A DNA stretch of 37,958 bases from a virus: positions 1 to 37,958 of the IMG/VR virus record IMGVR_UViG_3300042938_000269, one strand, 5' to 3'. Both the position numbers and the translations under genes were made by a program. Shown in pieces: positions 1-37,958 of the stretch; the stretch's first letter is position 1, and each line of letters begins with the position of its first letter. A model generated the notes under the pieces. That model was not told the DNA's origin. It worked only from the letters and a program-made list of their open reading frames with translations, and searched no databases.

Positions 1-103
1 CGTCGTACTGACGATTGACGTTGCGACTGATCACCAAGTTGTTCTCGAGGATTTCGAGGGATTTACGGGTGATCATGTCAATGGTTAGAATGCTATTTGC
101 CAT
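1..103 (-). CDS. Major capsid protein, N-terminal fragment (contig-end duplicate)
   Basis: This is the first 34 codons of the coat protein whose full copy lies at 37,934-36,726. The start ATG is at 103 on the minus strand, preceded by an AGGAA ribosome site about five bases upstream. The fragment runs off the left end of the contig. It exists only because the contig ends overlap; on the circular map the coat gene directly follows the scaffold gene. It should not be counted as a second gene. Confidence 0.95.
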   Translation of the reverse strand, partial: MANSILTIDMITRKSLEILENNLVISRNVNRQYD

Positions 104-127
104 GATAATTCCTAAAATAAGTTAGCG
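1..127. repeat. Left copy of exact 127-bp terminal direct repeat
   Basis: Bases 1-127 are identical to bases 37,832-37,958. The repeat cuts through the coat-protein start rather than lying between genes. Its length equals a k-mer size widely used as the maximum by short-read assemblers, so it is most simply a circular-assembly overlap rather than a biological terminal repeat. Confidence 0.95.
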
Positions 128-877
128 GAGGGTACGCGCTTCGTGCTTCTTTATCTGTCGCAATCTTTCTGCCTCAATCCACTCGGAAGTAGACATTGAC
201 TTGATAGAGCGTGGATCAGTCGTATCGTAAGCCGGTGAACCGGATGAACGTGCTGAAACAGGTGAAATAGGCGCTGGTGCGTTGGACGTCTTTTTGACCG
301 GTGGGTTTGCGGCTAACTGAGCCTCAATCTTCCCGATCTCTTTGGCTTGCATGATAGGCGAAAGACGTGAAATCCGTTCCGCTTCTCGGGGGTTTGCACC
401 TAAGTGGTAAGCCACTTCGGGGCCGTTGTCCGAGGCCTGAATGGATTGGGCCATCACGGTAGTAATTGGCAGATTCGGGTTGTATGCGACTTGTTCAAAG
501 TCCTCATACTTGGCGCGAACTTCCTCTTCTTTGTCGTGATAGGTTTCAAGTATTTCAGCTTGTTGCTTGCGCTGCTCTCGCTCGGCAATCTTTTGCTCCG
601 CACGTTGATCAGCCAAGGCTTCGACATAATCTTCGTTGTTAGCAAACTGCTCGGGCGTGACCGGTGCTTGAGGCGCAACAGGTTGAACCGCTCTTTCCCT
701 TTCCCACTTTCGCTGCTCGCGTGCAAGCCGCTTGCCGATGGCTGCGTCTAATTCCTCTTGTGAGAAGGTCTTAGGTGCTGCTTCGGGTACTTCCGGCGCA
801 GATACTTCAACTACCGGTTCTGCCGTAACTTCCGGTGTCGGCGCGGGCACTTCCGCTTGGCTTACTTCGTCTGACAT
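122..877 (-). CDS. Scaffolding protein
   Basis: 251 residues. Scaffolds direct procapsid assembly and leave before or during DNA packaging. The product starts with a Pro/Glu/Val-rich disordered stretch (residues 1-37), followed by FSQEELDAAIGKRLARE and a charged helix (about 38-62), a pattern typical of podovirus scaffolds. A long Glu/Gln/Lys-rich coiled segment fills the middle, and a basic C-terminal helix (IKKHEARTLR) recalls the coat-binding end of P22 gp8. On the circular map it lies 18 bases upstream of the coat gene, the usual scaffold-coat order. Its start has GGAG eight bases upstream, and a good promoter lies at 920-948. Identification rests on position and composition, since scaffolds diverge strongly. 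Confidence 0.8.
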   Translation of the reverse strand: MSDEVSQAEVPAPTPEVTAEPVVEVSAPEVPEAAPKTFSQEELDAAIGKRLAREQRKWERERAVQPVAPQAPVTPEQFANNEDYVEALADQRAEQKIAEREQRKQQAEILETYHDKEEEVRAKYEDFEQVAYNPNLPITTVMAQSIQASDNGPEVAYHLGANPREAERISRLSPIMQAKEIGKIEAQLAANPPVKKTSNAPAPISPVSARSSGSPAYDTTDPRSIKSMSTSEWIEAERLRQIKKHEARTLR

Positions 878-895
878 TTGTAACTCCGAGGAGTC

Positions 896-912
896 CTGGT
901 GGATCGCACCAG
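896..912 (-). promoter_or_regulatory. Hairpin in scaffold mRNA leader
   Basis: A perfect 6-bp stem, CTGGTG and CACCAG, encloses a 5-base loop. It lies between the predicted promoter (920-948) and the scaffold start (877), very close to the expected 5' end of that transcript. There is no T-tract, so it is not an intrinsic terminator. A 5'-end stabilising hairpin, as on some strongly expressed phage mRNAs, is an inference. Confidence 0.45.
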
Positions 913-919
913 TACGATT

Positions 920-948
920 AGTATATTACTTAGGTACTTAGCTTGCAA
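920..948 (-). promoter_or_regulatory. Predicted sigma70-type promoter for scaffold-coat
   Basis: On the minus strand, TTGCAA (943-948) and TATACT (920-925) are separated by exactly 17 bases. Both hexamers are close to the TTGACA/TATAAT consensus. It lies in the 76-base gap between the glycine-rich adhesin gene and the scaffold gene. Initiation here would boost transcription of scaffold and coat, the most abundant products, within the late block. Confidence 0.6.
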
Positions 949-953
949 CATAA

Positions 954-2507
954 TTACGCGGTATACGTTCCTGACGCGTTAAAAGTCAATATTGTGTTTG
1001 AGCCGTTAGTGGTAACGGTTGGTGAGCCTGTGGTTGTGCCGGTGTATCTAGCAGTTGGGATGGACAGAATGACTACTCCTGAACCGCCGTTTCCTACCAC
1101 GGTGCTTGCAGCCCCACCACCACCGCCAGTATTTGCGGTTCCTGAAACGGCATAAGCACCTCCGCCGCCTGTACCACCAGTTCCGGTATTAAACCCTCCA
1201 CCGCCACCAGCATACGTTACTGCGGAACCTGTAATAGAATTTGATAACCCATTTCCGCCGTTAAGGTTAGCACCTACCGCACCTGCGCCGCCACCACCAC
1301 CGCCGCTTGTAAGGGCAACAGAATTACCGCCTGCATTACCTTGACCGCTTGTTCCACTACCACCAAATGCAGCAGCCCCTCCCGCAGCACCGCCGCCAGA
1401 CCCGCCAGCAACGCCTGTACTTCCCGCATTCCCTGAACCGCCGCCGCCGCCGCCAATTGATGTAGCAACAGTTGAAATAACGGAATTGCTGCCATTAGTT
1501 CCTACCGCTGTACCAACTAACGATCCAGCACCCCCCGCACCAATTGTGATTGTGTATGTTGTTCCTGTAGCTAAACTTGCTGTAGAAGTAAGCAATCCCC
1601 CTGCACCCCCACCGCCGCCATAGAAAGCACCCCCACCACCACCACCCGCAACAACAAGGTATGAAATGCCGTAGCCTGGCACTAAAGAGCCCGACGAAGT
1701 GAACGTATGGATAGTGTTTCCGCTTGCGGTGGTAACTGTACCTCCAGCAAATACTTGTGCGCCAGCGTAAGAAATAATGACTACGCCTGAGCCGCCTGAT
1801 GCACCTACGCCTGCCCCTGCACCACCACCACCACCGCCACCGCCAGTATTTGCCGTACCCGCAGTTCCGTTACCTACTACAGAGCCGCCAGCGCCGCCGC
1901 CGCCTGAACCGCCTGCACCGCCAGTTCCGGTAGAAGACGTAGTGTAAGCAAACCCTCCACCTCCACCTGCGTAAGTTGTTGCGGAACCTGTAATAGAAGA
2001 TGAGGAGCCATTACCGCCTACACCGCCTTGACCTATTGTGGTTGACCCATTGCCGCCGACAGCACCCGCGCCTCCCCCACCCCCACCGGTGTATATAGTT
2101 GCGCTATTAAATCCATCGCCGCCAGCGTTTCCTTGACCCGATGTTCCTGCGCCTCCTGCGGTTGAATAAACTTCCCCGTCAGAGCCACCGCCGCCTGAAC
2201 CGCCGGATGCAGCAGCTCCGTTTGAAAAACCACCGCCAAAACCACCACCTATTGAAGTTATAGTGGTTAAACCGGTGCCTGAAATTACTGAGTTATTGCC
2301 ATTTGTGCTTACCGCCCCACCTGATCCTACCGTTACGGTATACGTTGTAGACGGGTTTAAAGAAGCTGTGCTTGTTAATAACCCACCCGCACCGCCGCCG
2401 CCTGCCGCATTCCCCCCACCCCCACCACCACCCGCAACAACAAGATACGTTGCAGTAACCGGCGCGGGGCCAAATATGGCTTGGAAGAGGGTGTGGTACG
2501 CAAACAT
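954..2507 (-). CDS. Glycine-rich tail fibre tip / receptor-binding adhesin
   Basis: 517 residues, dominated by Gly runs separated by short Ser/Thr/Val strands. Two tandem copies of one module are visible, each starting YLVVAGGGGGG and followed by AGGLLTSTASL and TYTVTVGSGG or TYTITIGAGG. Such polyglycine domains (the Gly_rich_2 type, related in style to the gp38 adhesins of S16-like phages) form receptor-contacting tips. The start ATG at 2507 overlaps the stop of the fibre gene upstream (TAATG), so the two are translationally coupled and may form a shaft plus a separate tip. A third copy of the module is fused to the other fibre gene (31,533-33,044). The repetitive DNA makes this locus prone to recombination and assembly errors. 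Confidence 0.75.
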   Translation of the reverse strand: MFAYHTLFQAIFGPAPVTATYLVVAGGGGGGGNAAGGGGAGGLLTSTASLNPSTTYTVTVGSGGAVSTNGNNSVISGTGLTTITSIGGGFGGGFSNGAAASGGSGGGGSDGEVYSTAGGAGTSGQGNAGGDGFNSATIYTGGGGGGAGAVGGNGSTTIGQGGVGGNGSSSSITGSATTYAGGGGGFAYTTSSTGTGGAGGSGGGGAGGSVVGNGTAGTANTGGGGGGGGAGAGVGASGGSGVVIISYAGAQVFAGGTVTTASGNTIHTFTSSGSLVPGYGISYLVVAGGGGGGAFYGGGGGAGGLLTSTASLATGTTYTITIGAGGAGSLVGTAVGTNGSNSVISTVATSIGGGGGGSGNAGSTGVAGGSGGGAAGGAAAFGGSGTSGQGNAGGNSVALTSGGGGGGAGAVGANLNGGNGLSNSITGSAVTYAGGGGGFNTGTGGTGGGGAYAVSGTANTGGGGGAASTVVGNGGSGVVILSIPTARYTGTTTGSPTVTTNGSNTILTFNASGTYTA

Positions 2508-4195
2508 TAGTAGGTATACCCTTGTGATGCGGTACCGTACCAGTTAGTGCCATCTGCAATAAACGCAAGAATATCTAATTTACCAACCGTTGCGGTAATA
2601 GTTGGTGCGCCAATTGAGCCCCACTTGACACCTGTAAAGGTGGCAGTTGTGGCTGTGCCTGATGCAGGTTGCTTGAGCAACAAAGTAAACGATTTGCCTG
2701 CTGTTGCCGTAGGCATCGTGAACGTACAAGCCGTAGCTGACGTCAAGGTAGCCGTCAAAATTGTACCGGCGGTAATTGCCAAAGTAGCTGATGCACCGAC
2801 CGTGCCGCTTGCGGTAATGGTTTCGGTGTAAGCAGCGGTTGTTAACGTGTTTGAAAGAGTAAGTGATGTTGTGCTAACAACGCCTGTGCCTTTTGGCGTA
2901 AGCGTTAAGTTAATATCCGCATCACTACCCTGCGCCGAAAGCGTTGGTGCGCCGCCTGTAGCTGCGCCTGTGAAGTTTAGGTAGTTGACTGCGGAGGCTG
3001 TGTGAGTGATCGCCGCTTGTTGAGCGCCAAAGTTATTTGTGTAAAAAGCAAAACCTTGTGTTCCTTTGGTTGCAAACCCCATTGCAACATTCGCATCACT
3101 TCCTTTGGCAACAAAAACAGGTGCGCCGCCCGTAACTGCACCGTAAAAACTTATAAAATTTACTGAACTTGCAGTAGGGTTAATTTCTAATGCAGAGTTA
3201 ATTGTGACTGGATAAGTGCCTTTAGTGTTAACTAAAAGACCCACATTTGCATCTGCGCCTTGAGTTGTTAGCGCCGCATATTGCCCCGTAACCGCACCCA
3301 CAATCTGAGCATAGTTAACCGCACTCGCCACGCTATTGACTTGCAGCGACTGATTGCCAGACAAGCCGCCAAGGCGGGTATTGCCGCTAGAGTTAAGCGT
3401 AGTAAACGATCCCGCAGCTACCGTGGTTGCACCAATAGAAGTGCCATCGATAGCACCGCCGGTAATGACAACGCTACTAGCTGCTTGAACAGCCATTGTG
3501 CCAAGACCAAGTGCAGTTCTAGCGGCAGAATCAGTTGTGGCACCCGTACCACCATTGGCAACAGCAAGTGTACCGGCAAGAGTAATCGTACCCGCGCCTG
3601 TGACAGGCCCACCGGAAGTGGTTAAGCCTGTTGTGCCGCCTGACACATCAATAGAAGTCACCGTACCCGAACCGGCAATGTTTTGCCAAGTCGGGGCAGA
3701 CGCACCGTTAGAAGTCAACACTTGACCGGACGTGCCAGTTGCGCCGGCTAGCGATAAAGTTGAGTTAATGCGTAAAGTTGTAACCGTGGCTGCTGCTGGG
3801 TTAGACCCACCAATGGTCAAGCCATTAGCTGTGCCACCAGTAATGGTGACCGCATCCGAGCCTTGTACCGACATCGTACCCAAACCGGTAATGTCGGTGT
3901 TAGGGATTGTCGCCGAGGCGGTCATGGCTGATGTGCCGTTGCCCTTAACGTAACCTGTTAAGGTCGTTGCACCCGTACCACCGTAAGCGACCGCAATAGT
4001 TGAGCCATTCCACGCACCAGCAAGCACCGCACCGGTTAACGTAATGTTACGGAATGTCGCATCGTTTGATGCGTCTTTGACCGACAACGTGCCGTTGACA
4101 GCGGGCACGGTGATCGTAAAGTTACCGACTGCGTCAGCAGAAGATAAAGTGGTTGTGCCGCCTAATGTATCGGCATTAAAGATTAAGCGGCTCAT
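2507..4195 (-). CDS. Tail fibre / repetitive beta-structured virion protein
   Basis: 562 residues rich in Thr, Gly, Ala and Ser. It carries fibre-type motifs such as YGGTGATT and NGGTGATT (about residues 70 and 215). Residues ~290-430 hold three imperfect repeats of about 45-55 residues, each starting with ASAVNY or ASSVNF and continuing with GAVTG or GAATGG, a QGADAN/KGSDAN/QGSDAD turn and a TKGT or PKGT end. This pattern fits a trimeric beta-rich shaft. The C terminus (FIADGTNWYGTASQGYTY) resembles the end domain of many phage fibres. It is coupled to the glycine-rich tip gene by a TAATG stop-start overlap. Whether it is a fibre or another surface protein cannot be settled by reading. Confidence 0.65.
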   Translation of the reverse strand: MSRLIFNADTLGGTTTLSSADAVGNFTITVPAVNGTLSVKDASNDATFRNITLTGAVLAGAWNGSTIAVAYGGTGATTLTGYVKGNGTSAMTASATIPNTDITGLGTMSVQGSDAVTITGGTANGLTIGGSNPAAATVTTLRINSTLSLAGATGTSGQVLTSNGASAPTWQNIAGSGTVTSIDVSGGTTGLTTSGGPVTGAGTITLAGTLAVANGGTGATTDSAARTALGLGTMAVQAASSVVITGGAIDGTSIGATTVAAGSFTTLNSSGNTRLGGLSGNQSLQVNSVASAVNYAQIVGAVTGQYAALTTQGADANVGLLVNTKGTYPVTINSALEINPTASSVNFISFYGAVTGGAPVFVAKGSDANVAMGFATKGTQGFAFYTNNFGAQQAAITHTASAVNYLNFTGAATGGAPTLSAQGSDADINLTLTPKGTGVVSTTSLTLSNTLTTAAYTETITASGTVGASATLAITAGTILTATLTSATACTFTMPTATAGKSFTLLLKQPASGTATTATFTGVKWGSIGAPTITATVGKLDILAFIADGTNWYGTASQGYTY

Positions 4196-4204
4196 GGCAA
4201 CCCT

Positions 4205-4471
4205 TTATTCGTAGATGACAGTTGCAGCAACCGTACCGCTAATCACTACGTTTAACCCTTGATTAAAAAAGGCTCCGTCGTATTGACCAAAAGGGTAGAA
4301 GGTAGCCGCAACTGGCGTAAACACACCAACCATTGTGGTATCGGTGCCTGTTTGCACGTCATAAATAGTGATTGTAGGCGTACCGGAGGCAGCGCTTACA
4401 AAGATGCCTTTGAGCTTGCCTTGACCAACTTTGATCTGTTTAGACGCCGTGATGTAGGTGTAATTTGCCAT
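4205..4471 (-). CDS. Small virion-associated protein, unknown role
   Basis: 88 residues, beginning MANYTYITASKQIKVGQGKLKGIFVSAAS. It is rich in beta-branched residues and Gly, with no signal peptide or membrane segment. The composition suggests a small beta-sandwich, as in decoration or fibre-attachment proteins. It lies nine bases upstream of the fibre gene, inside the late block. An AAGG ribosome site precedes the ATG. No function can be assigned from motifs. Confidence 0.6.
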   Translation of the reverse strand: MANYTYITASKQIKVGQGKLKGIFVSAASGTPTITIYDVQTGTDTTMVGVFTPVAATFYPFGQYDGAFFNQGLNVVISGTVAATVIYE

Positions 4472-4479
4472 GATATGCC

Positions 4480-4842
4480 TTACGAAAGGAATTTAAGTCG
4501 GTAAAGCGTGGAAAGATAAAGGGTAATGATTTCGTCAATCAAATTCTGTAAAGCTGAATCTGTTTTGTCGCAGACTTCGTAGCGATATTTTTCAATGTCT
4601 TCAAGTTGATCTTCCAAAAACTCGGTGACATTAGCCGTTTTCTTAGATGATTGCAAAGTAATAGCACCGATCATGCCGTGGCGGCCTTGGTACGCTTCAG
4701 CAAAGTTATCAGCCAAGTCAATGATGTTTTCATAGAATTTTTGCAGCGCTTTGTGTTTGGCGTACGATCGGGTGTTCAAATGAACGCTATGCGTCACGTC
4801 ACGCGCTAGGAAAAACATCCCTACGAAATCGTTGCACTTCAT
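4480..4842 (-). CDS. DUF5856-like helical phage protein
   Basis: 120 residues, predicted mostly helical, with the pattern HSVHLNTRSYAKHKALQKFYENIIDLADNFAEAYQG near the N terminus. The His/Glu spacing (H and E in amphipathic helices) recalls the ferritin-like DUF5856 family found beside structural genes in many tailed phages. The start ATG overlaps the portal stop (ATGA). The biochemical role of the family is not known to me; the assignment is from remembered sequence style. Confidence 0.55.
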   Translation of the reverse strand: MKCNDFVGMFFLARDVTHSVHLNTRSYAKHKALQKFYENIIDLADNFAEAYQGRHGMIGAITLQSSKKTANVTEFLEDQLEDIEKYRYEVCDKTDSALQNLIDEIITLYLSTLYRLKFLS

Positions 4843-7022
4843 TGTGGCTGCTCCATCATTGGGGGCGGTTGCATCATGTCTTGTTCAAGTGGAGGCTGTT
4901 GCATACCTTGATCCATAGGTGGCTGCATCATGTCTTGTTCCATAGGTGGCATCTCAAACTGCTCACGCTGTGGTGCGCCGCTAATCAAGTCACCCGTATC
5001 CAAGGCGGCTGCAACCGTACCCATCACGATGTCTTGAATCTGCTCAAAAGTCATACCCGCTTGAACCGCTGAAATGCGCTTGGTTTCAGCGTCAAACGCC
5101 TTGATTTGCGCTTCATAGTTTTTGCGCTCAATGTCTTGTGCTTCCATAGACTTAGACACGTTTTGCAGCATGGTGTGCATCTGTTCCATCTCTTGCGCCA
5201 TTGCTTGCATCTGCTGCTCGGCGGCTTGCAAGGCTGGGTCTTTGTCACCGTCGTCCATCAACTTAGGATCAATGGTCTTGGCAAAGCGTTTAGCCATCTC
5301 TTGTGCGCCTGGCCAATCCATGTTCTTGATGAACAGATCGCCCGCAACCGACCACAACTGTGGGTTGCCTTGCAGCAATTGACCCATTGACTCCAACGCT
5401 TCTTGGCGTTTGGTCATGTAGCTTGGGCCGGTCGTGACCATCACGTCGTACGTTCCAACGCCAGGGTTGTAAATCTTGTCTATTTCTAACCCGTTTTGGT
5501 CAACTATTTTCTTGACCGGCTCTTGCTGCATAGGGTCGATCTTAGCTGAGTCAGGCTCACCGTCCTCGCCCATAATGCGCGCCACGCGCTGCGTGTCGTA
5601 AATCTTAGGCACTAAGTTAATGATTTGGCGTGTGATGTGCCGAATGGCGCGCGCTAAGTTGTCAACGTAGTGATAAGTGCCGGTGTCAGTCTGACGCTCA
5701 CGCGCCATGATAGCCTTGCCTGAACGCTCGTTAGAGGTCGCACCAAGGCTAGAGTCATATTGCCCTGTTGTTGACTTAATATCGTCGCTAGCGCCCGCTT
5801 TGGCTTGCAGTAAGCCACTTGACGCCATAGGGGGTTGAGCGCGTTGCGGCAAAGGGAGTGTGCCGCCCGCGCCGTCCGTTACATCAGGGTTAACCTCTAG
5901 ATACGGCCAGTTGGTCGTGTTGGCTGTTTTCCATTGCGTTTCGTAACCTTCAAACTGACCACCGTAGCCAATAAACGGTGCTTTGGGCGCCAAAGCCAAC
6001 ATCTCTGCCTCTTGGCTTACCCAATAGTTGTACATCCGCTGTGCGTCTTTGGCATTGCGAACAATGCCCGACACATGAATGCGCCCGTCGATCTCAAATT
6101 CGTTGCCGACCACCCGCACAACTGGAATCCAATCACCTGCCCAATCGTTATGCTCAAGCACTTCAAAACCGTTAATCTTGCAATGTTTGACCTTTTTGAT
6201 GTCAACCAAACGGCTCTTGATCGGCTTCATGCCCATCTGAACCATTTGCTGGTCTTCAGGCGAGCCTTTCATTGCACTAACATTGCCGTAATACAAGTGT
6301 AATACCGCTTTCTCATGCTCGACATAGTAATAATCGGCAATCCGGATGGTGTCTACGCTTAACCACGGTGCGTAGGATTCGTTACCCACGCTTTGGGCTT
6401 GGAGCGAGGACACAGGTTGTGCATCCGGAAACATACGCTCAAAGTCTTCAAGCATTAAGTCTTCGGTCACAAAACACCATTGAGCGTCTGAGCCGCACGG
6501 GTCTTGGATTGTCGGATCCATGTAGACTGAGAATGAGTTGCGAATACGCCCGATCTTGATGTTTTGATCAAACGAATTGGGGCTTTCGTACTCGGTCAGC
6601 AACCGGATATAGCCCTCACCATACGCCACTTGGTTTTCACAAGCGGTGTCATACGCCACATCTGCGTCAGACATATACTCAATGTGACGCACCATGCCGT
6701 TAAAAATCTCAGCCACTTCAATGTCAGCCTTGTCGTCAGCGGGGATTACTTTTCCGCTTGGTCGATTTTGGCGTTGGTCGTTGGTAACTTGGCGAACGTG
6801 CTGGGGAAGCTTGTTGATGGTAAGGCAGGGGCGCGCATTGATGGTCTGACCCTGAACTGAGCCCCGAGTAGCCAAGACGTCGGCTGGCCATTGGAACTGA
6901 TTGTCGGGGCTTGCTGCGTAGAATCGAAGGTCATCAAGTTCATCCTCACGGCTATCAGAATAGGCGGCAATCGCCATTGTCATGCGATGCAATGCGGTTT
7001 CTATGATGTCTTTGTCTTTCAT
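4839..7022 (-). CDS. Portal protein (P22 gp1-like)
   Basis: 727 residues, almost the length of the P22 portal (725). Portal dodecamers form the packaging and ejection channel at one capsid vertex. Family landmarks include RPCLTINKLPQHVRQVTND (about residues 63-81), then the acidic DKADIEVAEIFNG stretch and the YGEGYIRL region. The C-terminal third carries long Gln/Met/Glu helices (about 600-680), as expected for the barrel. The last ~35 residues are unusual: Met/Pro/Gln-rich repeats of the type EQDMMQPPM, occurring about three times. The gene overlaps both neighbours by 4 bases (GroES-like gene upstream, DUF5856-like gene downstream). Confidence 0.93.
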   Translation of the reverse strand: MKDKDIIETALHRMTMAIAAYSDSREDELDDLRFYAASPDNQFQWPADVLATRGSVQGQTINARPCLTINKLPQHVRQVTNDQRQNRPSGKVIPADDKADIEVAEIFNGMVRHIEYMSDADVAYDTACENQVAYGEGYIRLLTEYESPNSFDQNIKIGRIRNSFSVYMDPTIQDPCGSDAQWCFVTEDLMLEDFERMFPDAQPVSSLQAQSVGNESYAPWLSVDTIRIADYYYVEHEKAVLHLYYGNVSAMKGSPEDQQMVQMGMKPIKSRLVDIKKVKHCKINGFEVLEHNDWAGDWIPVVRVVGNEFEIDGRIHVSGIVRNAKDAQRMYNYWVSQEAEMLALAPKAPFIGYGGQFEGYETQWKTANTTNWPYLEVNPDVTDGAGGTLPLPQRAQPPMASSGLLQAKAGASDDIKSTTGQYDSSLGATSNERSGKAIMARERQTDTGTYHYVDNLARAIRHITRQIINLVPKIYDTQRVARIMGEDGEPDSAKIDPMQQEPVKKIVDQNGLEIDKIYNPGVGTYDVMVTTGPSYMTKRQEALESMGQLLQGNPQLWSVAGDLFIKNMDWPGAQEMAKRFAKTIDPKLMDDGDKDPALQAAEQQMQAMAQEMEQMHTMLQNVSKSMEAQDIERKNYEAQIKAFDAETKRISAVQAGMTFEQIQDIVMGTVAAALDTGDLISGAPQREQFEMPPMEQDMMQPPMDQGMQQPPLEQDMMQPPPMMEQPQ

Positions 7023-7264
7023 ACCAATCCGATTACGTCCTTGTCTTTCATCAGGATCAAATCTTCATACTTGCGGTCAATTGTACCGCTGTACATGACA
7101 TGATCACCTACGGCAACCATTAAGGGCCGCTTTGAGTCTTTCTTGCCAGGCCCGACTGCCACGACCACGCCTGTGCGGGTGTCTTCCTCGGGTAAGATTA
7201 GCAACCCGCTTTGCACAAACGGGTCAGGGCGTACCGCAATGTTGTCGTGTAGAGGTTGGATCAT
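7019..7264 (-). CDS. GroES-like co-chaperonin
   Basis: 81 residues matching the Cpn10 fold from start to end: IQPLHDNIAVRPDP at the N terminus, a compact mobile-loop equivalent with the hydrophobic SGLLILP, then TGVVVAVGPGKK, VAVGDHVMYSG and a closing YEDLILMKDKDVIGLV. It is shorter than bacterial GroES (about 97 residues), mainly through a reduced loop and roof. T4 gp31 is the precedent: a phage GroES substitute that helps host GroEL fold the coat protein. Here it sits directly upstream of the portal gene (ATGA overlap), so its likely client is a head protein. Confidence 0.85.
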   Translation of the reverse strand: MIQPLHDNIAVRPDPFVQSGLLILPEEDTRTGVVVAVGPGKKDSKRPLMVAVGDHVMYSGTIDRKYEDLILMKDKDVIGLV

Positions 7265-7413
7265 TTTTTCTTTGCAGTTTTGGCTGATTGTTTAAAATCT
7301 TTGGCAGTCGGGGCGTTTTTTGACCCGACTTTGTTCATCTTCTCGCCCGAACCCTCTTTAATGCGCTCGCGTTTTGCGTGAATATTCGCGTAAAGTCCAG
7401 GTTTACTAGCCAT
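7261..7413 (-). CDS. Small basic phage protein, unknown role
   Basis: 50 residues: a short aromatic start (MASKPGLYANIHAKRERI), then Lys/Ser/Ala-rich sequence ending KTAKKK. I chose ATG 7413 because it overlaps the stop of the upstream gene (TAATG); an in-frame ATG two codons earlier is possible. The APTAKDFKQSAKTAKK type of ending is familiar from small genes near phage portal/terminase genes, but no function is known. The high positive charge suggests binding to nucleic acid or an acidic surface. Confidence 0.6.
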   Translation of the reverse strand: MASKPGLYANIHAKRERIKEGSGEKMNKVGSKNAPTAKDFKQSAKTAKKK

Positions 7414-7670
7414 TAACATTTCCACCTTTTTAAAGATGCCTTTGCACGTTCGCCGTCTTTGGCATGGGCTGCAACCGCACCCATTCTTGCACAAAAGGAC
7501 GCCTTGCGCCCTTTATCTGCTTCGGTCTTAGGATTGGGGGTGGGTGCTTTTAGGTTTGAGCCCGTTTCCGCATTGTACTTGGCTCGACCCTTGGCGGTTA
7601 ACCCCGCACCTTGAGAAGCGGGCAATTTCTCGCCACGCCCCACAGATAAAGATACGGATTTCTTAGCCAT
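7413..7670 (-). CDS. Small basic phage protein (GLTAKGRAKYN motif), unknown role
   Basis: 85 residues, MAKKSVSLSV... with the recognisable core GLTAKGRAKYNAETGSNLKA (about residues 24-43), followed by RKASFCARMGAV. This motif pair recurs in small proteins of many tailed phages, often close to terminase and portal genes. The start at 7670 overlaps the stop of the upstream gene (TAATG), and the 3' end overlaps the next gene the same way. Role unknown. Confidence 0.65.
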   Translation of the reverse strand: MAKKSVSLSVGRGEKLPASQGAGLTAKGRAKYNAETGSNLKAPTPNPKTEADKGRKASFCARMGAVAAHAKDGERAKASLKRWKC

Positions 7671-8071
7671 TATAAGCAATGAATGATGGCAAAGTTAATA
7701 ACAGGTGCTTCTGACAACGAGCCTGCGGTGTTGTTGTACAAACCAATTACAGCCGTACCAGCAGCTACGTTTGCAACGTAAGGCCAATAAGCACCGCTTG
7801 TACCTGCCGAGCCAAGGTTAACAAGCACTACGTCATTGGCTGAGATAGTGCTGTTGGTCAACGTAAACAACGCTGTTGCACCTACGCCAAGTGCTGCGTT
7901 GTTCATGGTGATCTTACCGGCTGACTTGTTGAGCGTCACACCAGTAGATTTTGAGGTTAACTGAGTGACCGCGCCTTGGGCGGCGCTTGAGTAGCCAATC
8001 TCTTGGCTTGCGTAACAGGTTGTAAACTCGGGGTCAGCAAAAGCGACACCAATTGGTTGTGTATTAGGCAT
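7670..8071 (-). CDS. Small virion protein, possibly head decoration
   Basis: 133 residues, rich in Ala, Thr, Ser, Asn and Val, with alternating beta-type patterns (GVTLNKSAGKITMNNAALGVGATALFTLTN) and few charges. This composition is typical of extracellular virion proteins and capsid decoration proteins. It lies immediately downstream of the terminase large subunit (2 bases apart) in the head-gene block. A GGGAG ribosome site precedes the ATG. Function not established. Confidence 0.55.
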   Translation of the reverse strand: MPNTQPIGVAFADPEFTTCYASQEIGYSSAAQGAVTQLTSKSTGVTLNKSAGKITMNNAALGVGATALFTLTNSTISANDVVLVNLGSAGTSGAYWPYVANVAAGTAVIGLYNNTAGSLSEAPVINFAIIHCL

Positions 8072-8073
8072 TT

Positions 8074-9594
8074 CTAGGCTCCCATCCAGTTTGTGGACAT
8101 ACTTTGAGGTGAATAATTACGACTTTTAGGTTCTACATACTCACGGTGCGCGACAGGGAATGCAAACGTCACGCATATAGCATCTGCTGCGTCGGGAGAA
8201 GCCAACCCCCTCGCCTTCATATCCTTCTTAGACTCTAAAAAGATTGTACCTTTAGAATCCGGTTTCATTATTGGTGATATTAAATCAGTTTTAAGCACTC
8301 TGTCACTAGGAATTGATGCGGTTTTCAACCAATTTCGCATATCTCCCCACATCTGAGCCCTTAAATTACCATACATCAGCGGATTTTTCGATTTATTTCC
8401 GAAATTCACGCCTCTAATCTTGTATCGTTGTTCTTTTAGCCGGTCGACAACCCCACCGCCCACACCGCCTTCGTCGATCACCACCAACGCGGGCTTATAT
8501 TCCTCAATACACTCAATGACGTGCCCCACGACCGTCATCGTATCGTCGCCTTTGAAGCGTTTAATGCCAATAATGTCACGCCCTTGCCGGATTGCGATTA
8601 CCGTCGAGTCAGAACCGAACCGTGCAGGGTCAACGCCCACAATAATAGGGGCGGACAGGTCTTTGAGCCGTGGCCGACGCATGGCTTCATCAACGATCGA
8701 TGATGATATGAACTGATCATCACCCGCAGAGGGAAAGTCACCATAGACCTCGACCGCAGCTTGTGATGAATCGGCGCCATATTCGTCGATGATCTGCTGA
8801 TACACCGCCTTGTCCGTACCCTCGACCGTTCTTGCGTCCACAATTTTGGTATTCCAAAAGTCACGCTTGGAGTTGTGGCATTCGTAGAAGTAGCCGGTGT
8901 TGCGCCGAGGGTTAGAGAACGCCAACCAAAAGCGGTTAGGCGTGTTCTCTGTAAAGAAGCCCGCAGTCACCGCCCAAATGGCGTCATCAATACCGGAGGC
9001 CTCATCAAAGATCACCATCACGCCGTCGTAGTTGTGAACCCCTGCGTACGCATCAGGGTTCTCGCTTGACCAAAGCCTGCCCTCAACCGACCAATAGCGT
9101 GTGCCTTTCTTTAGGTCGCGCTCGACCAATTCGGTAATCCACTTGGCGGGCATGAGCCGTGTGGCTGACACTTCAAACCAATGGCTGTTTAAGCTCATGG
9201 CGAGCCACTTGGTAATCTCTGCCCAGGTGACCGATCGTAACTGCGACTCTGAGTTGGCTGAAATGATGGTAGTCGAACCAATGCGGGTGGACAACATCCA
9301 TAGGGTTAGCCAACTGACCAACGCAGACTTACCAATACCACGCCCTGATGACGTTGCCATTCTGAATGTGTCAAAGTCAATCTTGCCGCCGTTCTGCTTA
9401 ATGTGGGCGGTCAGGTCAGACAACACTTCGCGCTGCCATTTGCGGGGGCCGGTGAAGTTTTCAAGAGGCGTACCCTTCTGACCCCAAGGGAACGCATAAA
9501 GTACAAACGCTAGTGGGTCATCCTTGATCTTGGGCGACCAAAGCGCCGACATTAGGCGCATTTCTTCGGCGGCGCTGTACTGTGTCGTTTGCAT
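8074..9594 (-). CDS. terL: Terminase large subunit
   Basis: 506 residues. This is the packaging motor that translocates and cuts DNA at the portal. ATPase part: Walker A SSGRGIGKS at residues 82-90, Walker B GVMVIFDE at 191-198, coupling-type SNPR at about 227-230. Nuclease part (RNase H fold): GVDPARFGSDST with Asp322, VVIDEGG with Asp374, and SPDAADA with Asp468 and Asp471. The 5' end overlaps the small-subunit gene by 77 bases in another frame, a long overlap. Internal ATGs at residues 12 and 15 are alternative starts, because conserved sequence begins around ALWSPKIKDDP. Confidence 0.95.
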   Translation of the reverse strand: MQTTQYSAAEEMRLMSALWSPKIKDDPLAFVLYAFPWGQKGTPLENFTGPRKWQREVLSDLTAHIKQNGGKIDFDTFRMATSSGRGIGKSALVSWLTLWMLSTRIGSTTIISANSESQLRSVTWAEITKWLAMSLNSHWFEVSATRLMPAKWITELVERDLKKGTRYWSVEGRLWSSENPDAYAGVHNYDGVMVIFDEASGIDDAIWAVTAGFFTENTPNRFWLAFSNPRRNTGYFYECHNSKRDFWNTKIVDARTVEGTDKAVYQQIIDEYGADSSQAAVEVYGDFPSAGDDQFISSSIVDEAMRRPRLKDLSAPIIVGVDPARFGSDSTVIAIRQGRDIIGIKRFKGDDTMTVVGHVIECIEEYKPALVVIDEGGVGGGVVDRLKEQRYKIRGVNFGNKSKNPLMYGNLRAQMWGDMRNWLKTASIPSDRVLKTDLISPIMKPDSKGTIFLESKKDMKARGLASPDAADAICVTFAFPVAHREYVEPKSRNYSPQSMSTNWMGA

Positions 9595-10003
9595 CCGTGG
9601 GTTCCATATCTATAGTTAACCGTTGTTCGGCCTGCTCAAGCGCGGTGATGATGCTGATCTGTTGCGTCACGTCCACTTGCACTTGTTGCTTGGCGACCCA
9701 GTCGTGTTTGTGTTTTAAGAACTCCAACGCCATCTTAGCGTCGCCCGCTAACGCCGCATCACGCACAACCTGCGACATTTCGGACTCTGAATCCGCACGG
9801 CCTTGCATAGCGGCTAATTCGACCACAGGGTCTAGCTGGCAGAGCTTGCGAAACTCTTCGGGCATCATGCCGGCCTTCAACGCAAGCGCGTCATTAGACA
9901 GACCAAGACGCGCAGCCTCATAGACGCGCAACAAACGCGACTCGGTGGCGCGGACTTCGCGGGGTGTGAAGTGTAGAGATAGCATTTTGCGATTGTAGGT
10001 CAT
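9518..10003 (-). CDS. terS: Terminase small subunit
   Basis: 161 residues, helical. The N-terminal half (about 12-60) has a helix-turn-helix-like stretch (YEAARLGLSNDALALKAGMMPEEFRKL) as expected for a packaging-site-binding subunit. The middle is a helix-rich oligomerisation segment (EFLKHKHDWVAKQQVQVDV), and the C-terminal part is basic (QRRRRNAP). Its position directly upstream of the large subunit supports the call. It is the first gene of the late block and faces the repeat-rich non-coding region. No good Shine-Dalgarno site precedes ATG 10003 or the alternative ATG at 9985, so initiation may be weak or leaderless. Confidence 0.75.
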   Translation of the reverse strand: MTYNRKMLSLHFTPREVRATESRLLRVYEAARLGLSNDALALKAGMMPEEFRKLCQLDPVVELAAMQGRADSESEMSQVVRDAALAGDAKMALEFLKHKHDWVAKQQVQVDVTQQISIITALEQAEQRLTIDMEPTDANDTVQRRRRNAPNVGALVAQDQG

Positions 10004-10014
10004 GTAGGCAATTT

Positions 10015-10020
10015 ATTATA
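10015..10020 (-). promoter_or_regulatory. Possible -10 element for terminase/late block
   Basis: A perfect TATAAT occurs on the minus strand. Transcription from it would start about 5-7 bases before the TerS ATG, giving an almost leaderless message. No good -35 is visible at 16-18 bases (TTATGC or GTTATG), so the site is weak or needs an activator. The iterons upstream could provide one. Confidence 0.3.
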
Positions 10021-10125
10021 TAAAAAAATTTTGGTGGCATAACCTCCGCTAGCTAGGGCTCCTCGCAGGGCCCTCCCCCCCCCTACCCCATGCCCTCAAG
10101 AATGCTTAATGCCACAAGGCCTGGG

Positions 10126-10243
10126 CTCACTAAGTCTTAGGTTGTTGGACAACCTACAAGCTCACTAAGTCTTAGCCAAGCTCACTAAGTCTTAGTGCCA
10201 AATACTCACTAAGTCTTAGCACCTGGTACTCACTAAGTCTTAG
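10126..10243. repeat. Five 15-bp iterons with palindromic core
   Basis: CTCACTAAGTCTTAG occurs exactly at 10,126-10,140, 10,161-10,175, 10,181-10,195, 10,205-10,219 and 10,229-10,243. Start-to-start spacings are 35, 20, 24 and 24 bases. A degenerate sixth copy (ACTAAGTTTAA) lies at 10,256-10,266. Within each unit CTAAG and CTTAG form an 11-bp palindrome around a central T, the form expected for a dimeric DNA-binding protein. The sequences between copies differ, so this is not a CRISPR array. Confidence 0.9.
10138..10156. repeat. Perfect inverted repeat (hairpin) inside the iteron array
   Basis: TAGGTTGT and ACAACCTA form an 8-bp stem around a 3-base TGG loop. It starts at the end of the first iteron and fills the longer gap before the second, which explains the larger spacing there. 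There is no T-tract on either side. A single-strand initiation hairpin or an operator are possible roles. Confidence 0.6.
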
Positions 10244-10268
10244 GATTATGTGCATACTAAGTTTAACT

Positions 10269-10296
10269 TGTAGGCAATGTAGGCAATGTCGGCATA
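10269..10296. repeat. Short tandem repeat, TGTAGGCAA type
   Basis: TGTAGGCAAT occurs at 10,269-10,278 and 10,278-10,287, with a third, altered copy (TGTCGGCATA) at 10,287-10,296. A further exact copy lies at 10,003-10,012, over the TerS start. The shared motif at both places suggests one binding factor acting at the control region and at the late-block start, but no factor is identified. Confidence 0.55.
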
Positions 10297-10349
10297 GTAA
10301 AAAAAGTCTACTGGCTGCTACAGCGCGAACCAAAACGCAGCGACACATA

Positions 10350-10435
10350 TACAGCTATAAAGCTATACTTAGTATTTTATAGAATTTAATTTATTATCTA
10401 TCTACTAACTAACTAATACTACAAGTCATCTAACA
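10350..10435. other. AT-rich segment, possible DNA unwinding element
   Basis: A run made almost only of A and T with scattered C, including TATTTTATAGAATTTAATTT and TAACTAACTAA. It follows the iterons at a distance typical of an origin melting region. The call depends on the origin hypothesis. Confidence 0.4.
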
Positions 10436-10535
10436 GACTGATAAATAAGCATTTCCCGTAGGTTTTTTTACCTAATTGTCTGACCGACAAACTTACCGAC
10501 ATGACCGACAAAATTGTGAGCTTTTGTGAGCTTTA

Positions 10536-10576
10536 TGCTATAAATAGTTGTACATTGCTATAAATTCATGTACAAT
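10536..10576 (+). promoter_or_regulatory. Early promoter overlapping a 20-bp tandem operator-like repeat
   Basis: TTGTAC (10,548-10,553) and TACAAT (10,571-10,576) are 17 bases apart, a good sigma70-type pair reading into the rightward early cluster. Two adjacent 20-bp units, TGCTATAAATAGTTGTACAT (10,536-10,555) and TGCTATAAATTCATGTACAA (10,556-10,575), agree at 16 of 20 positions. They place a TGTACA palindrome in each promoter element, exactly two helical turns apart. This geometry suits a regulator sitting on both halves of the promoter. Confidence 0.65.
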
Positions 10577-10609
10577 AAAAGCTCTTCAACAAACCTGGTG
10601 ACCTACAAC

Positions 10610-10801
10610 ATGAAACAGTATCAGTACAAATTCAGCGCAGTAAACGGCAACAAATACACCATTGTCGCGTCACGCTACAGCGTAGCTAAACACAGTTTTC
10701 AGCGCGTGTTTAGCGGCTGTTACGTTGTTGTGTACGTTGGTCGCTACCTTGGCGCGCCAGTTAGGCGCAGCGCAGTCGTCGCGATTGAGCGTGCGGCATG
10801 A
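10610..10801 (+). CDS. Early small protein, unknown
   Basis: 63 residues, MKQYQYKFSAVNGNKYTIVAS..., rich in Tyr, Val and Arg, predicted mostly beta. ATG 10610 was chosen because an upstream in-frame ATG (10568) lies within the promoter -10 region and could not be on the transcript. It is the first gene after the early promoter. Its stop overlaps the start of a 23-codon ORF (ATGA). No family recognised. Confidence 0.6.
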   Translation: MKQYQYKFSAVNGNKYTIVASRYSVAKHSFQRVFSGCYVVVYVGRYLGAPVRRSAVVAIERAA

Positions 10802-10869
10802 ATAAGATTCACGACGTAATCGCTGCGCTGTTGATGTGCGCTGCGCTGTTGTTAGCTTGCTTTCTCTAA
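10798..10869 (+). CDS. 23-residue putative membrane micro-peptide
   Basis: ATG 10798 overlaps the preceding stop as ATGA. The product MNKIHDVIAALLMCAALLLACFL has a short charged start and then about 17 hydrophobic residues, enough for one membrane helix. The coupling and the clean hydrophobic pattern argue for translation. A chance ORF of this size cannot be excluded. A second micro-ORF of the same kind closes the cluster at 12,586. Confidence 0.4.
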   Translation: MNKIHDVIAALLMCAALLLACFL

Positions 10870-10898
10870 ACTTCCCTACCCTAAACTAAGGTGCAAAT

Positions 10899-11156
10899 AT
10901 GATTGCCATACATACTAAATTTATCGGCGCGTCTAACACTAAAGGCGATCGCGTCAAAGCGTATACCGCCAATGGTTTATCTGTAATTATTCCTTACCCC
11001 TACGAATTGTCGTTTGAGGCGGTTCACTTTGAGGCGGTCAAAGCCTTAGTTGCAAAGTATCAGTTAGATTGGGATTTAACTGATATGCGCTTTGGTGATA
11101 GCGCGGATTTGCGCGGTTACGTTTTTTGTTTTGCAAACTCAAAGGTGCAAGCATGA
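10899..11156 (+). CDS. Early small protein, unknown
   Basis: 85 residues (MIAIHTKFIGASNTKGDRVKAYTANG...), mixed alpha/beta, no membrane segment or signal peptide. The start is well supported by AAGGTG seven bases before ATG. The N-terminal KFIGASNTKGDRVKA pattern is familiar from small phage proteins of unknown role. The 3' end overlaps the next gene by 4 bases (ATGA). Confidence 0.65.
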   Translation: MIAIHTKFIGASNTKGDRVKAYTANGLSVIIPYPYELSFEAVHFEAVKALVAKYQLDWDLTDMRFGDSADLRGYVFCFANSKVQA

Positions 11157-11434
11157 CCCATTATTTAAGAGAATTTCCCGACTACGATGCCGAGCTGCCC
11201 ACGCTCAATGGTTTTGTTGACGATTCATGGCACAACGATACTTGCCCCTCGCTGTTTAACGCGACCTACAACCTCAAATTGTGGTGCGAGTACGCTAACC
11301 CTGAACTGCGCGTAGGTACAAAACGATTCATTCTGTATTACCAAGACATTGAAGAATCGCTCAATGATCGCTTGATTTTGGAATCAGACAATTTAGACGA
11401 CATCAAAAAAGCCATTGAGGAGGCGACATTATGA
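11153..11434 (+). CDS. Early small acidic protein, unknown
   Basis: 93 residues, MTHYLREFPDYDAELP..., acidic, rich in Asp/Glu and aromatic residues. The start at 11153 is set by the ATGA overlap with the preceding gene and by AAAGGTG upstream. No motif is recognised. Small acidic early proteins can act as host-takeover or DNA-mimic proteins, but nothing here proves that. Confidence 0.6.
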   Translation: MTHYLREFPDYDAELPTLNGFVDDSWHNDTCPSLFNATYNLKLWCEYANPELRVGTKRFILYYQDIEESLNDRLILESDNLDDIKKAIEEATL

Positions 11435-11667
11435 GAAGTTATGGCGGAATTAACATGAATGAGTATCTTGAATCAATCAAAGCTGAGATTTTGGCTAACC
11501 CTACGCTGGCAGCGTGTACGTCAACAGAGGAGCTAGAAAACCATTGTGATGTTTACGAATTAGGCGACATAAAAAATCGCCATTTTGCAAGCCCTGCGAT
11601 AGAGCAAGATTACGTTAACGCAGCGTTAAACAGAATTGATGAATGGCTTCAGGAGCGCACAGCATGA
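11431..11667 (+). CDS. Early small acidic protein, unknown
   Basis: 78 residues, MRSYGGINMNEYLESIKAEILANPTL..., predicted helical and acidic. The start at 11431 overlaps the previous stop (ATGA) and has a strong GAGGAGG site; ATG 11455 is a possible alternative. The middle (STEELENHCDVYELGD) and the ending NAALNRIDEWL suggest a compact helical domain. No family recognised. Confidence 0.6.
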   Translation: MRSYGGINMNEYLESIKAEILANPTLAACTSTEELENHCDVYELGDIKNRHFASPAIEQDYVNAALNRIDEWLQERTA

Positions 11668-11831
11668 AAAACCAAATACTTAAAGAATTAAACGCCATGC
11701 GCGAAGCTGGTTTGCGCGTACCACAGCGCGCCTACGCGCTGCTTGAAACTGAGAACCTAGACGATTACGACGACATGAGCATATCTGAGCTTGCAGAGCT
11801 TTTAATCGACTTGGCGGGAGTGTCAGCATGA
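11664..11831 (+). CDS. Early small helical protein, unknown
   Basis: 55 residues, MKNQILKELNAMREAGLRVPQRAYALLETENLDDYDD..., with a basic first helix and an acidic second half. The start is fixed by the ATGA overlap and CAGGAG upstream within the preceding gene. The length and charge split resemble short DNA-binding or antirepressor-like peptides, but no motif confirms it. Confidence 0.55.
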   Translation: MKNQILKELNAMREAGLRVPQRAYALLETENLDDYDDMSISELAELLIDLAGVSA

Positions 11832-12004
11832 AAACTTACAAAGTAGTTATCCAAGCCATTATTGAGAAAACCATACTTGTGCAATGCGAAGACGAAAACG
11901 ACGCATACGACCAAGCGCATGAGCTATTTGATGCTAGAGCGCAAGGCGACCATAAAGAGCGATACGAAGAAAATACTTTATCTTGCGAAGAGGTGTCAGC
12001 ATGA
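11828..12004 (+). CDS. Early small protein, unknown
   Basis: 58 residues, MKTYKVVIQAIIEKTILVQCEDENDAYDQAHELFDARAQGDHKERYEE..., a beta strand followed by an acidic helix. The start shares ATGA with the preceding stop and has GGGAG seven bases upstream. The end GTGTCAGCATGA repeats the junction found one gene earlier. The pattern of beta strand, DAYDQA helix and acidic tail is common in small phage proteins of unknown role. Confidence 0.6.
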   Translation: MKTYKVVIQAIIEKTILVQCEDENDAYDQAHELFDARAQGDHKERYEENTLSCEEVSA

Positions 12005-12198
12005 GATTTGCATTTATCCCAAAGACTCAATATAAGATTGGGCAAATTATTGAGGTGCAGGGGCGCAAAATGCGCGTTGAAAGTTACACGCATACAGGTC
12101 GCAATTTGATCGCGTGTACGTTAGACACCGCGCCTAAGTTTGAACGCATAGCTTGTATCTGTACTGATTCTTCACCTATTAAAGGGGTTACAGCATGA
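12001..12198 (+). CDS. Early small protein, unknown
   Basis: 65 residues, MRFAFIPKTQYKIGQIIEVQGRKMRVESYTHTGRNLIACTLD..., beta-rich and basic, resembling a small SH3- or OB-like barrel (KIGQIIEVQGRKMRVESY). The start at 12001 is set by the ATGA overlap with the preceding gene. Two Cys residues near the C terminus (IACICTD) could bind metal but are too few to tell. Confidence 0.6.
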   Translation: MRFAFIPKTQYKIGQIIEVQGRKMRVESYTHTGRNLIACTLDTAPKFERIACICTDSSPIKGVTA

Positions 12199-12386
12199 AA
12201 AAATTCGTATGTTATTGGGGTGCAGGGTATGGCGACGAACACATTGTTAGCCACACGCTTGATTTTTTTCACGAAGATGCGGGATACGAACCTGACGATA
12301 TTAAAGAAATCAGCGCGCTTAAAGTTGGTCAGTCTTGGAAATATGGCTACCCAAGTGGCGATCATTTTGTGTTGAGGGTTGAATGA
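12195..12386 (+). CDS. Early small protein, unknown
   Basis: 63 residues, MKKFVCYWGAGYGDEHIVSHTLDFFHEDAGYEPDDIKEISALKVGQSWKY..., with an aromatic N terminus, an acidic middle and a beta ending (DHFVLRVE). The start overlaps the preceding stop (ATGA), with AAAGGGG upstream. A VSHTLDFF...YEPDDI pattern is familiar from uncharacterised phage proteins. No function known. Confidence 0.65.
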   Translation: MKKFVCYWGAGYGDEHIVSHTLDFFHEDAGYEPDDIKEISALKVGQSWKYGYPSGDHFVLRVE

Positions 12387-12589
12387 TGAAATATAAAAAC
12401 GGACAGCCAGTAGAGGTAGGCGACGTGGTACACGTTAAAAACCGCGCATATACCGTCTATTCAATCAGCGATTACGTTACGCTGCGCTCAATGTGCGAGC
12501 GCGGGTATTTTCGTTCAGTTTTTCCCGCTGATATAGGCGCGTATATCCCACGCCTAAACCCTTTATTTGCGGAGTTAATGCCCTTATGA
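12383..12589 (+). CDS. Early small protein, unknown
   Basis: 68 residues, MMKYKNGQPVEVGDVVHVKNRAYTVYSISD..., whose NGQPVEVGDVVHVKNRAYTV stretch has the rhythm of a small beta-barrel (SH3/KOW-like). Two consecutive ATG codons are possible starts; the first overlaps the preceding stop. The C-terminal part is hydrophobic and proline-containing. The 3' end overlaps a 20-codon ORF (ATGA). Confidence 0.6.
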   Translation: MMKYKNGQPVEVGDVVHVKNRAYTVYSISDYVTLRSMCERGYFRSVFPADIGAYIPRLNPLFAELMPL

Positions 12590-12648
12590 CCATATCGCTA
12601 ATCGCTGCTGCTGTGGTCGTTCTAATGATTCTAGTCTTCGACCTCTAA
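12586..12648 (+). CDS. 20-residue putative membrane micro-peptide
   Basis: ATG 12586 overlaps the stop of the preceding gene as ATGA. The product MTISLIAAAVVVLMILVFDL is one continuous hydrophobic helix. It ends 12 bases before a strong terminator, so it would be the last gene of the early transcript. Evidence for translation is the coupling and the composition only. Confidence 0.4.
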   Translation: MTISLIAAAVVVLMILVFDL

Positions 12649-12660
12649 TAACCCTCACAG

Positions 12661-12682
12661 ACCCGCCTAGGCGGGTTTTTTT
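12661..12682 (+). terminator. Intrinsic terminator of the early cluster
   Basis: ACCCGCC and GGCGGGT form a 7-bp perfect GC-rich stem around a 2-base TA centre, followed by seven T residues. It closes the rightward early cluster. The stop codon of the leftward primase-helicase gene (12,667-12,669) lies inside the stem, so the two convergent units meet here. In the leftward direction the hairpin has no T-tract. Confidence 0.92.
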
Positions 12683-14979
12683 ACGATCGTTAGGTTACTG
12701 ACAGCAGCCATAGGGGTTCCCGCGCGTATGGTCGTATTCTCAGCCATCGCGCGTAGGTCGCTCTTGTTGTGATCAAGCATATCCGACGCACAATAGATTT
12801 GTTTTTTGGTCGTGTGAATACGCGACGATATGCGACCACAATCTACCCATTGACACTCCATCAGCGCATGAAGAAGCGCGCCTTGGCTGACCTTGTACGC
12901 GCCAGGCGCGTTAAGCGACAAGGTGTCACAGACTGCGTGGAAGGGGCTAGCAATAACACCTTGTGCAAAAACACCTCTGCGCTCACGAATCATATCGACT
13001 AGGTACGATTCGTTCGCGCTCATACCTTGTTCGACTAGGGTAGTCTTAAATTCGGTCATTGGGGGCGTGGCAGCAGGGTTAAACGCGCTCACGTCGCGCT
13101 GGGCTAGCCACGCAGCGCAAGCACTAACACCTCCGTTCTCAAACCAACGCCATATCTTTAGGCTTGCCTCAGGGGTCATACGGGCAGCGTTTGATCGGAT
13201 CGCAAACCAGCGACGATCTTGGCTGTCTAGGGTAATGGGTACAGGGTCGTTTGAAAATGCAAGCACTAGCAGACGATTTGCCATATCGTAGGGTCGCAGA
13301 TTCTTACGGTTAATGCTCAAATACTCAGGAGGGGCAGCGATGATTGGCTTTAGTTTATTCGCCAAAGCGCGACGATCTTTCGCGTCGGGCTCGCGGAGTT
13401 CGTTCAATATCAATATTTCAGACTCGAGCGCGTAATTAAACTGCGAAGACATGGTGTCGGAATCTAGCAAGCCACGGTTAACGCTATTTGCCCCACAAAC
13501 AGCCCAAATGAATGGGTGCCACATGGTGTCCTTACCCGACCCTTGTATGCCCGTATGTAGGACAGCGTGGTTAATCTTGGTTTGGGGGTATTGCAGCTTG
13601 TACGCCATCACATCAAAACAATGGTTAAGCGACACTTCGTCGGGCACAAGGTGACGACAATGGTCAAGCCACGGGGTGACATTACCCGCGACACCTACGG
13701 GTCGGGCATCGCGCCATCTATTGCCATATACGTCACCGCCTCGGCTGACAAGGACAGCTTCACCAGCGGCGTAGGTAATGCCGACTAAAGCTGGCGCGCC
13801 ATTTTCTTGGCGTAGTTCGTCAAAGCAAACTGACGCCTCAACGTGGCGACCTGTACGGATTGACTTGCAAATAACGTGCCTGTACAGCGCGTTAAATGTG
13901 CCACGGGAAATTTCACGTCGGTCTTGAAGGTCAAAATACGAATCGTCAGACTGAATGTAAGCAAAACGGGCAAACCACTCGCGCTTTTGTACGCGCCCAA
14001 GCTCGCGGTGTTCTATTTCTACCTGACGACGCTTGACGTCATCGGGAAACGCCTCGGTAGGTGCGATGATTGAATACGTTTTAGCCATGACGGACGCCAA
14101 CAATTCATCGCGCAAACCTGGTGCTGCGCTTGGGCCGCCCTGCCCCTCGACCCATTCAAGGAAGATGTGGCTGTCTAGTTGCAAGCAATGGCTGTGCAAG
14201 CAACAATAGGCGCGCATAGAGGGGTTGTAGCGCCCTTGCGGGTTGCCGTCCGTGTGTTCATGGCTATTGGGGCACACGACGCCCGCCCAACCCTCGGAGT
14301 TCGGGCGATTAATGACCAAGCTATTCTCAGCCAACCACGCAAAAATGTTATCGGTACCGTCGTCGTCTATCTTGATCGGGCGGTACGCGTTGGATTCGAC
14401 GGGGCCGGAAGTCACGCCAAAGGCGCCCATAATCTGGGGCAAACTAAACTCACGCTCGGGGTGAAATTCGGTTAACACCGACTTGAACCCGTTGCGCTCG
14501 GGCTTGAGGTTGACGCTGCCAGGTATCCTAAAGTTGCGTACGGCGTTAGTCGCGCCTTTGTCGGTGTAACCCGCCTCGGCTATTGCCTTGATCGCTGCGC
14601 TAAAAACTTGGTGCGTAGGTTGATCGTCTAAGGCAAACGTATAGCCCCATTGAAAATTATCGGGGGAAGTTTCGATCTTCCACGTTGGTTCTAACGGGGG
14701 TGCTTTTGATTTAGTGCCCACGTCATCAAGCACAAGAAAGGCAACATGGTCACAGTTGTGAATTGACGCACTCGGTTTACTCTTAAACCGTTCGACAATA
14801 AACGACGCGGTATTGGCGTACCATGCACCGCCCTCTTTGTACTCGCTCGGGTAAAAGGCTGGCCATGTCGCCTTGATCGTGCCATCGGCGTGTTGTTCTT
14901 TCCCAACAGGCTTTTGCTTGACTAGCAAGCAAGTTTCACCCTCGGGGGCGACTTTTGAGATAAAATCGACGAAGTCCAA
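12667..14979 (-). CDS. Primase-helicase (AEP-like primase fused to D5-type helicase)
   Basis: 770 residues. The N-terminal half looks like a primase-polymerase: hydrophobic strand FLVLDDVG at 81-88 with two Asp, and NFRIPGSVNLKP at 149-160. A Cys/His cluster (CPNSHEH, 236-242; YCCLHSHC, 258-265) may bind zinc. The C-terminal part is a superfamily 3/D5-type helicase (DUF5906 style): Walker A GIQGSGKDT at 477-485, Walker B-like EILILNE at 521-527, FSNDPVP near 575 and DRRWF at 588-592. The start is TTG 14979, backed by AAGGAG seven bases upstream; no better ATG fits. It would prime and unwind DNA for the polymerase gene just upstream. Confidence 0.85.
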   Translation of the reverse strand: MDFVDFISKVAPEGETCLLVKQKPVGKEQHADGTIKATWPAFYPSEYKEGGAWYANTASFIVERFKSKPSASIHNCDHVAFLVLDDVGTKSKAPPLEPTWKIETSPDNFQWGYTFALDDQPTHQVFSAAIKAIAEAGYTDKGATNAVRNFRIPGSVNLKPERNGFKSVLTEFHPEREFSLPQIMGAFGVTSGPVESNAYRPIKIDDDGTDNIFAWLAENSLVINRPNSEGWAGVVCPNSHEHTDGNPQGRYNPSMRAYCCLHSHCLQLDSHIFLEWVEGQGGPSAAPGLRDELLASVMAKTYSIIAPTEAFPDDVKRRQVEIEHRELGRVQKREWFARFAYIQSDDSYFDLQDRREISRGTFNALYRHVICKSIRTGRHVEASVCFDELRQENGAPALVGITYAAGEAVLVSRGGDVYGNRWRDARPVGVAGNVTPWLDHCRHLVPDEVSLNHCFDVMAYKLQYPQTKINHAVLHTGIQGSGKDTMWHPFIWAVCGANSVNRGLLDSDTMSSQFNYALESEILILNELREPDAKDRRALANKLKPIIAAPPEYLSINRKNLRPYDMANRLLVLAFSNDPVPITLDSQDRRWFAIRSNAARMTPEASLKIWRWFENGGVSACAAWLAQRDVSAFNPAATPPMTEFKTTLVEQGMSANESYLVDMIRERRGVFAQGVIASPFHAVCDTLSLNAPGAYKVSQGALLHALMECQWVDCGRISSRIHTTKKQIYCASDMLDHNKSDLRAMAENTTIRAGTPMAAVSNLTIVKKPA

Positions 14980-15000
14980 TGCAATACTCCTTAGTTGTTT

Positions 15001-15029
15001 AAGCCACCCTCGCCGGTGGCTTTTTTTTT
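15001..15029 (+). terminator. Rightward-oriented intrinsic terminator between polymerase and primase genes
   Basis: AAGCCACC and GGTGGCTT form an 8-bp perfect stem with a 6-base loop, followed by nine T residues on the plus strand. Both flanking genes run leftward, and in that direction the hairpin is preceded by A residues and not followed by a T-tract. It should therefore stop antisense (rightward) transcription. The polymerase stop codon (15,028-15,030) overlaps the T-tract. Confidence 0.8.
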
Positions 15030-16938
15030 ATTTACCGTAACGTGCCATTGTTTGAATCTCGGCGTTTAACGGTAAACCTTGCGCCCACGGCGGGGGCGTA
15101 CACATTGCTTTTCTTAGTTGTTCGGTGACGGTTTCGGGCTGATCGGTTTCAATAACAATTTCGTCGTGAACGTGGAGTACAACTCCGAGAGGTTCAACGG
15201 CGCGGAGAGCGTAACGTAATACGTCGTTCGCAGCGGCTTGTGTAACATTTTCACAGGCCAAGCCACGCCACAGCCTTGCGCGTGGCCATTCACGGGCGTC
15301 AACGGCGGGTTTCCATGCAGCTTTGGCGTATGAGATACCATCTTCTTCAAGTTTGGCGAATGGGTAGCAGAGAATGCGACCGGAAGGTAAAGCGTACCAC
15401 AGGTGGGCGCCGTCAAACAGGTAGGTTACCCTACCCGCGACGATTTCGCGCCCCTTATTACGCATGGCGATCATGTAGCCAGTTTCTAGTTCTTGCCAAT
15501 ACCTGACGGCCCATTGGTTTGCGCGGCGCCAGGCGTCCACGGTGCGCTGGGCGTCGGACTCGGTCATGGTCAACCCATAGGCGCGACCCATTGCGCTAAA
15601 CGCGCCAATGCCACCACCGAACCCGCAAGCGAGAATTGCAACCTTACCGATCTGACGCTGATCGGGGGTGACGTCTGACTCGGGTATCTTGTACATGGCG
15701 GCGGCTTCCCGTATGTAAATGTCGCGGCCCGACCGGAACACGTCTAGCACGTCATCGCCGCGCCCTGACAACCACGGGGTCATCCTAGCTTCGATCTGAG
15801 CCCAGTCGGCTACGACTAAAGATTTGCCTTTAGCAGGGATAATTGCTGGCCTAAGCATTCCCTTGAGAACATCTGTGACTCGCCTACCATACTGAGGGAC
15901 GATCGAACGCCCATCAACCATACTTGTTCGGACGGACTCAGGGTCTTTGGCACATTTACGTGTGAAGTTATGGACCTGCGCCCCATAGCTCGAAGCTCTG
16001 CCAGTGGCACTCCCTCCGGAAAAAACGAATGCTCCGCGAACGCGGTGGTCTTCAATGTCCGCCAAGTCTTTAAGGCGGCTGAACTTCGCAACGCTCGACG
16101 CCCATAGGTCATCGGCGCACTGGATAACCTCGGCAACGTCGGGCGGTAGGTCTTCGACCGCGAGTAAGTTTGCGCGGACGCGCTTGTCAATCGAATACTT
16201 TCCATCTTCCACTTCCATTAGTTTAAGTTGTTCGGGGCTTAACCTTTCTTGAACCCAAGCGCGCATCTTCGGCGAGCGGACTGACGTGATCGCGCCATTG
16301 GTGACGGTTCTGACAATGGACTGAATATCCTCGAGTTCCGTGGCCGCGTAAGTAATGGCTGCGCTGGCAAGAGGCACGTCCACCAAAACGCCTCTGTCGT
16401 TAATTTTTTCGTTGACATGGTAATCCTCCAACTCTTCGTCTGATAAGGGGCGTAGGCTTTGACTGACCGCGCGCATGGCGCGCACGTCTTGCTCACAGTA
16501 TTGCACCATTTCAAGCATTAGCGCAGGGTCGTCTTTAAACGGCGGTACACACAACGCCCTAATCAACTGCGCGCCACGGTAATCTTTCTTCATACTGGCA
16601 CCGGCAAACCGGCCCACGTCCTCAAGGCTGCCAGGCGCGCAATTCGCTCGGGCTTGTGTTGCGGTGCAATAGAACTGCTCTAATTTGAAATTGATCTGTA
16701 AGACGTACCAAAAGATTAAGCGCTCAAAGGCTGCGTTGTGCGCGTAGATTAAGCCGGTGTGATCGCGTACACGTTTGGGAAAGAGCTGCGTGGGTAACCA
16801 CGTCACAACGTCTTCATCGTCAAAGGCGTAGCTCATGCACAACACGTCGGTCGTTGCGTCTTGCGCGTAATTGTAGACGCCATGCTTTTTTAAATCGCAA
16901 TGGCTTCGCGTTTCAAAATCTAGATATAGGATTGTCAT
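15028..16938 (-). CDS. DNA polymerase, family A, with 3'-5' exonuclease
   Basis: 636 residues. Exonuclease domain: DFETRS with Asp7 and Glu9, YAHNAAFE at 65-72, and YCEQD with Tyr147 and Asp151. Polymerase domain: motif A VADWAQIEAR with Asp378, motif B RQIGKVAILACGFGGGIGAF with Arg428 and Lys432, and motif C HVHDE with His591 and Asp592. All catalytic residues are present. It lacks the 5'-nuclease domain of bacterial Pol I and is somewhat shorter than T7 polymerase. No Shine-Dalgarno site is visible before ATG 16938; a structured 109-base leader lies upstream. Confidence 0.95.
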   Translation of the reverse strand: MTILYLDFETRSHCDLKKHGVYNYAQDATTDVLCMSYAFDDEDVVTWLPTQLFPKRVRDHTGLIYAHNAAFERLIFWYVLQINFKLEQFYCTATQARANCAPGSLEDVGRFAGASMKKDYRGAQLIRALCVPPFKDDPALMLEMVQYCEQDVRAMRAVSQSLRPLSDEELEDYHVNEKINDRGVLVDVPLASAAITYAATELEDIQSIVRTVTNGAITSVRSPKMRAWVQERLSPEQLKLMEVEDGKYSIDKRVRANLLAVEDLPPDVAEVIQCADDLWASSVAKFSRLKDLADIEDHRVRGAFVFSGGSATGRASSYGAQVHNFTRKCAKDPESVRTSMVDGRSIVPQYGRRVTDVLKGMLRPAIIPAKGKSLVVADWAQIEARMTPWLSGRGDDVLDVFRSGRDIYIREAAAMYKIPESDVTPDQRQIGKVAILACGFGGGIGAFSAMGRAYGLTMTESDAQRTVDAWRRANQWAVRYWQELETGYMIAMRNKGREIVAGRVTYLFDGAHLWYALPSGRILCYPFAKLEEDGISYAKAAWKPAVDAREWPRARLWRGLACENVTQAAANDVLRYALRAVEPLGVVLHVHDEIVIETDQPETVTEQLRKAMCTPPPWAQGLPLNAEIQTMARYGK

Positions 16939-16949
16939 AGGTGTGAGGT

Positions 16950-17041
16950 GGGGGCGTTGATTTGGCCGTTACTGCATACGCGTTGGAAGGCAAGAAAAAC
17001 ACGCGCTTACGACATCCTCAATTGCTTGCCTAACCGCCCCC
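16950..17041 (-). ncRNA. Candidate structured RNA leader upstream of DNA polymerase
   Basis: This is the only real gap inside the replication operon. Outer arms GGGGGCG (16,950-16,956) and CGCCCCC (17,035-17,041) pair over 7 bp; inner arms AGGCAAG (16,988-16,994) and CTTGCCT (17,025-17,031) pair over 7 bp. In addition CGCGT (16,979-16,983) can pair with ACGCG (17,001-17,005), which would form a pseudoknot with the inner stem. The region is transcribed as the polymerase leader and the polymerase start lacks a ribosome site, so translational control is plausible. I do not recognise a named RNA family. Confidence 0.4.
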
Positions 17042-17047
17042 TAAACC

Positions 17048-17200
17048 TTACTCGTCTACTGCTGGTGGCAACTGCGGCAATGCTTGGCGGCGAATGTTAG
17101 CAATCAAGGCTTCGACTTGCTCATACGGTTGACGACCAAGTACGCCCATAATTGCGTTAATTTCCGCAACGGTTAAATCTAAAGCAATTGTGTTGCTCAT
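17048..17200 (-). CDS. Small conserved-type phage protein, unknown
   Basis: 50 residues: MSNTIALDLTVAEINAIMGVLGRQPYEQVEALIANIRRQA then a Pro-rich end. Short proteins with this pattern (hydrophobic strand, VxEINxI helix, QPYxQV, IRxQA helix) are familiar from many phage genomes. ATG 17200 overlaps the preceding stop (ATGA). It sits between the ssDNA-binding-like gene and the polymerase gene, suggesting a replication-linked accessory role. Function unknown. Confidence 0.65.
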   Translation of the reverse strand: MSNTIALDLTVAEINAIMGVLGRQPYEQVEALIANIRRQALPQLPPAVDE

Positions 17201-17838
17201 GTTGCGCTCCTACGGCGACGGGCGGGTGCAGCATCAATAGCAGACGCTACGGGTGACGTGTCAGGCTCAACTTCAGGCTCTTCGCCATCCATTGACACCC
17301 ACGACTGAATGTCAAACAAGGGCGTAAAGATGCGGCCATACGACTTGTGCTGGTAATGCTCTTTCTTCAAAAGCACAACAGGCACCGGCTTAGACTGATC
17401 CTTATCCACTTGTTCGGCAATCGCAACCGCCAAGGTCTGTACACCACGCTTGCCACCGGCTGATGTGGTGGTGTAACGCGCTTCCATACCCTTGTCGTCG
17501 CCGGTCAAGCACTTGAGTGACATACCAACCTGCACTTCCCAACCACGTTTGGCGCCCGCAGGGGCGTCATCCATCTCGGGCAATGGCTCGGACACAGACA
17601 CCATCTTTTCAGCTAGCACATCACCATCACCCCACGCAATGTAGCCGTGGACAAACGAAAACGGGTTGACCGCCCAAGTTGAGTCAGCTTCGACTTCTTC
17701 TTGATCGGCGCCGAACACCCAATGGCCGGTTTTGTCCATCTTAATAATGACCGTACCAGTTGCGCCAACATCGGCTTGAATGGTACGCAGGGCTGTAGAA
17801 AGTGACTTTACTTCAGGGAGTTTTGCTAAGTTAAACAT
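17197..17838 (-). CDS. Probable ssDNA-binding protein
   Basis: 213 residues. The core (about 20-175) alternates beta strands and aromatic positions (GTVIIKMDKTGHWVFG, FSFVHGYIAWGD, WEVQVGMSLKCL), consistent with an OB-like fold, followed by a Pro/Glu/Asp-rich linker. The position between a RecB/Cas4-like nuclease and a DNA polymerase fits a phage SSB. Unlike typical SSBs, the C terminus is basic (ARRRRSAT) rather than acidic, so interaction with partner proteins may differ. The assignment is from context and pattern, not a diagnostic motif. Confidence 0.5.
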   Translation of the reverse strand: MFNLAKLPEVKSLSTALRTIQADVGATGTVIIKMDKTGHWVFGADQEEVEADSTWAVNPFSFVHGYIAWGDGDVLAEKMVSVSEPLPEMDDAPAGAKRGWEVQVGMSLKCLTGDDKGMEARYTTTSAGGKRGVQTLAVAIAEQVDKDQSKPVPVVLLKKEHYQHKSYGRIFTPLFDIQSWVSMDGEEPEVEPDTSPVASAIDAAPARRRRSAT

Positions 17839-17849
17839 TTAGAGTACCT

Positions 17850-18938
17850 TTAGATTAGTTTTAGGTTTGCAAGTTGCGCGCCTAGGTTAATAACCGCTGG
17901 GCGCGGATCAGATTCCGCAGCCAACGTACTGCCCGAACTAACGCTTACAGCTACGTCAGCCGGAAAGTTCTTTTTGCCGATAATTTTCTCGGCTTGAGCG
18001 ACAGAGATTAGCTTACTCTCATACGCTTTGTCACCTAATAATTTTACGGGCGCCTCGTCGTTCACCCATTGACGTGTGCCGCGCTTGGCGACCAACTTAA
18101 AGCCTGGCACTTTGATATTGTTCTCAAGCATATCAAACGCCAGTACGCGCACGGCGTCGATCCACGACTCAAGTTGTTCGGCTTGCGCGAGATACTCGCT
18201 CACCTTGTCAGCGTCAAGATTCACAAGCGCGGTCTTTAGCGCCCGATCAACAGCACCGGTCACCTTGGGGCACGTTGGCTTGGCCGCACACCACCGGCAA
18301 TGCTCACCGGACTCTAGCTTAGTGCGGGGGCCTTTGACGGCCGAGATTAAATCCAACTCAAACTTAGCGATACGCTCGGGCGTTGTCACCCAACGCTTCA
18401 CCATCGGCGGTTGAACAATGATGATTTCAATTTCCTCAACGTCCTCAAACACCCATTGAGTTTCCGGCGTACGCATGGCAGCAGCAGCGTAGAACATACC
18501 CTGTTCGTTCTCAGTTGCCTCAACAGCCACGCCATTGCCAAATTTCCAATCAAGCACAATTGCCTTCTTACCGATCCGACCAAGTAGGTCAGCAGAACCG
18601 AACACGCCTGGCAAAAGATCACCAAAGTTGACGCTACTTTCCACAGCAAACTCCATCTGCTTGTCGGGATCAATTTCATCCAACGCCGCAAGCGCCACAG
18701 CAATCTTGTCATCGTACAACTCCTGAGTGAGAGTAATGCCTTCGTGAACCATACCGATCACCGACTCGGGTGTCGCCTTGCAGTCAAGGATTTGACTAAT
18801 GGCGTCGTGCAATAACGTGCCTTCGTCAGCGTACTTGCTGCTAGGCTTTGGCGGCATCTTAGCGACCAGTTCAATTGAGGCAGGGCAAGCGATAACGCGC
18901 TTGGCAGTCGAACCGCCGACGATAGTTGAGTGATTCAT
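17850..18938 (-). CDS. RecB/Cas4-like PD-(D/E)xK nuclease (DUF2800 type)
   Basis: 362 residues. Nuclease landmarks in order: EGTLLHDAI with His44, GSADLLG with Asp117, VLDWKFGNG with Asp130 and Lys132 (the DxK of the active site), and QGMFYAAA with Gln146 and Tyr150. Cys18 near the N terminus and Cys214, Cys217 and Cys223 (HCRWCAAKPTC) match the four-Cys iron-sulphur arrangement of Cas4/AddB-type enzymes. It is expected to resect DNA ends during recombination or replication. The start ATG overlaps the previous stop (ATGA). No single-strand annealing protein is recognisable beside it. Confidence 0.82.
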   Translation of the reverse strand: MNHSTIVGGSTAKRVIACPASIELVAKMPPKPSSKYADEGTLLHDAISQILDCKATPESVIGMVHEGITLTQELYDDKIAVALAALDEIDPDKQMEFAVESSVNFGDLLPGVFGSADLLGRIGKKAIVLDWKFGNGVAVEATENEQGMFYAAAAMRTPETQWVFEDVEEIEIIIVQPPMVKRWVTTPERIAKFELDLISAVKGPRTKLESGEHCRWCAAKPTCPKVTGAVDRALKTALVNLDADKVSEYLAQAEQLESWIDAVRVLAFDMLENNIKVPGFKLVAKRGTRQWVNDEAPVKLLGDKAYESKLISVAQAEKIIGKKNFPADVAVSVSSGSTLAAESDPRPAVINLGAQLANLKLI

Positions 18939-19219
18939 TTGGTTTCCTTGTTAGCGCAATATTGTTTGTATGCTTTTGTTGCTTTATCTAATTCTTTTTT
19001 TACGATTACTAACGACCGGTTAATTGAATTTTTACGCTGAATAGCAATTCTATGAAGTGCCATTAGAGCTTTGTAACCCGCCTGCCCGTCTTCAAATTCG
19101 TCAGTCAATAAATTCAACGCCGCTATATGCTTATCCCATTCTTTAGCTTGCGCTTTGTAATGCTTTAAAGAATCAAGCCATTTAACATAATCATCGCAAA
19201 TTTCTTTATCGTATGGCAT
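18935..19219 (-). CDS. Small helical protein, unknown
   Basis: 94 residues, MPYDKEICDDYVKWLDSLKHYKAQAKEWDKHIAALN..., strongly helical with a coiled-coil rhythm and a Lys-rich C-terminal half ending KQYCANKETK. I chose ATG 19219, one base after the upstream stop codon; an in-frame extension to 19,261 would overlap the upstream gene by 41 bases. It lies between two replication-operon genes. No family recognised. Confidence 0.6.
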   Translation of the reverse strand: MPYDKEICDDYVKWLDSLKHYKAQAKEWDKHIAALNLLTDEFEDGQAGYKALMALHRIAIQRKNSINRSLVIVKKELDKATKAYKQYCANKETK

Positions 19220-19220
19220 A

Positions 19221-19523
19221 TCAACCGCCGATAGCCAACAGGCTTTGTAATTGATCTTCAAGTTTTTGCACTTTCACTTGCGCGTCAGCTTTAACGTTTT
19301 GCAATTCTGCGCGCAACGCAACAATTTTGTTGTCAATCATTTCGTTACGGTCAATTAAATTAAGATCAATTGTAGCGGTGCCAATTTTAGTGCAACCGTA
19401 TTTTGAAAAATCGTAATCGGTAAAACAAAGGTCGCTAATAGTTTCTTTATCTGTGGCGTCAAGTAATTGCTCAGGTGACAACCGGCTGTCTTTAACTAAC
19501 CAAGCGGTAGTGGTAATTTTCAT
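19221..19523 (-). CDS. Small protein with C-terminal coiled coil, first gene of replication operon
   Basis: 100 residues. The first ~55 are mixed (MKITTTAWLVKDSRLSPEQLL..., with a DLNLIDRNEM strand), and residues ~58-95 form a heptad-like helix (KIVALRAELQNVKADAQVKV). Proteins with an N-terminal KITTTxWLVKD and this layout occur widely in phages without known function. It is the first gene leftward of the divergent promoter region at 19,524-19,594. Confidence 0.6.
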   Translation of the reverse strand: MKITTTAWLVKDSRLSPEQLLDATDKETISDLCFTDYDFSKYGCTKIGTATIDLNLIDRNEMIDNKIVALRAELQNVKADAQVKVQKLEDQLQSLLAIGG

Positions 19524-19557
19524 TTTGTGTAGTCCAATTTAGTTTAGAGAGATTTAA

Positions 19558-19587
19558 TTGTACACGATTTTTTGCTTGTGCTATACT
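19558..19587 (+). promoter_or_regulatory. Promoter of the rightward nuclease/methyltransferase block
   Basis: TTGTAC (19,558-19,563) and TATACT (19,582-19,587) are 18 bases apart on the plus strand. The -35 shares TTGTACA with the early promoter at 10,548. The predicted start of transcription lies within a base or two of ATG 19595 and no ribosome site is present, so the first message may be leaderless. On the minus strand a TACAAT at 19,557-19,562 could serve the divergent replication operon, but its -35 is poor. Confidence 0.6.
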
Positions 19588-19594
19588 TTTTTAC

Positions 19595-19876
19595 ATGAAA
19601 GAATCAGAAATCGAAAATTATTTTAAATGGGCGGTCGAACGCGCAGGGGGCAAGACGTACAAGTTCACGTCGCCAAGCCACCGTGGCGTTGCTGACCGTA
19701 TAGCGTGTTTCCCTGACGGGGCGACATGGTTTGTAGAACTCAAGATTAAAGGAGGTCGATTGTCAGAATTACAAAAAATTTTTGCTGCCGACATGGCGAG
19801 ATTAAATCAAAACTACAGTTGTCTATGGACTAAGGAGCAAGTTGATGAATGGATTACGCGTACTAGATTTGTTTAG
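19595..19876 (+). CDS. VRR-NUC domain nuclease
   Basis: 93 residues, a minimal stand-alone VRR-NUC (PD-(D/E)xK superfamily) fold: KESEIENYFKWAVERAGG at the N terminus, then HRGVADRIACFPDG with the catalytic Asp in GVADR, WFVELKIKGGRLSELQ with the ELK of the active site, and Gln in the following helix. Such enzymes occur in phages, often next to SNF2-type helicases, and act on branched DNA or as nickases. The ATG lies right at the predicted transcription start, with no ribosome site. Its 3' end overlaps the methyltransferase gene by 32 bases. Confidence 0.88.
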   Translation: MKESEIENYFKWAVERAGGKTYKFTSPSHRGVADRIACFPDGATWFVELKIKGGRLSELQKIFAADMARLNQNYSCLWTKEQVDEWITRTRFV

Positions 19877-20684
19877 TGGTATCGGAGGCTTTAGCCTTGG
19901 GCTTGAGCGCGCAGGTATGCAAACCGTTGCGTTTTGCGAGATAGATAAAGTTGCGCAACAAGTGCTGCGTAAGCATTGGCCAAACGTACCGATATTTGAT
20001 GATGTTAAAACTTTAAAAGGTGAACAGCTTGGAACAATTGACGTTATTTGCGGTGGATTCCCCTGTCAAGATTTGTCTTTCGCAGGAAAAGGCGCAGGAC
20101 TTACCGGCGCAAGATCAGGTCTGTGGTGGGAGTTCCACCGGCTCATTAAAGAAATCAAACCGTCGTGGGTCATCATCGAAAACGTCGCAGCCCTTCGCTC
20201 TAGAGGATTGGATAAAGTCCTCGGGAGCCTCGCTGAGGTCGGGTACGATGCGGAATGGCATTGTGTACCCGCAAGCGCCGTTGGCGCTCACCACCAAAGG
20301 GATCGCGTCTGGATTATTGCCTACCCCAACCACGCAGGAAGTCGAACACCCGAACATGGTGTTGACCAAGACGGGCAGACGCTTGAGCAAGAACGGCAAG
20401 ACAAGTCACTCGGTGGGGTTAGCGGATGCGGTACGGTTGTTTCAGACACCAACGTCCTCGGAACACAAGTACCGCTTGAAGGGCGACACCCAAGCCAGCA
20501 AGTGCTTGGAGGCACAAGCGAGGCGTGGCGAGTTGCAGTTGGGGGTATCTGGAGCGTTGAACCCCCAATTTGTAGAGTGGCTGATGGGGTTCCCAATCGG
20601 GCACACCGAATTAAACAACTTGGCAACGCCGTAGTGCCGCAGATCCCTGAACTAATCGGGAGGGCAATCAATGCTATTGCTTAG
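19845..20684 (+). CDS. DNA cytosine-5 methyltransferase
   Basis: 279 residues from ATG 19845, chosen for AAGGAG seven bases upstream. C5-methyltransferase motifs appear in order: DLFSGIGGF (motif I, near residue 8), the acidic EID (about 32), GGFPCQDLSF with the catalytic Cys (about 74, motif IV), ENV (about 113, motif VI), HHQRDRVW (about 150, motif VIII) and QLGNAVVPQI (motifs IX/X near the end). The target recognition region between VIII and X is short. It likely protects phage DNA from host restriction; no cognate endonuclease is adjacent. From 20,020 to 20,634 the same DNA encodes a second conserved-looking protein in the +1 frame. Confidence 0.93.
   Translation: MNGLRVLDLFSGIGGFSLGLERAGMQTVAFCEIDKVAQQVLRKHWPNVPIFDDVKTLKGEQLGTIDVICGGFPCQDLSFAGKGAGLTGARSGLWWEFHRLIKEIKPSWVIIENVAALRSRGLDKVLGSLAEVGYDAEWHCVPASAVGAHHQRDRVWIIAYPNHAGSRTPEHGVDQDGQTLEQERQDKSLGGVSGCGTVVSDTNVLGTQVPLEGRHPSQQVLGGTSEAWRVAVGGIWSVEPPICRVADGVPNRAHRIKQLGNAVVPQIPELIGRAINAIA
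20020..20634 (+). CDS. Nested +1-frame gene inside the methyltransferase (GFPIGxTEL family)
   Basis: 204 residues starting at GTG 20020 (MNSLEQLTLFAVDSPVK). The gene lies wholly inside the methyltransferase gene. It carries motifs I recognise from stand-alone phage proteins often annotated as methyltransferase-associated: SGTMRNG (74-80), YPQAPLAL, GLLPTPT (98-104) and a C-terminal NPQFVEWLMGFPIGHTEL (181-198). Both frames therefore read as known families over about 615 bases. The ribosome site (TTAAAAG) abuts the GTG, so the initiation rate may be low. Expression is unproven, but the preserved motif set is hard to explain by chance. Confidence 0.6.
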   Translation: MNSLEQLTLFAVDSPVKICLSQEKAQDLPAQDQVCGGSSTGSLKKSNRRGSSSKTSQPFALEDWIKSSGASLRSGTMRNGIVYPQAPLALTTKGIASGLLPTPTTQEVEHPNMVLTKTGRRLSKNGKTSHSVGLADAVRLFQTPTSSEHKYRLKGDTQASKCLEAQARRGELQLGVSGALNPQFVEWLMGFPIGHTELNNLATP

Positions 20685-21993
20685 ACCTTATCAAACTGAA
20701 GCCGCGACCTTTCTCGGCACACACGACCGCGCTATGGTGCTAGCCCCTGTGGGTGCCGGTAAGACGGCGATTACGCTTGCCGCTATGCAAGCCTCGCCCG
20801 TACTTCGTTGGCTTGTCTTGGCGCCCAAACGGGTTGCCACAAGCGTATGGCCCGCCGAGGCGCGTAAGTGGGCGCCTAACTTGCATTTAGGCGTGTGCGT
20901 AGGCACACCCGCGCAGCGTTTGGTTGCGCTCCATTCAGATGTAAAAGTCGTTGTGACCAACTACGACAATCTGCAATGGTTGGCTGAACAAGAGTTGGAC
21001 TTTGACGGGATTGTGTTTGATGAACTGACACGGCTCAAGAACCCTTCGGGCGCGCGCTTCAAAGCTTTGTTGAAAGTCATCGAACCCATGACTGTGCGTT
21101 GGGGCTTGACCGGATCGTTTACGTCAAACGGTTTAGAAGACGTGTTCGGCCAATGCAAGATCGTTGACCAATCCTTGCTTGGGCGCAGCAAAGGCGCGTT
21201 CATGCAGACGTATTTTGTGCTGATGAACAAAGAGTATGGCGAGTGGGCGCCTCGGCCCCGCGCGTTGCAGTCGGTCATGGAACGTATCAAGCCTGCGACC
21301 TATCTGCTTGAGCCTGGTGAATACGCCGACAAGCTGCCGCCATGCCACACCGTTGAGATGCGCTGTGACATGGACATGGTGAGTTATAAGAAAATGAAAC
21401 AAGACTTTGTGTTGTTGTTTGGCGATACGCATATTGAGGCGATTAACGCAGCGGTTGTGACGGGCAAACTGCAACAGATGGCGTCAGGGTTTATCTATCA
21501 CACCAACACAACGGCAAGCGAAAGCCCAGGTAGGTTTGATACCGTACAAACAGCCATTTGGTTAAGCCGTCACAAGTTTGATTTGCTTGACGATTTACTA
21601 GAGGAAAACCAACGTGCCAACACCATCATCGCCTACACCTACAAAGAAGAACTTGCCGAACTCAAGCGCCAGTACCCCCACGCCGTTACCCTTGACGACA
21701 AAGATGCTATTGAGCGCTGGAATGCGGGAAAAGTGGAGTTGCTACTTGTCCACCCCAAGAGCGCAGGGCACGGGCTTAACTTGCAACACGGCGGTTGCCG
21801 GATGGTCTTTCTGTCATTGCCTTGGAGTCTTGAGCTCTACGAACAGACCGTAGGGCGCATCCATCGCTCGGGGCAGAAGAATGATGTGTGGGTCTATGTG
21901 TTACTCACCAACAATACCGTTGATGAAAAAATTTGGGCGGCGTTGCATGACAAGCGCGCTGTATCTGATATTGCTTTGGAGGCTTTGAAATGA
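20671..21993 (+). CDS. SNF2-family DNA helicase/translocase
   Basis: 440 residues, superfamily 2. Motifs in order: RPYQTEA at the N terminus, Walker A PVGAGKT (26-32), LAPKRVA (motif Ia), DGIVFDELTRLKN (motif II variant FDEL, near 112-124), GLTGSF (motif III, about 145-150), and C-terminal VHPKSAGHGLNLQ and QTVGRIHRSGQ (motifs V and VI). This is the phage type of SNF2/Rad54-like ATPase that usually travels with VRR-NUC genes, presumably in recombination or replication. The start ATG has GAGGG upstream and overlaps the end of the methyltransferase gene by 14 bases. Confidence 0.92.
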   Translation: MLLLRPYQTEAATFLGTHDRAMVLAPVGAGKTAITLAAMQASPVLRWLVLAPKRVATSVWPAEARKWAPNLHLGVCVGTPAQRLVALHSDVKVVVTNYDNLQWLAEQELDFDGIVFDELTRLKNPSGARFKALLKVIEPMTVRWGLTGSFTSNGLEDVFGQCKIVDQSLLGRSKGAFMQTYFVLMNKEYGEWAPRPRALQSVMERIKPATYLLEPGEYADKLPPCHTVEMRCDMDMVSYKKMKQDFVLLFGDTHIEAINAAVVTGKLQQMASGFIYHTNTTASESPGRFDTVQTAIWLSRHKFDLLDDLLEENQRANTIIAYTYKEELAELKRQYPHAVTLDDKDAIERWNAGKVELLLVHPKSAGHGLNLQHGGCRMVFLSLPWSLELYEQTVGRIHRSGQKNDVWVYVLLTNNTVDEKIWAALHDKRAVSDIALEALK

Positions 21994-22235
21994 GAACACC
22001 CGACAAAATAATTGCTTTTTGTACTAAGCCGCATACGGCGCAAGAGATTTCCGATCATTGCAAGATACAGCGCAGCAGCATCTACAGCGCGTTGGGGCGC
22101 TTACAGATGAAAGGGCTAGTCAAGCGCGTTGATACCGAGCCCGCTACTTACATAGTGTCTACGCCTACAGTCGTTGAGCATTTTGAAAACTTGGCGATTA
22201 GCCGAGCCCATAACCCTTTTGGATTACGACCATGA
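21990..22235 (+). CDS. Winged-helix DNA-binding protein
   Basis: 81 residues. PHTAQEISDHCKIQRSSIYSALGRLQMKGLVKRVDTEPATYIV is a clear winged helix-turn-helix of the MarR/PadR/TrmB style: recognition helix SSIYSALGRLQ and the wing GLVKRVDTEPATY. It is short, with only a small C-terminal extension, and therefore likely dimerises weakly or uses the domain alone. It overlaps the helicase stop by 4 bases (ATGA). It could regulate the divergent promoters or recruit replication proteins. It is the only recognisable transcription-factor-like gene in the genome. Confidence 0.75.
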   Translation: MRTPDKIIAFCTKPHTAQEISDHCKIQRSSIYSALGRLQMKGLVKRVDTEPATYIVSTPTVVEHFENLAISRAHNPFGLRP

Positions 22236-22441
22236 CACCTGAAAAAACATTACGTTATCTTGAACATGGGTACGTTATGAACCCTCAAGAGCAAGACGAA
22301 ACAGCCAAGTACATACGCGCGTTGCAAGAGTCGAACAGAGTGATGCGCGAAGAACTCATTAGGTACGCCGACACATTGTTTGACGTACGCCGTGAATTAA
22401 CCCAACTACGAAAGGAACGTGATGAACATAATCCAATTTGA
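22232..22441 (+). CDS. Small helical protein, unknown
   Basis: 69 residues, MTPEKTLRYLEHGYVMNPQEQDETAKYIRALQESNRVMREELIRYADTL..., almost entirely helical with a coiled-coil pattern after residue 25. It overlaps the winged-helix gene by 4 bases (ATGA). Lys/Arg/Glu alternation near the C terminus suggests dimerisation. No family recognised. Confidence 0.6.
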   Translation: MTPEKTLRYLEHGYVMNPQEQDETAKYIRALQESNRVMREELIRYADTLFDVRRELTQLRKERDEHNPI

Positions 22442-22643
22442 AGACGGCAAATACGCTGTTATGAGAACAAAAAAGTTTTGGTTTTTTAAGACAACAAATG
22501 AATTTGTTGATGGCGATGGTTTTTGGCGCGAGTGGGATTCACACACCACTTACACAATTAACCAATACGTCAAACTTGACACGATTGAGCAAGCGCAAGC
22601 TAGGCGCGCAAAAGTTAGCAAATTTTTTAAGGTGATTGAATGA
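22422..22643 (+). CDS. Small aromatic protein, unknown
   Basis: 73 residues, MNIIQFEDGKYAVMRTKKFWFFKTTNEFVDGDGFWREWDSHTTYTINQYVKLDTIEQAQAR..., notably rich in Phe, Trp and Tyr. ATG 22422 has AAGGA six bases upstream, preferable to the GTG just before it. DGKYAVMR followed by an EFVDGDGFW loop and a closing helix is a pattern seen in uncharacterised phage proteins. Function unknown. Confidence 0.6.
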   Translation: MNIIQFEDGKYAVMRTKKFWFFKTTNEFVDGDGFWREWDSHTTYTINQYVKLDTIEQAQARRAKVSKFFKVIE

Positions 22644-22801
22644 AACTTGATCTATTACGCGCGCAACTGGCTGTGGCCAAGGACGTGCTGCGCCACCGGC
22701 AAAAGCTAATGAACGAAGCGACACGGGCCTACAACCGTGTTTTTGTAACTGTTAAAAAATTGGAGGACAAATATGCTAATCACTTGGCGAAGACTAAATG
22801 A
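22640..22801 (+). CDS. Small basic helical protein, unknown
   Basis: 53 residues: MKLDLLRAQLAVAKDVLRHRQ, then MNEATRAYNRVFVTVKKLEDK and a basic end. It appears to be one long amphipathic helix. ATG 22640 shares ATGA with the preceding stop. Its 3' end overlaps the next gene by 29 bases. Coupling and composition support it. Confidence 0.55.
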   Translation: MKLDLLRAQLAVAKDVLRHRQKLMNEATRAYNRVFVTVKKLEDKYANHLAKTK

Positions 22802-22964
22802 GTATATGGCTACATATTCTGAAGAAGAGATCATGGCCATGCTTGAGTACGAACGCACCCATGAGCGTCGGGTGAAGATGTTGTTGCGTTTGCACCAGCG
22901 CGCGAACTCTCTGCGCGTTGCGCGTGAGCGTATTGAGTTGCTAAAAGAGGCGGTGCGTCCGTGA
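22773..22964 (+). CDS. Small basic helical protein, unknown
   Basis: 63 residues, MLITWRRLNEYMATYSEEEIMAMLEYERTHERRVKMLLRLHQRANSLRVARERIELL..., helical and Arg-rich. ATG 22773 is well supported by GGAGG eight bases upstream, inside the preceding gene. SEEEIMAMLEYERTHERR suggests a small DNA-binding or adaptor helix bundle. No family recognised. Confidence 0.6.
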   Translation: MLITWRRLNEYMATYSEEEIMAMLEYERTHERRVKMLLRLHQRANSLRVARERIELLKEAVRP

Positions 22965-23593
22965 GCTACATCGTTGCATCCCTACCCCCGCTCAAGTGTT
23001 TCGTGCGCCGAGAGTTTCTGTACAACTTCACCAAGGGTCACGGAGAATACGAACCCGCTATTTGGGTGAGCATCAAGGCACTTAGGGGTCAAGTGTTTCG
23101 CATTGAGAGCCTTCTGCCGGCCTATGGCGCGCTTTACGACAAGCTGCCTATCCACGCCTATGTGTGGCACACCGATAGCCCTGCGGCACTTCCTATCGAC
23201 ACGTTACAGCTTTGGGATTGTATGGGCTACAAGTTCACGGTCATTGAGAAGATCGGGCTGCGTAACCTAGGCGTTAAGTTTATGAGTAAAGACAAAGAGT
23301 GGGTATACGGCAAGTACCTGTTCACGGTGGACTTTTGCGCGGATGGTCAGGACGTGGATACTGGCTTTACCGAACAGGCCGAGGAACACAAGTCGTTTAA
23401 CTTTCTGAGGCTCGACAATGGTCAGTTTGCTTGTCAACCTAACAACCGGTGCTTGTGGTACGACCAGTCGTTAATTCCAAACGACACCAAGCACCCTGAC
23501 TTTCAAGCAGCACAAACCTTTTGGACGGTGGACGGCACACGCAAGTGGACAACCGGCACCGATTGGTTTTATAACATTGAGGAGAGGACATGA
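22961..23593 (+). CDS. Phage protein of about 210 residues, unknown
   Basis: 210 residues, start GTG 22961 overlapping the preceding stop (GTGA) with GAGGCGG upstream. Rich in aromatic residues and beta patterns (CFVRREFLYNFTKGHGEYEPAIWVSIKALRGQVFRIESLLPAYGALYDKLPI). Pairs such as LPIHAYVWH, LPIDTLQLWDC and the ending DWFYNIEER recur in uncharacterised phage proteins near replication genes. No catalytic motif, membrane segment or signal is visible. Confidence 0.65.
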   Translation: MSYIVASLPPLKCFVRREFLYNFTKGHGEYEPAIWVSIKALRGQVFRIESLLPAYGALYDKLPIHAYVWHTDSPAALPIDTLQLWDCMGYKFTVIEKIGLRNLGVKFMSKDKEWVYGKYLFTVDFCADGQDVDTGFTEQAEEHKSFNFLRLDNGQFACQPNNRCLWYDQSLIPNDTKHPDFQAAQTFWTVDGTRKWTTGTDWFYNIEERT

Positions 23594-23778
23594 CCGAGAG
23601 CCAAGTGTACAAACAGATCGTTGAGAACCTAGCACAGATTGACGATGACATTGCGCGGCTACGCCAACAGGCGTTGATGCTACGCGTAGACATTCAAATA
23701 CTTATGGAAAAATATGAAAAATCTATACTCAGTCGCCGCCCACAAATTGCGAACGATGGGGTACACAACCGACTCTGA
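23590..23778 (+). CDS. Small coiled-coil protein, unknown
   Basis: 62 residues. The first ~45 (MTESQVYKQIVENLAQIDDDIARLRQQALMLRVDIQILMEK) form a heptad-like helix. ATG 23590 overlaps the preceding stop (ATGA) and follows GAGGAGAGG, a strong ribosome site. The 3' part overlaps the next gene by 65 bases, a long overlap that compresses the C-terminal 20 codons. Confidence 0.6.
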   Translation: MTESQVYKQIVENLAQIDDDIARLRQQALMLRVDIQILMEKYEKSILSRRPQIANDGVHNRL

Positions 23779-23971
23779 AGGGGAAATATTAGCGTCTGCC
23801 GCTCGCGTGTTGGGTGGTGGGCCAACAAACCCTTGCGCGCTCTTAGATGCGTTTATTGCCGCTGCGCCACCTAGGTTAGTCAAGGGCGCGTATCAGATGC
23901 CTATGGCGCTTCAAATCAACGCTAGACGGGCAGCTAAAGAGCAGCCCACAATCATAACAATTGGGGGTTGA
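23714..23971 (+). CDS. Small protein, unknown
   Basis: 85 residues, MKNLYSVAAHKLRTMGYTTDSEGEILASAARVLGGGPTNPCALLDAFIAAAPPRLVKGA..., with a Gly/Pro/Ala-rich centre and a mixed C terminus. The start has GGAA a few bases upstream. Overlaps the coiled-coil gene on its 5' side and ends one base before the next ATG. No motif recognised. Confidence 0.5.
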   Translation: MKNLYSVAAHKLRTMGYTTDSEGEILASAARVLGGGPTNPCALLDAFIAAAPPRLVKGAYQMPMALQINARRAAKEQPTIITIGG

Positions 23972-23972
23972 C

Positions 23973-24164
23973 ATGGTAGTTTACGAAATGATGATGTGGT
24001 TTTACGCGTCGATGGCGCTAATGGTAGGGGTCTTATTGTGGTTTCGTGTTTCGCGTGAGAAACCCCCGCCAACATTTCCACCCGAGTTGGTCTGCGACGG
24101 GTGCGGTCAAGTCTGTAGTGATCTTTTAGGAGGGTACTGTGAATACTGCATCAAGAAATACTGA
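23973..24164 (+). CDS. Membrane-anchored small protein with C-terminal zinc-ribbon-like Cys motifs
   Basis: 63 residues from ATG 23973, supported by GGGGG five bases upstream. Residues ~4-26 (YEMMMWFYASMALMVGVLLWF) form one membrane helix. After a Pro-rich linker comes CDGCGQVCSDLLGGYCEYC: two CxxC pairs spaced as in a small zinc ribbon, predicted on the cytoplasmic side if the N terminus is outside. A single-pass protein with a tethered zinc knuckle near the lysis genes is unusual. It is not a recognisable holin or spanin. Confidence 0.6.
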   Translation: MVVYEMMMWFYASMALMVGVLLWFRVSREKPPPTFPPELVCDGCGQVCSDLLGGYCEYCIKKY

Positions 24165-24276
24165 CCGCACTGATGCCAACTGGACAGGGCGCATTGCGCG
24201 CTCAATCCCCACGGTGCGGTACGTTCAACCGTACATCCCCTTGTGGCGCAGGGTTCTGTGGCGCCTACTCAAATAG
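24139..24276 (+). CDS. 45-residue basic protein, unknown
   Basis: GTG 24139 is preceded by AGGAGGG, the best ribosome site in the neighbourhood, at a 5-6 base spacing. The product is strongly basic and Trp/Arg-rich: NTASRNTDRTDANWTGRIA, then RYVQPYIPLWRRVLWRLLK at the C terminus, an amphipathic cationic helix that could touch membrane or nucleic acid. It overlaps the preceding gene by 26 bases and, on the opposite strand, the end of the endolysin gene by 12 bases. Confidence 0.55.
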   Translation: MNTASRNTDRTDANWTGRIARSIPTVRYVQPYIPLWRRVLWRLLK

Positions 24277-24690
24277 CTCATAGTGCGGGCTATCGGACTC
24301 GCCACGCTCATGGATCGTGGCATCCATATCCCAATTGCCGCCCCATCTGAGCGTGACACCAAGCTCTTTGGCAGCGGCGAACATGATGTTAGCCAAACTA
24401 TCAAAGCGGGCGTGGTCGTTCCAATCAATTGGGTAAGGTGCGAGGTCTACGGCGTGACCGTAACCATCTTTTTGGATGCCGTGAGTGCCGCTAGTTTGCA
24501 CCCATGTGACGACGGGCCCAGGTTTGGTTCGCCCCTGTGCCCACAATTCATCTTGACGCGCTTGCGATCGCACACCTTCTAAGACCGTGAAGTCGATCGG
24601 GCTTAACTCAAGCGCACGGTGGACTACAGCTACCAGTTTAGGGTGTACGCCCTTCAGGTTGTTAAGCGAGCGTTCTGAAAAGGTAAACAT
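24265..24690 (-). CDS. Endolysin, M15-type peptidase (L-alanyl-D-glutamate endopeptidase-like)
   Basis: 141 residues. VLEGVRSQARQDELW, SGTHGIQKDGYGHAVDLAPYP and SPHYELF are the hallmarks of M15 DD-/LD-carboxypeptidase-type endolysins. Zinc ligands fit His79 (or His70), Asp82 and His136. It cleaves peptide bonds in peptidoglycan and has no signal peptide, so it needs the holin encoded just upstream (TAATG stop-start overlap). It is the last gene of the late block and converges with the rightward block; the two coding regions overlap by 12 bases. Confidence 0.9.
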   Translation of the reverse strand: MFTFSERSLNNLKGVHPKLVAVVHRALELSPIDFTVLEGVRSQARQDELWAQGRTKPGPVVTWVQTSGTHGIQKDGYGHAVDLAPYPIDWNDHARFDSLANIMFAAAKELGVTLRWGGNWDMDATIHERGESDSPHYELFE

Positions 24691-25055
24691 TATTTCTTCT
24701 GCGCGTAGAAAAGTGTGCGATCACCAAACAGGTAGAACCCTACGGCTGACGCAAAGTTGTTGACCGCTGGCGAGTCTTGCCCTGACACCATCATGTACGC
24801 CCATGTGCCAAGCACGACAGTTGCCACGCCTGGTCGCATCAATCTGACAATCGCCTCGACCCACGGGTAGGTAGTGCCCGCGCCACCCGCTGCGTTCATT
24901 GCCTTGAACATCTCAAGGTCGGTATTACGCATCTGCGTGTACTCGGCGACGTTGGTCGGTTTGTATACGTCTGTCTGAATAAAGCGCCCGATCAAGGACT
25001 TGCCAAGATCAACGGCAAGTGGGCCAAGCGCGGCTAGGAGCGTAATCGGGTCCAT
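24690..25055 (-). CDS. Holin-like membrane protein
   Basis: 121 residues. Two hydrophobic segments are visible in the C-terminal half (about 75-91, GVATVVLGTWAYMMV, and about 98-116, NNFASAVGFYLFGDRTLFYA), plus an amphipathic N-terminal helix (ITLLAALGPLAVDLGKSLI). Its position directly upstream of the endolysin gene, coupled by TAATG, supports a holin. TYPWVEAIVRLMRP before the first segment is a pattern seen in phage holins of this kind. Confidence 0.7.
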   Translation of the reverse strand: MDPITLLAALGPLAVDLGKSLIGRFIQTDVYKPTNVAEYTQMRNTDLEMFKAMNAAGGAGTTYPWVEAIVRLMRPGVATVVLGTWAYMMVSGQDSPAVNNFASAVGFYLFGDRTLFYAQKK

Positions 25056-25309
25056 TACTTGTCTGCCTTGGCTTCAAGTTTATCGAACAAACGGTCAAGC
25101 AACATTTCAACGCGGTCAAAGCGTTTGTCCATCTCGGATTTAAGCGTGTCGAGCTCAGACTTCTTGACATACGAATCGCTGACGTGCAGTTTCAAGTCGG
25201 CAATTTCTGCTTTAAGTTCTTTTACAGCATCCCATAATTGACGAGCAAACCAACTGCCGATAGCGAGTAATGAACCAGCGCCTACGTTGATGAAGTTTTG
25301 CCAATCCAT
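25055..25309 (-). CDS. Small protein with N-terminal hydrophobic segment and coiled coil (lysis cassette)
   Basis: 84 residues. Residues ~7-22 (INVGAGSLLAIGSWFARQLW) are hydrophobic and may enter the membrane. Residues ~27-84 form a charged coiled coil (ELKAEIADLKLHVSD, KKSELDTLKSEMDKRFDRVE). Coupled to the holin gene by TAATG. The layout could suit an i-spanin-like or accessory holin role, but no outer-membrane spanin partner with a lipobox is seen. Confidence 0.55.
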   Translation of the reverse strand: MDWQNFINVGAGSLLAIGSWFARQLWDAVKELKAEIADLKLHVSDSYVKKSELDTLKSEMDKRFDRVEMLLDRLFDKLEAKADK

Positions 25310-27777
25310 TAGTCTTCTCTCAGTTTGTTGCGATTTTGGTTAGCGGTCAAGTTGTTGCGAATTGCGCCTTGAGTTTTAGGGCCTTGCCGTTTGCCTGAAG
25401 CGTCAGCACGCAATTTTACCAACCGATCTTCTAGCAAGTCTAGAGTGGTTTTCATTTGAAGACTAGCCTCTTCTGCTCGACGCGCTAACTCAGCGTTTTG
25501 AGCAGCACTAGCCCGAGCGTCCATCATCTCAGGGCTGCGCGAACGGATAGCCGCTTGATCAAGTGCAAGTGATTTTTCACGCGCTTGAACCACCGCATCT
25601 TCAACCCACTTACGATCCATCATGCGACTGACAATTGCTTTGTCGCTTAACTTTTCAAAGCCTGGGCTTACTTCAGCAATGTAAAACTTGGTTTTATCAA
25701 ATGCTACTTTTTCAGCGGCGGTCAAATTAAAGTTTTGTCTTGACGTTACCTTGTCTACTGCCGACCCTAAAGTTGACATATAGTTTTGAAAAGTTTCAGG
25801 CGTAGCGCCTTTGATACCTTGGCTTACAAACGTCAGTTTGCCGCTGACAGGGTCTAGATCAAATATCGTACCGCCGCGTGTAGGCGCGCGGGCGCTAGCT
25901 TCGGCGGCAAGACCTTCAGTTTCAGCCATTTGTGCCATACGCGCGCGCCTAGCGTCTTCTGCGCGCAGTCTAGCCGTAACCTCGGGCGCCTCATCTAAAC
26001 CAAGACGCAAAGCGTTGGTTGACGAAGGTTGACCTTGCATCATTGGCAGTCGTGCGTCAGGGCGGTTTGGATCAAAAGGCACCCGCGTAGTTTCGCCAGT
26101 TGGAAATATAAAGTTTGGATTGTTGCGCGGATCGAACGGCACAACATTGGATTGACCAGGCTCAACAGGACGCAAATTGTTAATTGGTGGTCGATAATCT
26201 TTTGGTACAGCGCGTGACGCCTGAAACTCAGGCGACGTCATTCTATTGGCTGCGACTCGGCGAATAATATCGCTAGTGCCAGCGCCAATGACTGCACCGA
26301 CAGGCGCACCAATACCTCCAAAAGCGCTGCCGATAATGCCACCAAGCGCGCCGCCTGGCCCTGCACGGGTAAAGCTAGGCAATAACTTTTTACCCTCTGA
26401 AGTTAAAGCGGCAATTTCAGGAAAGTTAGATACGATCTTACCGATGTCGGCAATCACACCACTTACTGGCTTGCCTTCTGACACAAGTTTTGCAAATGAT
26501 TTTGGGTCAACTTGACCCGTACCAAAATCAGTTGCGGCCTCAATGTCATAAGTTTGCGCCATCTTTTGGCGCGCTTTTACAAAATTATTGCGCGCACTAA
26601 GGTTTGTAATGTTTTCGTCAATTAACTCTTCTAAAACACGCGCAGCATTCATCTTGGCGTTGGCTTCTGCGCGCGCCGCGGGCGTTACAGGATTTCCCGC
26701 CTTTTCAGTACGGATGACGTTTTGCGCTTCTTGGCGCATTTGTTGAATACTTTTTAGCAACTTGCCGCCACTACCGCCTTCAGCTAGTTGCGTCTTTAAA
26801 TTGTTTAAATACGCGTTGGTTGCCGCGGCTTGACCAGTATCACCAAACAAAGGTGTTACTTGAAGATCGTCTAGCTTTTGAAGCGCGCCTTCAGGCACAC
26901 GAATGCTAGGGATGTCTTGCACAACTTTGTAAGGGCCGGAGATGTCATCCCTTGCTCGAATATCATCAAAAACTTTTGCATTGTTAAGTGAAACCTCATC
27001 ACCAAGACCTAGGTCTTTTTTGACAATTTCTGTCCATTTTGGTTTGTTGGCTTTTGATAAACGATCATCAAGATCAGCGCTGCCAATTAAACCTGTGCGT
27101 ACACGGTTGCGCGCGCTAGGGTTAGATGCCGCGGGATCAAGTGCAATGCCATATTTTTGAGCAAGGTTTGCAGCTTCAATTTGAGGCGCGCGCGCATAAC
27201 TTTCGGCAACGCGAGATTCTTGAATCTGCTTAACCAAAGGTATTTCACCCGCCGCGCCTTTTAAATACCCTGCTTCGTTTCTTACAGCGGTCGCTGCTTG
27301 ACGGGCAGCAGCAGGCGCCATTGCAACAGCAGTTGCGCCTTGAGCAAAGGGAATGGCGTTAAAGTCTACGCCTTGCAGTTTCTCGCCAGCGTATCCAATA
27401 ATGTCTTTGGCGGTCTGTGTTTGCGGCGTGTAGGTAAATGCGCTCTCAACATTTTTACCAAACCGTGCGCCTTGTGCGCGGCCTTGTGGGGTGTTAACGC
27501 CGCCCAACAATTCACCTGCTACAGCAGCAAAAGGAGCAATTGCCCCTTTAAGTATTCCTGTGCCTGCTGTAATTGCAGTTTCGGGAATGCCCGCAATGTA
27601 ATCCATTACCCCACGGCTAGGCGCGCGCTCGGAGGGTATGGCATCCGGTTGGCGAATGACTTGACCTTTTGCGTTGAGTTGTGGCACGGCGCTGCCGTAT
27701 TGGGATGGGGCAACCGCATCAAATTGGTCAAAAGGATTAGCTTTAGCCGCATCAAAAATATCAAAAGGATTTCCCAT
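25309..27777 (-). CDS. Large internal virion / DNA ejection protein
   Basis: 822 residues. Starts with a duplicated NPFDIFD...NPFDQFD motif (residues 3-21), then Ala/Gly-rich hydrophobic helices (about 60-185), long amphipathic helices, a Gly/Pro-rich hydrophobic segment near 480-510 (GGALGGIIGSAFGGIGAPVG) and a charged C terminus. Such size, composition and position after the fibre/neck genes match podovirus ejection proteins that cross the envelope (P22 gp16/gp20 or T7 gp15/gp16 style). No lytic transglycosylase motif was seen. It is coupled to the downstream 84-residue gene by TAATG. Confidence 0.6.
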   Translation of the reverse strand: MGNPFDIFDAAKANPFDQFDAVAPSQYGSAVPQLNAKGQVIRQPDAIPSERAPSRGVMDYIAGIPETAITAGTGILKGAIAPFAAVAGELLGGVNTPQGRAQGARFGKNVESAFTYTPQTQTAKDIIGYAGEKLQGVDFNAIPFAQGATAVAMAPAAARQAATAVRNEAGYLKGAAGEIPLVKQIQESRVAESYARAPQIEAANLAQKYGIALDPAASNPSARNRVRTGLIGSADLDDRLSKANKPKWTEIVKKDLGLGDEVSLNNAKVFDDIRARDDISGPYKVVQDIPSIRVPEGALQKLDDLQVTPLFGDTGQAAATNAYLNNLKTQLAEGGSGGKLLKSIQQMRQEAQNVIRTEKAGNPVTPAARAEANAKMNAARVLEELIDENITNLSARNNFVKARQKMAQTYDIEAATDFGTGQVDPKSFAKLVSEGKPVSGVIADIGKIVSNFPEIAALTSEGKKLLPSFTRAGPGGALGGIIGSAFGGIGAPVGAVIGAGTSDIIRRVAANRMTSPEFQASRAVPKDYRPPINNLRPVEPGQSNVVPFDPRNNPNFIFPTGETTRVPFDPNRPDARLPMMQGQPSSTNALRLGLDEAPEVTARLRAEDARRARMAQMAETEGLAAEASARAPTRGGTIFDLDPVSGKLTFVSQGIKGATPETFQNYMSTLGSAVDKVTSRQNFNLTAAEKVAFDKTKFYIAEVSPGFEKLSDKAIVSRMMDRKWVEDAVVQAREKSLALDQAAIRSRSPEMMDARASAAQNAELARRAEEASLQMKTTLDLLEDRLVKLRADASGKRQGPKTQGAIRNNLTANQNRNKLRED

Positions 27778-29598
27778 TTATTTTCCCAAGTATCTTTTTG
27801 ATGCACCAGCCCCGTATTTAGCGTCAAAATCGGCACTTAACGCAGGGTTGCCTTTCAACATCTCGATTGCCGCTTGCGGCACGTTTCCACCTGCGCCACC
27901 ACTTGTGTCTACAGGCTTATGATACTGCGTGTTTCGCCATTGATCGTTGTACTTTTCAGACGCTAAATTTTCAAGCGCTTCAAATTTTGCCCGTACAGCT
28001 TCTAGCACATCCCTTGCATCCTTAACATCCATTTTTGGGGTAATGGTTGCAAGCATACTTTCAACAATAGGCCACTCTTTCTCGGTCATTGCGCCAATTG
28101 AGCCACCGGCGCGAAACATTTGCAAACCTTTGTTTTTTAAGTCGCTTTTTAATGAATCAAGTTCAGCTTTAACTAAAGCGGTATTACCGCTAAGTTCTTT
28201 TGTTGCATATGCTGTAAAGCCACCAAAATTGTTTTCAAACCCTGTTTTGTTTTTAGGGTCTAATATTTTATCAATTCGTTCTGTGCCCCATTTGGTTGTA
28301 GCTTGCGTAGTTTTAAGTGCGCCTAAGTCCTTGCCGTGTTTTGTCTGCTGCTCAATAAACGCGGCAGAACCAGGCACTTGCTCAACCATTTGTGTTTTTT
28401 CGTTCCAGCGCTCATCAGGCTTGAGTCTAACGCCTTCAGGAACTCCTGTTTGGGGAATCCTAACTTCTTCTCCTTTGGCGTTGTATTGATAACCCACCCG
28501 AGGCGCAGGGCGCGCTACAGGAAGACCAGTACTTGTGCCACTATTAATATCAACAGTTCTTGGCATATCACCTGTTTTAAGAGGTTGTGCAATCCCGTAT
28601 TGATCAAGTTTGCCTTTTACAGTTATGTATGTTCCTGGCACTTTAGGATTTTCAATTGTCATATCAATTAAATTGCCGCCGTATTCCCGCTCGGCAGATG
28701 CCATTAATTGAGTACGTTCTGTATTAAGTTGCTGAACATTTGCCGCAACTCTAGGGTTAGACATATATGGTCTAAGGCGCGTAATCTCCGCTTCAATAGC
28801 TTTTATTTTGTCAAACTGGTCGCCAGTTGGGGCGAAAGCGGGCGCAGATGCCGGAGCAGTAGCCGGTGTTGCAGCAGTAGCAGGTGTCGTAGCAGTAGTA
28901 GGTGTCGTAGCAGGTGCTTGCGCGCCAGTCAATAACATATTTGATGGGGATCCTTGAACCAAAGCGTTAGGCACACCACCGCTAGTAGGTCTACCAAATA
29001 ACAGATCGGCTTCAGCCCGTTCTTTTTGTTCTTGAGCTAAACGCGCGTTGGCAGGGCCAGCGCTAATACCGGCTGCTTGAATACGCGCTTTGTTTGTTGC
29101 TTCTGTATTAGCGTCAACAAACAACTTCTCGGCTTTTAGCGACGCATTGCGGAGCCACGCTTGAAATGCGGCAGGGTCATTTTTAGGGATTGCTGCCAAC
29201 GCAACATCCATCGGCGCAACCGATTCAACATAAGGACGGGTTTTAGGATTTGCGTAAAAATTACTTAACCATCTTGCTGCGTCTTCAGGCGATTTAATAA
29301 AACCGACTTGGTTTTTATATAGTTCTAAAGATTTTTCAGCCGTACCAATGTCGCGGGCGCTAATCTCGCTTTGTTTTCCAATAATATCCATGCCTTTTAA
29401 GCCAACTTTGGACATTAATCGGCGTTTACCCTCATCGGTAGATATATCCCCACCCTGAGCGTAAAAGTCACGCAAAGCGTTTTCGCTTTCGTACCCTTGT
29501 TGCATTTGCCGCATCTGCATCATCTGCCCCATTTGGGCAAGCATATTGGGTTGCTCAATAGGTTTTACGCCTAGCGCAATGTTGGTGTCGAGTGCCAT
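27778..29598 (-). CDS. Internal virion / DNA ejection protein with Ala-Thr-Pro linker
   Basis: 606 residues. The N-terminal part is helical and Met/Gln-rich (MLAQMGQMMQMRQMQQGYES). Residues ~230-255 form a low-complexity linker of the type ATTPTTATTPATAATPATAP, encoded by an 18-bp DNA repeat. The C-terminal half is helical and charged. This is the middle of three adjacent large proteins that together resemble an ejectosome. The stop codon is directly followed by the next gene start (TAA then ATG). Confidence 0.55.
   Translation of the reverse strand: MALDTNIALGVKPIEQPNMLAQMGQMMQMRQMQQGYESENALRDFYAQGGDISTDEGKRRLMSKVGLKGMDIIGKQSEISARDIGTAEKSLELYKNQVGFIKSPEDAARWLSNFYANPKTRPYVESVAPMDVALAAIPKNDPAAFQAWLRNASLKAEKLFVDANTEATNKARIQAAGISAGPANARLAQEQKERAEADLLFGRPTSGGVPNALVQGSPSNMLLTGAQAPATTPTTATTPATAATPATAPASAPAFAPTGDQFDKIKAIEAEITRLRPYMSNPRVAANVQQLNTERTQLMASAEREYGGNLIDMTIENPKVPGTYITVKGKLDQYGIAQPLKTGDMPRTVDINSGTSTGLPVARPAPRVGYQYNAKGEEVRIPQTGVPEGVRLKPDERWNEKTQMVEQVPGSAAFIEQQTKHGKDLGALKTTQATTKWGTERIDKILDPKNKTGFENNFGGFTAYATKELSGNTALVKAELDSLKSDLKNKGLQMFRAGGSIGAMTEKEWPIVESMLATITPKMDVKDARDVLEAVRAKFEALENLASEKYNDQWRNTQYHKPVDTSGGAGGNVPQAAIEMLKGNPALSADFDAKYGAGASKRYLGK
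28874..28909. repeat. 18-bp in-frame tandem repeat in ejection protein gene
   Basis: Two adjacent 18-bp units, GCAGTAGCAGGTGTCGTA and GCAGTAGTAGGTGTCGTA, differ at one base; partial units flank both sides. They encode the Ala-Thr-Pro linker. Copy number could vary between isolates without breaking the frame. Confidence 0.8.
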
Positions 29599-29601
29599 GA
29601 T

Positions 29602-30690
29602 TTATTCCGATCCAAAGTAACCGCTAGTTGGTATGGAAGGCTGATAGTTAGCCGCGCCCGCACCGTACACATTATTAGCCCCATAAGTGCTATTTAACCC
29701 CGCAATAGTATTTGCTTGATTCCTACCCTGTAGCAAACTATTCATGTAATAAGTATTGGCAAGATTGCTAATGCCGCTCAACCCTTGGTTAAACGCATTA
29801 GCCCCACCGACAATGCCCGACGCTTGAGCGTTAGCACCGCCCGTCAACGCGTTGGTGGCGTTTGTGCCGTACGCGCCCAACACACCTGTTGTGCCCGCAC
29901 CGTAGTTGCCATACGCCGTGTTCAAAGCGTTACCGGCGTTGCCGTAGATGCCTGATGCGCCTTGACCAAATTGACCAATGGCCTGACCACCGGCGCTGCC
30001 GTAGTTGGCACTTGCTTGACCTTGCATAGCCGCTGCACTTTGACCGGCGGCAGCGCCCGTTTGAAAAGGCTGAAGGGTATTGCCACGCACCGTTTGGTAG
30101 CGGTTAAACGCGTTGTTGTACTCTTGCGAGGCCATGTCTTGACCGTACGCTTGTGAGGCTTTTAAAGCATTGCCAGAGATGAGCCCGCCGCGCGCAGCAG
30201 CTTGACGATCGACGGCTTTTAACCCCTCAGACATACGGAAGCCGTAGCCTGGGTCTTTGTTGGCTAGGAAATCAGCGTTGGTAAAGTCTGCCGTTCTAAA
30301 ACGACCGTAGTCTGCCGCACCCGTGTTACCACCAATACCCAATAGCGTATTGAGTTGATTGAGGTTAGCAACGCCTGATTCGCGGTATGGTGCAAAGTCT
30401 GCCCGCTGTTGTTCGTATATTTTTGCTTGAAAAGCCATTTGCTGATCAAGCGAGTCACGTTGAGCCAACAGTTGCTTGTCAACCGTTGCGCCTGATGCAG
30501 CAATTTGTTTGTCTAACGCTTCTTTTTGCGCGGCAAGTTGTTGCTGCGAAATCTGATACGACAGTTGCCCTGACTCTCTTGCGGCGTCAGCTTGAGTTTT
30601 AGCAGCGGCTCTTGCTGCGCTTGCACTGTTTGCGCTGCCTATTAACCCCGCGCCCGCGCTAATTACCGCCCCAGTAATAACTCCAGCCAT
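29602..30690 (-). CDS. Internal virion / DNA injection protein
   Basis: 362 residues. N-terminal hydrophobic GAVISAGAGLIGSA, then a long Gln/Ala-rich helix (ARESGQLSYQISQQQLAAQKEALDKQ, about 35-100), PYRESGVANLNQLNTLLG, a DPGYGFRMSEG motif (about 146-156), and a C-terminal half rich in Gly, Ala, Asn and Tyr. The DPGYxFRxxEG pattern with the DRxAAARG that follows is characteristic of podovirus DNA transfer/injection proteins (P22 gp7-like). First of three adjacent ejection-type genes. Confidence 0.75.
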   Translation of the reverse strand: MAGVITGAVISAGAGLIGSANSASAARAAAKTQADAARESGQLSYQISQQQLAAQKEALDKQIAASGATVDKQLLAQRDSLDQQMAFQAKIYEQQRADFAPYRESGVANLNQLNTLLGIGGNTGAADYGRFRTADFTNADFLANKDPGYGFRMSEGLKAVDRQAAARGGLISGNALKASQAYGQDMASQEYNNAFNRYQTVRGNTLQPFQTGAAAGQSAAAMQGQASANYGSAGGQAIGQFGQGASGIYGNAGNALNTAYGNYGAGTTGVLGAYGTNATNALTGGANAQASGIVGGANAFNQGLSGISNLANTYYMNSLLQGRNQANTIAGLNSTYGANNVYGAGAANYQPSIPTSGYFGSE

Positions 30691-30691
30691 G

Positions 30692-31165
30692 TTAATTCTC
30701 CGTTAAGACTAGCCTAGCATTATTGTTTGCCAACGCCAATCTTTTATCTAACAAACCACATTCAGGAATGACATAAAGTAGTTCTTCTATTTCGTCTATG
30801 TCGGTGCAGCCACTAGGGTTGTCGTAAATATCAACCCACACAAGTTCTTCGTTACCAACCAATCCCACTCGGCGTGTACCCGCTGGCGCATCCAACTCTA
30901 GCGGTGCGGTCAAGGTGTGGATGTCGTCGCCTAAGTTGACTGAAATTGTACCTTTTTCAAGTCTAACTTTATAGGGTGATTTATGCGCCGCGCCCACGAT
31001 AACCGTGTTGGGCGGCACAATCATCGTGCGGATGTACTGCCCGTCTTTAAAGACGTGGGTCGTAACAATGTCAGCCTGTGGCATTTTTAAAAGTTCATCT
31101 TGCAGCACGTCGATCTTCTGCTGCAAGGTTGGCTTTAAAAAGTCAAGGTCAAAAGTTACCTTCAC
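30692..31165 (-). CDS. Late protein, unknown
   Basis: 157 residues from GTG 31165, chosen because it overlaps the preceding stop by 4 bases (GTGA); a TTG four codons earlier is less likely. Helical N terminus (LQQKIDVLQDELLKMPQ), then beta-rich sequence (RTMIVPPNTVIVGAAHKSPYKVRLEKGTISVNLGDD) that looks like a small barrel/cupin-like domain, and a helical C terminus. Located between a fibre-associated gene and the ejection genes. Probably virion-associated or assembly-related. Confidence 0.55.
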   Translation of the reverse strand: MKVTFDLDFLKPTLQQKIDVLQDELLKMPQADIVTTHVFKDGQYIRTMIVPPNTVIVGAAHKSPYKVRLEKGTISVNLGDDIHTLTAPLELDAPAGTRRVGLVGNEELVWVDIYDNPSGCTDIDEIEELLYVIPECGLLDKRLALANNNARLVLTEN

Positions 31166-31524
31166 ACAAGCACCCAAGACAGCGTTGCCTCATCCCAAAC
31201 GTAATCTTTACCGTCAGTTGGGTAGGGCACAGGGGCTTGCCACTCCCATGTTGGTGCGCTAATTAGCCACGAAGGGTATGGTTGAGGTGCGTAGAACACA
31301 TCGTTGGTTTGGTCATAGGTGTAACCAATACCGGCGTAGTTGGCTCTCAAAGCCACGCCACCATCCGGTTGACCGTCTTGACCGTAATGAATGCCGCCAC
31401 GGGTGTTGTAGCTAGTTTGCAACCATGTGCCAGGGCTTGTATCTTTAAAAGTTTTAAAGAAATCAGCATCGGCTACGATAACTTCAACGACCAAACCGTT
31501 TACTACTTTTGCATAATTACTCAT
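31162..31524 (-). CDS. Fibre-associated small protein (SYNTRGGxHY family)
   Basis: 120 residues from ATG 31524, which has GAGGT upstream; an in-frame start four codons earlier overlaps the fibre gene. MSNYAKVVNGLVVEVIVADADFF, TSYNTRGGIHY, NYAGIGYTYD and QPYPSWLIS form a well-known set in small phage proteins placed next to fibre genes in T4-like cyanophages and podoviruses. The C terminus is Trp/Pro-rich. Role likely in fibre assembly or attachment; mechanism unknown. Confidence 0.7.
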   Translation of the reverse strand: MSNYAKVVNGLVVEVIVADADFFKTFKDTSPGTWLQTSYNTRGGIHYGQDGQPDGGVALRANYAGIGYTYDQTNDVFYAPQPYPSWLISAPTWEWQAPVPYPTDGKDYVWDEATLSWVLV

Positions 31525-31532
31525 GTTTAACC

Positions 31533-33044
31533 TCAAGCTGTGTATGTGCCGCTGCTATTAAAAGTATGCACCCAAACTGTTGATGCGCCCGAACCGGAAC
31601 TTGTAACTGTGCCGCCAGTTCCACGTTGAGTTGTATTTGTGTAGGAGATAATAACTACACCTGAACCACCTGAACCGCCTGCGTAACTTGCGCCTGAGCC
31701 ACCACCGCCACCCCCACCTCCACCGGTGTTGACTGTACCGGCAGCGCCCGCAGCGGTATACCCACCTAAGCCACCACCGCCATTACCACCTGCACCGCCA
31801 GTTGCACCAGCGGTATTTAGCGTACCTCCGCCACCACCACCAGCATAAAAAACAGCCGATCCACTAAGGCTGTTAGATACGCCCACGCCGCCCGCGCTAG
31901 GAAGTTGATTGCTTGCGTTAATTGCCGCAGCCCCCGCACCGCCACCGCCACCTGAGGCTTGAGTAGCACCGTTGCCGCCGTTAAAACCTTGACCCGAAGT
32001 TCCGGCACCACCTGTGCCTGAGCCACCACCACCGCCAAAGCCCCCGCCGCCCGAACCACCAGGGCCACCCGAGCCGCCTGAAACACCAACGCTGCCTTGG
32101 CCAAAACCACCGCCAAGTGCTGTAGCTAAGAAAACAATAGCGCTATTGTTTCCGACCGCACCATTACCTGCTGCTGTGCCGCCTGCGCCGCCTGAACCAA
32201 TAGTGATGGTGTACGCAGAACCTATAGCTAAAGATGAACTTCCTGTAAGTAGACCGCCAGCACCACCACCGCCTGCTGAACCTGACCCACCCCCGCCGCC
32301 TGCGGCTACGATAAGATAATTAACCGCATAGCCTGATGCTTGGCTAAAGTTCAGCCAAGCCGAAGCCGTTACGTCGTACCACTCAGGGTTTCCTGTTGTG
32401 GAGTTCATGCGGATCATGCCGGTAGTGGGCGACGCAGGACGATCTGCGGTAGTGCCGACAACTAATTGCGAGGCGCTTGTGCGCGTCATTAACTGAAAGC
32501 GTGTGCCGTCATAAAGAATAATGTAGGCTGCACCGGCAACAATATCGCCCGCCTCTAATGCTACAGAACCGGCTTTAGTAATTGATTTAGCGCCTAGCGC
32601 GTCGATGTTTATAGTGACTGCGCTAGTGTTGTTGTTTTGAGCAACAAAACTGTATTGCGCGCCGGTCGTGTACGCTTGGATTGCAGGTACGCCTAGTGCC
32701 GTTAACGTGTTTGTTCCCGTAACAGTTAACAAATTGTTAACTGTGGTTACATCGTTAATAGCGGGAATGTTGTCATATGAGCCGATCTGAACGTACGTCG
32801 ATGACTTCAGCACAAACTTGTAAAACGATCCACCATCTAACCAAATTTCAGCCGGTGTGCGCCCTGCGGCGTCTAACACGATTGGGTTGGTGTTGCTAGC
32901 CGTAGCTTCACGCGAAGTGTAAGTTGTCACAGGCGTAGACGTACCGGCTGCGTAAACGTACAGCAAGCCGCCAGTTAAGGGCGCGCCGTTACTGTCAGAG
33001 AACTGAGCGCCTGCGCCTGCAAAGGCTGAAAAATTGATCGACAT
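31533..33044 (-). CDS. Tail fibre with C-terminal glycine-rich adhesin domain
   Basis: 503 residues. The N-terminal part (residues 1-80) starts MSINFSAFAGAGAQFSDSNG and contains PLTGGLLYVYAAGTSTP and GRTPAEIWLDGG, the usual opening of podovirus fibres that attach to the tail. A beta-rich middle follows. From about residue 243 the chain becomes a polyglycine domain (YLIVAAGGGGGSGSAGGGG, AGGLLTGSSSL, YTITIGSGG) homologous to the two modules in the gene at 954-2507. The last residues (VHTFNSSGTYTA) match the end of that protein (ILTFNASGTYTA). This is likely the main receptor-binding fibre. Confidence 0.8.
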   Translation of the reverse strand: MSINFSAFAGAGAQFSDSNGAPLTGGLLYVYAAGTSTPVTTYTSREATASNTNPIVLDAAGRTPAEIWLDGGSFYKFVLKSSTYVQIGSYDNIPAINDVTTVNNLLTVTGTNTLTALGVPAIQAYTTGAQYSFVAQNNNTSAVTINIDALGAKSITKAGSVALEAGDIVAGAAYIILYDGTRFQLMTRTSASQLVVGTTADRPASPTTGMIRMNSTTGNPEWYDVTASAWLNFSQASGYAVNYLIVAAGGGGGSGSAGGGGAGGLLTGSSSLAIGSAYTITIGSGGAGGTAAGNGAVGNNSAIVFLATALGGGFGQGSVGVSGGSGGPGGSGGGGFGGGGGSGTGGAGTSGQGFNGGNGATQASGGGGGAGAAAINASNQLPSAGGVGVSNSLSGSAVFYAGGGGGGTLNTAGATGGAGGNGGGGLGGYTAAGAAGTVNTGGGGGGGGGSGASYAGGSGGSGVVIISYTNTTQRGTGGTVTSSGSGASTVWVHTFNSSGTYTA

Positions 33045-33244
33045 TAGACTATCCCTGTAATGATGCCGTTGACGACCGTCACGGTTTTAGAATCGGCTGT
33101 GGTAAACGTACCGGACGCAGCACCGGTGCCGCTGCCTAGTTGTTCGTACATTGAATTGATAAACCTAAACCATTCACGCGAAATCAACCCTGTTCTAGGG
33201 TCTACGATTGGCACACGCGGTGCGGTGATTTGGGTGGGGTTCAT
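33044..33244 (-). CDS. Small neck/tail protein, unknown
   Basis: 66 residues, MNPTQITAPRVPIVDPRTGLISREWFRFINSMYEQLGSGTG..., ending with a short beta segment. The VPIVDPRTGLISREWFRFF-like core is common in small genes beside podovirus gp10-like or fibre genes. It overlaps the gp10-like gene by 4 bases (ATGA). It may be a head-tail or fibre-attachment component; role unknown. Confidence 0.65.
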   Translation of the reverse strand: MNPTQITAPRVPIVDPRTGLISREWFRFINSMYEQLGSGTGAASGTFTTADSKTVTVVNGIITGIV

Positions 33245-34770
33245 GCTTTGGTCGCAGTTACGTCAAGTTCAACAGCCATGATGGCGATCTTAACTGGATC
33301 GGTGCCTGACACTTCATACACCCGATCACGCAACTTTTCAGTCATGCCAAGACGACGCCAAATAACACGCTTGCCGTACTCGCCCACGCCGCCCATTGAT
33401 TTCCAATGCTCGTTTGACCAAGTGTGACCACCATCATCTGACCAGCGCAACATGACTTGGGGTTGCACAAAATCGTCCTCGGCGATAATAATTTCAATCT
33501 GATCAACAATGCCAAGTGATCCCGATATGACCAAGGGGCTCAAGTAGATAAATCCTGGCACTTCGGTAACGCCTGGCAAACCGACGCCGGTTTCGCAGAT
33601 TAACTTGAGTGAGTGTTGCGCGGTACGCGTAAAGTTATTGGTGCCGGTAGGCAACGCCCGCCACGAGCGCAGCCACTTCTGAGTGCGTGGGCCGTCCGAA
33701 TAAACGTCTAAATCAAACGCGTATAGGTTGCCGTTTTGAAAGTCGCCTACGATAATTTCTTGGTTAAACGACACTTGGCAATTGCTGCGGTGACGACTAA
33801 AAGCACCATCTGTAAAACTTGCCCGCTCATGCCATGCTTGCGACGCCACATCAAACACCCAAGTCGCTTGCGCGGCGGGGAAAGTCAGGACGTAAAACGC
33901 ATGACCGTCTTGCTGATAAGTGTAGGCAATCGCATCTGAGATGTCGCCGTACTGTTGAATCTGCCACTCAACTGCGTGGGTGCTGATCCGCACACCGGTG
34001 TAGCCTTGTGAGCGGTAAACGATCCCGCGCCCACGATCATCCGCACCTAACCAAAACAGCCCATTATCCAATTTGGCAACGGAAAATGTTGCAGCGCATC
34101 CAATTTCATTAAACGCGCCTTGGATTCTTTGTAAGGGAAAACCCGCACCTGCGGCGGCTGCGTTGTACCAAACTTCAACTGAATTTGTACCAAACAACCA
34201 AATTTCAGAATGGTCAGTAATAGAAGATATTAGATTGTCAGGATCGCCCTCTGCGCTTGCAAAATCAAGTGGGTCGATGGTTGTAGGGTCTAGCAGCGTA
34301 GTCGTCCAGACGCGCTGGCTATTGGGCTCTATAAACACAAAGTAGCCACCAAGGTACGACACGGTTAACGCGCCAGGAAAGTCGGCGTCAACAATTTGCC
34401 CAAAGTCGCCGGTTGTGGCGTTGTAGACATAGCTTGGCCCGTTACACGCAACAAACAAATGAACGCCGTCATCAGTCATCGACACCGGCCCATCATTGGC
34501 AACTACACCAAGCGTTGTAATGTTGTATTCAATATCTAACTTGTAAAGCGTGTTGCCCGACACAACGTAGGCGTAACCGCCGTATTGCCACAAACCCCGC
34601 ACGGGGCCGGTGCCCACGGTGGTCAACAAACGCAACCCAGGCGCACGGTTTAGAAACGCAGGTTCCAAACCGCCCTCGGCAATCACCTCGGGAAAAATAT
34701 TAATCATTCTATTTGCGGCGGCGTTGACAGACCTAGCTGTATAAGCCGAACCGAGGATAGGCGACTTCAT
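33241..34770 (-). CDS. Packaged DNA stabilisation protein (P22 gp10-like)
   Basis: 509 residues (P22 gp10 has 472). It closes the portal channel after packaging as part of the tail hub. Landmarks: SAYTARSVNAAANRMINIFPE at the N terminus, then repeated beta-propeller-like strands (GTGPVRGLWQYGGYAYVVSGNTLYKL, SMTDDGVHLFVACNGPSYVY, SYLGGYFVFIEP), and NSVEVWYNAAAAGAGFPLQRIQGAFNEIG in the centre, the strongest gp10 signature. AGGAG lies six bases before the ATG. Next gene on the strand is separated from the gp4-like gene by an oppositely oriented HNH gene. Confidence 0.9.
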   Translation of the reverse strand: MKSPILGSAYTARSVNAAANRMINIFPEVIAEGGLEPAFLNRAPGLRLLTTVGTGPVRGLWQYGGYAYVVSGNTLYKLDIEYNITTLGVVANDGPVSMTDDGVHLFVACNGPSYVYNATTGDFGQIVDADFPGALTVSYLGGYFVFIEPNSQRVWTTTLLDPTTIDPLDFASAEGDPDNLISSITDHSEIWLFGTNSVEVWYNAAAAGAGFPLQRIQGAFNEIGCAATFSVAKLDNGLFWLGADDRGRGIVYRSQGYTGVRISTHAVEWQIQQYGDISDAIAYTYQQDGHAFYVLTFPAAQATWVFDVASQAWHERASFTDGAFSRHRSNCQVSFNQEIIVGDFQNGNLYAFDLDVYSDGPRTQKWLRSWRALPTGTNNFTRTAQHSLKLICETGVGLPGVTEVPGFIYLSPLVISGSLGIVDQIEIIIAEDDFVQPQVMLRWSDDGGHTWSNEHWKSMGGVGEYGKRVIWRRLGMTEKLRDRVYEVSGTDPVKIAIMAVELDVTATKA

Positions 34771-34805
34771 GCTATACTCCTATTTAACTTAAATGGGGTA
34801 TAACT

Positions 34806-35348
34806 ATGGAAATGTGGAAATCTGTATTGGGGTTTGAGGGGTTGTACGAAGTCAGTAATTTTGGCAATGTCCGCCGTACTGCTAGAGGTAAATTGTTTAA
34901 CGCTGTTCAAATTGAATCTGCCAAACAAATGTTTTGCGACGGCGCTACGCTTAAACGTGTAGCTAAGTTTTTGCAAACAAGCATAACCACCGCGCACTCT
35001 ATTAAAAGCGGAAAAACGTGGAAAGGCGATGCCGAATTTAGGCTTTGCAAAGTTACTTTGTTGAAAGGATACCCACAAATTTCTTTGTGTAAAAACGGTG
35101 TTTACGTTAGAAAAGCTGTTCATCGTGCAATTTGGGAAGCATTTAACGGCGCTATAAATGGTCGAATGGAAGTAAATCATAAAGACCTTAACAGGTCTAA
35201 CAACCATTTGAACAATTTGGAACTTACAACGCATCAGCAAAATGTTAAGCACGCAATTGACCTTTACAAAAGCCAAGGACTTTTGAGAGCGGTTAAGGGC
35301 AAGAAAGGATTTATTGCGGGTAAACATAGTTTGTACGATAACTCCTAG
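34806..35348 (+). CDS. NUMOD4-HNH homing endonuclease (freestanding)
   Basis: 180 residues. The N terminus EMWKSVLGFEGLYEVSNFGNVRR is a NUMOD4 DNA-binding motif. The middle (ESAKQMFCDGATLKRVAKFLQT) resembles a helix-turn-helix. The C-terminal part holds the HNH core: VHRAIWEAFNG, VNHKDLNRSNNHLNNLELTTH with the catalytic His and the Asn pair. It is the only plus-strand gene in the late block, fills the gap between gp10-like and gp4-like genes, and abuts the gp4-like stop exactly. It looks more AT-rich than its neighbours. Such genes spread by cutting uninfected alleles and often sit beside essential virion genes. GGGGT lies eight bases before ATG; a weak -10 (TATACT, 34,773-34,778) precedes it. 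Confidence 0.88.
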   Translation: MEMWKSVLGFEGLYEVSNFGNVRRTARGKLFNAVQIESAKQMFCDGATLKRVAKFLQTSITTAHSIKSGKTWKGDAEFRLCKVTLLKGYPQISLCKNGVYVRKAVHRAIWEAFNGAINGRMEVNHKDLNRSNNHLNNLELTTHQQNVKHAIDLYKSQGLLRAVKGKKGFIAGKHSLYDNS

Positions 35349-36065
35349 TTACATATTTCCTGCGAAAATGTTGAACCGTTGACGCGTTGCAACAATAGAG
35401 TACGGCAACGACATAATATCGTCGGGGTTGTTGATGCGTTTAAGGTTACGCTTAGAGTACATGGCAATGCGCGACACTTGGGGGCTAGGCTCAACACCAA
35501 ACTCAGGTGCAAGTTCACACGCCAAGTTGTAACGAAAGGCGCGAAGGTAGCCTGGCGGAAACGCCAAGGGGGTAGACAACAACGCTGGAGTAGTTAGTTC
35601 ATTTACCGACACAATGTGCCATTCCAGTACCTTGGTCGGCACCGGATAAACGGTCATCGTAATGTCGGGGTAAGTCATGTTGACAAACATAACTTGAGGG
35701 TAAGTTGACGTGACGGTCTTAACCGCAATGCCGTTGTACTGTTGCTGATTGATTAGCTTAATACCAAACGAAATGTTAGACGACGGGTCACGAAAGTAAG
35801 TCGAGTCATCTACCAAAATAGGACGGTTGCCCACAAAATCGCCCGTGGGGCCGAGAGTGCGTGTGGCAAAGCCTGGCAACCAAGAGAAGACTTGATCTTG
35901 CGTTGAAAACACCGCTAATCGCTCAGTTGACCATGAGTCGATCATTTGATTGAGTGCGACTAACGCATCATTAGCAGTCGCGGCAGACGGTTCTTCACCT
36001 TCAGCCAGTTGACCGATTAGGCGTAGCGCCCCATTGATTTGATCACCGGCTGTGGTTGTAGTCAT
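35349..36065 (-). CDS. Head-tail adaptor / head completion protein (P22 gp4-like)
   Basis: 238 residues (P22 gp4 has 166). It attaches to the portal and starts tail assembly. N-terminal GDQINGALRLIGQLAEGEEPSAATANDALVALNQMIDSW is the classic helical start of the gp4/tail-tubular-A-like family. GYLRAFRYNLACELAPEFG and the C-terminal helix complete the pattern. The ATG lies 2 bases after the stop of the preceding 54-residue gene, with GGAG upstream. The next late gene (gp10-like) is separated from it by the HNH insertion. Confidence 0.85.
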   Translation of the reverse strand: MTTTTAGDQINGALRLIGQLAEGEEPSAATANDALVALNQMIDSWSTERLAVFSTQDQVFSWLPGFATRTLGPTGDFVGNRPILVDDSTYFRDPSSNISFGIKLINQQQYNGIAVKTVTSTYPQVMFVNMTYPDITMTVYPVPTKVLEWHIVSVNELTTPALLSTPLAFPPGYLRAFRYNLACELAPEFGVEPSPQVSRIAMYSKRNLKRINNPDDIMSLPYSIVATRQRFNIFAGNM

Positions 36066-36067
36066 CC

Positions 36068-36232
36068 CTACTCCGTTTTACGACGTCGTTTTAGCTCATT
36101 CACAGGCGCAGCCTCGACCACCGGCGCGTCTAAATTGTACACTTCCCACCCGTTTTGAACATCAGCTTCGGCTTCAGCTTGCATCGTAGCAACTTTAGTA
36201 CCGTGGATTGGGTGTTTAAGATAAATTTGCAT
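36068..36232 (-). CDS. 54-residue late protein, unknown
   Basis: MQIYLKHPIHGTKVATMQAEAEADVQNGWEVYNLDAP, then a Pro/Val-rich linker and a basic C terminus (KRRRKTE). The core looks like a small beta-hairpin plus helix (EAEADVQNGW), a pattern familiar from short proteins between phage capsid and neck genes. AAGGAT lies a few bases before the ATG. Ends 2 bases before the gp4-like gene. Confidence 0.65.
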   Translation of the reverse strand: MQIYLKHPIHGTKVATMQAEAEADVQNGWEVYNLDAPVVEAAPVNELKRRRKTE

Positions 36233-36243
36233 TCAGAATCCTT

Positions 36244-36279
36244 ATGCGAGGGGCGAGGATCGCCCGCCCCTCTACGCAT
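36244..36279. other. Strong intergenic hairpin
   Basis: GAGGGGCG (36,248-36,255) and CGCCCCTC (36,265-36,272) form an 8-bp stem around a 9-base loop. Outside, ATGC and GCAT add 4 more pairs after a 3-base bulge. There is no T-tract in either direction. In the leftward transcript it lies between the 131- and 54-residue genes, where it could limit RNA decay or set differential expression. Confidence 0.55.
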
Positions 36280-36674
36280 TAACCTGCGATGCGATAAGCA
36301 ACAAAAGTGTTGTCAGCGGTCTTGCGAACACGCCAATTGCAAGCTGTGTTAGCCGAAACTGCTGCGACACCAACCAAAGTCACGCCGGTGTTGGCCGTGA
36401 CCGTAGCGGCGTTTGTGCCACCGATGTTGATGATATGAAAGTCAAACGAACTGTTGACTTTCATACTAGAGAAAGCTGCTTCAAGATCAGTACCCAAGGG
36501 CATGGTCAAGTTAACGGCTGCGCCAGTGTAAGTGATGATACCGGTGGCTAACTCGGCAGCGGTCAAAGTTGCCGCTGCTGTTTTAGCTACTGGTGCTTGT
36601 TGAGTTCCGAGGATAACCTCGCCGAGATTGCCATCACCGATCTGATAGCCGCCTGCGCCATTTGGAAGTGCCAT
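36279..36674 (-). CDS. Small virion protein downstream of coat, possibly decoration
   Basis: 131 residues, MALPNGAGGYQIGDGNLGEVILGTQQAPVAKTAAATLTAAELATGIITYTG..., rich in Ala, Thr, Gly and Val with few charges, predicted beta. The position directly after the major capsid gene and the composition suggest a head decoration or minor capsid protein. Start supported by AAAGGA upstream. Separated from the coat gene by a GC-rich hairpin. Function not established. Confidence 0.55.
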   Translation of the reverse strand: MALPNGAGGYQIGDGNLGEVILGTQQAPVAKTAAATLTAAELATGIITYTGAAVNLTMPLGTDLEAAFSSMKVNSSFDFHIINIGGTNAATVTANTGVTLVGVAAVSANTACNWRVRKTADNTFVAYRIAG

Positions 36675-36689
36675 GATGAAATTCCTTTA

Positions 36690-36718
36690 AAAGTTTAGAA
36701 GAGGGGGCTTACGCCCCC
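36690..36718 (-). terminator. Attenuator-like hairpin after the coat gene
   Basis: On the minus strand GGGGGC, a GTAA tetraloop (GNRA type) and GCCCCC form a perfect 6-bp stem. It is followed by TCTTCTAAACTTTT, an interrupted T-rich tail. Placed 8 bases after the coat stop, it would allow partial termination, keeping coat mRNA more abundant than downstream genes, and could protect the 3' end. Confidence 0.6.
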
Positions 36719-36725
36719 ACTCTGT

Positions 36726-37934
36726 TTAGCCCCACAAACGAACGGCGGTGACCGGACGGATTGCGTTAAAGCCGTACAAGACGTCCACACGGCAAGGCAT
36801 ACGGTCGTTGTTGATGTCGTACTGACGCACGATACGCAACGAAATACCGTTATGCACTTGGCGCGAAGCCATGTCCACACCCTGTGGCAACAGCAAGTCA
36901 GCGGTAGCCAACGTGATCGCATCTTTGTGATAGATCAAGTTTTGTGGGTACGCTGTAGCTGAACCACCCAAGAACGTCAACGCAGCGCTAGCGGCTGGGA
37001 ACGAATTCACAGTAGCCAAGGCGTTAGTTGAAGTAAAGATTGGTGGCTGAACCGACAGCGTTGCTGTAGTTGTTGACGAAACAGTTACGTCAGCAGTTAC
37101 GACAAATTGCTGCAAAGCACCAGTTGTCTGACGGGTTTGTGGGTTGACTGCAAACACGTTGGCAATGGTGAACACATCACCGATCTTGAACGTGGGTGAG
37201 CCGCTTGTAAAGCTGATGTCAATTGATGTTGCGCCTTGGGTAGACACAGCAGTTGCCACGATTGGGGCAGTTGGTGTGACACCGGTTGTGTGCTGAACAA
37301 TCGACTGCGACATATTGATCTCGTCTAAACCCAATACGCCTTCGCCCATCATACCGTTTTTGAACTGACGGCTGATAGTACCAGTTGGGTTAAACAGACC
37401 TTTCAGGCCCTCGACCAAACCGGCGTTAGCGGCTGGGTTAACAGTCGCATAACGTGGGTTCATGGGTGTGGCAAATTCGTTCAACTTCTGTTGTGCTTGG
37501 AGCAGAACTAGTGAAGTCGAAGGAGTTGTACCAGGTGTACCCACCGAGTTGTAAATGCCTTTGTAGGCAGTTGCCACGTCAGCGTCAACGCTTGATGCCA
37601 ATTGTGAAACGCGAGGCTTGAGAACGCGTTCTGCGAAGTCATCTAACTGCATGGTAAGTTCGGCAGAGGTGAAGTTCACGCCAATGTGCTTTTGGCTCGA
37701 CACAGTCAAAGTTGTGAACTGTTCGTTGTCGTCTTGCACTTGCAAGGCGGCACCGTCAGTTACCAACGCGCGGTCGGGTAAGCGAATACGCAAGGTTGAA
37801 CCGATTTTTGCGCCTTCAACGGCGAATGAATCGTCGTACTGACGATTGACGTTGCGACTGATCACCAAGTTGTTCTCGAGGATTTCGAGGGATTTACGGG
37901 TGATCATGTCAATGGTTAGAATGCTATTTGCCAT
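36726..37934 (-). CDS. Major capsid (coat) protein, P22 gp5-like
   Basis: 402 residues (P22 gp5 has 430). HK97-fold shell protein. The start MANSILTIDMITRKSLEILENNLVISRNVNRQYDDSFA and the next segment (AKIGSTLRIRLPDRA) are typical of the P22-type coat family, with the N-terminal helix and E-loop region. A beta-rich inserted part (about 210-300) may correspond to the P22 I-domain. It follows the scaffold gene on the circular map with an AGGAA ribosome site. The first 34 codons are repeated at the left contig end. Confidence 0.9.
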   Translation of the reverse strand: MANSILTIDMITRKSLEILENNLVISRNVNRQYDDSFAVEGAKIGSTLRIRLPDRALVTDGAALQVQDDNEQFTTLTVSSQKHIGVNFTSAELTMQLDDFAERVLKPRVSQLASSVDADVATAYKGIYNSVGTPGTTPSTSLVLLQAQQKLNEFATPMNPRYATVNPAANAGLVEGLKGLFNPTGTISRQFKNGMMGEGVLGLDEINMSQSIVQHTTGVTPTAPIVATAVSTQGATSIDISFTSGSPTFKIGDVFTIANVFAVNPQTRQTTGALQQFVVTADVTVSSTTTATLSVQPPIFTSTNALATVNSFPAASAALTFLGGSATAYPQNLIYHKDAITLATADLLLPQGVDMASRQVHNGISLRIVRQYDINNDRMPCRVDVLYGFNAIRPVTAVRLWG

Positions 37935-37958
37935 GATAATTCCTAAAATAAGTTAGCG
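37832..37958. repeat. Right copy of exact 127-bp terminal direct repeat
   Basis: Identical to bases 1-127, including the coat start codon, its ribosome site and the last bases of the scaffold gene. Removing one copy joins the scaffold and coat genes without a gap. Confidence 0.95.

Follow-up and report, generated by a model that had tools for sequence, protein, structure and literature searches.

A probable accessory operon of eleven small phage genes

What kind of unit is formed by a run of tiny overlapping genes in a phage genome, how do its genes come and go, and is any part of it kept? The window, by which we mean the whole 37,958-base viral contig of a freshwater phage, holds such a run, with eleven plus-strand open reading frames in a row between the TerS gene (9518-10003, minus strand) and the primase gene (12667-14979, minus strand). 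It is a co-directional unit set between two minus-strand blocks, with a hairpin 3' of its last gene. We read it, at a probability of about 0.65, as a free-standing and most likely early accessory operon, whose genes are exchanged at their joints and which ends in a constant predicted membrane peptide.

The string of eleven genes reported in the preliminary description was recovered as the same eleven frames by an independent gene caller that relies on codon usage and ribosome-binding sites, was trained on the large genes of this phage and gives no reward for overlap. For gene 1 the caller favours a longer start at 10568, which has no ribosome site, over the start at 10610, which has one (GGTGA). 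The operon genes look real, since pN/pS lies between 0.14 and 0.59 in every one that has a relative in the compared set; genes 1 and 5 have none among those loci, and a relative of gene 5 was found elsewhere. The products span 20 to 93 residues (genes 11 and 4, respectively), as first described. All on the plus strand, they begin with gene 1 (10610-10801; 63 residues, basic) and gene 2 (10798-10869), a predicted membrane microprotein of 23 residues, MNKIHDVIAALLMCAALLLACFL, which tblastn located in 25 compared loci and which has a pN/pS of 0.25 (0.11-0.33). Gene 3 (10899-11156; 85 residues) belongs to phrog_3199, a family of unknown function, and gene 4 (11153-11434; 93 residues, acidic) has a relative in Rhodobacter phage RcCWillis. 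Four further acidic products are encoded by gene 5 (11431-11667; 78 residues), gene 6 (11664-11831; 55 residues), gene 7 (11828-12004; 58 residues) and gene 9 (12195-12386; 63 residues), and basic ones by gene 8 (12001-12198; 65 residues) and gene 10 (12386-12589, or from an alternative start at 12383; 67-68 residues), the latter being among the commonest operon genes of close relatives. The last gene, gene 11 (12586-12648), encodes a predicted membrane microprotein of 20 residues, MTISLIAAAVVVLMILVFDL.

The products had been called mostly acidic or beta-rich. This holds for genes 4-7 and 9, with a pI of 4.2-5.2 and a net charge of -5 or lower, and for the predicted beta-barrel of gene 10, but genes 1, 8 and 10 are basic. 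Searches of Pfam, PHROGs, NCBIfam and PADLOC matched no operon product to a named family, in agreement with the original statement that no function could be recognised, and the predicted membrane peptides of genes 2 and 11 had no match in PHROGs. Structure prediction had been proposed earlier as a check; fold searches with the models of genes 3 and 10 returned weak and general matches only. The gene 10 product looks like a small SH3-like beta-barrel in its predicted model, a fold from which function is not deducible.

Upstream of the operon and adjoining TerS lie five copies of CTCACTAAGTCTTAG (10126-10243, plus strand), with the imperfect palindrome CTAAGTCTTAG. Most close relatives have 2-8 copies, and the remainder have other repeats; as a sequence pattern, these copies could possibly be an operator, an origin or a TerS site. 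A tandem TGTAGGCAATGT (10269-10289, plus strand) is also scattered through the corresponding interval of other relatives, with 75 copies (up to 2 mismatches) in 105 intervals and 0 in one shuffle. A weak sigma-70-like promoter match (10549-10576, plus strand), not above chance, lies just 5' of gene 1. At the other end, gene 11 is followed by a terminator-like hairpin (12659-12684, plus strand) that has an 8-bp stem, a 4-nt loop and a T-run after it; the hairpin shares bases with the stop codon of the primase gene, which faces the operon. Transcription would probably run from the repeat-rich region by TerS, against the primase gene, and end at this hairpin.

A nucleotide search of isolated phages with positions 9000-14000 of the window gave no match. 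A sequence scan of genome contigs found six matching contigs, probably stray phage contigs; they sit in bins of unrelated taxa, and hence no host can be named. The layout recurs in the annotated phage MW202483, where DnaA-like and cytosine methyltransferase genes stand in the corresponding place. Elsewhere in the window, a second run of small overlapping genes includes a phrog_3704 protein labelled ferredoxin (22961-23593, plus strand).

Gene content turns over between close relatives

A primase search yielded 80 loci, most of them with primase, terminase and the interval between, and the close relatives were defined as 27 phages, the window included, with primases at least 84.6% identical. 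The interval holds 75 gene families across these 27 phages, 33 of them in one phage only. With the three near-constant families (1-3) set aside, the mean pairwise Jaccard index is 0.10, and 42% of pairs have no family in common. The large terminases are meanwhile 90-99% identical to that of the window. Invariant content across relatives had been named as the observation that would argue against an accessory cluster, and content was found to vary. The accessory character proposed for the cluster is borne out by this comparison, but the proposal missed a constant part, formed by gene 11 and, among the close relatives, also by genes 2 and 10.

The operon of relatives also encodes proteins of replication type. 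A protein of about 190 residues that matches the beta sliding clamp (L003:13728-14309, minus strand, and relatives) occupies the slot of gene 3; its best match to clamp sequences has an E value of 7e-25, and it is much shorter than a full clamp. DnaA C-terminal-domain (DnaA-C-like) and DUF3310 proteins occur as well. This slot, which follows the 23-residue peptide, is alternatively filled by a DUF7227 protein or a distant relative of it (L007:8845-9534 and L006:4020-4775, both minus strand) in place of the clamp-like gene or gene 3. In L057 and L059, several tandem related genes of family 4 stand in one operon, as if duplicated at joints.

The joints carry ribosome sites

The preliminary description emphasised ATGA overlaps at nearly every junction. 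With 12383 as the start of gene 10, ATGA stands at nine of the ten joints; the start used by most relatives is 12386, which turns joint 9/10 into TGATG with a 1-nt overlap, so that the count is eight to nine depending on the start chosen. Joint 2/3 departs from the pattern, with a 29-nt gap. ATGA itself is not special, since 14 of the window's 30 remaining gene starts have it too, as do 41% of joints in close relatives. The ribosome sites were found where they had been placed: purines resembling a Shine-Dalgarno (SD) sequence occupy -8 to -12, still within the gene before. Across 49 distinct family-pair ATGA joints of the relatives, the conserved elements are these purines and the ATGA, with G in 82% at -9. 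Judged from these letters, the repeated joint sequence would be mostly a ribosome site, and because GAGGTG at gene ends forms part of that site, several genes end in Glu-Val-Thr/Ser-x.

In those bacterial and archaeal gene pairs that have been tested, termination-reinitiation at ATGA overlaps links the translation of the two genes (PMC6728339). Since a ribosome site and then ATGA stand at the end of most genes of the operon, the translation of each is probably coupled to that of the preceding gene. Each gene end could in this way act as a socket for any gene starting with ATG, leaving the neighbours intact.

Local sequences do recur between joints, as originally pointed out: GTGTCAGCATGA is found twice as a direct repeat, at the left (11820-11831, plus strand) and right (11993-12004, plus strand) borders of gene 7, and GCATGA at six of the ten joints. 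At least 12 nt are common in register to 2 of 45 joint pairs; among the other starts in the window, none of 435 pairs has such a match.

Homology ends at gene starts

Homology blocks between loci tend to end at gene starts, with 22.5% of 864 block ends at most 5 nt from a start against 4.3% expected from shifted positions, and 52.5% at most 20 nt away against 15.8% expected. Such borders are also expected from selection against broken genes. Some blocks comprise a single gene from near its start to its stop, namely genes 4 and 6 with L023, gene 6 with L033 and gene 8 with L105, a locus whose primase is only 63% identical to that of the window. Gene relationships are incongruent as well: gene 9 is 89% identical in L033, where the primase is at 65%, and 55% in L023, where the primase is at 85%.

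One event could be resolved. Three otherwise different stretches (L213-L215), in which no relative of the primase or terminase (TerL) of the window was found, carry gene 5 (99% amino acid identity, 231 of 237 nt) followed at once by gene 9 (87%). In the window, genes 6, 7 and 8 sit between these two, bracketed by a 13-nt direct repeat, ACAGCATGAAAAA, with its left copy at 11659-11671 and its right copy at 12190-12202 (both plus strand). The 5/9 joint of L213-L215 consists of the left part of the first copy and the right part of the second, and is thus an exact recombinant. From the sequences, the difference may be either an insertion in the window or a deletion in the other phage. This exact joint, together with block ends at gene starts and incongruent gene relationships, supports the proposal that genes are exchanged at uniform junctions.

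How much the joints themselves contribute is a separate matter. Bracketing repeats of at least 10 nt occur in 5 of 39 block indels, collapsed from all loci and perhaps not fully independent events, against 25 of 999 control joint pairs (Fisher p 0.004), and the mean bracketing length is 5.9 for the indels and 4.7 for the control pairs. Long repeats as a general rule at borders were not borne out: in 34 of the 39 indels the repeat is shorter than 10 nt, and most have little beyond ATG(A) in common, so repeats help in a minority at most and are not the usual route. This pattern is compatible with ordinary compact packing, where stop, start and ribosome site simply coincide in ATGA and GCATGA, the joints are passive, and turnover reflects illegitimate recombination followed by selection. 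The frequency of ATGA at other starts in the window fits such packing, as does the make-up of the repeated joints, mostly an SD core plus ATGA, and work on mycobacteriophages favours illegitimate recombination, with boundary sequences not findable at most mosaic borders (PMC3029335). Against passive joints stand the excess of long in-register repeats, both bracketing indels and between joints of the window, and the exact recombinant joint of L213-L215; we give passive joints somewhat less than an even chance. On the reading that we prefer, of an accessory operon exchanged at its joints, recombination at the joints would add, remove or replace single genes or a few together, sometimes aided by direct repeats of 10-21 nt that the joints have in common.

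A predicted membrane peptide closes the operon

We searched 136 primase clusters (dereplicated at 95% nucleotide identity) for a terminal frame of 17-22 residues with a membrane span and an end of the form hydrophobic-[D/E/N/K/R]-hydrophobic; 66 have one no more than 600 nt from the primase stop. All 66 peptides have 19-21 residues; they comprise 55 different sequences and mostly end in [F/L]D[L/I/M]. Controls gave 0 such frames on the reverse strand and 3 in the rest of the intervals, and a looser count found a membrane frame within 120 nt in 45 of 80 loci, against 0.2 expected from shuffles. The peptide is present in 54 of 60 clusters with a primase at least 60% identical and in 12 of 76 below 60%. 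Gene 11 is under purifying selection, with a pN/pS of 0.22 (0.13-0.34) and a pS of 0.59. The possibility that the frame is a side effect of T-rich sequence or of the terminator was considered and rejected, given these two values and the absence of the frame from the reverse strand. The strand opposite the 3' end of the primase gene holds a hydrophobic frame of 16 residues (MLYLIGTIILLAVYLL and variants) in L068, L069 and L071.

When viral contigs were scanned with the peptide start, it turned up in phages whose large terminases are 94-96% identical but in which no primase relative was found in the stretch examined, among them L176, L178, L184, L194, L204, L206 and L208. In L206 (3383-7184), with a large terminase 95% identical, other replication-type genes lie near the terminal peptide, and the gene after it reads like a small terminase subunit.

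The constant part of the operon is, as far as these frames can be read, a terminal predicted membrane peptide of 19-21 residues, kept while the other genes turn over. It may even be the true core of the operon, that is a microprotein family with a membrane function of its own around which almost all other genes are replaced, in some phages together with the adjoining replication genes, a tentative reading that falls a little short of even odds. Blocking superinfection or altering membrane potential would be candidate functions, for example. Ibs toxins of type I toxin-antitoxin systems are small hydrophobic peptides of about 19-20 residues with one predicted membrane span, and gene 11 resembles them in length and in its single predicted span. 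Unlike them, it is part of an operon of overlapping genes, its position is conserved and it usually ends in an acidic residue followed by leucine. As to the antisense RNA partner of type I systems, a search of 9900-12900 in Rfam gave no RNA match.

Expression and possible roles

The genes had been described as early. Support for this is indirect and comes by analogy with other phages. Class I genes of T7 are early, and in the class I early region of T7-like phages the RNA polymerase gene is preceded by small, variable genes that are for the most part dispensable. The operon is likewise a string of small variable genes, and a relative of gene 3 lies in that region of the T7-like phage UFJF_PfSW6, directly upstream of the RNA polymerase gene. 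It differs in that the primase of the window faces the operon and in its constant terminal membrane peptide, and no RNA polymerase gene was seen next to the operon of the window. In Roseobacter phage CRP-5, a relative of gene 3 is located close to the left end, ahead of primase and polymerase. Gene 4 has relatives close to the left ends of RDJL3 and RcCWillis, the RcCWillis one within a small gene group convergent to primase and polymerase. Together with the clamp-like gene in the operon of relatives, the gene 3 relative ahead of the RNA polymerase suggests that the operon is most likely expressed early, and the likeliest role of its products would be early action on a diverse set of host targets.

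Host takeover and anti-defence, the roles first suggested, could follow from the position and turnover of the operon. An island in which small acidic proteins inhibit restriction, CRISPR or other defence systems would account for five small acidic products with rapid turnover, in a position that resembles the early regions of other phages. We nevertheless regard a dedicated island of this kind as unlikely: three products are basic, the operon of relatives also contains replication-type genes, and no product matched a named family, including any known takeover or anti-defence protein, in the four libraries searched, although these hold few anti-defence families. Less likely still is a set of small accessory factors for the neighbouring phage polymerase and primase, which the clamp-like, DnaA-C-like and DUF3310 proteins of relatives and the adjoining primase might suggest, but the operon of the window has no recognisable replication protein of its own and phages in which no relative of the window's primase was found, L206 among them, still have the terminal peptide.

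Relation to known systems and significance

We found little literature on hypervariable early operons of small genes. In the closely related mycobacteriophages Brujita and Island3, a small gene that only one of the two possesses is bracketed by gene-end repeats, the short form being a repeat recombinant (PMC3029335). Genes 6-8 of the window are similarly bracketed by direct repeats, with L213-L215 as the repeat recombinant. That single case, however, has a repeat of about 60 bp of 3' coding sequence (PMC3029335), whereas the operon repeats measure 10-21 nt and occur at several joints, those of the window consisting of the upstream gene end plus ATGA. The start-associated sequence (SAS) of Cluster K mycobacteriophages, a fixed 13-bp GGGATAGGAGCCC partly accompanied by inverted repeats, likewise places repeats with an SD core just 5' of many non-structural gene starts, in front of different families (PMC3203893). 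In contrast, the operon joints have only the SD core plus CAGCATGA or similar, inside the preceding gene, and GGGATAGGAGCCC does not occur ahead of starts among the joint sequences of the window and its relatives.

Operons of this kind are already known; what sets this one apart is the combination of repeated ribosome-site joints with a resolved event and a conserved terminal microprotein. Resolved gene-by-gene exchange at ribosome-site joints makes an old idea about the accessory regions of phages testable in real relatives, and a tiny, easily missed peptide that is kept amid so much change lends itself well to a membrane or superinfection assay.
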